Position numbers and translations under genes: made by a program. From Parcubacteria group bacterium GW2011_GWA2_40_23 (GTDB lineage: Bacteria > Patescibacteriota > Patescibacteriia > UBA11705 > JABHMO01): a stretch of DNA of 49,239 nt. This document shows positions 1-49,239 of the stretch, piece by piece. Under the pieces are notes generated by a model. The model made no database searches. It had not been told where the DNA came from and saw only the letters and a program-made list of their open reading frames with translations. The stretch spans positions 81,197-130,435 of the forward strand of contig LBYP01000001.1 of assembly GCA_000996245.1 (NCBI GenBank). The letters run 5' to 3'. Every line of letters starts with the position of its first letter. Within the stretch, counting starts at the first letter, position 1.

Positions 1-3000
1 AAACGTAAAGAAAGATCAGAAGAAGAACGCTTCCACTTGATTCTTCTAGCGGAAACTAACGAAGGTTACAAAAATTTAATTAAACTAACTTCCATCGCCC
101 ACTTGGAAGGTTTTTATTATAAGCCCAGAATTGATTGGGAAGTTTTAAAAAAACATAGCGCTGGTTTAATTTGTCTTTCCGCTTGTTTGCAGGGGGAGGT
201 GCCACGTTCAATCTTAAAAGGTTTTTCGGACGAACAATTAAAGGCAGTCGTAGAAAAATATCAAAATGTTTTTGGTGTGAATAATTTCTTTTTAGAAGTT
301 CAACACAATCCCAACATTCCAGAACAGAAAATTATCAATAATAAAATGTTTGAAATTGGTAAGAACTGGAATATCCCCATTGTTTGTACGAATGACTCGC
401 ACTATTTAAATTCTGATGACGCGGAGGCGCACGATATTCTTCTTTGCCTCCAAACAAAACGAACTAAGAGTGAAAAAAATCGCATGTGCATGCTGGGCGA
501 AGATTTTTCTTTCATGACTCAGCAACAAATGGCTGATAATTTTAGAGCCAATCTTGAGATTCTGGAGAATACTGTGAAGATTGCCGAGCGTTGCAATGTT
601 GAAATCAGTTTAGGAAAAATTCATTTGCCGGTTTTTGAATTACCAGAAGGACTATCGGATGACGAATATTTGCACAATATGTGTTTGGATAATGTGCCAG
701 TCCGTTTTGGGTTTGATGCGCGGCTGAGTAATTTTACATTAGAGCAAAAAAGAGTTGTAGATCGTTTGGATTATGAACTTAGTATTATCAAAAAAACTGG
801 TTTTGCTTCATACTTTTTAATTGTTCAAGATTTTATTGTTTGGGCTAAAAACCATGGCGTGGTTGTCGGCCCGGGTCGTGGTTCTGCGGCCGGAAGCTTG
901 GTCGCTTATTTAACGCGCATTACAAATTTAGATCCATTGAAATATGATTTGCTCTTTGAACGTTTTTTAAATCCAGAACGTATTTCCATGCCTGATGTGG
1001 ATACTGATTTTGCTGATGAACATCGCGAAGAAGTGATTCGTTATGTAGAAAGTAAATATGGCAAAGATCATGTGGCTCAAATTATTACTTTTGGAACAAT
1101 GGCCGCGCGCGCTGCGGTGCGCGATGTCGGTCGAGTCCTCGAATTACCATATTCTTTTTGCGATAAAGTTTCAAAGTTAATTCCCATGGACATGGATTTG
1201 TCAGAAGCTATTGAAAAAGTTGAAGAAGTAAAAGAACTTTATGAAAATAATGAAGATGCCAAACGACTTTTAGATTTTGCGCTTAAACTCGAAGGTGTTT
1301 CGCGTCATGCTTCAACACATGCTTGCGGAGTTGTCATTACCCGCGATCCAGTGGACGAATATTGCCCGCGCCAATTTGCTCGTGATCAAGAAGAAACTAT
1401 TGTCACTCAATACTCTTTGCACCCAGTCGAAGATATTGGCATATTGAAAATGGACTTTTTGGGTTTAAAAAACTTAACGATTATTGAACGCGCCTGCGAA
1501 ATTGTTGAAAAAATGTTGGGTCAAAAAATTGATATAGATAATATCCCGCTTGATGATAAAAAAGCGTATAGACTTTTTCAGGAAGGGAAAACGACTGGCG
1601 TTTTCCAATTTGAATCTAGCGGCATGAAACGCTACTTGAAACAACTACGTCCAACAAATATTGAAGATTTAATTGCCATGGTGGCTTTGTATCGTCCTGG
1701 TCCTATGGATCTAATCCCATCATACATTAGCCGTAAGCATGGATTGGAACGAGTGGAATATATTCATCCTTTGCTCGAGAATTCGCTTAAAAAGACATAT
1801 GGCATTGCTATTTACCAGGAACAAATCATGCAGATTACGCGAGATTTGGCTGGATTTACTTTGGGTGAAGCCGATGTGTTGCGTAAAGCTGTGGGAAAAA
1901 AGATTGTGGAACTTTTGGCTGAACAAAAAGAAAAATTTGTGGCTGGTTGTGTAAAAAATAATATTCCCAAAGAAGTTGGTCAACAAGTTTTTGCTTTTAT
2001 TGAACCATTTGCTGGTTATGGTTTTAACAGAAGTCACGCGGCTTGCTATGCGTACATTGCCTATCAAACAGCATATTTAAAAGCCAATTTCCCAGCGCAG
2101 TTTATGGCGGCCTTAATGACATCAGACCAACATAATATGGATCGTATCGCCATTGAAATTGATGAATCCAAGCACATGGGGATAGAAATATTGCCACCAA
2201 GCATCAATGAAAGTTTTTCAACTTTTACAGCCGTGGCTGATTCTCTGAATACTGAAAAGCCACGTATTCGTTTTGGGCTCAATGCTATTCGTAATGTTGG
2301 CGAGAATGTTGTTAAAGCTATTGTGCACGAACGTAAGCAGGGCGGAGAATTTAAAACACTAGAAGATTTTTTGTCGCGCGTTTCGAGCAAAGATATCAGT
2401 AAAAAATCTTTAGAAGGTCTGATCAAGTGCGGAGCGATGGATTTATTTGGTGAACGCAACCAATTGCTCGAGAATATGGATAAGCTGTTACTTTTTTTAC
2501 ACGAAGCTGAATCGTCACGCGACATCAAACAAGCCAACATTTTTAATTTCAATGGTGGTGAAAGTACTTATAATGCTAAGTTGATTTTGCGTGAAGTTAC
2601 TCCGGCTACTAAAGTTCAGGTTTCGGCCATGGAAAAAGAATTTTTAGGTCTCTATGTTTCGGCACATCCTTTCCGTGAATACGAAGGTAAACTTACAGGC
2701 TTGATTACGCCGCTTTTGGAGATGAAGGCCATGGTCGGCTCTGGCGCGCAAGTGCGGGTGGCAGGTGCTGTTTCCACAATCAAAAAGATTATGACCAAAA
2801 AGGGTGACCCGATGTTGTTTGTCGGATTGGAGGATGGTTTGGCAGCTGTTGAAGTTTTAGTTTTTCCACGTTTATACAAGGAGGTTCATGAAAAGTTGGT
2901 CGATGGTGGCGTAATTATTGTCGACGGTAGTTTATCTGATAAAGATGAAGAACCAAAAATTTTGGCCAATAAAATTATTTTTGTGGATGAGGATTTGATT

Positions 3001-3276
3001 GATGTGGTGGCTCAGAAATTAAGAGGGAACAATACCAAGGTTTTAAAAGTTCATAAACAGGTTATGATTGATTATCCTGTTGGGGCTAGCAAGGAATTAG
3101 CTAATAATATTAAGATGGTTTTTATGAAGTATCAAGGCAAGTATCAGGTTTTGTTGAAATTGCAAGAAAAGTTAATTAAAACAGATTTTTTAATTAGTTG
3201 TGAAGAAGATGCCACCAAAGAAATCGAGGAATTACTTGGTCATGGGTGTATGCACCCTTGTAAAGAGTTGATCTAG
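1..3276 (+). CDS. dnaE: DNA polymerase III alpha subunit, 5' end cut off by window
   Basis: This is the catalytic subunit of the replicative DNA polymerase. The frame is open from base 1, so the TTG at 37 is not a start; about 100 residues of the N-terminal PHP domain lie outside the window. What remains, in order, is the rest of the PHP domain (TNDSHYL box near nt 390), the polymerase core with GPGRGSAAGS (about 870-900) and the catalytic PDVDTDF acidic box (991-1011), a further core motif KMDFLGLKNL (about 1447), helix-hairpin-helix sequence, and an OB-fold near the C-terminus (about 2740-2980). About 1,091 codons are visible, in line with a DnaE1-type enzyme of about 1,150-1,200 residues. 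It ends in TAG. Identification is firm; only the true start is unknown. Confidence 0.97.
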   Translation, partial: KRKERSEEERFHLILLAETNEGYKNLIKLTSIAHLEGFYYKPRIDWEVLKKHSAGLICLSACLQGEVPRSILKGFSDEQLKAVVEKYQNVFGVNNFFLEVQHNPNIPEQKIINNKMFEIGKNWNIPIVCTNDSHYLNSDDAEAHDILLCLQTKRTKSEKNRMCMLGEDFSFMTQQQMADNFRANLEILENTVKIAERCNVEISLGKIHLPVFELPEGLSDDEYLHNMCLDNVPVRFGFDARLSNFTLEQKRVVDRLDYELSIIKKTGFASYFLIVQDFIVWAKNHGVVVGPGRGSAAGSLVAYLTRITNLDPLKYDLLFERFLNPERISMPDVDTDFADEHREEVIRYVESKYGKDHVAQIITFGTMAARAAVRDVGRVLELPYSFCDKVSKLIPMDMDLSEAIEKVEEVKELYENNEDAKRLLDFALKLEGVSRHASTHACGVVITRDPVDEYCPRQFARDQEETIVTQYSLHPVEDIGILKMDFLGLKNLTIIERACEIVEKMLGQKIDIDNIPLDDKKAYRLFQEGKTTGVFQFESSGMKRYLKQLRPTNIEDLIAMVALYRPGPMDLIPSYISRKHGLERVEYIHPLLENSLKKTYGIAIYQEQIMQITRDLAGFTLGEADVLRKAVGKKIVELLAEQKEKFVAGCVKNNIPKEVGQQVFAFIEPFAGYGFNRSHAACYAYIAYQTAYLKANFPAQFMAALMTSDQHNMDRIAIEIDESKHMGIEILPPSINESFSTFTAVADSLNTEKPRIRFGLNAIRNVGENVVKAIVHERKQGGEFKTLEDFLSRVSSKDISKKSLEGLIKCGAMDLFGERNQLLENMDKLLLFLHEAESSRDIKQANIFNFNGGESTYNAKLILREVTPATKVQVSAMEKEFLGLYVSAHPFREYEGKLTGLITPLLEMKAMVGSGAQVRVAGAVSTIKKIMTKKGDPMLFVGLEDGLAAVEVLVFPRLYKEVHEKLVDGGVIIVDGSLSDKDEEPKILANKIIFVDEDLIDVVAQKLRGNNTKVLKVHKQVMIDYPVGASKELANNIKMVFMKYQGKYQVLLKLQEKLIKTDFLISCEEDATKEIEELLGHGCMHPCKELI

Positions 3277-3305
3277 TTGGCTATTTAGCTGGAAATTGGT
3301 ATAAT
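3277..3305 (+). promoter_or_regulatory. Sigma70-type promoter for the 3392 gene
   Basis: TTGGCT at 3277-3282 and TATAAT at 3300-3305 are separated by 17 bases, directly after the dnaE stop. The predicted start (about 3312) lies at the edge of the G-rich/C-rich repeat that precedes the next gene, so that repeat would form a hairpin in the leader. Confidence 0.5.
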
Positions 3306-3308
3306 ATC

Positions 3309-3384
3309 AGGGATAAGGGACAAGGTTTAAGGGAAAAGGGAAAAATATTATCCCATAACCCTTACCCCATACCCCATAACCCAG
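3309..3384. repeat. Solo G-rich/C-rich inverted repeat (family R1)
   Basis: The left arm carries GGGATAAGGG and the right arm CCCATAACCCTTACCCC, so the element can fold into a long imperfect hairpin. Related arms flank the S23 gene (5774-5806 and 6184-6221), and another solo copy follows thrS (8046-8116). No gene lies inside this copy. Confidence 0.75.
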
Positions 3385-3391
3385 CTTAATT

Positions 3392-4534
3392 ATGTATATA
3401 AAAAAACACACCCAAGTCGCTGAAAGTTATAAAAAATTAGTTTTAGGTTTTGTTATTATCGCGGTGGTTCTTGTTGGCATTATTCTCTATTTCTCTGCGA
3501 GCAAGGCAGTGATAAAAATTACTCCCAAAGTTACGGCTATTCAAACAGATTTTGTGGCTGATGTGGTTACTGATGGTGGCGCCATTGATCAGGCTTTACA
3601 GGGCGTACTTTTTGAAAAAGAAGTTGAAGGTGCTTTAGAAGGCGATGCCACAGGGACTCAGGTTTTAGCCGGGGGGACTATCGGTAAAGTGATTTTAATC
3701 AACAAAAGAACTGAACCCCAAACTTTAGTAAAAACTACACGTTTGCTTACTGCCGATGGAATTTTATTGAGACTTTCGGACAAAGTTGTTGTTCCAGCTA
3801 ATGGAGAAATTGAAGTAAATGTTTACGCAGACGATCCCAATGCTTTCCAAGAATTAGCTCCAACCAAATTTACTATTCCAGGTTTATGGGAAGGTTTACA
3901 GAGTTCTATCTATGGCGAAAGTAAAGCAGCCATTAAGAGCATCGGTGAATCAGTCAAGGTTGTTAAAGCCGTGGACATTGCGCGCACTAAAGATAAATTA
4001 ACAGAAGAACTTTATAATAAAGCCATTGATGACTTTAAGGCCCAGTTGCCAGGACAGAATAACACTGTCATGGTGGTCACAAAAAAAGTTGCCGATGAAA
4101 AAGTATCTGTGGAAGCAGAAACAGTTGTGGATAAATTTATTGTTAATTTAAAATTAAATGTGGTACTTGTCGCCTTGAATCAAGATGCCATTATGAAAAT
4201 GGCCGGCGAACGTCTAAAATCAGTTGTGCCAGCAAATCAGGAGTTATTAAATTTAAATGCTAATAATTTTTCGTATAAAGTTCAGAATTTTGATGAGGTT
4301 AAGAAAACAGTTAATGTGAAGGTTCATGTGGAAGGGGATTCTGTTATTGCTTCAAATCATGAAATTTTCAATAAAGAAAAATTGTCCGGTTTAAGTCCTA
4401 AAGGTTTAGAACTTTATCTCTCGAATTTTGACGAGATCGAAAAAGTTGAAGTGGAACTCTCACCATTCTGGGTTAAGAATATTCCAAAGTTACAAGATCA
4501 TATTATAATTACAATTCTTAATACTGCGAAGTAG
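3392..4534 (+). CDS. Single-pass membrane protein, baseplate-J-like family of CPR
   Basis: A 380-residue protein of unknown function. Residues about 15-35 form one strong transmembrane helix (LVLGFVIIAVVLVGIILYF), and the rest is predicted to be extracytoplasmic. The segment following GGTIGKVILINKRTEPQTL, with TTRLLTADGILLRLSDKV, resembles the beta-rich repeat in CPR proteins often labelled baseplate J-like; that label comes from memory of the family and has not been tested here. It has its own promoter (3277-3305) and terminator (4556-4581), so it is probably monocistronic. There is no clear Shine-Dalgarno before the ATG. The role is unknown; an envelope or surface-appendage function is a guess. 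Confidence 0.7.
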   Translation: MYIKKHTQVAESYKKLVLGFVIIAVVLVGIILYFSASKAVIKITPKVTAIQTDFVADVVTDGGAIDQALQGVLFEKEVEGALEGDATGTQVLAGGTIGKVILINKRTEPQTLVKTTRLLTADGILLRLSDKVVVPANGEIEVNVYADDPNAFQELAPTKFTIPGLWEGLQSSIYGESKAAIKSIGESVKVVKAVDIARTKDKLTEELYNKAIDDFKAQLPGQNNTVMVVTKKVADEKVSVEAETVVDKFIVNLKLNVVLVALNQDAIMKMAGERLKSVVPANQELLNLNANNFSYKVQNFDEVKKTVNVKVHVEGDSVIASNHEIFNKEKLSGLSPKGLELYLSNFDEIEKVEVELSPFWVKNIPKLQDHIIITILNTAK

Positions 4535-4555
4535 GTAAATTTTACTAAGATATAG

Positions 4556-4581
4556 AAAAAGAGAGTGAAAGCTCTCTTTTT
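4556..4581 (+). terminator. Intrinsic terminator after the 3392 gene
   Basis: A perfect 10-bp stem, AAAAAGAGAG / CTCTCTTTTT, with a 6-base loop and a T-rich tail. It separates the membrane-protein gene from the T-box operon that starts just downstream. Confidence 0.85.
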
Positions 4582-4590
4582 GGTTTTAGA

Positions 4591-4618
4591 TTGACTAATT
4601 TTGTCATAAAGCTATAAT
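4591..4618 (+). promoter_or_regulatory. Strong sigma70 promoter of the T-box/thrS operon
   Basis: TTGACT (4591-4596) and a perfect TATAAT (4613-4618) with a 16-base spacer. The predicted start is near 4625, right at the beginning of the T-box leader. Confidence 0.85.
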
Positions 4619-4624
4619 GAATAT

Positions 4625-4838
4625 AATCAGTAATGATTGAGCTATCTACCAAATAGCTACTCTTGACGAGTCCACTTTGGCTAAATTACTAGAGAACAAT
4701 AGAACCAATTAAGTGTTCATCCTTTGCTATCTCCTTTGCAAATGCTTCGGAGATCAAGAAAGCTATGGATGGGAACTTGGGTGGAACCACCCTGCTACGG
4801 TGGGATCCCAGGACTAAATTGTTTAGTCTTTTTTTATT
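4625..4838 (+). promoter_or_regulatory. T-box riboswitch (threonine), leader of the thrS operon
   Basis: The hallmark T-box sequence GGGTGGAACCACC is at 4779-4791. It can form the antiterminator (CTTGGG with CCCAGG; ACC with GGT), leaving UGGA (4782-4785) in the bulge. The competing terminator is GACTAAA/TTTAGTC plus seven T (4812-4835). Upstream are AGTA (4629-4632) and GAACCA (4702-4707), which resemble the two strands of the specifier loop, and a long hairpin CATCC...GGATG (4718-4771) enclosing ATCTCC/GGAGAT. ACC occurs at 4704-4706 and also at 4648-4650; either would be a Thr codon. The tRNA-Thr gene at 48759 has anticodon GGU and ends in UCCA, matching ACC and UGGA. The exact specifier register (ACC or CCA at 4704-4707) is not settled by eye. 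Low charged tRNA-Thr should switch the operon on. Confidence 0.88.
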
Positions 4839-4841
4839 AGT

Positions 4842-5345
4842 ATGCACAAAATTATCAAATTTGATCCACGTAAAGACATCGTCATAGGTTCTGCTTTTGG
4901 AACAATGATAGTTGGTGGCTGTCTGTTTTGGTTTTTATTTCATTTACAGATAATCGCCAGTACAAGTCTAATTGGTTTTTGGGTCTTACTTTTAGTTTTT
5001 TGTCCGGTTGTTCTTGTTTTAATCTATGTTTCCAAAAGATTTGCTCAAGGTGAAATGCGGGTTGATGAGAATTTATTACACATAAACTGGGGTGAAAAAG
5101 TTAATTGTGTGTTTGATTTAGATCAGGTTAATATTGAGAAATGGCGGGCGACTTGGTCTTTCCCAGATGGGAATAGAAAGGTTTTAGTTTATAAATTGTC
5201 TGACAGCAAAAATACTTTTACTTTTTTTGTAGAAATTAGTTGGACTAAGTATAAAAGTTTACCAGAAAGAGCCATTGAGGGCGTGTATATTCAGGTTAGA
5301 GATAAGACCATATTTCAAATTCATCCTAAGTTTCAAATAACATGA
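4842..5345 (+). CDS. Two-helix membrane protein, first gene of T-box operon
   Basis: A 167-residue protein I do not recognise. Two hydrophobic segments (about residues 14-36 and 43-63) form a hairpin in the membrane. A soluble, beta-rich C-terminal part of about 100 residues with many aromatics follows, somewhat like a bacterial PH-type membrane protein. It is the first gene after the T-box terminator, and its stop overlaps the dtd start as ATGA, so it is translationally coupled to dtd and controlled by threonyl-tRNA charging. Nothing in it suggests a tRNA function; it may only be a passenger in the operon. Confidence 0.75.
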   Translation: MHKIIKFDPRKDIVIGSAFGTMIVGGCLFWFLFHLQIIASTSLIGFWVLLLVFCPVVLVLIYVSKRFAQGEMRVDENLLHINWGEKVNCVFDLDQVNIEKWRATWSFPDGNRKVLVYKLSDSKNTFTFFVEISWTKYKSLPERAIEGVYIQVRDKTIFQIHPKFQIT

Positions 5346-5806
5346 AAATTTTAATACAGCGTGTAAAATCAGCTAGCGTTTCAGTCAATAATGAAATCGT
5401 CGGAGAAATTGGACGTGGGTTATTGTTGTTTTTGGGAATAGCCAAAGAAGATACTGGAGGCGAAATTGAATATCTCGTTAAAAAGATTGTGGAACTTCGT
5501 CTTTTTGAAAATGAAGAAAATAAGTTTGACTTGTCAGTGAAAGATGTCGGCGGGGAATTGCTTCTTATTTCTCAGTTTACTTTATGCGGTTCTTGCGACA
5601 AGGGCCGTCGGCCAGATTTTTTTGATGCAGCCGAACCCTTTAGAGCGAAAAAGATTTATGATGATTTTGTGAATCGATTAGGTCAAGAGGGAATTAAAGT
5701 CGCCACAGGGAAATTTGGTGAGTATATGCAGGTTAAATTAGAAAATGATGGTCCAGTCACGTTCTTGTTGGAAAAAGGGGTAAGGGATAAAGGGAAAGGG
5801 GTATGA
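5342..5806 (+). CDS. dtd: D-aminoacyl-tRNA deacylase
   Basis: Cuts D-amino acids (and mischarged glycine) from tRNA in the cytoplasm. The two active-site signatures are present: SQFTLCG (residues 77-83) and NDGPVT (135-140). The start overlaps the previous stop (ATGA), and its own stop overlaps the S23 start in the same way. At 154 residues it is slightly long: the last ten or so residues (KGVRDKGKGV) are encoded by the G-rich repeat at 5774-5806 rather than by typical DTD sequence, so the repeat seems to have moved the stop codon. Its place with thrS in a threonine T-box operon fits a shared translation quality-control role. Confidence 0.95.
   Translation: MKILIQRVKSASVSVNNEIVGEIGRGLLLFLGIAKEDTGGEIEYLVKKIVELRLFENEENKFDLSVKDVGGELLLISQFTLCGSCDKGRRPDFFDAAEPFRAKKIYDDFVNRLGQEGIKVATGKFGEYMQVKLENDGPVTFLLEKGVRDKGKGV
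5774..5806. repeat. R1 repeat, left arm beside the S23 gene
   Basis: A G-rich arm (GGGGTAAGGGATAAAGGG and onward) that forms the 3' end of dtd and runs up to the ATG of the S23 gene. It is inverted relative to the C-rich arm at 6184-6221. Confidence 0.75.
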
Positions 5807-6183
5807 CAGAAGAATATAAAATAAAAACATTTAAAGATTTGGAAGCATGGAAAGAAGGTCATCAGTTAGTTTTAATGATTTACATTGTTACTAAAATGTT
5901 TCCAAAAGAAGAATCTTTTTGTCTGACGTCACAATTAAGAAGAGCTATAGTCTCTTATACTTCTAATGTTGCTGAAGGATTTAGCCGAAGATCAAGCAAA
6001 GATAAAGCTCATTTTTATACTATGGCACTTGGATCTTTAACAGAAGTTCAGAGTCAATTGGAGATAGCAAAAGATGTTGAATACATAGATGTAATGACTT
6101 TTACGAAATTAAATAATCAAGCAATTATAATTCATAAAATAACCAATGGGTTAATAAAAAGTGTTAAGATGCGTAGGAATTAG
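5803..6183 (+). CDS. S23/IVS-type four-helix bundle protein
   Basis: A 126-residue, mostly helical protein matching the family of small proteins first found encoded in 23S rRNA intervening sequences. Typical family features are the start FKDLEAWKEGHQLVLMIY, the block SQLRRAIVSYTSNVAEGF followed by SRRSSKD, and a final helical stretch. Its biochemical role is not established. It sits between dtd and thrS, overlapping the dtd stop by ATGA, and is bracketed by inverted G-rich/C-rich arms (5774-5806 and 6184-6221). The same arms also occur without a gene at 3309-3384 and 8046-8116. The arrangement suggests that gene plus arms arrived as a unit. Confidence 0.9.
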   Translation: MTEEYKIKTFKDLEAWKEGHQLVLMIYIVTKMFPKEESFCLTSQLRRAIVSYTSNVAEGFSRRSSKDKAHFYTMALGSLTEVQSQLEIAKDVEYIDVMTFTKLNNQAIIIHKITNGLIKSVKMRRN

Positions 6184-6221
6184 CTTTTCCATTACCCCTT
6201 ACCCCATAATACTTAACCCAA
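6184..6221. repeat. R1 repeat, right arm beside the S23 gene
   Basis: A C-rich arm directly after the S23 stop. Its bases 6196-6215 are the exact reverse complement of TAAGTATTATGGGGTAAGGG at 8046-8065, so thrS is also bracketed by inverted copies. Confidence 0.85.
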
Positions 6222-6227
6222 ATACGT

Positions 6228-8048
6228 ATGAACAAACAAGACTTAGAAAAAATGCGTCACTCTTGCGAACACGTACTAACTATGGCCATGATGCGTTTGT
6301 GGCCAGGGAGAATTAAAGCAGCCATGGGACCAGCTACTGCCGAAGGATTTTATTTCGATTTTGACTCAGACATTAGAATCTCGAGCGACAATTTTAAAAA
6401 GATCGAGGCCGAAATGGCCAAAATTATTGCCGAAGATTTGCCAATCATCAGAGATGAAATGACTATCGAAGAGGCACGTAAGTTTTTCAGCGGCAATACT
6501 TACAAAGACAATGAATATAAGCATGAATGGCTCGATTTGATTGAGGGTCGTGGCGAAAAGATTTCTGTTTATTGGATGGGCGAAAAAGGTAAAGATATGC
6601 CCGAGACTTTTGTGGATATTTGTTCTGGTCCTCATGTCGAATCGACTGGTAAAATAGGCGCCTTCAAATTACAAAAAGTTGCTGGTGCTTATTGGCATGG
6701 AGACGAAAAGAATAAAATGTTGCAACGTGTTTATGGTTTAGCATTTGAAACTCAAGCGGAAATTGATAATTATCTCACTCTTTTAGCTGAGGCCGAGAAA
6801 AGAGATCATAGAATTATTGGGAAAGATTTATTTTTGATCGAGCCAAAAGTTGGTTTGGGCTTAGTCATGTGGAAACCAAAGGGCGCTTTACTCTGGAGAG
6901 TTTTGGAAGACTTTTGGTATAAAGCTCATTTAGAAAATGGCTATGACTTGGTGCGAAGTCCGCATATTGGTTCCCGTACACTTTGGGAAACATCAGGTCA
7001 TTGCAATTTTTATAATGATAGCATGTATCCGGTTTTGGAAGTGAGTAAAACCTTGAAAGAAATGCAAGACGGCGTGACTGTTGATTGTCCCCAAGAAGAA
7101 TATTTATTGAAACCAATGAATTGTCCTTTCCACGTGGAAATTTATAAATCAGAAAAATGGTCTTACAAACAATTGCCATTGCGTTGGGCCGAATGTGGCA
7201 CTGTTTATCGTTACGAAAAATCTGGAGAATTATCTGGTTTGACACGTGTTCGCGGTTTTACCCAAGATGATGCGCATATTATTTGTACTAAGGAACAAAT
7301 GGAAAGCGAATTAGCACGCGTGGCAGAATTCGCTAAGATGATGTTTGATTCATTTGGTTTTAAACAATACAAGATTTATCTCTCACTGGGCGACCCAAAA
7401 AATCCAGGCAAATATGTTGGTGATCGTGTCAAATGGGACATGGCTGAAAAGACTTTGGAAAAAGTCGCGCAGAAACTTGGCATTGAATATGAAAAAGAAG
7501 AAGGCGAGGCTGCTTTCTACGGTCCGAAGTTGGATTATAAAGTTAAAGATGCGCTGGGTCGTGAATGGCAATGCACTACAATTCAATTTGACTTCAATTT
7601 ACCAGAACGTTTTGATATGACCTTTACCAATGCCAACGGTGAAGAAGAACAACCCTTTATGATTCACCGTGCCTTGTTTGGCTCATTTGAAAGATTTATG
7701 GGGTTACTTATAGAACATTATGCTGGAGCCTTTCCATTATGGTTATCACCAGAACAGATTCGCATTTTGCCAGTATCAGAAAAGTTTGAAGATTATGCTA
7801 ATGAAATTTTGGCAGAGTGTCGTAAAAACGGTCTACGCGCTAAAGTGATTAGCGACGGAGATTCATTGCCAAAACGTATTCGTAATTCAGAAAAAGAAAA
7901 AGTTCCATACGTTTTAGTTGTTGGAGAAAAAGAAGTCACCGATAAAACAGTTGCCGTGCGTAAACATAAAGCAGGGGATTTGGGTGCTAAACCAATGAGT
8001 GACTTCATCGCACAAGTTGTTGAAGAAGTGAGTGAAAAAAGGGTGTAA
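6228..8048 (+). CDS. thrS: Threonyl-tRNA synthetase lacking the TGS domain
   Basis: Charges tRNA-Thr with threonine. Order of domains: second N-terminal/editing-type domain with HSCEH (residues 11-15) and C132, class II catalytic core with the zinc ligands C299 (MNCPFH), H350 (TQDDAHII) and H480 (FMIHRALFG), and a C-terminal anticodon-binding domain from about residue 505. The 51-residue spacing of C299 and H350 equals that of the E. coli ligands. At 606 residues it lacks the roughly 60-residue N-terminal TGS domain of the standard enzyme; the upstream DNA is repeat, so no TGS was missed. It is the last gene of the T-box operon. The stop codon TAA is the first three bases of an R1 repeat, and the C-terminal EKRV may be repeat-derived. 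Confidence 0.97.
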   Translation: MNKQDLEKMRHSCEHVLTMAMMRLWPGRIKAAMGPATAEGFYFDFDSDIRISSDNFKKIEAEMAKIIAEDLPIIRDEMTIEEARKFFSGNTYKDNEYKHEWLDLIEGRGEKISVYWMGEKGKDMPETFVDICSGPHVESTGKIGAFKLQKVAGAYWHGDEKNKMLQRVYGLAFETQAEIDNYLTLLAEAEKRDHRIIGKDLFLIEPKVGLGLVMWKPKGALLWRVLEDFWYKAHLENGYDLVRSPHIGSRTLWETSGHCNFYNDSMYPVLEVSKTLKEMQDGVTVDCPQEEYLLKPMNCPFHVEIYKSEKWSYKQLPLRWAECGTVYRYEKSGELSGLTRVRGFTQDDAHIICTKEQMESELARVAEFAKMMFDSFGFKQYKIYLSLGDPKNPGKYVGDRVKWDMAEKTLEKVAQKLGIEYEKEEGEAAFYGPKLDYKVKDALGREWQCTTIQFDFNLPERFDMTFTNANGEEEQPFMIHRALFGSFERFMGLLIEHYAGAFPLWLSPEQIRILPVSEKFEDYANEILAECRKNGLRAKVISDGDSLPKRIRNSEKEKVPYVLVVGEKEVTDKTVAVRKHKAGDLGAKPMSDFIAQVVEEVSEKRV

Positions 8049-8116
8049 GTATTATGGGGTAAGGGTTAGGGGGTTCTATGTGTCCCATAACCCTTATCCT
8101 TTTTCCCTTTTTCCAA
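8046..8116. repeat. Solo R1 inverted repeat after thrS
   Basis: Left arm TAAGTATTATGGGGTAAGGG (8046-8065) and right arm CCCATAACCCTTATCC fold back on each other. The element starts at the thrS stop codon and runs into the ATTCGTAAT repeat at 8116-8135. Confidence 0.8.
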
Positions 8117-8135
8117 TTAAGTAATTCGTAATTAT
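8116..8135. repeat. ATTCGTAA repeat (family R3) abutting GC-rich cassette
   Basis: AATTAAGTAATTCGTAATTA lies immediately outside the terminator of the GC-rich minus-strand gene. The same core occurs at 14350, 23511-23618, 30835, 36695, 37126-37262 and 48606. Confidence 0.7.
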
Positions 8136-8144
8136 AAAAAAATG

Positions 8145-8178
8145 AGACCCCACAACCTATGCAGGTGTGGGGTCTTTT
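8145..8178. terminator. Bidirectional terminator between thrS and GC-rich gene
   Basis: A 9-bp perfect stem, AGACCCCAC (8145-8153) / GTGGGGTCT (8167-8175), with T-runs on both outer sides as read from each strand. It can end the thrS operon and the minus-strand gene at 8186. Confidence 0.85.
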
Positions 8179-8185
8179 CGAATCA

Positions 8186-8908
8186 TCAGCGCTTCCTCCA
8201 ATGGCCGGGCCAGAGCTTCGAGAGCAGGCCACGGCGTGGCGGGGTGGGCGTGTCGTCAGGTTTGTCGGGAGCGACGAGCGGCGCGGTCTCGTTCATGAAC
8301 CAGGCAGCGTCGTTGGTCAGCTGGTTCAGGTCTTCTGGAGGCACCTCAGTCTCTCCCTTGGCAGCCAGCTCCACGAGGTTTTCGTTCAAGAGGTTGGCAT
8401 GCATTCGGTACATCCTGAGGATCATCCAGAAGAAGACTTCCGCGTTCTCTAGGGTGTGATCGACAAAGGTGGGCTTATCTCGACGAACGGCGTCATTGAG
8501 GAAGGTGACTTCTTGATCCAGTTGCTTGGGATCGCCCCAGAACTTGGCCAGCGTCGCATCGATGTCGAACCAGGGCCAGGACTTGTTGTCCCACTCGTTG
8601 CGTTCGGCGAGGCGCAGCTTGTCGACCGTCATGCCCTTGGGGCGCAGTTCTTCCTGCACCATGGTAACGGTCGAGAGTCCTTTGAAGTGAGCGCGCAGAG
8701 GCGCAAGGGCCGCCACCAGCGCCGCCATTTCCTTTGTGGTGACGAGGTCGTTGTCCTCCAGATGCGCGAGATAGGCGTTAAGCGGGTGTATGAGCGAGGC
8801 GTCGAGCTGAGGAACATCCTCATCTCGTTGGGATTCGAGCAGCGTATCTTCCTCCGGCAACGGGCCGAAGGCATAGATCACGTTGCCTTCTCTCTTTCTG
8901 GTGTTCAA
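8186..8908 (-). CDS. GC-rich orphan protein, 240 aa
   Basis: I recognise no family. The protein is soluble, acidic and largely helical, with Leu/Ala-rich stretches, several Trp (WDNKSWPWF, KFWGD, EVFFWMILRMYRMH), and a basic C-terminus rich in Pro and Arg. Base composition is far more GC-rich (about 55-60% by eye) than its neighbours. The start is TTG at 8906-8908 with GGGAGGG a few bases upstream, a much better ribosome site than most genes here show. Upstream on the same strand are TTGACA and a TAATAA/AATAAT -10 (about 8929-8960); downstream is a strong terminator. It is thus a stand-alone cassette, probably acquired. Function unknown. Confidence 0.75.
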   Translation of the reverse strand: MNTRKREGNVIYAFGPLPEEDTLLESQRDEDVPQLDASLIHPLNAYLAHLEDNDLVTTKEMAALVAALAPLRAHFKGLSTVTMVQEELRPKGMTVDKLRLAERNEWDNKSWPWFDIDATLAKFWGDPKQLDQEVTFLNDAVRRDKPTFVDHTLENAEVFFWMILRMYRMHANLLNENLVELAAKGETEVPPEDLNQLTNDAAWFMNETAPLVAPDKPDDTPTPPRRGLLSKLWPGHWRKR

Positions 8909-8928
8909 GTGACCCTCCCTGGTGATGA

Positions 8929-8963
8929 ACTGTCTATTATTACATTTTCTATTGCTTTTGTCA
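8929..8963 (-). promoter_or_regulatory. Promoter of the GC-rich 8186-8908 gene
   Basis: Read on the minus strand, TTGACA is followed after 16-17 bases by TAATAAT, and the start codon follows about 25 bases later with a strong GGGAGGG site in between. Confidence 0.6.
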
Positions 8964-9047
8964 AGCTGAGGATAGTAGAGTGTACGGCTACTTAAATTAT
9001 CTCAAATTTTCGTGTATAATTAAAGTATAATTTTAATTAAGTATACT

Positions 9048-11129
9048 ATGCGTTTTTTTAGTATTTTTAGTTTGACTTTACTTGTCTTTCTAAGCTCTGT
9101 AACTGGTGTTTTAGCCGGTACCGACCCTTATTTTAATTCTCAATGGTACTTACAAGAAATACGTGCGACTGAAGCTTGGTCAACCAGCAAGGGGAATCCA
9201 GCTGTTATAGTTGCTGTTATTGATACGGGTGTTGATATTGATAATCCCGACATTCAACCAAATATTTGGGTAAACACAGATGAAGTTCCAGGGGATGGCG
9301 TTGATAATGATGGCAATGGTTACATCGATGATTATAATGGTTATGATTTTGTGTCCGGTGTTGGAAACCCCAGTCCCAAGTTAACGAATGGATATACATC
9401 TAGTGGCATAAGTCATGGAACTTTTTTGGCTGGTATAATTTCTGCTGTTCATGAAAATAATTTTGGCATTAAAGGTATAACAGCCAATGTTAAAATAATG
9501 CCTTTAATCGGCTTAGGTTCTAATGGGCAGGGAACTTCTTCAGCAGTTTACAAAGCAGTTGATTATGCAGTCAATAATGGAGCTCATATTATCAACTTAA
9601 GTTTTGGTGGAGATGAATATGATGTGGCTTTAAAAAATTCTATTGCCAATGCTTATAATAAAGGTGTTTTGGTTGTCGCGGCTGGTGGGAATGCTTTAAG
9701 TGGTGGAACCGGTAAAGACGCCACTAATTCTCCAGTGTACCCAATTTGTTATGATCAAGGTTCTTCGGTAAATATGATTTTGGGCGTGGTGGCTTTAACT
9801 CAAGCAGATAAAATTGCCAGTTATTCTAATTATGGGGCCGGCTGTATCGATATAGCAGCTCCGGGAGATAATATCACCAGTTTAGCTTATCAAAATGCAA
9901 ATTATGCTACGCTTCAAGATTATGTAAAAACCGGTTGGTACGGTAGTTCTTTTGCCGCAGCTATGGTTTCCGGTGCAGCCGCCTTACTTAAATCAGTTAA
10001 TACTAGTTTAATGGCTAAGGATTTAATTAAGTTAATCAAAGAAGAAAGTGCTTTGCTAATTGTTGATCCAAAATATTCAGGAAAAGTTGGTGATGGCCGA
10101 CTTGATATTCGCAAGGCCATGGACAAAGTTTTAAGTGCTTCCGGAGCTGGGGCTCCAGTTACTATTTTGCCAGGGTACCAACAAGTTACTGCACCAACAA
10201 CTTCAATATCACCAGCGCCAAGTACTGATTCATTATTTTATGTTTCTACCAAGACCAGTGGTTCTGGTCGTGTTCATGTTTATAATTCCCAATATCAAAA
10301 AGTGAAAGAGCTAGATGTTTTGGGCGGAGCAGAATTTCATGGATTAAATTTATCGGTCGCTGACGTTAATTTAGATGGTTATAAAGATATAGTGGCGAGT
10401 GCGGTTAAAGGAGATCAACCTTTTGTCCGTGTTGTTGATGAATACGGGGTTATGCTTTCAAGCTTTTTAGCATTTGAACCAAATTTTAAAGGAGGTATAA
10501 ATGCTGCGGCCGGCGATGTTGATGGTGATGGCCAAGTTGAAATTGTAGTTGTGGCTGATTCAGGACGCGAACCGGTGGTGCGTATTTTCGATAAAGCTGG
10601 AATAAAAAAAGCAGAATTCATGGCCTATAATAAAAGTTTTACCAATGGTTTAAGTTTAGTGGTTGGAGATGTTGAGGGTGACGGCCAAGCAGAAATAATT
10701 GTCGCACCACATAAGGGCTTAATGCCAAAGGTTAAAGTTTTTAATAGCAAGGGTAGCTTAGAAAAAGAAATCACTGCCTATGCCGCCAGCTTCACTGGCG
10801 GAGTTAACCTTGGTTTAGGCGACATTGATGGTAATAATATTTTAGATATTTTAACAGCTGCTGGCACGGGTGGTGGTCCACATGTCCAAGCATTTAATTC
10901 CAGCGGTACTCGTCTTGTTAGTTTTATGGCTTATAATACTAATATGACATCCGGAGTTTATGTTCGCAGTTTTGATTGGAACCGTGACGGGAAAGCTGAA
11001 ATTGTGACGGTCGCTGCTGCCCCTGGTGGTCCGCATGTTAGAATATTTAATCGCACTGGCGTCTTGATCGGTGAATTTTTCCCTTTTCCAGTTTCTTTCA
11101 CCGGTGGCGTAAGTGTGGAGGCCAGATAA
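9048..11129 (+). CDS. Secreted S8 subtilase with FG-GAP/VCBS-like repeats
   Basis: An extracellular serine protease of 693 residues. A signal peptide (residues 1-23, cut near VLAG) is followed by a subtilisin domain with D59 (VIDTG), H123 (SHGT), oxyanion N215 (AAGGN) and nucleophile S301 (GSSFAAAMVSG, where the usual Pro after AA is replaced). After a Pro/Thr-rich linker (about 365-390) come about five beta-propeller-type repeats with calcium-like loops (DVNLDGYKD, DVDGDGQVE, DVEGDGQAE, DIDGNNILD, DWNRDGKAE). An unusual Asp/Asn-rich loop, VPGDGVDNDGNGYIDD, follows the catalytic Asp, as in other subtilases of this type. There is no Shine-Dalgarno; TATAAT boxes lie at 9015 and 9026. It starts the envelope/polysaccharide block. 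Confidence 0.93.
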   Translation: MRFFSIFSLTLLVFLSSVTGVLAGTDPYFNSQWYLQEIRATEAWSTSKGNPAVIVAVIDTGVDIDNPDIQPNIWVNTDEVPGDGVDNDGNGYIDDYNGYDFVSGVGNPSPKLTNGYTSSGISHGTFLAGIISAVHENNFGIKGITANVKIMPLIGLGSNGQGTSSAVYKAVDYAVNNGAHIINLSFGGDEYDVALKNSIANAYNKGVLVVAAGGNALSGGTGKDATNSPVYPICYDQGSSVNMILGVVALTQADKIASYSNYGAGCIDIAAPGDNITSLAYQNANYATLQDYVKTGWYGSSFAAAMVSGAAALLKSVNTSLMAKDLIKLIKEESALLIVDPKYSGKVGDGRLDIRKAMDKVLSASGAGAPVTILPGYQQVTAPTTSISPAPSTDSLFYVSTKTSGSGRVHVYNSQYQKVKELDVLGGAEFHGLNLSVADVNLDGYKDIVASAVKGDQPFVRVVDEYGVMLSSFLAFEPNFKGGINAAAGDVDGDGQVEIVVVADSGREPVVRIFDKAGIKKAEFMAYNKSFTNGLSLVVGDVEGDGQAEIIVAPHKGLMPKVKVFNSKGSLEKEITAYAASFTGGVNLGLGDIDGNNILDILTAAGTGGGPHVQAFNSSGTRLVSFMAYNTNMTSGVYVRSFDWNRDGKAEIVTVAAAPGGPHVRIFNRTGVLIGEFFPFPVSFTGGVSVEAR

Positions 11130-11130
11130 A

Positions 11131-11547
11131 ATGATTAAAAGAATTCATAGTTTTATAGATCGTAAATTGGGTTTCAAGGAATTGTGCCGTTATGGTTCAG
11201 TCGGTATTATTGGCTCCTTGATTGATCTTGCTCTTTTAAATATATTAGTTCAATTCACTAAACTAGATATTTATCATTCTATTGTGGTGGCTTTTCTTTG
11301 CTCTGTTATTGTTTCATATTTTTTACATTGCAGTTGGACGTTTCGGGTAGCTCGGGGTGCAACTCGCCTTATGGTTTATGTTTTTACAGCTACCTTTAGC
11401 CTAATTCTAAATGTTGTGATAATGTATTTTTTTATGGAACATCTAAATTGGTGGTATAATTATGCCAAGCTTACGGCACTCTTAATTGTAGTTGCTTGGA
11501 ATTATTTTGTTTCTAAGGTTTTAATTTTTAAAATAAGAAATAATTAA
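11131..11547 (+). CDS. GtrA family membrane protein
   Basis: A 138-residue protein with four predicted transmembrane helices and the family opening FKELCRYGSVGIIGSLIDLALLN. GtrA-type proteins are thought to help move lipid-linked sugars across the membrane for surface polysaccharide modification. I chose ATG 11131 rather than the GTG at 11113, because GGAGG at 11117-11121 lies 9 bases before it and overlaps the end of the subtilase gene. The gene follows the protease with no gap and precedes the rhamnose genes, in keeping with a cell-surface glycan role. Confidence 0.88.
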   Translation: MIKRIHSFIDRKLGFKELCRYGSVGIIGSLIDLALLNILVQFTKLDIYHSIVVAFLCSVIVSYFLHCSWTFRVARGATRLMVYVFTATFSLILNVVIMYFFMEHLNWWYNYAKLTALLIVVAWNYFVSKVLIFKIRNN

Positions 11548-11553
11548 AATTAT

Positions 11554-12009
11554 ATGATTGATGGAGTCGCTCTTAAGCAGATGAAACGTTGGTGTGATGA
11601 CAGAGGATTCTTTTGTGAAGTTATTAAGTTTGGCGAAGAAACTTTCCATGAAGTTAAGCAAACAAGCTATACAGAAACTTTACCAGGTGTTATTAAGGCT
11701 TTTCATTGGCACAAAAAACAATGGGATGTTTGGTTTGTTTTGAAGGGTATGGCTCAAGTTGTTTTGTACGATTGCCGTGAAGAATCAAAAACAAAGGGCG
11801 AAACTCAAGTTGTTGTTTGCGGAGAAGATAATCCGGTTTTAATCAGTATTCCACCAGGAGTGGCTCATGGTTATCGCGTTTTGGGAAATTCACGTGTCGG
11901 TTTACTTTATCACACGAGCGAAGCATATGATCCGAAGGAACCAGATGAGCTTAGAATTGATTTTGATGATCCACAGATAAAATTTGATTGGAATACGAAG
12001 AATAGATAA
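11554..12009 (+). CDS. RmlC-like dTDP-4-dehydrorhamnose 3,5-epimerase (cupin)
   Basis: A 151-residue cupin. GVIKAFHWHKKQWDVWFVLKG carries the expected catalytic His region, ISIPPGVAHGYRVLG is the second cupin motif, and the end SEAYDPKEPDELRIDFDDP is like the tail of RmlC enzymes. RmlC performs the third step of dTDP-L-rhamnose synthesis, and RmlB, RmlD and RmlA are encoded just downstream, which supports the assignment. It is shorter than classical RmlC (about 180 residues), so a related sugar 3,4- or 3,5-ketoisomerase of the FdtA/WxcM group remains possible. It lies 6 bases after gtrA. Confidence 0.82.
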   Translation: MIDGVALKQMKRWCDDRGFFCEVIKFGEETFHEVKQTSYTETLPGVIKAFHWHKKQWDVWFVLKGMAQVVLYDCREESKTKGETQVVVCGEDNPVLISIPPGVAHGYRVLGNSRVGLLYHTSEAYDPKEPDELRIDFDDPQIKFDWNTKNR

Positions 12010-12118
12010 AAGCGAGATAAGCTATAAGTAAGTCTAGAATTGGCTTAGCTTGTTTATCCTGCATTTGACGTAATCGTCATAGTGCGGGGCTTACTAGCTT
12101 ATAACTTAATAGCTAAAA
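12008..12118. repeat. Degenerate AGCTTATA-type inverted repeat (family R2)
   Basis: This 110-base gap contains AAGCGAGATAAGCTATAAG at one end and CTAGCTTATAACTTAATAGC at the other, resembling the arms of the R2 copies at 26621 and 43402. It also holds GACGTAATCGTC, a perfect 12-base palindrome. No gene is visible. Confidence 0.55.
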
Positions 12119-12119
12119 T

Positions 12120-12701
12120 ATGTTTCCACAAGAACAAAATCACGAAACAACATTTGCGCCCTACGATCGTGTCGTAAAACTTTTGTTGCCGATTATTCCT
12201 AAAAAACTTAAACCAAATCATCTCACTTTTGTTCGTTTAATTTTTACACCAGTTTTGATTGTCTCGTTATTGCTCGAGCTGTATAAAGTCAGTTTGATTC
12301 TGTTTATTGTTTTGGCTTTAACTGATCTTTTTGACGGTTCAATTGCCAGACTTAGAAATCAAATTACTGAATGGGGAAAGATTTGGGATCCCATTGCCGA
12401 TAAATTGTTGATCGGATCTGTTGTTGTTTTGCTTTTATTTAAAATAAATTTGGTTTTGACAATTTTACTTTTAATGTTTGAGATTAGTTTTATTTTGGGT
12501 GGAGCATTTATGCATTTAAACCATGGAGATGTTAAAGCCAATGCTTGGGGAAAGATAAAGATGAATTTGCAGGCCTTTGGTGGTGGTTTTTTGATTTTGG
12601 GTTTTTTCTTGAATTTGGATATTTTGGCGAGTGTGGCCGAAATACTTCTTTATTGTAGTTTATTTTTTGCTTTAATGAGTATGTCTAAAAAAGGAATTTA
12701 A
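12120..12701 (+). CDS. CDP-alcohol phosphatidyltransferase family protein
   Basis: An integral membrane enzyme that joins a CDP-activated lipid to an alcohol. The full signature D-x2-DG-x2-AR-x8-G-x3-D-x3-D is present: D69, D72, G73, A76, R77, G86, D90, D94. About five to six hydrophobic helices follow the family plan, and the length (193) is normal. Members include PgsA (phosphatidylglycerophosphate synthase) and related enzymes; the substrate cannot be told from the sequence, and pgsA is only the most likely role. There is no Shine-Dalgarno. The HIT gene starts one base after its stop. Confidence 0.9.
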   Translation: MFPQEQNHETTFAPYDRVVKLLLPIIPKKLKPNHLTFVRLIFTPVLIVSLLLELYKVSLILFIVLALTDLFDGSIARLRNQITEWGKIWDPIADKLLIGSVVVLLLFKINLVLTILLLMFEISFILGGAFMHLNHGDVKANAWGKIKMNLQAFGGGFLILGFFLNLDILASVAEILLYCSLFFALMSMSKKGI

Positions 12702-12702
12702 T

Positions 12703-13101
12703 ATGAATGATTGTATTTTTTGTAATATTGTAAAAGGAGAGATTCCATCATACAAAGTTTATGAGGATGATAATTTCTTGGCTTTTCTCGATATTCGTCC
12801 ATTAAATATTGGACACACACTAGTCATTCCTAAACGACATGAACGTTGGGTTTGGGATGTGCAAAATGTGGGAGAGTATTTTGAAGTTACACGAAAAATT
12901 GTTTTAGCGCAAAAAAAAGCTTTTGAGACTGATTGGGTCGTCTCATTAATTTCGGGCGAAGAAGTTCCACATGCACATATTTGGCTTATTCCACGTTTTG
13001 AGAATGATGGTCATGGTGGATTCATTGATACTAAAAACATAAAGTCTTTAACCAAGGAAGAAATGCTCGCAGCACAGTCAAAAATTGTCGATAATTTATA
13101 A
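12703..13101 (+). CDS. HIT family protein with altered triad
   Basis: A small nucleotide-binding hydrolase of the histidine triad superfamily, 132 residues. It begins CIFCNIVKGEIPSYKVYED as in Hint-type proteins, with C4 and C7 as possible zinc ligands. The triad is H90-A-H92-I-W94: the catalytic middle His is kept, but the third His is Trp, and the usual AGQ before it reads SGEE. It probably still binds nucleotides; whether it has the usual phosphoramidase activity is uncertain. It follows the CDP-alcohol transferase by one base and is presumably co-transcribed. Confidence 0.9.
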   Translation: MNDCIFCNIVKGEIPSYKVYEDDNFLAFLDIRPLNIGHTLVIPKRHERWVWDVQNVGEYFEVTRKIVLAQKKAFETDWVVSLISGEEVPHAHIWLIPRFENDGHGGFIDTKNIKSLTKEEMLAAQSKIVDNL

Positions 13102-13181
13102 ACGTTCACTATTTGCCAAACCCAAAAAAATAAAGTAAGCTGATACGAAACAGGAGGGGATAAATAAGAATAAAAAGCTTT

Positions 13182-14195
13182 ATGAAAATGTTAGTTACTG
13201 GGGGCGCGGGCTTTATTGGCTCCAACTTTATCCACTATATCTTGAACAAATACCCAGATTATGATGTTATTAATTTTGATAAGCTTACTTACGCTGGGAA
13301 TTTAGAAAATTTAAAGGAACTAGAAGATCACCCTAATTATCATTTTGTGAAGGGTGATATTTTAAACTCTGAATTATTAGAGCACGTAGCTAAGGACGTG
13401 GACATTATTGTTCACTTTGCAGCCGAATCGCACGTTGATCGTTCGGTTTTAGATCCGTTCGCATTTATCCGAACAAATGTTTTGGGTACGCATACATTAC
13501 TTGAAGTCGCACGAAAACTGGGTAATAAACGCTTTCATCATGTTTCAACGGACGAAGTTTTTGGCTCTTTATCATTAGAAGAACCAGACAAGGCTTTCCA
13601 CGAAGAAAGTCCGTACGATCCGCGCAGTCCGTACTCATCTTCAAAAGCAGCCTCAGATCATTTGGTGCGCGCGTATTATCATACTTTTGGTTTGCCAATT
13701 ACAATTTCTAATTGTTCAAATAATTACGGGCCATATCATTTTCCAGAAAAAGTTATTCCACTTTTTATCACTAATTTAATGGAAGGGAAAAAGGTTCCGC
13801 TTTATGGTGATGGAAAAAATGTACGTGATTGGATCCATGTACTAGATCATTGTTCCGCAATTGATGTTATCATTCACAAAGGGAAGATCGGACATACATA
13901 TGTAGTTGGAGGAAACAGTGAGAAATCTAATTTTGAGTTGACTATGGCTATCCTCGAGAATATGGGTATGGGCGAAGAAATGATTGATTATGTCAAAGAC
14001 AGACCGGGTCATGATCGTCGTTATGCTATACGTCCACACAAAATAAAAGCAGAGCTTGGCTGGCAACCAACAATTGGTTTTGATGATGGTATTCGTCGCA
14101 CTATCCAGTGGTATGCCGAGCATGAAGCGTGGTGGCAGGGGGTAAAGACAGGGGATTATTTAAAATATTATGATACTTGGTATAATAAGCACTAG
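13182..14195 (+). CDS. rfbB: dTDP-glucose 4,6-dehydratase (RmlB)
   Basis: The second enzyme of dTDP-L-rhamnose synthesis, a short-chain dehydrogenase-type protein. It has the NAD-binding TGGAGFIGS (residues 6-14), the STDEVFGS segment with the Thr-Asp-Glu catalytic residues, and Y151-x3-K155 (YSSSK). Length 337 is normal. An AGGAGG at about 13152 is too far (about 24 bases) to serve the chosen ATG, though ATG 13188 in the same frame is also possible. It precedes the fused RmlD-RmlA gene, separated by a repeat-filled gap of 197 bases. Confidence 0.96.
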   Translation: MKMLVTGGAGFIGSNFIHYILNKYPDYDVINFDKLTYAGNLENLKELEDHPNYHFVKGDILNSELLEHVAKDVDIIVHFAAESHVDRSVLDPFAFIRTNVLGTHTLLEVARKLGNKRFHHVSTDEVFGSLSLEEPDKAFHEESPYDPRSPYSSSKAASDHLVRAYYHTFGLPITISNCSNNYGPYHFPEKVIPLFITNLMEGKKVPLYGDGKNVRDWIHVLDHCSAIDVIIHKGKIGHTYVVGGNSEKSNFELTMAILENMGMGEEMIDYVKDRPGHDRRYAIRPHKIKAELGWQPTIGFDDGIRRTIQWYAEHEAWWQGVKTGDYLKYYDTWYNKH

Positions 14196-14392
14196 TTGCG
14201 TTCTATGCTTTTGAGTTGTCATAGATCATGGATCATGTATCAAAAAAAATATAATGTCAAAACAGCGAATAAGCGAAGCGATAGAACCCAGCACTATAAA
14301 GTGTTCCCTTTAAATGCTGGATAAACACTTTCAACAATTTGAACAATTAAGTAATTCGTAACTTCAATATAGAAAGTTTTATTTGTAAAATT
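14196..14392. repeat. Intergenic repeat block between rfbB and rfbD-rfbA
   Basis: No gene is seen. The block holds AAGCGAAGCGATA (about 14272, also at 28407), a hairpin CCAGCA...TGCTGG (about 14289-14323) whose loop AAAGTGTT can pair with AACACTTT just downstream, TTTGAACAATTAAG, and a GTAATTCGTAAC copy of family R3 (about 14350). Confidence 0.6.
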
Positions 14393-16021
14393 ATGAAAAT
14401 ATTAATCGTCGGTAGTCAAGGCATGCTTGGTCAAGAATTAGCAAAAGTTTTTGCAAATGAAGAAATAACTCTTTGGGATAGAAATGATTTGGATATAACG
14501 GATAGAGAAATGGTTTATAGTAAAGTAGAGGCCTTGCGACCGGATGTCATTATTAACGCGGCTGCTTATAACAATGTTGACGCCTGCGAAGAAAACGCTG
14601 AGCCAGCTATGCGTATTAATGGCGATGGTCCAATATTTTTAGCACGTGCTGCGGAACAAATTGGTGCCAAGTTTATTCAATACGGATCTGATTATGTATT
14701 TGATGGAACCAAGAAAGAAGGTTATACTGAAGATGATTTACCACACCCAATTTCTAAATACGGCGAATCAAAACTCGCCACTGAAAATGTTTTCGCACAT
14801 TGCACTCGTTGCTATGTTATCAGAACTTCTCGACTCTTTGGTCGCCCAGCTCTTTCCGAAGGCGCTAAAAAAAGTTTTGTTGATGTCATGATTAAACTCG
14901 GTCGTGAAAAAGAATCGCTTGATCTAGTAGATGAAGAATGGGGTAACCCAACTTACGTGGTTGATCTAGCCAAGCAAACAAAAGTTTTGGTTGAGGGGTT
15001 TTATCCCTCTGGCATTTATCATGCCACAAATGAAGGTGCTTGCACTTGGTATGGTTTTGGACAAGAAATTTTTCGACAAACCGGAATTAACATTCGAACG
15101 AATCCAGTTCCAACAAGCAAGTTCCCACGTCCGGCGCGTCGTCCGATGTTTTCTTCTTTAATCAATACAAAGTTGCCACGTATGCGTTCTTGGCAAGATG
15201 CTTTGACTGATTATTTAACAACTATTAACGAAATAGAACAACCTCAAGTAAAATCAATTTCTATGAAAAAGGAAATGAAAGGTATTATTCTCGCAGGAGG
15301 GAAGGGGACACGTTTATATCCGCTTACAAAGATTACTAGCAAGCAACTTTTACCGGTTTACAACAAGGCCATGGTTATGTATCCGTTAGAAAGTTTGATG
15401 CGAGCAGGTATTAAGGAAATTTTAGTTATTGTGGCTCCAGAGTATGCAGGGGATTATCTCCGTTTATTAGGTTCTGGTAAAGAATGGGGTATAAAGTTAA
15501 CTTATGAAATTCAAGATGAACCTAAGGGTTTGCCAGAAGCTTTCATTATTGGTGAAAATTTTATTGGTGAAGATAATGTTACAATGATTTTGGGTGATAA
15601 TATCTTCTTTGACCACGATTTTACGGATGATATCAAGAGTTTTGAAAAAGGTGGTCGTATCTTTGCACTTGAAGTTCCAAACCCAGAACGTTTCGGTGTG
15701 GTGGAATTCGATAAAGACATGCGTGTCCTTTCCATCGAAGAAAAACCCAAGGAACCAAAGAGCAAATATGCCATTCCTGGAATGTATATTTATGATAGTC
15801 GCGTCTGCCATATTGCTAAAGGTATTAGACCAACCTGGCGCCCAGAGACAGACATTACTGAAGTGCATAAAGCATTTTTAGGTATGAACGAATTAGATGT
15901 TCGTTTAGTTAAGGGCCGTTGGTTAGATGCTGGCACGCATGAAGCTTTGCTTAAAGCATCTAATTGGATTGCTGCCAGAGAGTACCAAAGTAAATTAGGT
16001 TTTACCGAATTATTTAAGTAA
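14393..16021 (+). CDS. rfbD-rfbA: Fused RmlD-RmlA: dTDP-4-dehydrorhamnose reductase + glucose-1-phosphate thymidylyltransferase
   Basis: One open frame of 542 codons encodes two complete enzymes of the rhamnose pathway. Residues 1-285 are RmlD, with GSQGMLGQ, YGSDYVFDG and Y-x3-K (YGESK). After a short linker (PQVKSISMKKEMK, about 282-295), RmlA follows with GGKGTRLYPLT, SKQLLPVYNKAM and GDNIFF. RmlA makes dTDP-glucose (step 1) and RmlD performs the last reduction (step 4). Internal ATG codons at 15263 and 15275 could also give free RmlA, but no Shine-Dalgarno precedes them. The RmlA part is the short (about 245 residue) type. Confidence 0.94.
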   Translation: MKILIVGSQGMLGQELAKVFANEEITLWDRNDLDITDREMVYSKVEALRPDVIINAAAYNNVDACEENAEPAMRINGDGPIFLARAAEQIGAKFIQYGSDYVFDGTKKEGYTEDDLPHPISKYGESKLATENVFAHCTRCYVIRTSRLFGRPALSEGAKKSFVDVMIKLGREKESLDLVDEEWGNPTYVVDLAKQTKVLVEGFYPSGIYHATNEGACTWYGFGQEIFRQTGINIRTNPVPTSKFPRPARRPMFSSLINTKLPRMRSWQDALTDYLTTINEIEQPQVKSISMKKEMKGIILAGGKGTRLYPLTKITSKQLLPVYNKAMVMYPLESLMRAGIKEILVIVAPEYAGDYLRLLGSGKEWGIKLTYEIQDEPKGLPEAFIIGENFIGEDNVTMILGDNIFFDHDFTDDIKSFEKGGRIFALEVPNPERFGVVEFDKDMRVLSIEEKPKEPKSKYAIPGMYIYDSRVCHIAKGIRPTWRPETDITEVHKAFLGMNELDVRLVKGRWLDAGTHEALLKASNWIAAREYQSKLGFTELFK

Positions 16022-16037
16022 ACATAAAAACAAAACT

Positions 16038-16931
16038 ATGAAAGTAAATAATTTTCCTTTTGGGGAATTATTAAAAAGCTCTTGGGAGTGGACCATCAAA
16101 AATAAAATTTTGTGGATCATTGCTTTTTTTGCGGGTGGAGGTAGTTATTTTTTGAATATGTCATTTAGCCGTAAGGATTTTGAATCAATGCAAAATGTCA
16201 TCCCAAACATGCAAAAAGTTCAAGACAATGTCACCGGCTTGTGGGTTAATTCTGGTGCTATTTATTTCGTGGTAGGATTAATTTTAGTTTTCGGTTTGCT
16301 TTTTTTTCTTTTGGGTTTGGCTATGAGAGCCTCTCTTATTATGAGTAACAAGCAATTAAGTCTTAATCAAGATTGTAAGTTTTGGAATTTGGTGAAAGCT
16401 GGTTTTTCATACTTCCCTCGATTGTTGTTAATGAGTGTCCTTTGGACGATCCCTAATCTTATACTTTTGGCGCTTGCCTTGGTTAGTGTCTTTAATATCG
16501 ACTCAATAGTAATGGGGATAATATTTATCTGTACTATATTTGTTGGAGTATTATTTAATATCTATGTGGGGTTACTTAGACATAATGCTTATTGTTTTGC
16601 AATTTTAGAAAATAACACAGCTTGGAATTCAATTATGAATGCCGCTAAGTTGCTCAATAAAAATTTTTGGGTACTTGTGGTTGCGGCCTTAATTCAAATC
16701 GGGTTGGGTATTGCAATCGGTGTGGGTTTATTACTTGTTTTGATTGCTGTTGCCATTCCTTTTGTTATTTTGGGCGGACTATTAATGTTTGCCATTGGCA
16801 GTGCTGGCATCCTAGTTCCATTGTTATTTGGCTCCATTGTCGTTGTCGCTGTTTTAGCAGCTTTACGTGGCGGAACTAGCTTTTTCTTTAATGCATTTTT
16901 AACAAATGTTTATTGGGAAATAAAAAAATAG
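16038..16931 (+). CDS. Polytopic membrane protein, unknown
   Basis: A 297-residue protein with about six hydrophobic segments, including very Gly/Val/Ile-rich ones near the C-terminus (AIGVGLLLVLIAVAIPFVI). It starts with a short amphipathic stretch with several Trp (SSWEWTIKNKILWII). I cannot assign a family; the general look is that of membrane proteins of the DUF4013 or glycerophosphodiester-phosphodiesterase membrane-domain kind. It follows rfbD-rfbA by 16 bases and ends at a strong palindromic terminator, so it is probably the last gene of the polysaccharide unit. Confidence 0.75.
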   Translation: MKVNNFPFGELLKSSWEWTIKNKILWIIAFFAGGGSYFLNMSFSRKDFESMQNVIPNMQKVQDNVTGLWVNSGAIYFVVGLILVFGLLFFLLGLAMRASLIMSNKQLSLNQDCKFWNLVKAGFSYFPRLLLMSVLWTIPNLILLALALVSVFNIDSIVMGIIFICTIFVGVLFNIYVGLLRHNAYCFAILENNTAWNSIMNAAKLLNKNFWVLVVAALIQIGLGIAIGVGLLLVLIAVAIPFVILGGLLMFAIGSAGILVPLLFGSIVVVAVLAALRGGTSFFFNAFLTNVYWEIKK

Positions 16932-16936
16932 GATAA

Positions 16937-16978
16937 AAAAAACGTAGGGAACAAAAATTTTTGTTCCCTACGTTTTTT
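16937..16978. terminator. 42-base perfect palindrome, bidirectional terminator
   Basis: AAAAAACGTAGGGAACAAAAA followed by its exact reverse complement, between two convergent genes. The T-runs on both sides let it work in both directions. Its core GTAGGGAACAA is shared with the palindrome at 41388-41413. Confidence 0.9.
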
Positions 16979-18329
16979 ATTCGCTTATTGGCAGTTGATA
17001 AAGATAGCTATCTTGTAAAAAGATAATAGCCGCATCATTTGAGTTAACAATAAATTTTTCAATATTAGGTATAGGAAATTCGAGTGTGAATCTTTTATCT
17101 CGATTATCTAATTCAAGCGCTGATATCTTTTTATTTTGAAGTGAGAAAAGATAATTTGCAGTGCTATGCGCCCAGTGAGCCTCGCCTAGATCATCGCTGT
17201 AGCGTGTAATATTGTTCTCGCGTAGTTCACTCTCGTCTAGTTTGATGTAGGATATTTCTTGTTTTGTAATAATTGATAAATAGTTTTTTTGATTGGCCAG
17301 TTCAACAGCTTGGACATTCTCTTTGTTGAAAATAATCCGATCTAATTCGGGATTAAAAATGAAAAGTGTGTTATATGTTTTTTCAAAAAGCAATAAGTGG
17401 TTTTGTACAAAACCATCAAAATTATAATCAGCTGATTTTAATTCAATGGCAGCTATCTTTTTGGTGTCATCAAGTTTCTGCCTAGTTAGAAATTTAGTGC
17501 CATTGATATTTTCAATTAAATAAATTTCATTGTTTTTGACTAAAAAGTCATTGAAGTTTTCATTTTTGGCGTTTGTGTGTATTTTAGTGTTTGTTTGGGC
17601 TAAAACATTCAATTCGTATATTATATTTTTATCCTGCCAATAAAGAATATTACTATCATCTTCGTTCCATTTTAAGTTAGTTGGGTGCGTCGATATCTTA
17701 TTGATTTGTTCTTGGAGATCAATTTTTTGCTGTGGGAAGATGGTTGTGGCCACAAGGAGTTGATCGTCTATCTTGATCAAAGCTTTGGAATCATCCTCGG
17801 CCCAAAGAACAGAAAGATCCTTCCAACTTTTATCGTTGTTAAAAATTAGTTTTTGACGAAAATTATTTAGATTAAGAAGGTATAAGAAATCTTGTTCAAA
17901 TTCTTGAGTTTCAAATAAAGCATAGCTGCCTCCGGGGGAGAAGGAAAGGAATGAAATTTTATTGTCACTGATTTTTTCGGATTGGCTTTGTGGAAAAAGT
18001 AAAACATCTTCAATAAAGGTGGTTTCTTGCGGTCGAATATCAAGTTTTTTTTGCCACGGGTAATAGCCCGCCTTGTTTATCTTGATTTCATATTCATCGG
18101 GTAAAACATTATTTTCGCGGATAGGAGTAGTTGCTGTCAGTACTTTGCTGTTTAATGAAACCTGAGCACTCTTTGGGGTGGTTTTTATAATTAAAGTACC
18201 GGTTCTTTGGACCTGAGCTTTTTTGAAATTATAACGGAAGCCGGCTGTGTAAAAGATTAGTAGCGGGGCGGTAATGAAAAATGCTATAATAAACGCAAGG
18301 GCGATAGCACGACGAATATTGATATTCAT
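16977..18329 (-). CDS. PEGA-domain membrane-anchored protein with propeller-like body
   Basis: A 450-residue protein. One N-terminal transmembrane helix (about residues 9-30), then a PEGA-type domain (about 40-110: TGTLIIKTTPKSAQVSLNSK, then the NNVLPDEYEIKINKAGYYPWQ region), then about 330 residues of repeated beta-rich segments with many Leu/Tyr/Phe that look like a beta-propeller. PEGA domains usually sit on surface proteins and may bind envelope glycans. The stop lies inside the palindromic terminator, convergent with the 16038 gene. It is read divergently from the 18458 cluster. No enzymatic motif is seen. Confidence 0.85.
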   Translation of the reverse strand: MNINIRRAIALAFIIAFFITAPLLIFYTAGFRYNFKKAQVQRTGTLIIKTTPKSAQVSLNSKVLTATTPIRENNVLPDEYEIKINKAGYYPWQKKLDIRPQETTFIEDVLLFPQSQSEKISDNKISFLSFSPGGSYALFETQEFEQDFLYLLNLNNFRQKLIFNNDKSWKDLSVLWAEDDSKALIKIDDQLLVATTIFPQQKIDLQEQINKISTHPTNLKWNEDDSNILYWQDKNIIYELNVLAQTNTKIHTNAKNENFNDFLVKNNEIYLIENINGTKFLTRQKLDDTKKIAAIELKSADYNFDGFVQNHLLLFEKTYNTLFIFNPELDRIIFNKENVQAVELANQKNYLSIITKQEISYIKLDESELRENNITRYSDDLGEAHWAHSTANYLFSLQNKKISALELDNRDKRFTLEFPIPNIEKFIVNSNDAAIIFLQDSYLYQLPISE

Positions 18330-18387
18330 ATAATTATATTAATAAGCCCATAATAGCTTATTTTTAGCAAAAAAACAAGAGATAAAT

Positions 18388-18415
18388 TTGACAAAATTAG
18401 AAAAAGTGCTATAAT
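18388..18415 (+). promoter_or_regulatory. Consensus sigma70 promoter for the 18458 cluster
   Basis: A perfect TTGACA (18388-18393), a 16-base spacer and a perfect TATAAT (18410-18415). Its strength suggests that the small protein downstream is abundant. Confidence 0.88.
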
Positions 18416-18457
18416 AAATTAGTTAAATATAACAAATATACTTAATCAAAAAAAAGT

Positions 18458-18763
18458 ATGGCTACTTCACAAAATTTATTGGAAGAAAACATCATTTCGC
18501 TCTTAGGGTTGGAAAGTTTACCCAACGAAGAAAAGGCAGCAATCTTAGACAAAATGACTGAATTAATTCAAAAACGCACTATGCTTAGAGTGGTTGAAAT
18601 GCTAAGCGAAGAAGACGCTCAAACTTTAGCCAATACACCAATGGCACCGGCAGAAATGGTTGCTTTTGCAGCTGAAAAGGTAGGTAATTTCGAAAATATT
18701 TTAATGGAAGAAATATTAAAGGCAAAGCAAGAAATGTTAAATGCAGCACAACAAGTCGGATAA
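18458..18763 (+). CDS. DUF5663-like small helical protein
   Basis: A 101-residue, acidic, helical protein (LLGLESLPNEEKAAILDKM, then LIQKRTMLRVVEMLSEEDA). The pattern matches, from memory, the DUF5663 family common in Patescibacteria; function unknown. It has the best promoter of the region and begins a three-gene run with the 61-residue protein at 18798 and the giant protein at 19002. A short T-rich hairpin-like stretch after the stop (about 18763-18785) could reduce read-through, giving more of this product than of the giant one. Confidence 0.8.
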   Translation: MATSQNLLEENIISLLGLESLPNEEKAAILDKMTELIQKRTMLRVVEMLSEEDAQTLANTPMAPAEMVAFAAEKVGNFENILMEEILKAKQEMLNAAQQVG

Positions 18764-18797
18764 AGACTTGTTTTTTCTTTTTTAAAAAAATAAAAAT

Positions 18798-18983
18798 ATG
18801 GCTCAAAAGGATAAAGATCAAGATATCATCAAGAAAATGGAAGCTGCTTATGCTGATTTCACTTATTATATGGCGCAATTAGAAGCGCAGGCAAGTGACT
18901 TAGTAAAAAAGAATTTGCAGCAAATGAATACAGAAAAAATAAGTGATGTTTTAAAGAAAATTAAATCTATAAGCAAGAAGTAA
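18798..18983 (+). CDS. 61-aa helical protein
   Basis: A small, charged, fully helical protein (KKMEAAYADFTYYMAQLEAQ then ASDLVKK) with a Lys-rich end. It is located 34 bases after the DUF5663-like gene and 18 bases before the giant gene, in the same direction. It looks like a coiled-coil partner or adaptor, but no function can be assigned. Confidence 0.65.
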   Translation: MAQKDKDQDIIKKMEAAYADFTYYMAQLEAQASDLVKKNLQQMNTEKISDVLKKIKSISKK

Positions 18984-19001
18984 ATTATTAATTCAAACAA
19001 T

Positions 19002-22000
19002 ATGGCAGAAGAACCAGTAGTAAAAAACCCCGGAAAAGATGAGGTACAAAAAGAGGGTGCCCCTCGTTCAACAGAGGGCGAAGCCAAGGTATCTCCAGAC
19101 GCGAAAAGAAATGAATTGGTGGGTTTGGCCGAGGGGTCTTTGGCAAGTGTAAAACTTATTTTAAAAGCCTTAGAAGGATCTTCATTAGAAGCAGAAGCAG
19201 AAAAAATTCGAGTACAAGCAGATGCTAAGTTGGAAGAATTAAAAGCTCTCTTGGCTAAATTGTTAGCACAAAAGAAGGCGGGAGAATCTGCTGAGCTTGC
19301 GCAGGTTTTAGGTGAAGTTAAAGATGTAGGCGTGAAGGTAGAAGCAGCAGTAAAAGCTAAACCCGTGAAGAAGCCAGTAGTTGAAGCACCTGTGGAAAAA
19401 CCAGGAGAACAAAAAGAAGGCGCTGATTTTGAAAAAGCCGTTGTCGGTGCTGGAAATTGGGATGAACTTATTGCCGCTCTGGGAGGGGCTAAGGGTTTCG
19501 TTGGCAGTACTGGAAAAGATTATCCAGTTGAGCAGTTAGTGAAGGGAATTGAAATAATAAAAGCTAAGGATGGGAAGGTTTCTCCAGACAGCGCTTTAGT
19601 TATTTCATTTCCTCGAACAGCAGGTTTACGTAAAAAAGTAATTGAACTTATCAACCTAGCCAAGATACGTTTTGAGTTTGACCCTAAGGGTAGAGTTTTA
19701 CATTTTGATGCAGATGGTAAACCTGTTTTGGTAGAGCCCGGGGTCATGGATAATCCAGCAGGAGTGGAACCTGTAGATCAGGCAGCAGAGCCAGCGGCTG
19801 CTTCGGCAGAAACTCCAATTGCAGCGAAGCCAGTAGAGACACCAGTGGCAGCTAAGGCAGTCGAAGTACCAGCAGCTGTAGCTCTAGAATTACCTCCAAC
19901 ACCTCCAGGTCAAGAAGGTGGTGAAAAACATGCTCGTTTAAAAGAATTGGGTGATGATTATGCTTTGAAAGAATCCATTGCCAGAAAAAAGTGGGGTGGC
20001 ATGACAGGTTTAATACGTCACGCATTTAATAGAAAAGGATATCAAGAAGCGGTTGATGCCCGAGAAGCATCTCTTAAAGCCTATCAAGAAGAAAGAGCTG
20101 AACAAGTTGGCCATTCGGTTCAAGAAATGTGCAAAGAGCAAATCGCCCTTGCGGATAGAATGGCAGAAAGAATGAGTGAACAAAAGAGAATTCTTGTTTT
20201 AAGTAATCTTTACGATTCATATAAGAAATTAGGTGATATTAAGTTGAGTAATGTTAAGTTTGGAGAAGACTCCATGTTTAAGGGACTGAATAAAATTACA
20301 CAAAGTAAATTTGGTAAGTTACTCAATGCTCGCATGGCTATTAGTTTAGGTCTTTGTGGGGTTGGTGTCGCCCTCGGTGGCGTTGCTGCTCCAATTAGTT
20401 TCTTGGCTACTCGTCGAATTGTTGGGGGATCAATGCTTGCTTTTGGTAAATATGATTCCCTCACCAAGGGAGCAGAAATTTTTGAACCAGATATAAAATT
20501 ATCTCCAGAAAATCAAGCAGAATTAAATGCCTTTTCAAGTGAGCAAAAACTTGGAGGTGTGCGTCGTGGTCTTAACAAGATTCTAGGTACTGGGGATAAA
20601 GATAAACTGTTTAAAGAGAAAAAACTGGAATTGTGTGCTAAAGAAGCATCTAAATTGAGTGAGGCTGAATTAGAAAAAGCCATTAATTATTTTGAAGGTA
20701 ATAATGTATTCTTTGGTAAGAAACCATCAGAAAATAAATCCTACATAGCTTTAATGACAGAAAAAGCACGTCGTGGTCAAGCTATTTTGGATGAAGTTGA
20801 TGGTGATATTAATAAAGAGAAGGGAGGGGCTCAAGCTAAATTTGATACAGCACTTGAGGCCAAGAAACAAGAAATGATGCAACCAAGGATTAATGAAGTT
20901 ATCGATTACATTAAGAATTGGTACATAGTTGATGCTAAGCTATTTGAAGACCTGCAAAAGGTTGTTGTTCCTCCTGGAACAACAGAAGAACAGTTAGCAG
21001 CAAAAAAGCTTACTCCTGAGTATAAGGCATGGGAGACTGAGACAGAGAGAGGAAAGGCGATGATGGCTAGTCTGCCAGATGAAGTTCAGGTGGCTTTGGC
21101 AGCCGCTCAAGGTGATAAGTTAGGACGAAAAGACGGAATGAGGTCTTTGTTGGATCTTAAAACAGCCGATGAGTTATATAAAGAAAAAGCTGAAGATATT
21201 GATCCTAGTAAGGTTGCTGATGCAGATTGGCAACTTAATGCTGGTGTAGAAAAACAAATCCGCGATATTTTAGGCAAGGATCCTAAATTTAACGAAGAAG
21301 CTAACGATGCATTTCGTGCAGAAATCGGTTTCTTATCACAAACAATGGCGGATTTTGAAAGAAATAGAGAACGAAGAAAAGATGCTGTTTTGGGCTTTTT
21401 GGATGCAGAATTAAAGAACCATGATAAACAAGTTGATGAGCGAATAGTCGTGGCCGTCAAACGTGATCTATACAGAAAATTAGCGGCCTTGGCGGCGGGT
21501 GTCTTTGTTGCTTCAGGTGCCTTTGGTAAGTTACTTAGTGGAGGTTATCATGTTATGGCTGGTGGCGAAGGTGCTGGAGCTGGTGCAGCTATTCTTGAAC
21601 AAAAGGGTGGTGGCGGCGGCACTGGTGCGGCTGTTCTTGAAAACAAGGGCGGGGCCACAGGTGTTTGGGGCGGTGGTGAAACAGTAGAAGATACGGGTGT
21701 CTGGCCAGGCTTGGAAGATAGACAATCTACTTGGGACTCATCACTTCAGGAGAATGATCCAGGTAAACTTGATTATTGCAATCCAGATGATTATCCGAAG
21801 GTCGAAGAAACAATGGCAACCCCAGAAGCGCCAATTGCTGAAGGTATGTATGGTCAAGGTGATGGTGTTATAAATGTTGCCAGAACTTTGATTAAGTCAG
21901 GTGTTGATCCAAAATTATTTGAAGGCATGAATGATACTCAAATGCAAAAGTGGGTGTTAGATCAGTTGCAAGACTATAACCTTCCAAATGGCAAGAAGGC

Positions 22001-22793
22001 AGTTGTTGATCTTGGTAATGGTCTATTCCATTATAACTTTATGCCACACCCAGGTGGTATGGTGAAGTTTCTTGTCGATGAGAATGGTCATGCTAAAGGT
22101 CTTGATTTATGTTTAGGTGATAAAGTTAATACGCTTAAAAATGGAGTTGATATTGCTACTAAGGGTTTAGTTGATCAAGCAGCACAAGCAGGTGAAAGAG
22201 TCGGAGATGCTGGTCAAAATGCGCCTGATTATAGTATAAATTCTCCTGGTCATGGCATGACGGCTAATGCAGGATTGGAAGCCTTACCTACAGATGATGA
22301 AGATTTAAAAAATCTAAATAAATTGCAGGCTGGTGTTTACAATGCCACACATAATATTGCACATCCAACTGATGTGCCAGATAATACTCCAAACATTGCT
22401 CCACAAGATGCTTCTGGTGGAGATGAAATCCCTTCAGACGCAGATGCTGATTCGGACGTTGATGGGGGGCATGATTCAGCACCTTCAGCTCGTGATGCCA
22501 TTGATGCTCATGCTGACGCTGGTTTGGGTGAGATGAAGAGCGCTACGGATGCAGCAGCCAAATTTATGAACGAGAATTTATCGGCTCAGGCACGTATTGA
22601 TGCTCTTCGAGGTGTTATAAGACCAGGAGAAAGACTTGATATTGGGGGGCAATCATTTCAATTAGCAAAAGATGGACGTCTTCTAGTTGAACATGCGGGG
22701 AAAATGTATTTTGTAGATGAACAAAATATTGGTCCAATATCAAAGGAGATGCGTCTTCTCAATGAAGTTTTAAATCCTGATGACGCTCCATGA
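19002..22793 (+). CDS. Giant low-complexity membrane-associated protein, ends at in-frame TGA
   Basis: A 1,263-residue protein with no family I can name. The N-terminal 300 residues are rich in Ala, Lys, Glu, Pro and Val with repeated VAAKPVE-like segments. A helical region follows, with a hydrophobic stretch at about 445-475 (MAISLGLCGVGVALGGVAAP), a long charged coiled-coil part (about 510-820), a second hydrophobic helix (about 826-845), a Gly-rich duplicated motif (GAAILEQKGG / GAAVLENKGG), and a globular part ending VDEQNIGPISKEM. The frame stops at TGA 22791-22793, but the same frame stays open for another 215 codons (next entry). The composition suggests a surface or cell-shape protein. 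Confidence 0.8.
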   Translation: MAEEPVVKNPGKDEVQKEGAPRSTEGEAKVSPDAKRNELVGLAEGSLASVKLILKALEGSSLEAEAEKIRVQADAKLEELKALLAKLLAQKKAGESAELAQVLGEVKDVGVKVEAAVKAKPVKKPVVEAPVEKPGEQKEGADFEKAVVGAGNWDELIAALGGAKGFVGSTGKDYPVEQLVKGIEIIKAKDGKVSPDSALVISFPRTAGLRKKVIELINLAKIRFEFDPKGRVLHFDADGKPVLVEPGVMDNPAGVEPVDQAAEPAAASAETPIAAKPVETPVAAKAVEVPAAVALELPPTPPGQEGGEKHARLKELGDDYALKESIARKKWGGMTGLIRHAFNRKGYQEAVDAREASLKAYQEERAEQVGHSVQEMCKEQIALADRMAERMSEQKRILVLSNLYDSYKKLGDIKLSNVKFGEDSMFKGLNKITQSKFGKLLNARMAISLGLCGVGVALGGVAAPISFLATRRIVGGSMLAFGKYDSLTKGAEIFEPDIKLSPENQAELNAFSSEQKLGGVRRGLNKILGTGDKDKLFKEKKLELCAKEASKLSEAELEKAINYFEGNNVFFGKKPSENKSYIALMTEKARRGQAILDEVDGDINKEKGGAQAKFDTALEAKKQEMMQPRINEVIDYIKNWYIVDAKLFEDLQKVVVPPGTTEEQLAAKKLTPEYKAWETETERGKAMMASLPDEVQVALAAAQGDKLGRKDGMRSLLDLKTADELYKEKAEDIDPSKVADADWQLNAGVEKQIRDILGKDPKFNEEANDAFRAEIGFLSQTMADFERNRERRKDAVLGFLDAELKNHDKQVDERIVVAVKRDLYRKLAALAAGVFVASGAFGKLLSGGYHVMAGGEGAGAGAAILEQKGGGGGTGAAVLENKGGATGVWGGGETVEDTGVWPGLEDRQSTWDSSLQENDPGKLDYCNPDDYPKVEETMATPEAPIAEGMYGQGDGVINVARTLIKSGVDPKLFEGMNDTQMQKWVLDQLQDYNLPNGKKAVVDLGNGLFHYNFMPHPGGMVKFLVDENGHAKGLDLCLGDKVNTLKNGVDIATKGLVDQAAQAGERVGDAGQNAPDYSINSPGHGMTANAGLEALPTDDEDLKNLNKLQAGVYNATHNIAHPTDVPDNTPNIAPQDASGGDEIPSDADADSDVDGGHDSAPSARDAIDAHADAGLGEMKSATDAAAKFMNENLSAQARIDALRGVIRPGERLDIGGQSFQLAKDGRLLVEHAGKMYFVDEQNIGPISKEMRLLNEVLNPDDAP

Positions 22794-22805
22794 AAACCAG
22801 CGGCT

Positions 22806-23438
22806 GTGCCCACAGAAATAGGGGCTGACGCTGGATCTCAAGGGACTCCAACACGAACTGGAGCCTCGTTTGAGAATACTCCAGACGAACCAGCCGACGT
22901 TGAGCCAGAAGCGCCAACGCCGCCGGAGGTTCCTCAACATCGCTCGGGTATTGGACTTGGAGTTCATATCATTCCTGATGATACGATGAATGAAGAGGCT
23001 CGTCGATATGCACGCCGAGGAGCACGCCATGCTACAAAGTATGCGTTTGGCGGCCGTGGTGGTAATCGGCTGAGAATCCCAATGCCATATTCTCAAGGTG
23101 GGGTTGAAACGCGCGAGCTTGGTGGCAAAACTATGTATGTAGTTAAAGGCGCGGCTCGCGAAGCCTGGGAAAGAGGTGGCGGCGGAGCTACTGTTGAGGC
23201 TGGCTATTTGCCAAAGGATCATTTGCGTATTATGCGAGATCATTTGGGCCATGCACCAACGGGTCTAGATAGGCGCGATATGACCGAGCAGTTGCGCCAG
23301 ATTTCTATGCAACATACTGAGGCAGATCAATTAGAAGCTGCTGGTCGAGTGCGGGAAGCTAACCGGCTTCGTCGAGCGACTAAGCATCTTATTGATAATG
23401 TTAACACCACTTATGGTCATGTTTATACTGAATTATAG
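22806..23438 (+). CDS. In-frame continuation of the giant protein after TGA
   Basis: This frame is the same as that of the upstream gene, and the codons from 22794 are open right after its TGA. The first possible start is GTG 22806, with no Shine-Dalgarno. The Pro/Ala/Glu-rich sequence on both sides of the TGA (PDDAP before; KPAAVPTEIG after) reads as one continuous linker, then a basic domain of about 150 residues (ARRYARRGARHATKYAFGGR and HLRIMRDHLGHAPTGLDRRD). It is therefore probably the C-terminal domain of the giant protein, cut off by a nonsense mutation or sequencing error, or reached by read-through. A separate gene is possible but less likely. It ends before a strong terminator. Confidence 0.65.
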   Translation: MPTEIGADAGSQGTPTRTGASFENTPDEPADVEPEAPTPPEVPQHRSGIGLGVHIIPDDTMNEEARRYARRGARHATKYAFGGRGGNRLRIPMPYSQGGVETRELGGKTMYVVKGAAREAWERGGGGATVEAGYLPKDHLRIMRDHLGHAPTGLDRRDMTEQLRQISMQHTEADQLEAAGRVREANRLRRATKHLIDNVNTTYGHVYTEL

Positions 23439-23450
23439 GTTAAATACTAT

Positions 23451-23482
23451 GAAAGAAGGGCTTTTTGCCCTTCTTTCTTTTT
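23451..23482 (+). terminator. Terminator of the giant-protein cluster
   Basis: An 11-bp perfect stem, GAAAGAAGGGC / GCCCTTCTTTC, with a TTTTT loop and a T-run. Confidence 0.92.
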
Positions 23483-23510
23483 GGTAAAGTGTATGCTAAA
23501 ATTGAGCTGT

Positions 23511-23618
23511 AAATGGTTACGAATAGCTTCATAAAGATGATGTTACGAATCATTACATATACTCAAAGTTCAGTAGTAATTCGTAACATCCTAATAAAAA
23601 ATGTATTATTCGTAACAA
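23511..23618. repeat. Cluster of four ATTCGTAA/TTACGAAT repeats (R3) before murA
   Basis: Two TTACGAAT and two ATTCGTAA copies in opposite orientations fill the gap before murA and can pair with each other. Further TTACGAAT copies occur inside the first codons of the S41 protease gene (24895, 24958). Confidence 0.75.
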
Positions 23619-23625
23619 CAATAAT

Positions 23626-24879
23626 ATGCAAAAGTTTATAATTGAAGGCGGCCATGAATTGAAAGGTGAAGTTGCTGTTGGCGGCGCTAAAAACGCGGCT
23701 CTTAAGTTTGTGGTAGCATCCATGCTTTCTAGCGAACCGGCGACTTTTACCAACGTCCCAGATATTGAAGAGGTTAATAGACTTTTAGAATTATGTACAT
23801 TTGTGGGTAGCGAAGTTTCACGTGATGATGGTCAAGTGAAAATCCAAACAAAAGAAATTACTAATATCAAACTTGATCCTGAGTTGGTCAAAAAGATTCG
23901 TGTTTCAGTTTTATTATTGGCACCAATACTTGCTCGCAAAGGCGAAGTGCATATGCCGCATCCAGGTGGTTGTGCTATTGGTCAACGTCCCATTGATTTA
24001 TTTATTCAAGGTTTTGAAAAATTTGGTGTTAAGGTTACCGAAAATGCAGAAGGTTATCATTTTAAAACAGATAAATTGCGCGGCATGAAATTTGTTTTTC
24101 CGTTGGTTTCTGTTACTGTCACTGAGACATTAATGATGGCGGCTACTTTAGCCGAAGGAAAGACTATTTTAAAAAACGCTGCTTGCGAACCAGAAATTCC
24201 AGCTTTGGCTGAGTATCTAAATAGTTGTGGAGCTAAGATAAGTGGCGCTGGTACAAATACCATCGAAATTGAGGGCGTAGCCGCACTTTCTGGTGGCGTA
24301 GCCAAGATTATGCCTGACCGCGTTGAGGCTGGTAGTTTCGCAATTTTAGGCGCTCTATGTGGTAATCCTATTAGAGTGACAAACTGCAATCCAGAGCATT
24401 TAGAGGCACTTTGGACTATGTTCGACCGCATGGGCGTAGATTACAAATTAGGGCCAGATTGGGTTGAAGTCAGAAAAACAGACAATCTTAAAGCAGTTGA
24501 TGTAGTCACGCACGAATATCCTGGTTTTATCACCGACTTACAGCAACCCTTCACTGTTTTGTTAACACAGTCTAAGGGGATGTGCATGGTACACGAAACT
24601 ATTTGGGAAGGTCGTTTATTTTATACAGACAAATTAAAACAAATGGGCGCTCAAATTATAATGTGTGACCCCCATCGTGTCATTGTTAATGGACCAAGTA
24701 AACTTTATGGACGAAAACTCGAAAGTCCAGATCTCCGCGCTGGGTTTGCACTCGTCTTGGCCGGTTTAGTCGCAGAAGGCACCACGACCATCGAAAATAT
24801 TTATCAAATAGATCGTGGTTACGAACATATAGAAGAACGTTTACAAAAATTAGGCGCTAAAATTAAAAGAGAAGAATAA
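23626..24879 (+). CDS. murA: UDP-N-acetylglucosamine 1-carboxyvinyltransferase
   Basis: The first committed step of peptidoglycan synthesis: transfer of enolpyruvate from PEP to UDP-GlcNAc. GGAKNAALK (19-27) holds the catalytic Lys/Asn pair. The PEP-binding cysteine is C116 in PGGCAIGQRP, so it is predicted to be fosfomycin-sensitive. The C-terminal motif DLRAGFALVLAGLVAEGTT is typical. The length of 417 is normal. It precedes the S41 protease by two bases and probably forms an operon with it and rplI. Confidence 0.97.
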   Translation: MQKFIIEGGHELKGEVAVGGAKNAALKFVVASMLSSEPATFTNVPDIEEVNRLLELCTFVGSEVSRDDGQVKIQTKEITNIKLDPELVKKIRVSVLLLAPILARKGEVHMPHPGGCAIGQRPIDLFIQGFEKFGVKVTENAEGYHFKTDKLRGMKFVFPLVSVTVTETLMMAATLAEGKTILKNAACEPEIPALAEYLNSCGAKISGAGTNTIEIEGVAALSGGVAKIMPDRVEAGSFAILGALCGNPIRVTNCNPEHLEALWTMFDRMGVDYKLGPDWVEVRKTDNLKAVDVVTHEYPGFITDLQQPFTVLLTQSKGMCMVHETIWEGRLFYTDKLKQMGAQIIMCDPHRVIVNGPSKLYGRKLESPDLRAGFALVLAGLVAEGTTTIENIYQIDRGYEHIEERLQKLGAKIKREE

Positions 24880-24881
24880 TT

Positions 24882-26150
24882 ATGGAAAATCAAATTACGA
24901 ATCAAACCCAGAACCACTCATTACATTCGGATTCTGGGCAAGCAAAAAAATGGAAGTTACGAATTATCGTTGGGGTTATTGTGATAATTCTATTAGGAAT
25001 TTTTTTCGCAGGTGGTTATGTTTTAGGTAAAGTAACTGATGGTAAAATAACTTTTAAAGGAGATATTGAACTATATAAGCCAACAAAGTTATCAAATCTT
25101 TTTGAGAGTAAATTATTAGAACAAGTGTGGACAATTATTCAAACAGATTTTGTGGATAAAGATAAAATTGATGAAAAGAAATTATTTTATGGTGCCATTG
25201 CCGGTTTTGTTTCTGGCTTGGAAGATCAACATACTGTTTTTTTAGACCCTGAAACAACAGCCGAATTTGAAGATGCTATTTCTGGCGCATTTGAGGGAAT
25301 CGGTGCAGAGATTGCCATTAAAGATGGTTTGCTCACGATTGTTTCTCCTCTTCAAGGTTCACCATCTGAGCGTGCGGGTTTGCTACCAGGCGATATAGTT
25401 TTTAAGGTTGATGGAAAAGACATCTTTGGTTTAAGTGTAGAGAAGGCTGCTCGTCTTATTCGTGGACCAAGAGGGACAGAAGTTACGTTAACAATTGTTC
25501 GTGGCGATGAAGATCCATTAGAAATTAAAATTGTCCGTGATGTTATTACGACCAAGAGTGTTGAATGGCAATTTCGTGATGATGGTTTAGTCCATATTAA
25601 ATTAAAAGCTTTTAACGGTGATACCAGTGAGTTGATGAAGGAATTTGCCAAAGAAGTTAAAGCAAAAAATCCTAAAGGAATTATTTTGGATTTACGTAAT
25701 GATCCAGGTGGATTATTAGACACGGCGCTTGACGTTTGTTCCTATTGGATTGAAAATCAAGTCGTTTTAATTGAAAAGTTTGGCGATGGAAGGGAAACAA
25801 AGTATCAAGCTAATAATTTAGCTCCATTTAAAAATATTCCTACAGTCGTATTGATTAATCAGGGGAGTGCTTCTGGTTCTGAAATTGTGGCCGGGGCTTT
25901 GCAAGATTATGAAATTTCCAAACTGGTTGGGGAAAAGAGTTATGGCAAAGGCTCAGTTCAAACTTTAAAAAAATTGCCAGATGGGTCTTCAATTAAAGTA
26001 ACTGTAGCTAAATGGTTTACACCAAAAATGAGAACAATAAATGAGCTGGGTATAGCCCCAGACGTAGAAGTTGATTTTACTCGTGCCGATGCGGAAGCCA
26101 AAAAAGATCCTCAGCTCGATGCGGCTATTAAGGAATTACAAAAAAAATAA
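24882..26150 (+). CDS. S41 family C-terminal processing protease (CtpA-like)
   Basis: A membrane-anchored tail-specific protease of 422 residues. An N-terminal transmembrane helix (about 27-50) is followed by a PDZ domain (about 140-225: SPSERAGLLPGDIVFKVDG) and the S41 catalytic domain with the serine box NQGSASGSE and the lysine in GEKSYGKGSVQ. It acts outside the membrane on envelope proteins. Codons 4-30 contain two copies of the TTACGAAT repeat, so the poorly conserved N-terminal tail before the helix may be repeat-derived. It lies two bases after murA. Confidence 0.95.
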   Translation: MENQITNQTQNHSLHSDSGQAKKWKLRIIVGVIVIILLGIFFAGGYVLGKVTDGKITFKGDIELYKPTKLSNLFESKLLEQVWTIIQTDFVDKDKIDEKKLFYGAIAGFVSGLEDQHTVFLDPETTAEFEDAISGAFEGIGAEIAIKDGLLTIVSPLQGSPSERAGLLPGDIVFKVDGKDIFGLSVEKAARLIRGPRGTEVTLTIVRGDEDPLEIKIVRDVITTKSVEWQFRDDGLVHIKLKAFNGDTSELMKEFAKEVKAKNPKGIILDLRNDPGGLLDTALDVCSYWIENQVVLIEKFGDGRETKYQANNLAPFKNIPTVVLINQGSASGSEIVAGALQDYEISKLVGEKSYGKGSVQTLKKLPDGSSIKVTVAKWFTPKMRTINELGIAPDVEVDFTRADAEAKKDPQLDAAIKELQKK

Positions 26151-26161
26151 TTTATTAATCT

Positions 26162-26608
26162 ATGCAAGTAGTTTTTACACAGAATGTAGCGAAGATTGGG
26201 AGGAGAGGTGAGGTTAAAGAAGTTAAGCCTGGTTTTGCATCAAATTACTTGTTGCCACAGAATTTAGCAGTCGTGGCTTCAGTTGCCAATGTTAAAAAGT
26301 ATTCAGAACCAGTAACAGTTAAAGAAAAAGTTCGTGCCAGCAAAATTTCTGAACCCGCTAAGATTGCGAACAAAATTCGTTCTTTGGATTTAATCTTTAT
26401 CGAAAAGGCAGATGAAAAAGGAACCTTTTTTGCTGGCGTAACGCGCGATAAAATTGCTGAAGAGTTGAAGAAACATCAGATTATAATCAAACCTAAGCAT
26501 ATTCAACTTAGTGAACCAATAAAACATGCTGGTAATTACAAAGTTGCGGTTGAAGTTGCGGCTAATGTTGTTTCAGAGGTAAGTGTCAAAACAAAAAATT
26601 TAGAATAA
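26162..26608 (+). CDS. rplI: 50S ribosomal protein L9
   Basis: Binds 23S rRNA at the base of the L1 stalk. The N-terminal domain matches L9 closely (MQVVFTQNVAKIGRRGEVKE, then VKPGFASNYLLPQNLA). A helix connects to the C-terminal domain (148 residues in total). It is known that many CPR lineages lack L9, so its presence here may help in placing the lineage. It follows the protease gene by 11 bases. Confidence 0.96.
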   Translation: MQVVFTQNVAKIGRRGEVKEVKPGFASNYLLPQNLAVVASVANVKKYSEPVTVKEKVRASKISEPAKIANKIRSLDLIFIEKADEKGTFFAGVTRDKIAEELKKHQIIIKPKHIQLSEPIKHAGNYKVAVEVAANVVSEVSVKTKNLE

Positions 26609-26620
26609 AATAAAAGGAAT

Positions 26621-26710
26621 AAGCTTATAGCTTATAGCAAGTTAGCTTTTAGGTGCTTAGTATGATAATACTTAACACCTATGAGCTATAAGCTAGGCAC
26701 CTATAAGCTT
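26621..26710. repeat. Inverted repeat AAGCTTATAG...CTATAAGCTT (R2)
   Basis: A 90-base element with perfect 10-base terminal inverted repeats and nested AGCTTATAGC/GCTATAAGCT arms. It shares TTAGCTTTTAGGTGCTTA with the copy at 43402-43490. It ends 6 bases before the pyrG start, so an in-frame ATG at 26681 lies inside the repeat and is not used as the start here. Confidence 0.88.
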
Positions 26711-26716
26711 GTAAAT

Positions 26717-28348
26717 ATGCCAAAGTACATCTTTGTTGTTGGCGGAGTTATGTCATCCGTAGGGAAGGGCGTAGCGGCTGCTTCTATCAGTAAAATAATT
26801 CAATCTCGTGGGTATCGTGTGGCTAATATTAAATGCGACATGTACGTTAACATCGATGCTGGCACTATTCGTCCAGCTGAACATGGAGAGGTTTTTGTCG
26901 GAGTAGATGGTGTTGAGGCAGATCAAGATTTAGGCAATTATGAACGCTTTACAGACCAAATTTGTACCCGCGATAATTACATTACCACTGGTCAGATTTA
27001 TCAGGAGGTGATACGTCGTGAACGTAATTTAGAATATGGTGGGGAAGATGTTGAGGTTGTTCCAGATGTTCCCAATGAAATTATTCGACGTATTGATGTT
27101 TGCCGTCAGAAAACAAAAGCTGAGGTTATGGTTATAGAATTTGGAGGCACTGTCGGTGAATTCCAAGTGTTATTGTTTTTGGAAGCCGCTCGCATGATGA
27201 AAGCCAGAATGCCCAAGGATGTTTTGTTTGTTTTGGTCAGTTATCTACTCACGCCAAAATTATTGGGTGAACAAAAATCAAAACCAACTCAATACGCTAT
27301 TCGCACTTTAAACTCGGCTGGCATTAATCCGGATTTTATCATGTGCCGAGCCAATGATCCTGCTTCAGAATCTATCAAAACGACTATTAGCACGGTTTGC
27401 AGTTTACCACGCGAGTGTATTATTTCGGCTCCAGACGTAGAATCAATTTATGATGTTCCAGTAAACTTCGAACATGAAGGTTTGGGTGCCACAATGCTTA
27501 AAACTCTAGGATTAAAAGAACGAAAAAAGAATTTAGTCGATTTTATAACATTAGCGAAGAAGACTAAAAGTATTAAAAAAGGAGTGAAGATCGGCGTTGT
27601 GGGTAAGTATTTTAATTATAAATCATGCCGCGATACTTATATTTCAGTTCTTGAATCAATCAATCATGCGGCGTGGATAAATAATGTTAAGGCGGACATT
27701 ATTTGGCTCGATTCAGAGGAATACGAAACTAACCCAGCCAAGTTAAAAGAGCTTTCAGGTCTTGATGGTGTGGTTGTTCCTGGTGGTTTTGGTGCGCGTG
27801 GAGTGGAAGGAATTATTTCTGCCATTAAATATGTTCGCGAAAAGAATATTCCGTTTTTGGGTTTATGTTATGGCTTACAATTAGCTACAGTTGAATTTGC
27901 TCGTCATGTTTGTGGAATTAAAGGCGCTACTTCAACCGAATTGGATCCAAAGGCTGAAGATCAAGTTATTCATACCATGTTAGATCAGATTGAAAAGATT
28001 CAGAAAAAGGATTATGGAGCCACTATGCGGTTAGGATCTTACCCCTGTGTTTTGAAAAAGGAATCAAAGAGTTTTGGTTTATATAAAACAGCTAAAATTT
28101 CAGAACGCCATCGTCACCGTTATGAAGTTAATAATGCTTACCGAGCACAATTAGAAAATAAAGGTATGCTTATGGCCGGGACCTCCCCAGATAATAATTT
28201 AGTTGAAATTATTGAGTTACCTAAGCATCCATTTTTCATCGGAACTCAATTCCATCCAGAATTTCAATCTCGACCATTAATAGGGCATCCATTGTTCAAT
28301 GGTTTTATAAAGGCAAGTCTTAGTAAAAAAGCGAGACAAGCGAGATAA
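26717..28348 (+). CDS. pyrG: CTP synthase, divergent
   Basis: Makes CTP from UTP using glutamine nitrogen. The synthase domain begins at MPKYIFVVGGVMSSVGKG, and this ATG is preferred over 26681, which lies in a repeat. The glutamine amidotransferase half has the nucleophile Cys in GLCYGLQ and the His-Glu pair in GTQFHPEF. Several usually invariant synthase residues differ: KCDMYVNIDAGTIRP instead of the usual K-x-DPY-x-N-x-D-x-GTM-x-P, and GGTVGEFQVLLFLEA instead of GGTVGDIESLPFLEA. The last residues (KKARQAR) come from AAGCGAGA repeats shared with 12008. Confidence 0.93.
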   Translation: MPKYIFVVGGVMSSVGKGVAAASISKIIQSRGYRVANIKCDMYVNIDAGTIRPAEHGEVFVGVDGVEADQDLGNYERFTDQICTRDNYITTGQIYQEVIRRERNLEYGGEDVEVVPDVPNEIIRRIDVCRQKTKAEVMVIEFGGTVGEFQVLLFLEAARMMKARMPKDVLFVLVSYLLTPKLLGEQKSKPTQYAIRTLNSAGINPDFIMCRANDPASESIKTTISTVCSLPRECIISAPDVESIYDVPVNFEHEGLGATMLKTLGLKERKKNLVDFITLAKKTKSIKKGVKIGVVGKYFNYKSCRDTYISVLESINHAAWINNVKADIIWLDSEEYETNPAKLKELSGLDGVVVPGGFGARGVEGIISAIKYVREKNIPFLGLCYGLQLATVEFARHVCGIKGATSTELDPKAEDQVIHTMLDQIEKIQKKDYGATMRLGSYPCVLKKESKSFGLYKTAKISERHRHRYEVNNAYRAQLENKGMLMAGTSPDNNLVEIIELPKHPFFIGTQFHPEFQSRPLIGHPLFNGFIKASLSKKARQAR

Positions 28349-28438
28349 GTTGGTAAGTAGCTAGGTAAAAAAATATAGGTATAAGAATGCAAGAACTTAA
28401 GAACAAGCGAAGCGATACAACATTTTGAACAATACAAC

Positions 28439-28470
28439 AAAAAATTCCGCCATTAATGGCGGAATTTTTT
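28439..28470. terminator. Bidirectional terminator pyrG / 28469
   Basis: A 32-base perfect palindrome, AAAAAATTCCGCCATT plus its complement, between two convergent genes, with T-runs for both strands. The 90 bases before it (28349-28438) hold AAGCGAAGCGATA and TTTTGAACAATAC, also seen at about 14272-14345. Confidence 0.9.
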
Positions 28471-29815
28471 AATATTGAAGATTCGATTTAATATCGCAGG
28501 TTTCTTCTATGCAATGTGAAATAATTTTGTGAATGTTGGTAACCCCTTTAGTCGAGGCTTCTAAAAATCCCTGCACTGCAGCTTCGGCAAACCAACCGGA
28601 CTTGAGCCAATCAAAAAGCCATTGATTGGTGTAGCGCGGATCTTCCATGTTCGTACCAGAGCCAATTGTTTTTAACCAACGTTGATTAAAAAGTTCTTGT
28701 GATCCAATAGGGTCAGCAATGATAATGGGGAACCCCAGCGCTGTATAAAAGCTAAGTTCACTGGGCTTGGTCCAGATAATATCTGTCCGGCGAAGATCGC
28801 GTGTAAATTGATTAAAATAATCAGCTTTTGTTTTACTAAACAATATATGGACTTTACGTTGGCGTAATTCTTTGCTCAGACCGAGAGCGATAATTTCCTT
28901 TTTGAAATAGTCATAGACTTGTTCGTGTACGCCCGCGATTAAAATCATCTGAATTTTATTGTGACGAATATCATCTTTTAAGCTTTTGACAATTTCTATT
29001 CCGAGTTCACGTTGGGCACCAGCCCCACCGACAGCAAAGGTGAGAGTGAGCGGATGTCTCTTGTGTGGCGGGAAGTTTTTAGTACCCAAGTGCTCTCGCA
29101 GAGAATCACGGTAGCGTTTTAGATATGTTTTGGTGGGATCAAGATTGAATAAACGTTCGCCCAAGTGTTTTCTAAGTTTAGTTTCTTTTTCTCCACCTAC
29201 AAGTTCGTCAGGCAAAGGAAACCCAGTTACAAAAATGTTATCAGGTTTGACTCCATACATTTGCAGTCTTTGTTCAACGCGGTGATTAGGAGCAAGATAT
29301 TTAATTTTACTTTCTTTTGGATTAAGTGGTGCCCAGGCGCGACTGATATCAGTATCCGTACATAAACAGTAAATGTCTCCAGGATAATTAAATATTTCAG
29401 CCATGAATGCAGGTATAAAAAAGGTGGAGATGATTGGTAGAGGTTTTTTAGATAATTTATCAATCAAATGTTTACCCCATTTTTTCTTTTTAATCAAAGA
29501 ATAAGTTGAAGAAAGTTGAATCGACGGTTTTGAAAGATCGCGTTTGGGATAAAAAGGTTCTATTTTTTGGAAACGATCAAAAAGATCCCAAGCGAGTTCT
29601 CCAATTAGAGGAACATTCTTAAAGCGCGAAAAAAATTCATACATTTCTCGGCTTTGTTGCCAAATGTCTTTGTCAGATTTGGGGATTCCTGCGTAGGTAT
29701 TAGCATTAAGAACGGTTTTGTTGACGCTTAGTTCACGCAAAGGGAAGGCCGCACGTTGATGGCCATAACCCATGTCTACTGCGATAACGTAAGCTTTATT
29801 GTTGGTATTTTTCAT
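28469..29815 (-). CDS. GT-B/GT28-like protein (MGDG synthase-like)
   Basis: A 448-residue protein of two Rossmann-like halves. The N-terminus AVDMGYGHQRAAFPL resembles the GGGH-R-A motif of MurG/monogalactosyl-diacylglycerol-synthase-like glycosyltransferases. The middle has TFAVGGAGAQRELG, like the sugar-nucleotide glycine loop, and TKPSELSFYTALGFPIIIADPIGSQE resembles the C-terminal donor-binding segment. A role in glycolipid synthesis is plausible but not proven. On the minus strand TATAAT lies only 8 bases before the ATG, so the mRNA would be nearly leaderless. Confidence 0.72.
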   Translation of the reverse strand: MKNTNNKAYVIAVDMGYGHQRAAFPLRELSVNKTVLNANTYAGIPKSDKDIWQQSREMYEFFSRFKNVPLIGELAWDLFDRFQKIEPFYPKRDLSKPSIQLSSTYSLIKKKKWGKHLIDKLSKKPLPIISTFFIPAFMAEIFNYPGDIYCLCTDTDISRAWAPLNPKESKIKYLAPNHRVEQRLQMYGVKPDNIFVTGFPLPDELVGGEKETKLRKHLGERLFNLDPTKTYLKRYRDSLREHLGTKNFPPHKRHPLTLTFAVGGAGAQRELGIEIVKSLKDDIRHNKIQMILIAGVHEQVYDYFKKEIIALGLSKELRQRKVHILFSKTKADYFNQFTRDLRRTDIIWTKPSELSFYTALGFPIIIADPIGSQELFNQRWLKTIGSGTNMEDPRYTNQWLFDWLKSGWFAEAAVQGFLEASTKGVTNIHKIISHCIEETCDIKSNLQY

Positions 29816-29929
29816 ATGTTCATATTATATCATAAAGAAATATGTAAAAAGAATAATGAATAAAGAATAATGAAGAATAATATTGATTATAGTATTTCCT
29901 ATTTATAGCTCTAATTTTGTATATGCGAT

Positions 29930-29977
29930 TATTCGTGACTATTCGTAGATTAGTAGAAGATTGGTAATTAGTAATTT
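29930..29977. repeat. R3 repeat abutting GC-rich cassette
   Basis: ATTCGTAGATTAGTAGAAG followed by ATTGGTAATTAGTAATT directly before the A-tract of the terminator at 29978. Nearly the same string precedes the cassette terminator at 36716. Confidence 0.7.
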
Positions 29978-30011
29978 AAAAAAAACGGTCAAACCCATGG
30001 GGGAATGACCG
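29978..30011 (-). terminator. Terminator of the cyclic-nucleotide-binding gene
   Basis: On the minus strand CGGTCATTCCC...GGGTTTGACCG is followed by eight T. Confidence 0.88.
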
Positions 30012-30018
30012 GAACGAT

Positions 30019-30504
30019 TTAGTGAACCAGACCCGTGAGGAAGTGGAGCAGGCCGGGGGCTTTCTTTGTGAGTGCGTTACGTTCACGTCCGCCCAAGGCG
30101 AGGAGTTGTTCGTTGGTCTGGCGCAAGTGCGAGGCCAGGCCGATGCCGAGGTTCTTGAAGATGAGCATGGCGAGCTGGGGTTCAACACGGGAGATCGTGT
30201 CCATTGTTTCTCGTGAGAGAGAAGCGATCTCGGTGCCATCAACGGTCGCCGTGATCTTGACCGAGCGCGGCTGACCATCGAGGAAGGCGATTTCTCCGAG
30301 GACGTCGCCGGGCAGGAAGTCGACTTCGAAGTCGCCGAGTCGGATCCTGGCTCCACCCAGCAGAACGATGAAGAGAGCGGTGCCTTCGTCGCCCTTGAGG
30401 ACGATCGGTTGGCCGGCTGCGAATGTCTGTCTGGTCGTGAAGCGAGCGATGACTTGGTCGTGGCGCAGCGGATCGAGGCCTTCGAGCAGCTTAGTTCTTA
30501 ACAT
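30019..30504 (-). CDS. GC-rich stand-alone cyclic nucleotide-binding domain protein
   Basis: A 161-residue protein that is essentially one cNMP-binding beta-barrel (residues about 10-125) plus a C-terminal helix region. FLPGDVLGEIAFLDGQPRSVKI is the phosphate-binding cassette, with the Glu for the ribose and the Arg for the cyclic phosphate. No helix-turn-helix follows, so it is not a CRP-type regulator on its own. The start ATG has a strong Shine-Dalgarno (GGAGG, 6 bases). TTAACA-16-TAAGAT lies upstream. Its base composition is much higher in GC than that of its neighbours. A class III adenylate cyclase is encoded 8 kb away (38249), so cAMP could be the ligand; this is inference. Confidence 0.88.
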   Translation of the reverse strand: MLRTKLLEGLDPLRHDQVIARFTTRQTFAAGQPIVLKGDEGTALFIVLLGGARIRLGDFEVDFLPGDVLGEIAFLDGQPRSVKITATVDGTEIASLSRETMDTISRVEPQLAMLIFKNLGIGLASHLRQTNEQLLALGGRERNALTKKAPGLLHFLTGLVH

Positions 30505-30851
30505 GGCTGACCTCCAGTGATAGCGATTTCTCGACCTAGGAGCGTCTTAATCTTAGCACATTCTTGGATTCTGTTAAGATTGAATTATAGATTGTTGATA
30601 ACTTGATTTTCAAAATTGTAATCAATGTTTTATTATAATTAGTGAAGGCTTAATTCGGTACAATATAATAGGGATATGTTATCGTCTCCCTTCTCCGAAT
30701 TGAGCTTTCTTTTTATTGAATAAAAGAAGTTTTTAGTCTACAATATAGTTCTATATCCTCATATTAGATTACGTGAAAATCAGCAACGAGAAATGATTAG
30801 TCAGTATTTTAATTATTAGTAGATTTGTAGTAGATTCGTAATTCGTAGTAT
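30505..30851. other. 347-base gap before greA
   Basis: It holds the minus-strand promoter of the cNMP gene (about 30545-30580), TATAAT boxes at about 30633 and 30664 on the plus strand, and a 14-codon reading frame from ATG 30676 followed by a weak A/T-rich hairpin with a TTTTT tail (about 30708-30737), which could be a leader peptide/attenuator. R3 repeats (GTAGATTCGTAATTCGTAG) sit directly before the greA ATG. Confidence 0.4.
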
Positions 30852-31352
30852 ATGCAAATACCTAAACGTAAATCAGAAAATCGTCGACTGGTACCAGTGG
30901 ATACTTTTATTACAGAAGAAAGATTTAATGAGTTGAAATTAAAACTAAAAAGGATGAAAGAAGTCATGCATCCCAAATTAGCAGAGGAATCAAAAAGGTT
31001 AGCTCAGTTTGGAGATTTTTCGGAAAATGCAGAATATCAAATCGCGAAAGGTAAATTACGTGGTTTGAATCAAAAGATTTCAGAAACAGAATTTCAAATC
31101 AATCATGCACAAGTTATTAAAGCGAGTAAGAATACGGATAAGGTCGGTTTGGGACATTTTGTGACTATAGAAAGTCAGGGAAAACAAAAAACATATCAGA
31201 TTCTTGGTTCGACAGAATCGAGCCCTCAAGCCGGAATTATTTCTCGTCATTCACCGCTTGGTGAGGCTTTGCTTGGTTCAAGCGTCGGAGAAGTCGTCGA
31301 AGTTCAACTAAAAGAGAAAAAGGTAAAGTATAAAATTGTAGCTATCAAATGA
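30852..31352 (+). CDS. greA: Transcription elongation factor GreA/GreB
   Basis: Rescues stalled RNA polymerase by stimulating transcript cleavage in the secondary channel. The N-terminal coiled coil carries the acidic tip GDFSENAEYQ, and the C-terminal FKBP-like domain ends SPLGEALLGSSVGEVVEV. At 166 residues it has a short extra N-terminus (MQIPKRKSENRRLVPVDTF) compared with typical 158-residue GreA. It ends in TGA, evidence for standard stop use. Alone in its transcription unit. Confidence 0.93.
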   Translation: MQIPKRKSENRRLVPVDTFITEERFNELKLKLKRMKEVMHPKLAEESKRLAQFGDFSENAEYQIAKGKLRGLNQKISETEFQINHAQVIKASKNTDKVGLGHFVTIESQGKQKTYQILGSTESSPQAGIISRHSPLGEALLGSSVGEVVEVQLKEKKVKYKIVAIK

Positions 31353-31513
31353 TATATAAAAGCTCTCTGGATTAAGCAGAGGGTTTTTAAATTAGATTTA
31401 GTAAATGTCAATTTCCCCTGCTTTTTGATTATTTCTTTAATGTTCTGGCTAAATTTGATATAATATAGACAGTTAAGACAGCATAGTGAATCTAATTCTT
31501 AAACAACAAAATT

Positions 31514-32464
31514 ATGGAAAATGTCATCAAAAGTACGCCCAAGGATGTGTTTTTGCATTTATTCAATATTGTCACCTTCTATTTAAGCGTTATCGGTTTT
31601 ATCATGCTTTTTATTAACTACATTAATGCCTTGTTCCCAGACGCATTAAATTATTATTTTTCTAATATTTCTAATGCGGTTAAAGTTTCTAGTTCCATTT
31701 TGTTTATTGCTGTCCCTGCTTATTTGTTATCAGCTTGGATATTGGGTAGAGATTTAAAGAATATGCCGGAGAAAAGAGATTTTTGGCTACGTAAATGGTT
31801 AGTTTATTTTACTCTTTTTGTTTCGGCCATCACGATTATTGTTGATTTGATGATTTTTGTTTATAACTTTTTAGATGGTGATTTAACAGTTAAATTCATT
31901 CTCAAGGTTTGTATTGTTTTGATTGTGACAGCAGCTGTTTTTGGCTATTATATTTGGGATTTAAAACGCAAGGAAATGAAATCTAAATTACCAAAAATAC
32001 TTGCAATTGTTTTAGCTGTTGTTGTTTTGGCGAGTATCATAATGGGGTTTTTTATAATAGGAACTCCGAGCCAACAGCGTAATAGAAAGATGGATGATCA
32101 AAGAATAATGGATTTACAGACTATTCAGGGGCAGGTAGTTGATTATTGGTCTAGAAAAGAAGTTTTACCAAAAAATTTAGAAGGTTTAGAAGATAATATT
32201 TCCGGTTTTATTGTGCCGAAAGATCCAGACACAAAAAAGGCTTATGAATATAACATCAATGATCCTTTAAAGTTTGAACTTTGTGCGGATTTTGCAACCT
32301 CAAGTTTGGATTTGCCTGCACGTGGTAAGGAAACTATGTATGATTCGCCTTATGGCGCCTTTCAACAGAATTGGGATCATCAAATTGGACGAACTTGTTT
32401 TAGTCGAACCATTGATCCAGAATTATACAAGTTGAATACTTCTGAACCAAAGGTGTTGAGATAA
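31514..32464 (+). CDS. DUF5671-like multi-pass membrane protein
   Basis: A 316-residue protein with five hydrophobic helices in the first 190 residues (beginning TPKDVFLHLFNIVTFYLSV), then a soluble C-terminal part (about 195-316) resembling the pilin-like or type II secretion-associated tails of CPR membrane proteins (RIMDLQTIQGQVVDYWSRK, then LPKNLEGL). The first part matches the DUF5671 pattern as I remember it. Function unknown. TATAAT is found at about 31459; a strong terminator follows. Confidence 0.75.
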   Translation: MENVIKSTPKDVFLHLFNIVTFYLSVIGFIMLFINYINALFPDALNYYFSNISNAVKVSSSILFIAVPAYLLSAWILGRDLKNMPEKRDFWLRKWLVYFTLFVSAITIIVDLMIFVYNFLDGDLTVKFILKVCIVLIVTAAVFGYYIWDLKRKEMKSKLPKILAIVLAVVVLASIIMGFFIIGTPSQQRNRKMDDQRIMDLQTIQGQVVDYWSRKEVLPKNLEGLEDNISGFIVPKDPDTKKAYEYNINDPLKFELCADFATSSLDLPARGKETMYDSPYGAFQQNWDHQIGRTCFSRTIDPELYKLNTSEPKVLR

Positions 32465-32483
32465 AAAAATATTATTTAAACTT

Positions 32484-32512
32484 AAAAGATGGATTAGCTC
32501 CATCTTTTTTGG
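32484..32512 (+). terminator. Terminator after the DUF5671-like gene
   Basis: AAAAGATGGA / TCCATCTTTT with a 5-base loop and T-run. Confidence 0.92.
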
Positions 32513-32586
32513 TTTTAAAAAAGAGATTGAAAAATATGTCGGATTTTGGTAAAGTTATTTTTAGATAACAGTAACGAGGTAGGGAA

Positions 32587-33246
32587 ATGAAAATAGATGT
32601 TGCGGGAGTCGAACGAAGCACTATTGCTTCGTTGGTGGATCTTCATGGCAAGAGCATCCTCGAGGTTGGTTTCGGCTCTGCTCGTGAGACTTCGTATCTG
32701 ACATGGCCAGACAACTTCATCTTGGCGATAGATCCAGACCCGGCGCGGCTCAAAGCTTTGCCAGGGAAGATGCCTGGGGTGGGTTTCCAATGTCTCGACA
32801 TCCTCGCGACGAATTGGTACCAGGAGTTTGATCTGGTCGTCTTTTCCATGGCTTTGCATCACATACGGACGAGGGAAGCGAAGCTGGAAGCTCTGGCCAA
32901 AGCACGCCGAGCGCGCAAGCCCAGTGGTGAGATTCTGATCATAGAACCGCCACTGGATGGTGAGTTGACCCGACTCATCTGTGAATTCGACCAGGACGAG
33001 ATTCAGGGCATCTCCGAAGCAAGGGACATTCTGGACGATTTAGAGTCCGGTTGTGTCGCTGCGGTCAAGGGCGTAAAGGCCTTGTGGGAATTCGATGATG
33101 AGAAAGAGCTGTTCGGTTTCTTTACCACCATGATGCAACGTGTTCGTGTCGGCATCACGGAAAAGGAAATTGAGTCTGCACTGTCTCTACTCGGTTTGGC
33201 TGGTCGCGCCCAGTTGATCGATGCGATCGATTTCTACGTTCTGTGA
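32587..33246 (+). CDS. GC-rich class I SAM-dependent methyltransferase
   Basis: A 219-residue Rossmann methyltransferase. SAM-binding motif I is ILEVGFGSARETSYL, the acidic end of strand 2 is LAIDPDPARL, and motif IV is FDLVVFSMALHH. The substrate is unknown; the fold resembles UbiE/Methyltransf_11-type small-molecule enzymes. The GC content is much higher than in the flanks. TTGAAA-17-TAAAGT (about 32527-32555) and GAGGTAGGG before the ATG form its own control region, and a strong terminator follows. Probably acquired, like the other GC-rich genes. Confidence 0.88.
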   Translation: MKIDVAGVERSTIASLVDLHGKSILEVGFGSARETSYLTWPDNFILAIDPDPARLKALPGKMPGVGFQCLDILATNWYQEFDLVVFSMALHHIRTREAKLEALAKARRARKPSGEILIIEPPLDGELTRLICEFDQDEIQGISEARDILDDLESGCVAAVKGVKALWEFDDEKELFGFFTTMMQRVRVGITEKEIESALSLLGLAGRAQLIDAIDFYVL

Positions 33247-33255
33247 AGGTAAGAG

Positions 33256-33288
33256 GGGTTTGAGTTCACGTGCTCAAGCCCTTTTTTT
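33256..33288 (+). terminator. Terminator of the methyltransferase cassette
   Basis: GGGTTTGAG / CTCAAGCCC with seven T. The right arm overlaps the 3' end of the minus-strand 56-residue gene. Confidence 0.9.
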
Positions 33289-33444
33289 ATTGTTCTTTAT
33301 TAATCCGATGATACCAAAAATAACCGTTACGAATCCTATCAATTGTGTGCCGGGGCTATCATCATATCCACCATAGATAAAGAAAAACACCCCGAACAAT
33401 ATTGCTAAAATAAAATATATAATTCTGCGATGATATTTTTTCAT
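33274..33444 (-). CDS. 56-aa two-helix membrane protein
   Basis: A small frame below usual length cutoffs: MKKYHRRIIYFILAILFGVF, then GGYDDSPGTQLIGFVTVIFG, ending KKRA and TGA. It shows a basic N-terminus and two hydrophobic helices (about 8-24 and 34-49), a convincing small membrane protein. TATAAT lies about 25 bases upstream of the ATG on the minus strand. It begins (in reading order it ends) the minus-strand accessory group next to tRNA-Gln. The function is unknown; the shape would fit a holin-like or toxin-like peptide, but nothing shows that. Confidence 0.6.
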   Translation of the reverse strand: MKKYHRRIIYFILAILFGVFFFIYGGYDDSPGTQLIGFVTVIFGIIGLIKNNKKRA

Positions 33445-33713
33445 AGTTTAATTTGTTGTTATGTATTAATTATATCAATTTTGATGGGATATTTGAAATT
33501 TGTAAACAAAAAATCCTCACAAATAGTGCGGATTTTTTGTTGGTTTACCAGGTATCGGCAGCCAACAAAGTTGGCAACTGGTATATGGCTCCCCACGTCG
33601 GTTAAGAACAATCAATAACTGTATATGTTAGGGCTTTTTTAGGGGTCGAATCGAGTGTCCCGTGACGGGGACGGGTTGAGGGCATCTTATCGACATTTTC
33701 AACAATTCTATAA
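33445..33713. other. Gap with hairpins, no gene
   Basis: Contains AAAATCC...GGATTTTTT (about 33509-33538, terminator-like on both strands), GGTTTACCAGGT (also, inverted, at about 48852), and a strong hairpin GTCCCGTGACGGGGAC (about 33657-33672). A C-rich/G-rich stretch GGGGTCGAATCGAG slightly resembles a tRNA T-arm but no tRNA can be folded. Confidence 0.4.
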
Positions 33714-34265
33714 TTATTTTAATTTTGACAAATCTTCTAACAAATGACCAAAGTCGCCTTCCTTAAAAAAATCGTTAATAACTGTTTTGCCAACAAGCGA
33801 TGTGTTTATAATCTTCCCCTTCCATTCAGCTTTAAGCACAAGGGTATTTTTACCTTTTAAATAAAATTTATTGTTATGAGCACATCCATTCCGAATATGA
33901 CAAAAGAACTGAACAATAGGCTCATTCCAAAATTTTTTTAACAAACCATTTTCCTCAAATATATTATATGCATAAATTATAAATATGCACGCAAGGGTTG
34001 CAAAAGAAACCTTAGTCAACGGTTGCGGAGACTGTTGTTGGTCAAATTTAATTTTATTAACAATATTCTTAATTGGTAAATTAAGATCCTCCTTAGGGAA
34101 CGAACTCTTAATACTTAGCATTGCCCTATCATCAGGAATACTTAAGAGGGCATCTTGCACTAACGGAATATGTAAACCCGCAAATCCTAAGTGAATTAAA
34201 GTATAAACGCCGAGAACTTCATCGAATATTTTATTTATTATTACTGGTCTCATTGTATTATCCAT
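33714..34265 (-). CDS. HEPN-like protein (candidate RNase)
   Basis: A 183-residue, mainly helical protein. The segment IVQFFCHIRNGCAHNNKFYL contains R125-x4-H130, the RNase signature of HEPN domains (R-x4-6-H), at the usual place after a long helix. The remainder has no similarity that I recognise. HEPN proteins are common in toxin-antitoxin, abortive-infection and other defence systems, but also in housekeeping RNA processing. No obvious nucleotidyltransferase partner is adjacent. It lies in the minus-strand accessory group between a small membrane protein and a secreted protein, separated from the latter by a terminator, so it is probably transcribed on its own. Confidence 0.6.
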   Translation of the reverse strand: MDNTMRPVIINKIFDEVLGVYTLIHLGFAGLHIPLVQDALLSIPDDRAMLSIKSSFPKEDLNLPIKNIVNKIKFDQQQSPQPLTKVSFATLACIFIIYAYNIFEENGLLKKFWNEPIVQFFCHIRNGCAHNNKFYLKGKNTLVLKAEWKGKIINTSLVGKTVINDFFKEGDFGHLLEDLSKLK

Positions 34266-34293
34266 AAGTATTATTTATTACATTAAACAAAAC

Positions 34294-34317
34294 AAACAAG
34301 CATAACCTCGCTTGTTT
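34294..34317 (-). terminator. Terminator of the YHYH-like gene
   Basis: AAACAAGC / GCTTGTTT with an 8-base loop, followed by a T-rich tail on the minus strand. It is similar in sequence to the terminator at 34775-34800. Confidence 0.8.
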
Positions 34318-34355
34318 CTATCTTAATATATTATGCGTATTAATCATCATTCAAT

Positions 34356-34751
34356 TTATTTAATCAGCCAACTCCATATTCTCGAAAACCACGACTTTGA
34401 TGGCTTTGACTCATTTATAGGTTCAGTTACTTTAATATTTGAATTTTTTTGAATATTATTATCTAATTTCGCATTAACAGGTTTGATCGCCTTATCAATT
34501 TTAGGTTGTTTGTATTCCGAAGCAAGCGTAGTATACCCGCCATTATCTGAATAGTGGCTTTTTATTGGCTCCTTTGGCTGTGGCAATGATTTAGCCTGAT
34601 GACAGTGATATTCCCCGCTACTTAATCCCCACTTTGCGCAATTTGTACGGCACGTATGACATCCAGATGAATCGGTACGGCCTGGGTGTGCTTGAGTTAA
34701 AGCTGGAAAAAAAAGAAAAATAACTAAAACAATAAAAAAAGTTTTTTTCAT
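34356..34751 (-). CDS. Secreted YHYH-like Cys/His protein
   Basis: A 131-residue exported protein. The signal peptide is residues 1-21 (FFIVLVIFLFFPALTQA). The mature start HPGRTDSSGCHTCRTNCAKW followed by GLSSGEYHCH is a small Cys/His-rich motif of the YHYH kind, often found beside excalibur or nuclease domains and possibly metal-binding. The rest is a low-complexity Lys/Pro/Asn linker with a short amphipathic Trp-rich C-terminus (SWFSRIWSWLIK) that may touch the membrane. Minus strand, own terminator. Confidence 0.75.
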   Translation of the reverse strand: MKKTFFIVLVIFLFFPALTQAHPGRTDSSGCHTCRTNCAKWGLSSGEYHCHQAKSLPQPKEPIKSHYSDNGGYTTLASEYKQPKIDKAIKPVNAKLDNNIQKNSNIKVTEPINESKPSKSWFSRIWSWLIK

Positions 34752-34774
34752 AATAAATTATTTTTTAATAACAA

Positions 34775-34800
34775 AACAAACGATTTCAACCTCGTTTGTT
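34775..34800 (-). terminator. Terminator of the GIY-YIG gene
   Basis: AACAAACGA / TCGTTTGTT with an 8-base loop and T-rich minus-strand tail. Confidence 0.8.
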
Positions 34801-34845
34801 TCTATATAAGTCAAGCACCCAAACGGGTCGCTTCAAAATTTTGAG

Positions 34846-35124
34846 TTATTGTGAATCCAGATCAGTCAAAGTATCCTTTAGCATTTGTCTTAATGTTGTT
34901 TTACCTTTGGTAGTTTTGAAATAACTTTCACGACGGAGTGCGTCGGGTTTTGATAGATAGGCTTCGAAGAAAATCAGTTTAACAGGTAATCTTTTTGCAG
35001 TCGAAATATTATCTCCGCGTTGATGTTCTAAAAAACGTCTTTCTACATCATCAGAAAAGCCAATATAAAACATTTTATCCTTAAAACTCCAGAGAACATA
35101 AACATAATAAAATTTTTCTGCCAT
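34846..35124 (-). CDS. GIY-YIG nuclease-superfamily protein
   Basis: A 92-residue single-domain protein of the UPF0213/YhbQ-like kind: FYYVYVLWSFKDKMFYIGFS carries the GIY (here YVY) and YIG motifs, followed by DDVERRFLEHQRG with the catalytic-type Arg, and YFKTTKGKTTLRQML at the end. I chose the ATG at 35122-35124 (MAEKFYY); the longer frame to 35169 starts in a tandem 17-bp repeat. Such small proteins are often acquired next to tRNA genes, and tRNA-Gln is 180 bases away. Nuclease activity is not proven for this subgroup. Confidence 0.88.
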   Translation of the reverse strand: MAEKFYYVYVLWSFKDKMFYIGFSDDVERRFLEHQRGDNISTAKRLPVKLIFFEAYLSKPDALRRESYFKTTKGKTTLRQMLKDTLTDLDSQ

Positions 35125-35164
35125 GATTTTTCTTATTTTACTTTGGGCAGTGAACCATTCACTT

Positions 35165-35227
35165 CCCATGTACCATTCCTACCCATGTACCATTCCTACG
35201 TCAGGTACACGGTAAAGTCAGGTACAC
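35165..35227. repeat. Two tandem 17-bp repeats beside tRNA-Gln
   Basis: CCCATGTACCATTCCTA is present twice in tandem (from 35165 and 35182), and GTCAGGTACACGGTAAA/GTCAGGTACACTGCATG is a second pair with the same 17-base period (from 35200 and 35217). GTACCATTC and CAGGTAC also occur beside tRNA-Thr (about 48833-48860). Confidence 0.75.
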
Positions 35228-35276
35228 TGCATGAACTACTCCAATGGGCAAACCATGCGTTTTTATTACATGGCGT

Positions 35277-35310
35277 GCCATGAACTCGAGCGATAGCGAG
35301 TAGTTCATGG
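35277..35310. repeat. Hairpin directly 3' of tRNA-Gln
   Basis: CCATGAACT...AGTTCATGG with inner CTCG/CGAG pairing. It includes the encoded CCA end of the tRNA (as TGG on the plus strand) and could serve as a processing or termination hairpin. Confidence 0.6.
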
Positions 35311-35381
35311 CTCGGGGATAGGGATTCGAACCCCAATAGCCAGCGCCAAAGGCTGGAGTCCTACCATTAGACGATCCCCGA
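35308..35381 (-). tRNA. tRNA-Gln (anticodon UUG)
   Basis: A 74-base cloverleaf on the minus strand. Acceptor TCGGGGA/TCCCCGA, D-arm GTCTAATGGTAGGAC, anticodon arm CCAGC-CTTTGGC-GCTGG with TTG at the anticodon, and T-arm TGGGG-TTCGAAT-CCCTA. The discriminator base is G and CCA is encoded, both fitting tRNA-Gln. It reads CAA codons (and CAG by wobble). It marks the end of the minus-strand accessory group. Confidence 0.95.
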
Positions 35382-35462
35382 ACAACTGATAATATACTAC
35401 CTAAAAATGATCCTTTGGTCAAGTTTTGGTGATAAGTTAAGGGTCTGATAAAATAGATGTAT

Positions 35463-36602
35463 ATGAAAAAGACAATTATTAGTTTAATAGCTATTTTACT
35501 TCTTATAAGCCCCGTCATGGCGTCAGCTGATGAACCTGTCGGTGATGCAGGACTTGCCCCTTTTCCAGAATTAGCCACAAGTACGGTGTTTAAAGCGCAG
35601 GTGCTCAGTGTTATCAAAGAACAGGAGCAAAGTCGCTCTAATGGGCAAAAATACACGCAACAGGACGTTCTACTGAAGGCTTTAGATGGTGATATCAAGG
35701 GGCAGGAGATCACTTATTATGGCATTGGAGATATTGATGTTTTGAGTTCCATGTATGTTAAACCAGGTGACAAGGTTTTTATGTTGGCGAGTCCATCTAT
35801 TGACGGCAGCACTCAATATTATATTACTGATCATGTGCGTAGTGGTAACCTTTTACTCATGTGTATAATTTTTGTATTGTTGATTTTGTGGGTAGGGAAG
35901 AAGCAAGGCGCAAAATCCCTCATCGCCTTAATCCTTTCTTTTGTTATTATCATGGCCATCATTATCCCCATGATTTTGCATGGTTATAGTCCGGTGGCAG
36001 TGGCGGTTTTTGGGTCAGTATTAATTTTGGCTGTTATTATTTATTTGACTTGGGGTTGGACGCAAAAATCGCACATTGCCATGTTAAGTATTATTGCTAG
36101 TTTAATTGTTACGGGAATAGCTTCGTGGTTTTTTACAGCTTTCACAAAATTAACTGGAACCGCAAGTGAAGATATCATGTCACTGTTAAGCGTCGGAACT
36201 TTTGTGGTTGATTTCCGCGGGTTACTATTGGCTGGAATGATTTTGGGCACAGTTGGTGTTTTGGATGATGTAATTATTAGTCAGATTTCGTCAGTGGAAC
36301 AATTAAAAGAAGCGAATCCAAACTTGAGTAGTCTTGAATTAATTAAAAGAACTTCAAAAATTGGCATTGATCATTTAAGTTCCATGACTAACACTTTATT
36401 CTTGGCTTATGCTGGTGCGGCCTTGCCACTTTTATGTTTATTTTATGTGAAGCAAGAACCATTTTTAAGTTTTTCTCAAATTATTAATAATGAAATGATC
36501 TCGACCGAAATTGTGCGCACTCTCGTTGGGAGTATTTGTTTAACTTTGGCTGTGCCGATTTCGACTTTTAGTGCGGCGTATTTTCTTAAAGGCAAAAAGT
36601 AA
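35463..36602 (+). CDS. YibE/F family membrane protein
   Basis: A 379-residue protein: signal-anchor or signal peptide (KKTIISLIAILLLISPVMASA), an extracytoplasmic domain of about 110 residues, then seven or so hydrophobic helices beginning LLLMCIIFVLLILWVGKKQG and including ALILSFVIIMAIIIPMILHG, characteristic of YibE/F proteins, whose transport role is not established. Start choice: a -10 TAAAAT at 35449-35454, with TTGGTG 17 bases before it, puts transcription near 35461, so ATG 35463 gives a leaderless message and ATG 35457 would be outside it. A GC-rich terminator follows at 36632. Confidence 0.9.
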   Translation: MKKTIISLIAILLLISPVMASADEPVGDAGLAPFPELATSTVFKAQVLSVIKEQEQSRSNGQKYTQQDVLLKALDGDIKGQEITYYGIGDIDVLSSMYVKPGDKVFMLASPSIDGSTQYYITDHVRSGNLLLMCIIFVLLILWVGKKQGAKSLIALILSFVIIMAIIIPMILHGYSPVAVAVFGSVLILAVIIYLTWGWTQKSHIAMLSIIASLIVTGIASWFFTAFTKLTGTASEDIMSLLSVGTFVVDFRGLLLAGMILGTVGVLDDVIISQISSVEQLKEANPNLSSLELIKRTSKIGIDHLSSMTNTLFLAYAGAALPLLCLFYVKQEPFLSFSQIINNEMISTEIVRTLVGSICLTLAVPISTFSAAYFLKGKK

Positions 36603-36631
36603 CCAGTAACCAGATAAAAACATTACTATGC

Positions 36632-36665
36632 CGCCCGGCGCTGACGCGTCTCGGGCGGGTTTTTA
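36632..36665 (+). terminator. Terminator after the YibE/F gene
   Basis: CCGCCCG / CGGGCGG with a 14-base loop and GTTTTT. Confidence 0.88.
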
Positions 36666-36670
36666 TAATT

Positions 36671-36715
36671 AGCGATGATTTGTAGATTCGTAGTTGATTC
36701 GTAATTAGTAATTAT
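36671..36715. repeat. R3 repeat abutting GC-rich cassette
   Basis: ATTTGTAGATTCGTAGTTG followed by ATTCGTAATTAGTAATTATAA, immediately outside the terminator of the 36763 gene and nearly the same as 29937-29977. Confidence 0.75.
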
Positions 36716-36751
36716 AAAAATACTGCTGTCCTCAATGTAGAGAACAGCAGT
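36716..36751 (-). terminator. Terminator of the GC-rich 36763 gene
   Basis: On the minus strand CTGCTGTTCTC pairs with GAGGACAGCAG (one G-U) and is followed by TATTTTTA. Confidence 0.85.
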
Positions 36752-36762
36752 TGTGAGCTAGG

Positions 36763-37062
36763 TCAGGCGAGTTCGATCGTGTACCTGTCGGCTTCGGGGC
36801 GGTTGGGCTTGGGGACGTGGATGGGCGTGGGCGCCAAGCGCTTCAGGTGCAGCACCTTATCGTTCAGGGTGGCAGTCCAGCAGCCCATGCTGAAGATGAG
36901 CGTTCTGGGCGTACCAGGATTGTTGGGGACCCAGTCGAGCCCGTTGAGGGTACCGTTTCGGACCGTTCCTACACGGTCGTGATCGTCCAAGTGTTCCGTG
37001 ACCTTGCTGCCTGCGGGGATGGGCGTGTCATTGGTGAATACGCTCAACTTTATACCTCGCAT
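36763..37062 (-). CDS. GC-rich orphan protein, 99 aa
   Basis: A small soluble protein that I do not recognise (MRGIKLSVFTNDTPIPAGSK and a Pro-rich end HVPKPNRPEAD). Beta-rich in appearance with Gly/Asn/Pro turns (GTLNGLDWVPNNPGTPRTL). The GC content is well above that of the flanks. It has a consensus promoter TTGACA-17-TAAATT on the minus strand (37093-37121) and its own terminator. R3 repeats lie on both sides in opposite orientation (GATTCGTAATTAG left, CTGATTACGAATAAC right), so the whole cassette has rough inverted ends. No clear Shine-Dalgarno. Confidence 0.65.
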   Translation of the reverse strand: MRGIKLSVFTNDTPIPAGSKVTEHLDDHDRVGTVRNGTLNGLDWVPNNPGTPRTLIFSMGCWTATLNDKVLHLKRLAPTPIHVPKPNRPEADRYTIELA

Positions 37063-37092
37063 GGTGGGTTAAGAGCATTGACCCAATTTAAA

Positions 37093-37121
37093 ATTTATCA
37101 TCAGGAGTAAAAAGTGTCAAT
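37093..37121 (-). promoter_or_regulatory. Consensus promoter of the 36763 gene
   Basis: On the minus strand a perfect TTGACA, 17 bases, then TAAATT. Confidence 0.75.
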
Positions 37122-37125
37122 TCTG

Positions 37126-37262
37126 ATTACGAATAACACATTCTATTTTGAAGTTACGAATTATTGTTTACGAATAATGCAATTATATTGATGTTACGAA
37201 TTATTAGTAAGTTCAAAAAGTAATTTATATACTTCCTATCTATTCTATGTTTTATTCGTAAC
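37126..37262. repeat. Cluster of R3 repeats
   Basis: Four TTACGAAT-type copies (about 37127, 37153, 37168, 37194) and one ATTCGTAA (about 37254) fill the gap between two GC-rich loci. The last copy touches the A-tract of the terminator at 37263. Confidence 0.75.
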
Positions 37263-37299
37263 AAAAAAAACAGCCGCACCCTCCGAGAGAAGGTGCGGC
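37263..37299 (-). terminator. Terminator of the GC-rich gene pair
   Basis: GCCGCACC / GGTGCGGC with a T-run of eight on the minus strand. Confidence 0.9.
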
Positions 37300-37320
37300 C
37301 AAGATCAGCGAATAGTTCCG

Positions 37321-37692
37321 TTACCTGACGCGAGGCGGATCGAACACGTAGATGTCGTGTTCGGGGTTGTTCTTCACGCTTCTGTAGTTCGGCGTGCGAG
37401 TCAGGATCCAGACTTCGCTGTTTTCGGTTTGCTCCAAGAACCAGCTCTCTGGGTCAAAGTCGAACGTCTTGGGCGTGGTCTTGATGCCATGAGGTGTCAC
37501 CACGATGCGGATGAGGCCGGAGGGTAGCTGGTTAATTCTCACGACCGTCAAGAAGCGCAGTCTCGCCATCCGGCCGATCAGAACTTCGGCTGGGTCGGAC
37601 TCAACTTCTGTGCCCATGTTCCATCTTTCTTCAACCGCGAGCAGAAAGTCGGCGAGTCTCGATTCTGCGGAGGACATGAGAGCGGGAGCCAT
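37321..37692 (-). CDS. GC-rich orphan protein, 123 aa, paralogue of 37722 gene
   Basis: A soluble, beta-rich protein of unknown function, second of a two-gene unit. It is related to the product of the next gene upstream: both start MA..-..-SS and share a helix with L..FL.A, and WFLEQTENSEVWILTRT aligns with WNLGQTEEGGNWVLLKNT. The leaders before both ATGs are also alike (AACCAC..-..GGTACGAAAATGGC). So the pair arose by duplication, including the translation start region. GC content is far above the neighbourhood. A strong terminator follows. Confidence 0.7.
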   Translation of the reverse strand: MAPALMSSAESRLADFLLAVEERWNMGTEVESDPAEVLIGRMARLRFLTVVRINQLPSGLIRIVVTPHGIKTTPKTFDFDPESWFLEQTENSEVWILTRTPNYRSVKNNPEHDIYVFDPPRVR

Positions 37693-37721
37693 TTTCGTAC
37701 CCTAGGTGGTTGAATTGTTTC

Positions 37722-38051
37722 TTACTTCTTCGCGAAGATGAACACGAACTTGAGGCACTCTGGATCGCCGGGGAACTGGTTGACGAACGTGGTGTTCTTG
37801 AGTAGCACCCAGTTACCACCTTCTTCGGTCTGCCCGAGGTTCCACAGACCGTCGTCGAACACGAACTCGCCAGCGCCGACCTTGATGTGGAGGCGGCCAT
37901 CGGGCTGCACGTTGGCGTCGAGGATCACGCGACCAGGGCCGGTCACACAGAGGTCGTCCTTGTTGTAGGGGACGATGTTGGCACCCGAGCCGAGCGCGAA
38001 GAGGAAGGTCTGGACGAGTTGATTACTCGAGCTGAGAGGAACGAAGGCCAT
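37722..38051 (-). CDS. GC-rich orphan protein, 109 aa, first of paralogous pair
   Basis: Unknown function; Gly-rich, beta-type protein (MAFVPLSSSNQLVQTFLFAL, GPGRVILDANVQPDGRLHIK, then LWNLGQTEEGGNWVLLKN). Paralogue of the 37321 product, see there. It is read from a perfect TTGACA-17-TATTCT promoter (38097-38125), upstream of which sits the palindrome CTAAATTTAG (38135-38144). It and its partner are 29 bases apart and co-transcribed. The repeat QT.....W.LL block could be a ligand-binding strand pair, but no family is known to me. Confidence 0.7.
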   Translation of the reverse strand: MAFVPLSSSNQLVQTFLFALGSGANIVPYNKDDLCVTGPGRVILDANVQPDGRLHIKVGAGEFVFDDGLWNLGQTEEGGNWVLLKNTTFVNQFPGDPECLKFVFIFAKK

Positions 38052-38096
38052 TTTCGTACCTGAAGTGGTTGATCACGTTGCTTCTCGCAACATGAA

Positions 38097-38125
38097 AGAA
38101 TAGCAGACTTTGATATTGTTGTCAA
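38097..38125 (-). promoter_or_regulatory. Consensus promoter of the GC-rich paralogous pair
   Basis: Perfect TTGACA, 17-base spacer and TATTCT on the minus strand. CTAAATTTAG lies 9 bases upstream of the -35, as at the 44614 promoter. Confidence 0.85.
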
Positions 38126-38169
38126 GTGTATTGCCTAAATTTAGATAAAAACTAAACAATTAATTATTG

Positions 38170-38199
38170 TGTAGGTGCAGGTCGCGACCTGCACCTACA
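38170..38199. repeat. 30-base perfect palindrome
   Basis: TGTAGGTGCAGGTCG followed by its exact reverse complement. It is GC-rich in an AT-rich gap and lacks a T-run, so it is not a simple terminator. It lies between the divergent GC-rich pair and the adenylate cyclase gene. Confidence 0.95.
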
Positions 38200-38248
38200 G
38201 GATGTTTTTCTTTCAAAATATGCATTTTTAAGGTAAAATATAGTCGAT

Positions 38249-39877
38249 ATGAGCTCAGAAACCTTCAAATCTGTCTGCTGTCGTAATGTCAGCATTATCG
38301 CCAAATACGTTACCAAGAATCTCGGTAGTGATAATTTGTTACTAGAAAATTTGCCACACGAGCCAGAATTTTATGAAGACGAAAATAGTTGGATTACGCT
38401 AGAAGAGTTTGTGTCCATCATGGAAAAGGCGATTGATATTCTGAAGGATCCCGAAGCTGTCTTTAACATGGGACTTTCTGCACAAGAGCTAGAATCTTGG
38501 GGCGCCTTTAAATATCTGCAAAAGGTTTTTGCCAGCGTCATTTTGGGTCCAGTGGAAGTTTATAAACAAGTTGGTAAATACAATACTCACTTTAACAAAA
38601 CCAAGGATTTGATTGTCGTTGGAGCGGAAAAAGATCGTTGTTATGTAAAGATTAAATTTAAAAATAGTATCAATCCGGTTGATGATTTTGTGAGTGATTC
38701 ATTTATTCGCGGAATTTTAATCAGCGTACCGAGAATTTGGAATTTACCCGAAGCAAAGATCATGGAGCCGATGTTTGAATATGATTTAAAGCGTCTGCTC
38801 ATTCAAGTTGGGGGAGTGGATCAATCTGAAATTAAGTTCTTGGCTGGCCGTTGTATGCTCCGCAAGGAAGAAATTGGTCATCAAGTTGTTCTGCTAAGTG
38901 AAAAAGTTAATGATGAATATTTGTTTTTGGGTGATTATCGCGAAGTTAATCCTGACGAAGACTGGGACAATGTACGTTTAGGGTTTTTGATCACAAAAAG
39001 TGTTCAGGTAAATTCGCACTTAAAAATTCAAGAAGGCGAAATTTATAATGCACCATATTTTATTTATAAAATCACTTGGCGACCGCTTAATTTCTTTCAA
39101 AAAATTTACCAAGTTTCCCTTAATTCTTTTCTCAGTAAAAAGGCCTATCGTGATGGTTTAGAGTCGCAACTTGAGACAATTAAGAATTATGTTGAAACCT
39201 TGGAAGATAAGGTTGTTGAGCGTACCGAACAATTGAATGCGACGAAAGATGAGGCTGAGTATTGGCGTGAAAAAGCTGAAACACTTTTACAAACAATGTT
39301 ACCGGAAAATGTGGCTACGAGCATGATGCAGGGTCGTTTAAAGGCTGAAGAAATGGAAGGCACTATTGTTTTTACAGACTTGGCTGGTTTTACCTCTTTT
39401 AGTCGAGATTTAGCCCCAGAAGAAGTCTCAAATCAACTCACTGGCTATTTCACTGAAATGAGCCAAATTATTAATAAGCATTCTGGTTGGGTTAATAAGT
39501 TTTTGGGTGATGGAATCCTTGCAGTCTTTGGTTTGCAAAGTGATATTGATCATGCCGAGACGGCGATTCTCGCTTCTTTAGAAATGCAAAAAGCTATGGA
39601 AAAATATCCTTGGCATAAGCGTATTGGTATTGCCTCTGGTAAATTTATCACCGGTGAATTTGGCACAGAAAAAACTCGTCGCTTCGATTGTCTCGGTCAT
39701 GTTGTCAACTTAGCCAGTCGTTTGCAATCTCATGCTGAAATTGGTGAAATTCTTGTGTGCGATAATACTTATAGCAAAATGAGTCACAAATTTAAATTTG
39801 GTAATAAAAAACAAATAGCACCCAAGGGTGTGGGTACTATTGATGTTTATTCAATTAATCCTAAAGAAAATTATTAG
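38249..39877 (+). CDS. Class III adenylate cyclase with N-terminal sensor region
   Basis: Makes cAMP from ATP. The cyclase domain spans about residues 368-538. Metal-binding D377 (FTDLAGFTSF) and D421 (KFLGDG), adenine-selecting K417 and D480 (RRFDCLG), and transition-state N487 and R491 (VVNLASRL) are all present, so adenylate rather than guanylate cyclase is expected. Before it is a coiled coil (about 305-350) and a 290-residue N-terminal region of unknown type, with no transmembrane segment, which resembles sensor regions in front of some spirochaete and deltaproteobacterial cyclases and kinases. The -10 TAAAAT ends about 10 bases before the ATG, so the leader is very short. It overlaps the convergent next gene by 4 bases. 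Confidence 0.92.
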   Translation: MSSETFKSVCCRNVSIIAKYVTKNLGSDNLLLENLPHEPEFYEDENSWITLEEFVSIMEKAIDILKDPEAVFNMGLSAQELESWGAFKYLQKVFASVILGPVEVYKQVGKYNTHFNKTKDLIVVGAEKDRCYVKIKFKNSINPVDDFVSDSFIRGILISVPRIWNLPEAKIMEPMFEYDLKRLLIQVGGVDQSEIKFLAGRCMLRKEEIGHQVVLLSEKVNDEYLFLGDYREVNPDEDWDNVRLGFLITKSVQVNSHLKIQEGEIYNAPYFIYKITWRPLNFFQKIYQVSLNSFLSKKAYRDGLESQLETIKNYVETLEDKVVERTEQLNATKDEAEYWREKAETLLQTMLPENVATSMMQGRLKAEEMEGTIVFTDLAGFTSFSRDLAPEEVSNQLTGYFTEMSQIINKHSGWVNKFLGDGILAVFGLQSDIDHAETAILASLEMQKAMEKYPWHKRIGIASGKFITGEFGTEKTRRFDCLGHVVNLASRLQSHAEIGEILVCDNTYSKMSHKFKFGNKKQIAPKGVGTIDVYSINPKENY

Positions 39878-41352
39878 CGTGCGTCTTCCAGTATCGCAAA
39901 GTGTTTTTTCTTGGCATAACGTAACAAATCCGGATCAGGGTTAATGGCCGTGGCATGACCAACTAAACTCATGAAAGGAATGTCGGCAAAACTATCTCCA
40001 TAGGCATAACTTTTACTAAGATCAATATTAGCTCGACTGGCGAATTCTTGTAGCAGTCGAGCTTTTACGTCTTTGTAGCATAAACATTTTACTTTGCCTG
40101 TATAGCAGTGATGTTCTTGTGCTAATTTAGTGTCGAGTGTTGTTCGGCCGGCAAAAAGGTGTTTGAATTCCTGAGCGAGCGGATGAATTACTTCGGACAC
40201 AAAGACAATTGAGTGTTTGGCCTCGGCATGATCTTTCAAGATAGGGAAGAGACCATATTGAATATTTTTGACAATTTTTTTGTAAAATGAATGATGTACC
40301 ACGTTCCTTAGTTCTCCCACGTCCCAACCATTTAAAATGAAGAGTGATTTTCTCATCAATTCTTTGTGTGGCATTTTGCCGGCTTTTTCTAAAAATAACC
40401 AGTAAAAAACTTTCAGAGCATCACCATAATGCAATTTGTGCAAAGCAAATAAATATTTAACCAAATCTTTTTGAGAGAATCCTCCGTAAATCGTACGATC
40501 GATGTCGATAAAGACGCCGATTTTTTTTGTTTTGGGTTGCTTAAAGTAATCTGGTTGATATCTCATCGGCAACATGTCAACAATGGCTTTTTCAATTTTG
40601 TTGCGCGTGGCCAAAACCTTTGCCCAAGGAAATTCAGTGTGCGATTTTTTGATTTGATTTTCAGGTGCAGGGATCTCTGCACCAAAAGTTACGGTGACTG
40701 TGCCGGGGGTTAAACTTTTTTCGTCTGGGAAAACTTTGTCAGCATTCCTTAAGGCAACTGGAATTATTGGCGTATGAGCGCCGACACTGATTCTGGCGGC
40801 GCCAGTATGAAAATAATGAAGCAAATGGGTTAGTTCAATATGACCCTCGGGAAAAATAATCAAAGAATTTCCGTTCTTGATTGCTTTGATGGCGTGTTGA
40901 ATGGCGTGCTGTTTCGATTCGCCTTTAGGATATCTAATGTCATCAATTACGTCTCGTCGGACAGTTACGGCTTCCATTTTGTTCATCCAAGTTGCAAGTA
41001 TTTTGGGGAACTGTTGTAAAGGTGCAATGAAGAGAATACTTTTTGGTCCGAGTATCGTCAATAAAATAAACCCATCAAAGTCGCTGGGGTGGTTGGCCGC
41101 ATACACAAATGACTTGCCGACTTCATGTTCGAGGTGGTTTCGGGTTTTAATGCTGATGCCATTTAAGTCAAAAGCAGTGCGGATAATCCACACTGCTGCT
41201 TTGCACCACAAAAGGCCGCGTTTTTCTGGTTTAACAAATTTTTCGATAACGATCATGGGAAAAAGAAGAATAAAGGTAAATAAACCAATATCAAAAATCA
41301 GAAAAAAATGATGCATCTTGCCAAGTAAGTTTTTGTTTCCCTCCTTATTCAT
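39874..41352 (-). CDS. PlsC-type acyltransferase fused to HAD phosphatase
   Basis: A 492-residue bifunctional protein. A membrane helix (about 14-38) is followed by a glycerolipid acyltransferase domain with H88-x4-D93 (NHPSDFD) and FPEGH, where the usual Thr of EGT is His. From about residue 280 comes a HAD-IB (SerB-like) phosphatase with FIDIDRT (D-x-D-x-T) and the final GDSFADIPFM. Similar domains are combined in some actinobacterial enzymes, but with HAD first. It probably makes or edits phospholipid precursors. The start is ATG 41352: TATAAT overlaps the longer frame and ends 6 bases before this ATG, so the message would be leaderless. Confidence 0.9.
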   Translation of the reverse strand: MNKEGNKNLLGKMHHFFLIFDIGLFTFILLFPMIVIEKFVKPEKRGLLWCKAAVWIIRTAFDLNGISIKTRNHLEHEVGKSFVYAANHPSDFDGFILLTILGPKSILFIAPLQQFPKILATWMNKMEAVTVRRDVIDDIRYPKGESKQHAIQHAIKAIKNGNSLIIFPEGHIELTHLLHYFHTGAARISVGAHTPIIPVALRNADKVFPDEKSLTPGTVTVTFGAEIPAPENQIKKSHTEFPWAKVLATRNKIEKAIVDMLPMRYQPDYFKQPKTKKIGVFIDIDRTIYGGFSQKDLVKYLFALHKLHYGDALKVFYWLFLEKAGKMPHKELMRKSLFILNGWDVGELRNVVHHSFYKKIVKNIQYGLFPILKDHAEAKHSIVFVSEVIHPLAQEFKHLFAGRTTLDTKLAQEHHCYTGKVKCLCYKDVKARLLQEFASRANIDLSKSYAYGDSFADIPFMSLVGHATAINPDPDLLRYAKKKHFAILEDAR

Positions 41353-41387
41353 GTTTATATTATACACCAAAATTGTGGTTGATTGAA

Positions 41388-41413
41388 GTAGGGAACAATA
41401 AATATTGTTCCCT
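41388..41413. repeat. TAGGGAACAATA palindrome between divergent genes
   Basis: AGGGAACAATA / TATTGTTCCCT with an AA loop, followed by GCGCTTTTTG. It looks like a terminator but lies between divergent genes, and its core matches the palindrome at 16937-16978. Confidence 0.75.
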
Positions 41414-41484
41414 GCGCTTTTTGTCGAAGTTTAGGAAATATGCTATAATTTTAGCGTCATAAAAGAATGTTATAACATAAACTT

Positions 41485-42396
41485 ATGTTGTGGTTTTGGG
41501 TTGTTTTTGCTTCACAGTTTGCCAATGCTGGCGCTCAAATATTAGATAAGTTTCTTTTAATAAAAAAGTTCCCCCGAGTTTCTGTCCTAACTTTTTGGAC
41601 AGCAGTTTGGAATTTGTTGGGGGTGGTTTTTATCTTTTGGGATTTTATCTTCTTCCCAGGCTGGACGATTTTGATTCTAGCCCTCTTGTCCGGTGTCTTT
41701 TTCACAATTGCTTTGCAGTTTTTATACTCAGCTTTAAAAACAGGCGAAGCTTCGCATATAGGTCCACTAGTTGGTGGGGTTGTGCCGATAGTTTCTTTCA
41801 TTGCTTCATACTTTTGGCTCAATGAACGCCTTTCTGGCTTTCAATTGTTTTCAATCGGTTTATTAGTCTTGGGAACTTTGTTAATTTCATTTGAAAAAAG
41901 CCGTAAACATAATGGTTGGCACATTGGCATGGTTTGGGGGATTATTGCGGGGATATTCTTTGGTCTTTCATATGTTTTGACTCGTGGTGTATTTTTAGAA
42001 ACAACATTCTCCACTGGTTTTGTCTGGGCTCGTATTGGTGGATTTATCGCGGCTTTGCCGCTACTCTTAAGTCCATTGGTTCGTGGAGATATTTTCGTTA
42101 ATACAAAAGCCAAAAAGGAGAAGTTGGAATCTGGCTTGGTGGTTTTAATTATAAATAAAACTTTGGCTGTTATTTACTTTTTAGGAATGAACTACGCTTT
42201 GTCACTCGCTAGCGCCACAGTGGTCAATGCTTTGGCTGGTTTACAATATGCCATTATGTTTTTAATGGTTTATATTTGCACCAAAACCGTCCCGAAATTT
42301 TTTAAAGAACAATTCACGCGACGGGAGATTGCCATACAAGTACTAGCAATTTTAATAATAATAAGCGGCTTAGCTTTGACTGTTTTCTCTACTTAG
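41485..42396 (+). CDS. EamA/DMT family transporter
   Basis: A 303-residue protein with ten hydrophobic helices arranged as two five-helix halves, characteristic of the drug/metabolite transporter superfamily. Typical pieces are LYSALKTGEASHIGPLVGGV, in the first half, and LSLASATVVNALAGLQYAIM, in the second. The substrate is unknown. TATAAC lies 8 bases before the ATG, so the message may have almost no leader. The next gene begins one base after its stop. Confidence 0.9.
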   Translation: MLWFWVVFASQFANAGAQILDKFLLIKKFPRVSVLTFWTAVWNLLGVVFIFWDFIFFPGWTILILALLSGVFFTIALQFLYSALKTGEASHIGPLVGGVVPIVSFIASYFWLNERLSGFQLFSIGLLVLGTLLISFEKSRKHNGWHIGMVWGIIAGIFFGLSYVLTRGVFLETTFSTGFVWARIGGFIAALPLLLSPLVRGDIFVNTKAKKEKLESGLVVLIINKTLAVIYFLGMNYALSLASATVVNALAGLQYAIMFLMVYICTKTVPKFFKEQFTRREIAIQVLAILIIISGLALTVFST

Positions 42397-42397
42397 T

Positions 42398-43399
42398 ATG
42401 CGAAAAATTACCAAACATTTTTTAAGACTGGGAATTATCTTGATTGTTTTGTTTGTTCTAATAGTTGCTGCGTGGGTCATCTTTTATTTCCACAGCTTTG
42501 CTCAAGACAATTTTAAATTGGGAGTTAATTTTTCTAAATCATATACAGAATATTTGGGTTTGAATTGGCAGCAAACATATACAGCTATACTCGATGATTT
42601 AAAAGTAAAAAATATACGTTTAGCTGCACCCTGGAATGAGATCGAACCCATTGAAGATCATTGGGTGTTCACTGATTTAGATTGGCAGGTTAACGAAGCA
42701 GTAAAACGCAATGTTGATATTATTCTTGTTCTTGGTCGTCGCACTCCGCATTGGCCAGAGTGTCATGATCCTGTGTGGTTAATGGGTTTGCCACCAGAGA
42801 TTATTATTGATCGTCAAAATAAAATGATGACCAAGGTTATTGAACATTATAAAAATATTTCACAAATTAAAATCTGGCAGGTTGAGAATGAACCGCTGCT
42901 CGATGTTTTTGGTGTGTGTCCCCCTGGTGATATTAATTTGTTGCGGCAAGAAGTGACTCTAGTTAAAAATCTTGACGATAGACCGGTGTTAATCACTGAT
43001 AGTGGGGAATTAAGTTTTTGGGCAGCCGCTGCGAATACTGGAGACATTTTTGGCACCACCATGTATCGAGTCACTCATAATCCGTATTTAGGTTATTTAT
43101 ATTATCATTTACCACCAGCATTTTATACTGTAAAAGCCAAATTAGCAGGAAAAAATTTGAATGATGTTATTGTTTCTGAATTACAGGCTGAACCATGGGC
43201 ACCGGGCGGTCTTTTAAATACTAGTTTGGAGGAACAGCAGGTTTCTATGGACGGAATACGTCTTGTTAATCATGTTAATTATGCCAAGCGTACTGGTTTT
43301 GTGGGTGCTTATCTTTGGGGCGCAGAATGGTGGTACTGGCTGCGAGAAAAACAAGGTGTGAATGAGTTATGGGATACTGCACAGAAAATATTTAAATAA
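42398..43399 (+). CDS. Membrane-anchored GH clan A-like (beta/alpha)8 protein
   Basis: A 333-residue protein with an N-terminal transmembrane helix (about 10-32) and a TIM-barrel domain like GH5/GH42-type glycoside hydrolases: KNIRLAAPWNEIEPIEDHW, RRTPHWPECH, acid/base candidate E in WQVENEPLL at strand 4, and nucleophile candidate E in VIVSELQAEPW at strand 7. The final WGAEWWYWLREKQG resembles the sugar-binding Trp region. The substrate is unknown; envelope or external polysaccharide is likely. It follows the EamA gene directly. Confidence 0.85.
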   Translation: MRKITKHFLRLGIILIVLFVLIVAAWVIFYFHSFAQDNFKLGVNFSKSYTEYLGLNWQQTYTAILDDLKVKNIRLAAPWNEIEPIEDHWVFTDLDWQVNEAVKRNVDIILVLGRRTPHWPECHDPVWLMGLPPEIIIDRQNKMMTKVIEHYKNISQIKIWQVENEPLLDVFGVCPPGDINLLRQEVTLVKNLDDRPVLITDSGELSFWAAAANTGDIFGTTMYRVTHNPYLGYLYYHLPPAFYTVKAKLAGKNLNDVIVSELQAEPWAPGGLLNTSLEEQQVSMDGIRLVNHVNYAKRTGFVGAYLWGAEWWYWLREKQGVNELWDTAQKIFK

Positions 43400-43401
43400 T
43401 A

Positions 43402-43490
43402 AAGCTTATAGCTTCTAGTCTATTAGCTTTTAGGTGCTTAAGATCTAGAATCTTTGTAGCTAAAAGCTAGAAGCTAATTCCTATAAGCTA
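43402..43490. repeat. Inverted repeat AAGCTTATAG...CTATAAGCT (R2)
   Basis: A second good copy of the 26621 element, with the same ends and the shared TTAGCTTTTAGGTGCTTA in the left half. It ends 8 bases before the next ATG. Confidence 0.88.
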
Positions 43491-43498
43491 AAAAGAAT

Positions 43499-43906
43499 AT
43501 GGGAACACCAGGATCAATTAAACCAAAACAAATTGGGAAGGTGATAGTTTATTCCGTAATTTTTATAATGATAGTTTTTGCAGCGGGGATGTTAATTACG
43601 CGAATTCCGACTAGCACAAAACAAGAGGATGTCAAAAGCAGTAGCAAAAAGATTACGAGCTTTGAAGAGGATTTGGTTGAACAAGCGCAACAAATTTATG
43701 CGCAAAAAAAAGCCAAGAACGTGGATTTTAAAAATGGATCTTGTTTGTCTGATAGTTTAGCTTCAACTTGGGTAGTTGATATCGCGCATGATCCGCGACA
43801 AGCCATTGATGATTTGCCCGAAAATCAATGCCCTTCATTTATTTCAGGAAAGACGCAGCATTTTATTGAACTAGATCCAGATGGTCAATTAATTAGATTA
43901 CAATAG
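43499..43906 (+). CDS. Single-pass exported protein, 135 aa
   Basis: Not recognised. One transmembrane helix (about 15-36), then a charged helical stretch (EEDLVEQAQQIYAQKKAKNV) and a small domain with two cysteines (GSCLSD and ENQCPSF), which could form a disulfide outside the cell, and an end HFIELDPDGQLIRLQ. It lies two bases before the next gene and is likely in the same unit. Confidence 0.7.
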   Translation: MGTPGSIKPKQIGKVIVYSVIFIMIVFAAGMLITRIPTSTKQEDVKSSSKKITSFEEDLVEQAQQIYAQKKAKNVDFKNGSCLSDSLASTWVVDIAHDPRQAIDDLPENQCPSFISGKTQHFIELDPDGQLIRLQ

Positions 43907-43908
43907 CT

Positions 43909-44508
43909 ATGAAAATTATTAGTTTCTTGTGTTTGTTTGCAGTTTTGGGTTTTGTTTTTGTTCCTGGTGTCAGTGCTAATCAACCCACAGCTGTAAAATC
44001 ACCAACACAGGATTTTTTGGAAAATAAAGCCGCCATTATCGAACCAGGAGTTTTACCAACTTCTTTTTGGTATTGGGCTGATAAATTTGCTGAGCAGATT
44101 CGTTTTGTTTTTACTGTAGGCAAGGAAGGTAAGGCCGATTATTTAGTTGGCATGGCCAAGGAACGTTTGGCGGAAATGAAAAAGTTATCAGAAGAAGGAA
44201 TTACTAAGTATGCAGATGGGCTTCTGGTTGAACATGATGAGTTAATAAAAAAAGCGCAAGAAATGTATTTAGATTTAAAGGAACAGGGAATAGAAAAAGC
44301 CAAAGAGTTACAGGTCGGTACAGAAAAAAACATTTTGATTAACGAAGCGAAAATCAAATCACAATTGGGTAATGCTGAAACCACTTATAAGGTTAAAGAG
44401 GATTCTGTTGGCGCAAAAGTGCGTGCTTTTTTGGGAACAGTGATGAGTCATTTGTCTTGGAAGAACGAACAGATTCAGGGGCAGAGAGCGGATACATTCG
44501 ATAAATAA
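43909..44508 (+). CDS. Secreted DUF5667-like helical protein
   Basis: A 199-residue exported protein with signal peptide (ISFLCLFAVLGFVFVPGVSA) and the pattern PGVLPTSFWYWADKFAEQIR, then KADYLVGMAKERLAEMKKL, which fits DUF5667 as I remember it. The remainder is a long charged coiled coil. Function unknown; extracytoplasmic. It follows the 43499 gene by two bases. Confidence 0.75.
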   Translation: MKIISFLCLFAVLGFVFVPGVSANQPTAVKSPTQDFLENKAAIIEPGVLPTSFWYWADKFAEQIRFVFTVGKEGKADYLVGMAKERLAEMKKLSEEGITKYADGLLVEHDELIKKAQEMYLDLKEQGIEKAKELQVGTEKNILINEAKIKSQLGNAETTYKVKEDSVGAKVRAFLGTVMSHLSWKNEQIQGQRADTFDK

Positions 44509-44594
44509 ATACTAATTACTAATCTGTTGCTAATCTACTAGTAGTTCAAATATTTGAGTGCTGTGTATTTGATTGGTACATGGTACTTTTTTTA

Positions 44595-44606
44595 TCTAAA
44601 TTTAGA
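44595..44606. promoter_or_regulatory. Palindrome TCTAAATTTAGA upstream of promoter
   Basis: A 12-base perfect palindrome ending 7 bases before the -35 of the 44614 promoter. The core is found again at 38135-38144 (9 bases upstream of another perfect -35) and at 48985-48996. It could be an operator or UP-like element. Confidence 0.6.
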
Positions 44607-44613
44607 CAAAAGC

Positions 44614-44642
44614 TTGACAAAAAATAGAATATGTGCTATATT
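44614..44642 (+). promoter_or_regulatory. Consensus promoter of the tRNA-like RNA
   Basis: TTGACA (44614-44619), 17-base spacer, TATATT (44637-44642). Predicted start about 44649-44650, which is the first paired base of the RNA's acceptor-like stem. Confidence 0.88.
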
Positions 44643-44649
44643 GATAATA

Positions 44650-44746
44650 CCGCAGGGCTGAGCGACCTGGCAAAGCCAGAGCCGAGCAATCGGCTAAAAC
44701 TCTCCCACAAGGAGAGAATCGAGGGTTCAAATCCCTTCTCTGCGGC
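44650..44746 (+). ncRNA. tRNA-like RNA without a normal anticodon loop
   Basis: Ends pair as an 8-bp acceptor-like stem CCGCAGGG (44650-44657) / CTCTGCGG (44738-44745). A canonical T-arm GAGGG-TTCAAAT-CCCTT (44721-44737) precedes the 3' strand. Between them are three hairpins: CTGGC-AAA-GCCAG (44667-44679), AGCCGA-GCAA-TCGGCT (44680-44695, a GNRA tetraloop where the anticodon loop would be in a Ser/Leu-type tRNA), and CTCTCC-CACAA-GGAGAG (44700-44716, like a long variable arm). If instead the last hairpin is the anticodon arm, the loop CCACAAG lacks U33. CCA is not encoded, while both tRNAs in this window encode it. Options: degenerate tRNA-Ser, specialised non-coding tRNA, or tRNA-mimic RNA (for example Y-RNA-like). 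Confidence 0.7.
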
Positions 44747-44756
44747 CCGCCTGGTT

Positions 44757-44789
44757 AGGGGACAGCATTCACGCTAGAAGCTGTCCTCT
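44757..44789 (+). terminator. Hairpin after the tRNA-like RNA
   Basis: GGGGACAGC / GCTGTCCTC (one G-U) with a 13-base loop, followed by TTAAATTTG. The T-run is weak but the stem is strong. Confidence 0.65.
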
Positions 44790-44799
44790 TAAATTTGTT

Positions 44800-44828
44800 T
44801 GTGAATAAGCCAAAATTTAGCTATAATG
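44800..44828 (+). promoter_or_regulatory. Promoter of the M16 protease gene
   Basis: TTGTGA, 17 bases, TATAAT (about 44822-44827), roughly 33 bases before the start codon. Confidence 0.6.
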
Positions 44829-44860
44829 AGTATTGATTAACTATCAATATTTTTTATTTT

Positions 44861-46126
44861 ATGCACAAAAAAACCATTTTTAAAAATAAGGCACGTTTAC
44901 TCTATATCCCCACACCGGGGACAGAGGCGGTAACTGTGCTTTTTTTATTTGCCGTGGGTTCACGTTATGAAACCCCAGAAATTAATGGCGTCTCGCATTT
45001 TATCGAACACCTGATGTTTAAGGGAACAAAAAAAAGACCAACTACACTTCATATTTCCAAAGAACTTGATGGTGTCGGTGCTGAATTCAATGCTTTCACG
45101 GGCAAAGATTACACTGGATATTATATAAAAATAAATCATAAGCAAGTTGATTTAGCAGTTGATGTTTTGTCCGACATGCTTTTGAATTCAAAATTTGATG
45201 CCAAAGAAATGAATCGCGAGCGTGGTGTGATTATCGAAGAAATAAATATGTATCATGACAACCCAATCATGTACATTGAAAATGTTTGTGAAGATTCCAT
45301 TTATTTCGGTAGTACTTTGGGTTGGGACATAGCTGGTCCGGTAGAAACGATTAGAAAAGTTACGCGCAAACAATTGTTGGAATATAAAAATAAATTTTAT
45401 CAACCCAATAATGTTGTTGTAGCGGTGGCTGGGAAAATTGATACTAAAGTGAAAGGAATAATCCAAAAGAAATTTGCTAACCTTTTTAAACAAAGGGCAA
45501 AACCAGAAATATTTGAACCCTTTGTTTTTGATCAGAAAGCACCACGAATTAAAATAAAATATCGCGATACGAAGCAAGTTCAACTCGGTCTTGGTTTTGG
45601 TGCCTTTGGTTATGGCGATAAGCGCACCCACGCCATGCATTTGCTCACTATAATTTTGGGCGGAAATATGAGCTCACGTCTTTTTATCTCGGTGCGCGAA
45701 AGACGTGGTCTAGCTTACTTTGTTCGATGCTATCCAAATTTTTATCAAGATGTTGGCAATATTTTTATTCAATCTGGTTTGGATGTTTCGCGACTCGACA
45801 GCGCCATAAAAGTCATCTTGGATGAATTAAAAAAGATCAAGAAGGGCGTTACGGCCAAGGAATTGAAGGATGCTAAGGAATTTGTGCGGGGTAAAATGGT
45901 TTTGAATTTAGAGGATTCATCTCACGTAGCTGAATATTTTGCCAAACAAGAACTATTAATGAACGAAATTTCTACTCCAGATCAAAAAATGAAACTCTAC
46001 GATAAAGTTACGACCAAGGAAGTTAGAGCCGTAGCGAATGAGATCTTTAAAAAAGAACGTTTGAACTTAGCTCTGATTGGCCCTTTTCGTGACGCTAAAA
46101 AGTTTCACAAGCTTATTTCTTTATAA
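44861..46126 (+). CDS. M16 family zinc peptidase
   Basis: A 421-residue insulinase-type metalloprotease. The inverted zinc motif H-x-x-E-H is HFIEH at residues 46-50, and the third ligand is in RGVIIEEIN (E126/E127). The C-terminal half has the usual inactive-domain pattern (LTIILGGNMSSRLFISVRER then RGLAYFV). It resembles the single-chain processing-peptidase-like proteins (PqqL/YmxG type). No signal peptide is seen, so it is cytoplasmic or exported in another way. It starts an operon with tpiA, fba and the TPR gene (gaps of 5, 1 and 3 bases). Confidence 0.95.
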   Translation: MHKKTIFKNKARLLYIPTPGTEAVTVLFLFAVGSRYETPEINGVSHFIEHLMFKGTKKRPTTLHISKELDGVGAEFNAFTGKDYTGYYIKINHKQVDLAVDVLSDMLLNSKFDAKEMNRERGVIIEEINMYHDNPIMYIENVCEDSIYFGSTLGWDIAGPVETIRKVTRKQLLEYKNKFYQPNNVVVAVAGKIDTKVKGIIQKKFANLFKQRAKPEIFEPFVFDQKAPRIKIKYRDTKQVQLGLGFGAFGYGDKRTHAMHLLTIILGGNMSSRLFISVRERRGLAYFVRCYPNFYQDVGNIFIQSGLDVSRLDSAIKVILDELKKIKKGVTAKELKDAKEFVRGKMVLNLEDSSHVAEYFAKQELLMNEISTPDQKMKLYDKVTTKEVRAVANEIFKKERLNLALIGPFRDAKKFHKLISL

Positions 46127-46131
46127 TCAGT

Positions 46132-46887
46132 ATGAAAAAAATTCTTATTGCTAATTGGAAAATGAATTTAGATGTAGAGAAAACTTTACAATTGGCACGT
46201 GATTATAAAAAAGAACTTAAAGCTTTGTCAGGGATTGAACTTATAGTGGCTCCGAGTTTGCCTTTGCTTATTCCAGTTGAAGGAATTTTTGCTAAAACCA
46301 AAATTGGTTTAGCTGGCCAAAACGTAGCTGCTTTTAGTACCGGATCATATACAGGCGAAGTTTCAGCTGCAATGTTAAAACAAATCGGCTGTAAATATTC
46401 TTTAGTGGGACACTCCGAAAGGAGGCAACATGTGGCTGAAATTGATGAGATGATACACAAAAAAATTGTGCAATGTTATGCTGGCGGGCTCATTCCAGTT
46501 TTGTGTGTGGGTGAATTATTGAAGGACAAAGAAAATGGTCAAAGAGATTCTGTTATTATTAATCAATTGCATCAAGCTTTAGCTAAGGTGCCAGATTTAC
46601 CTGAAAAGGAAATTATCATTGCTTATGAACCGGCTTGGGCCTTGGGCACAGGCGTTTCAGTCGAAAAGGAAGATTTGCTGCATGTTGAACGGATTATTAA
46701 AAGGGCGATATCAAGTTTATTTTCAGAAAGTTTTTATAATGAAAAAGTTCGTCTACTCTATGGCGGTTCAGTTAATAGTAAAAATGTCAGTAATTATTGG
46801 GGCATTGAAAAGATGTCTGGTTTTTTAGTCGCCACGGCCAGTTTAGACGCAGAAGAATTTTCAAAAATTGCCTTATCAATGAAATAA
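46132..46887 (+). CDS. tpiA: Triosephosphate isomerase
   Basis: Interconverts dihydroxyacetone phosphate and glyceraldehyde-3-phosphate. The catalytic residues are K10 (NWKMN), H94 (LVGHSERRQ) and E166 (AYEPAWALGTG), and the phosphate loop LLYGGSVNSKN is present. Length 251 is normal. It is directly followed by fba, so two successive glycolytic steps are co-expressed. Confidence 0.98.
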   Translation: MKKILIANWKMNLDVEKTLQLARDYKKELKALSGIELIVAPSLPLLIPVEGIFAKTKIGLAGQNVAAFSTGSYTGEVSAAMLKQIGCKYSLVGHSERRQHVAEIDEMIHKKIVQCYAGGLIPVLCVGELLKDKENGQRDSVIINQLHQALAKVPDLPEKEIIIAYEPAWALGTGVSVEKEDLLHVERIIKRAISSLFSESFYNEKVRLLYGGSVNSKNVSNYWGIEKMSGFLVATASLDAEEFSKIALSMK

Positions 46888-46888
46888 T

Positions 46889-47755
46889 ATGTTAGTCCAC
46901 ATTAAAAAAATTATTACAGCAGCTGAAAAAGGGAAGTATGCAGTCGGCGCCTTCAATGTTAATAATTTAGAAATTGTTCAGGCTGTTGTTAACGCGGCCG
47001 AAAAAATGAAGGCTCCGGTAATTGTTCAAGTGACAGAAGGCGCGATCAAATACGCAGGATTGAAAGAAATTACAGCTCTTGTTAAATCCTATGCAACTGA
47101 AACAAAAATTCCAGTAGCTTTGCATTTGGATCATGGTCATGATTTTAAAATAATAAAAAAATGTATAACGGCCGGTTTTTCTTCTGTTATGATAGATGCT
47201 TCTGGTTTGCCCTACAAAAAGAATGTAGAGTTGACTAAAAAAGTCGTGGCTTATGCTCATGCTAGGAAAGTTTGGGTTCAAGCAGAACTGGGAACATTGG
47301 AAGGCGCTGAAGATTGGATCAAAGTTGGCAAGGGCGAAGGTTATTTTACGGATCCGAAAGAAGCAAAACGATTCGTAAAAGAAACTAATATCAATTCTTT
47401 TGCACCATCGGTTGGTAATTATCACGGTGTAGCCAAAATTGTTGAAAAAAAAGTTCTTAAGCTAGACTTGAAAAGATTAGCTGAAATTGGTAAGATAGTT
47501 CCTGTTCCCTTAGTCCTGCATGGAGCTTCTGGTTTCCCTGAGGGTCAGATAAAAGCAGCTATTAAAGCGGGCATTAGAGTAATAAATATTGATAGCGAAT
47601 TACGTCTTTCATTCGCACGAGCCGAGAGAACTTTTTTTGAGATAAATATCAACGAATACGATCCAAGAAAAATTTTGGAACCAGCTATTATAGCCATGCA
47701 AAAAGTAGTCATAAAAAAAATAACACTTTTTGGCAGTCGTAATAAAGCGAAATAA
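46889..47755 (+). CDS. fba: Class II fructose-bisphosphate aldolase
   Basis: Cleaves fructose-1,6-bisphosphate. Metal ligands and catalytic residues are in HLDHGH (H79, D81, H82), QAELGTLEG (E133), GNYHG (H179) and VLHGASG (H211). The 288-residue length is that of the short class II subgroup. The substrate could in principle be tagatose-bisphosphate, but coupling with tpiA supports the glycolytic role. One base separates it from tpiA. Confidence 0.96.
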   Translation: MLVHIKKIITAAEKGKYAVGAFNVNNLEIVQAVVNAAEKMKAPVIVQVTEGAIKYAGLKEITALVKSYATETKIPVALHLDHGHDFKIIKKCITAGFSSVMIDASGLPYKKNVELTKKVVAYAHARKVWVQAELGTLEGAEDWIKVGKGEGYFTDPKEAKRFVKETNINSFAPSVGNYHGVAKIVEKKVLKLDLKRLAEIGKIVPVPLVLHGASGFPEGQIKAAIKAGIRVINIDSELRLSFARAERTFFEININEYDPRKILEPAIIAMQKVVIKKITLFGSRNKAK

Positions 47756-47758
47756 ATT

Positions 47759-48613
47759 ATGTTTTTAAATATTATTTTTATTGCAGTTATAGTTCTGTGT
47801 CTTGGTGTGATAATTTTTATTTACCTGAGAAAATTTCCAAGAGCCAGAACTTTGGATGTTAAGACTGTACCAGCGGCCCGTCGAGCTGAAGTCCGTGATA
47901 GGATTCTGCTTGAAAGAATTAAACGCAATAGCGAATGGGGTAAGTCAATCGTGGGTAAAGGATTGGCGCCAGTTGCTAAGGTTTCTAAATTGGTTGTCAA
48001 AAAATTATTTAGCAAAATTTACGATTTAGAAGAGAAATATAAGAAAGAAGCAGCTGGGCAAAATCCACTCAAGCGTGGTCAGTTAAAGAATAAGATGACA
48101 CAACTGCTTGCGGATGCTCAAAAATCTTTTAAAGATGGAAAATATCAAGATGCAGAAAAAGTTTACATTGAAATTATCAGTTTAGATCCTAAAAATATTG
48201 AGGCTTATGAGGGTTTGAACGACGTCTATTTAGAAATCAAAGAGTATGCTCAGGCTTTGCAGACCGCTGAATTTATTTTAAAACTTGTTAGTCGACAAAG
48301 TACTCCTATAACTAAGTTCGATGATAAGGGCAAATCGTTCTCCACAGTCAGTAACGCGCACGAACTTGCTGATGTCTATTGTGATGTTGGTTATATACAT
48401 GGTTTGTTGAATCAACAAGATCAAATGTCTGATTGTTATTTTAAGGCCTTAGAACTAGAACCTAATAATCCACGTAATATTTCTTTAATGCTAGAAATTT
48501 ATATCCGACAAGGACGTAAATCTCATGCGTTAGATCTTTTGGCCGACTTGGAACGTGTTAACCCAGAAAATCAACGTTTAAAAGAATTCCGAGATCAGAT
48601 CACAAATTCGTAA
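47759..48613 (+). CDS. Membrane-anchored TPR protein
   Basis: A 284-residue protein. An N-terminal transmembrane helix (about 2-22), a basic stretch, then tetratricopeptide-like repeats from about residue 115 (AQKSFKDGKYQDAEKVYIEI, then LDPKNIEAYEGLNDVYLEIK; a later repeat CDVGYIHGLLNQQDQMSDCY followed by FKALELEPNNPRNI). Probably a scaffold at the cytoplasmic or outer face of the membrane. The stop TAA is part of an ATTCGTAA repeat (48606-48613), so the last residues (TNS) are repeat-encoded. Confidence 0.88.
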   Translation: MFLNIIFIAVIVLCLGVIIFIYLRKFPRARTLDVKTVPAARRAEVRDRILLERIKRNSEWGKSIVGKGLAPVAKVSKLVVKKLFSKIYDLEEKYKKEAAGQNPLKRGQLKNKMTQLLADAQKSFKDGKYQDAEKVYIEIISLDPKNIEAYEGLNDVYLEIKEYAQALQTAEFILKLVSRQSTPITKFDDKGKSFSTVSNAHELADVYCDVGYIHGLLNQQDQMSDCYFKALELEPNNPRNISLMLEIYIRQGRKSHALDLLADLERVNPENQRLKEFRDQITNS

Positions 48614-48621
48614 CTACGGTC

Positions 48622-48756
48622 AACCTCGACCTGTGCTTGCACAGCACTCGAGGAACTAATGTTTATAACCTTGACCTGTGTTTGCACAGCATGCGAGGAA
48701 CTAATGTTTATAACCTTGACCTGTGCTTGCACAGTACTCGAGGAACGAGTAGTACT
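48622..48756. repeat. Three tandem 45-bp repeats before tRNA-Thr
   Basis: Exact period of 45 bases: the hairpin CTGTGCTTGCACAG (with one T in copy two) starts at 48631, 48676 and 48721, each preceded by ACCTTGAC and followed by CGAGGAACTAATGTTTATA. The third copy changes after CGAGGAAC to a sequence that pairs back to ACAGTACT, making a hairpin at the tRNA 5' end. Confidence 0.92.
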
Positions 48757-48758
48757 GT

Positions 48759-48834
48759 GCCGTTGTAGCTCAGTTGGTAGAGCATCTCCATGGTAAGGAG
48801 AAGGTCTCGGGTTCGAATCCCGACAACGGCTCCA
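48759..48834 (+). tRNA. tRNA-Thr (anticodon GGU)
   Basis: A 76-base cloverleaf. Acceptor GCCGTTG/CAACGGC, D-arm GCTCAGTTGGTAGAGC, anticodon arm TCTCC-ATGGTAA-GGAGA with GGT, T-arm CTCGG-GTTCGAATC-CCG region, discriminator T and encoded CCA. It reads ACC and ACU. Its 3' UCCA and its anticodon both fit the T-box leader at 4625-4838. Confidence 0.97.
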
Positions 48835-48915
48835 GGTACCATTCACTAGCGTTCAGGTACCTGGTAAACCATTTCGTACAGATTTTGTTTAACCTCATGG
48901 CAAGCCATTCATTGT

Positions 48916-48942
48916 AACTTCGTTTTAGACGAGGTTTTTTTG
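48916..48942 (+). terminator. Terminator downstream of tRNA-Thr
   Basis: AACTTCGT / ACGAGGTT (one G-U) with a 5-base loop, followed by TTTTT. Confidence 0.8.
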
Positions 48943-48984
48943 TTTATTTCTATCAACAGAGTCTTTTTAGATGGTATTATTTTA

Positions 48985-48996
48985 TCTAAATTTAGA
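48985..48996. promoter_or_regulatory. Palindrome TCTAAATTTAGA
   Basis: The same 12-base palindrome as at 44595. A weak TTCATG-18-TATTTT follows, and a good TTGACA promoter begins 50 bases downstream. Confidence 0.5.
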
Positions 48997-49045
48997 ACTA
49001 ATTCATGTCTTTTTTTGTGCTCAGCTATTTTGTAGGGTACAGCTG

Positions 49046-49074
49046 TTGACATTATTTTATTAATATGCTATTAT
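49046..49074 (+). promoter_or_regulatory. Promoter of the terminal leader or small RNA
   Basis: Perfect TTGACA (49046-49051), 17 bases, TATTAT (49069-49074). Predicted start about 49081. Confidence 0.8.
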
Positions 49075-49080
49075 ATATTT

Positions 49081-49201
49081 ATCGACGTCTGAGATGCAGT
49101 AATAAAAATCAGACCATGTTCGTCACACCCGCAACGCAAGGTTACCGTTACCTTTTGGGTGCTTTTATACCCGGAATTTCAGGCCATTTGGCCTGTTTTT
49201 T
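49081..49201 (+). ncRNA. Candidate small RNA or attenuated leader
   Basis: About 120 bases between a consensus promoter and a terminator. It folds into GTCTGA...TCAGAC (about 49086-49115), CACCC...GGGTG enclosing AAGGT...ACCTT (about 49127-49161), and the terminator. No reading frame of note is inside. It may be a free small RNA or the 5' leader (riboswitch or ribosomal-protein leader) of a gene beyond the window. I could not match it to a known family by eye. Confidence 0.55.
49180..49201 (+). terminator. Terminator of the candidate small RNA
   Basis: CAGGCC-ATTT-GGCCTG followed by six T. Confidence 0.92.
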
Positions 49202-49239
49202 AATACTTACTTCAAGCGAAGTTTTGCCGTTTAAATGTT

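Follow-up and report, generated by a model that had tools for sequence, protein, structure and literature searches.

Locus and predicted RNA

The segment at positions 44595–44789 of the window lies between the genes for a DUF5667 protein and an M16 peptidase. The window is the whole stretch of DNA that was analysed (49,239 nt; positions 81197–130435 on contig C1) and comes from a 1.22-Mb Patescibacteria genome in 37 contigs, here termed G000. Candidatus Falkowbacteria records make up most of the closest named relatives of the M16 peptidase. A tRNA-Thr gene is found at positions 48759–48834, downstream of the M16-tpiA-fba genes, and the Uhrbacteria loci L071–L074 have a tRNA-Thr at a comparable spot downstream of M16. 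Table 1 lists the features of the segment and its flanking genes.

Table 1. Features of the tRNA-like RNA locus (positions in the window)
Feature	Position	Strand	Basis
Upstream gene, DUF5667 protein (context only)	43909..44508	+	Pfam PF18915
Promoter, TTGACA -17 nt- TATATT	44614..44642	+	direct reading; aligned promoters at the M16 locus of G001, G003, G004 and G009
-35 box, TTGACA	44614..44619	+	
-10 box, TATATT	44637..44642	+	
tRNA-like RNA body, 96 nt	44650..44745	+	fold and shuffle tests; syntenic orthologues
Acceptor stem, 5' strand, CCGCAGGG (position -1 plus 7 bp)	44650..44657	+	pairs with 44738–44745; compensatory changes in relatives
D-arm-like region, GGCU...AGCC	44656..44677	+	partition function
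Hairpin with tetraloop at the anticodon-arm position, AGCCGA-GCAA-UCGGCU	44680..44695	+	pair probability 0.98
Variable-arm-like hairpin, CUCUCC-CACAA-GGAGAG	44700..44716	+	pair probability 0.98
T arm with canonical T loop, GAGGG-UUCAAAU-CCCUU	44721..44737	+	fold; kept in the family
Acceptor stem, 3' strand, CUCUGCGG, last base G73	44738..44745	+	pairing with the 5' strand
CCC where CCA is expected	44746..44748	+	direct reading
Terminator-like hairpin, AGGGGACAGC...GCUGUCCUCU, then T-rich stretch	44757..44789	+	fold; hairpin and T-run at the same place in four orthologues
Downstream gene, M16 peptidase (syntenic anchor, context only)	44861..46126	+	Pfam PF00675, PF05193

The promoter has TGTG upstream of the -10 box and is an 11 of 12 match, which was equalled by one of 200 shuffles; the consensus promoter of the initial annotation is thereby borne out. 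The first RNA base is 8 nt past the -10 box, and the 5' end is predicted at or near this base. High expression of the RNA may be expected from the promoter alone.

The segment has a fold energy of -67 kcal/mol (z = -4.6), and the geometry of an 8-bp acceptor and a T arm was present in one of 1000 shuffles of the window intergenic region. The canonical T arm described initially is confirmed, as is a tRNA-like RNA without an anticodon, the place of the anticodon arm being taken by the GCAA-tetraloop hairpin. In the D-arm-like region, the pairing shown in Table 1 competes with CUGGC/GCCAG (positions 44667–44679), the partition function giving 0.55 versus 0.44, and the GG of this region is unpaired or alternately paired. 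The 8-bp acceptor-like stem of the initial annotation does pair, but comparison with relatives resolves it into a 7-bp acceptor of canonical form extended by the pair -1:73, which bacterial RNase P substrates often allow.

The CCC at the 3' end is unusual since most tRNA genes of G000 encode CCA. Three G000 tRNA genes of otherwise ordinary appearance (L025, L032 and L048; Thr, His and Pro) are without an encoded CCA, nearly all others having one, and these three imply a CCA-adding enzyme.

With relaxed thresholds, the Rfam tRNA model gives 15.2 bits for the window RNA (cut-off 29), and ARAGORN does not call it, also when introns are allowed. Over the whole window the sole calls by ARAGORN and Rfam are tRNA-Gln and tRNA-Thr; the tRNA-like RNA is missed by both.

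Orthologues upstream of the M16 peptidase gene

Every genome of the window's family (five) and of its order (ten) has the M16 peptidase, and the RNA unit is found upstream of it in five of the ten genomes of the order (G000, G001, G003, G004 and G009). The M16-site RNA spans two families, with G001, G003 and G004 in the window's own and G009 in another. In these four genomes the unit consists of a strong promoter, a tRNA-like RNA and a terminator-like hairpin with a T-run, and CCA is encoded in the copies of G001, G004 and G009. In G002, G005, G006 and G008, the intergenic region upstream of M16 is shorter and the RNA is absent.

The acceptor and T-arm geometry at the five M16 sites was reproduced in 0 to 6 of 1000 shuffles per site. 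All 12 acceptor and T-stem pairs are formed in all five sequences, with double changes in nine; the alignment was assembled by hand from the stems, which biases the paired percentage but does not produce the double changes. The interiors of the five RNAs are too divergent to align, and the acceptors differ inside the order, e.g., CGCAGGG, GGCAAUG and GGAGCUU. The G003 copy is intermediate: its acceptor continues into a helix enclosing two hairpins, followed by two more hairpins and then the T arm.

The regions upstream of M16 in 60 further genomes of the class contained no copy, which confines the M16 site to the window's order. A BLAST search of the window RNA against 55 related genomes gave T arms of ordinary tRNAs and nothing else, and a pattern of promoter and T loop, applied to the ten genomes of the order, returned only known copies, ordinary tRNAs or mRNA leaders.

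Covariance models and extent of the family

Three covariance models were built. R1 represents the acceptor and T arm alone and was trained on the five M16-site RNAs, which, as its own training set, score at least 70 bits and are set apart from tRNAs; it yielded further ARAGORN-negative RNAs within the class. R2 was made from five RNAs sharing one architecture and gave many more matches. R3 is the model of subtype I, from 17 of the sequences found with R2, and among 380 genomes of the class it matched 17, with scores of at least 44.6 bits. The R1, R2 and R3 matches together with synteny give a family of 27 copies in 26 genomes, and in the searches made it is limited to one class of Patescibacteria. 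The covariance modeling from homologues proposed at the outset led to relatives with covarying stems. The patchy detection may reflect gene loss or insensitivity of the models. G070 has two divergent copies, at C1:96989–97082 and C1:583354–583449 (L281 and L282), the second with a clear terminator.

The window copy scores 15.6 bits on R3, below a real tRNA-Thr, and is a member of a divergent second subtype. Its membership is based on the position orthologous to that of G001 (subtype I), the likeness of the promoters and the architecture.

Matches discarded as real tRNAs are L213, L215, L216 and L218 from R1 and most R2 matches under about 37 bits. In a sample of 362 genomes from across the phylum, the R3 matches beyond the class reached at most 43.4 bits and were likewise all real tRNA-Leu or tRNA-Ser. 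One strict degenerate pattern gave no copy in viral contigs, and BLAST gave none in phage and plasmid records.

None of the 27 copies passes any Rfam family. No such RNA came up in the open-access PMC papers searched; an earlier description may exist in subscription papers and preprints, few of which were covered. As a tRNA-like RNA family without a match in Rfam or in the open-access literature searched, it is regarded as new.

Features of the 27 copies

An anticodon arm is absent from all 27 copies, and homologues with a normal anticodon loop, foreseen initially as evidence against the proposal, did not appear. The acceptor has the full 7 bp in 26 copies and six of seven pairs in the remaining one. 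Positions 1–3 are most often GGC, with C3 in 26 of the 27, and pair 3:70 is C3:G70 in 26 and A3:U70 in one. Position 73 is always a purine (A in 19 copies, otherwise G), and -1:73 pairing, with wobble counted, is present in 23. C74 is found in 26 copies and CCA in 16, leaving eleven without CCA. The initial reading that no CCA is encoded therefore holds for the window copy but not for the family. The T loop is UUCRA in 21 copies and the RNA length is 82–119 nt. A variable-arm-like hairpin is seen in the window copy and in those of G004, G181 and G375.

In one copy (L276 9949–10059; G005:C3:292948–293058), the T loop is split by a palindromic repeat, CCTGCCTGCCGGCAGGCAGG, and a very similar repeat is upstream of the G001 copy. 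This seems to be a dispersed repeat that inserts into or near tRNA-like RNA genes.

Secondary structure and covariation of subtype I

The 17 subtype I sequences share a structure of 29 pairs with a three-way junction. The acceptor continues directly into a 6-bp helix that closes the junction, which is made up of a strand rich in A followed by two hairpins; the loop of the first hairpin usually contains GG, with GGGUN as its commonest form. After the junction, a short linker leads to the T arm; there is no variable arm. The GG loop may be a D-loop substitute that makes the elbow contact with the T loop.

Changes on both sides are present in 22 of the 29 pairs, and 94.4% of cells are paired. Double-change cells number 100, whereas shuffles gave 26.7 and slid structures no more than 18. 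Fitting of the alignment to the model favors the structure, but the difference is nonetheless large. Stems without covariation, the other finding foreseen as counter-evidence, are not what the relatives have, as covariation in the stems is strong.

Neighboring genes and inheritance

Clustering of proteins reveals three recurring neighbor blocks, M16-tpiA, ileS-ruvA and ftsK-HTH-rpoB-rpoC, in which several gene names were assigned by eye without a family search. The M16-tpiA block belongs to the window's order. The ileS-ruvA block is found in G005, G016, G023 and G115, with ileS in all four and ruvA in three, and parts of the ftsK-HTH-rpoB-rpoC block are in each of G310, G362, G181, G375 and G103. 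Although the copies of G181, G375 and G103 have low model scores, the shared ftsK-rpoB block speaks for their true membership. These shared, lineage-specific sites imply vertical inheritance of the RNA gene within lineages, with fast divergence.

No protein family recurs beside the RNA gene across lineages, and upstream of the RNA there is no conserved sequence except promoters and that of near relatives. A FemAB gene is inside 10 kb at three of the 27 loci, roughly chance level, and an association of FemAB with the RNA was rejected as showing no excess over chance. In two genomes a FemAB-type peptidoglycan ligase gene is near the RNA and ruvA (L278 5766–6737 and L279 5351–6298; Pfam PF02388); the third locus represents a gene fragment near the RNA. 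About 11 copies have a Shine-Dalgarno sequence and a short reading frame approximately 30–80 nt downstream, e.g., L284, L286, L290, L291, L294, L298 and L299. These short frames look mutually unrelated.

Possible function

The RNAs have an intact acceptor and T domain, mostly a CCA end, no anticodon arm and covarying stems; at the M16 locus they have a promoter and a terminator of their own, and they are inherited vertically at lineage-specific sites. On the sequence evidence, the window RNA is likely to be the product of a stand-alone non-coding RNA gene and to belong to a family of tRNA-like RNAs that do not decode and have so far not been described. The family probably uses the tRNA machinery for a purpose other than protein synthesis. 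The transcript would be matured as a tRNA, by RNase P cleavage at position -1, trimming, and a CCA that is encoded or added, and the mature RNA would act via proteins that recognize its acceptor and T arm. Decoding on the ribosome would be impossible for these RNAs.

The likeliest use, proposed tentatively, is that of an amino-acid carrier dedicated to a reaction outside the ribosome. This is favored by the CCA and purine 73, and is weakened by the divergence of acceptors within one order, which also disfavors one fixed synthetase identity. FemAB-type peptidoglycan ligases, which use aminoacyl-tRNA, would be one candidate class of users. The further proposal, that the class as a whole has aminoacylated anticodon-free tRNAs serving a non-ribosomal reaction and with them the first purpose-built carrier RNA lacking both decoding capacity and a message, is somewhat unlikely.

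Next, and almost as likely as a carrier, the RNA may be an uncharged mimic that titrates or regulates a reader of the acceptor and T arm, such as RNase P, the CCA-adding enzyme, EF-Tu or a synthetase. The variable acceptor sequence and 3' end with a conserved shape, the very fast evolution of the interior, and a strong M16-site promoter that would suit a titrating RNA are consistent with this, but CCA in 16 of 27 copies and the common A73 exceed the needs of a decoy, and no regulated neighbor is recurrent.

A message-free tmRNA-like RNA that enters stalled ribosomes is quite unlikely. Such a rescue RNA would resemble tmRNA, which likewise keeps the acceptor and T half alone, and the G001 copy has a weak tmRNA match (11.9 bits, cut-off 47). 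However, each of the five genomes in the window's family also has a separate, ordinary and full tmRNA gene, and the short interior contains no apparent tag reading frame or resume codon.

It is also improbable that the RNA is a cis-acting leader of the downstream gene, i.e., of M16 here and elsewhere of the small Shine-Dalgarno reading frame after about 11 copies. The location upstream of M16 in five genomes, and the start codons shortly 3' of the RNA in several GC-rich relatives, would fit a leader, but at M16 sites the terminator-like hairpin and T-run, and promoter-like boxes that also lie between this hairpin and M16, separate the RNA from the peptidase gene. In addition, the downstream genes are unrelated across lineages, and a convergent gene faces some copies.

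A serine carrier recognized by SerRS via a long variable arm, as suggested in the first instance, would fit the variable-arm-like hairpins of the window copy, G004, G181 and G375, but most relatives have no long variable arm and it is missing from the commonest subtype (17 aligned copies); the serine proposal is not supported and is very unlikely overall. A degenerate tRNA gene or an assembly error, which could look alike in a single genome and would agree with the patchy presence and the repeat in the G005 T loop, is scarcely credible given a promoter, acceptor and T arm kept at one site in five orthologues via compensatory changes, and covariation across 29 pairs in 17 sequences from genomes independent of each other.

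The presence of a chromosomal, covarying RNA family in streamlined genomes of approximately 1 Mb suggests a function worth retaining by cells that have shed much else. To our knowledge, bacterial RNAs other than tmRNA that keep the amino-acid end of tRNA without decoding are hardly known. A charged RNA would represent aminoacyl-RNA chemistry apart from translation and would give direct access to the transfer of amino acids outside the ribosome in uncultured Patescibacteria; an uncharged one would be a new tRNA-mimic regulator. Since the interior is rewritten between related genomes while the acceptor and T arm are kept, the family offers a natural test of which part of tRNA is the recognized unit.

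Comparison with known tRNAs and tRNA-like RNAs

The family shares with canonical tRNA (RF00005) the 7-bp acceptor, the T stem of five positions, the UUCRA T loop, CCA and purine 73. Canonical tRNA has an anticodon arm with a 7-nt loop, whereas none of the 27 copies has one and the D arm is absent or rebuilt; no copy passes the RF00005 cut-off and ARAGORN calls none. The variable-arm-like hairpin of some copies resembles that of class II tRNA-Ser and tRNA-Leu.

YrlA RNAs are Y RNA-like RNAs with a tRNA-like module, and like the family they are bacterial tRNA-like non-coding RNAs. They differ in that the family has no Rfam match and usually has an aminoacyl-type CCA end; no Ro60-type gene was recognized among the neighbor genes read. 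The staphylococcal tRNA-Gly is a non-proteinogenic tRNA for peptidoglycan cross-bridges in which the anticodon loop is kept. The role of amino-acid donor outside the ribosome, which the family would share with such tRNAs, is purely hypothetical.

An unusual composition of acceptor and T arm is known in tRNA-Sec, allo-tRNA and selC* tRNA-Cys of metagenomic bacteria, which keep the anticodon and decode (PMC7609411). The unusual composition is common to both groups, but the family RNAs do not decode.

A tmRNA (RF00023) is about 360 nt with a tag reading frame, whereas the family RNAs are 82–119 nt with no apparent tag-coding region or string of pseudoknots. The alanine identity pair G3:U70 of tmRNA is replaced by mostly C3:G70, and none of the 27 copies passes the cut-off of the tmRNA model. 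The two are alike in having their own gene, in lacking an anticodon, in the presence of a helix in place of the anticodon arm, and in keeping the acceptor stem, T arm and CCA.
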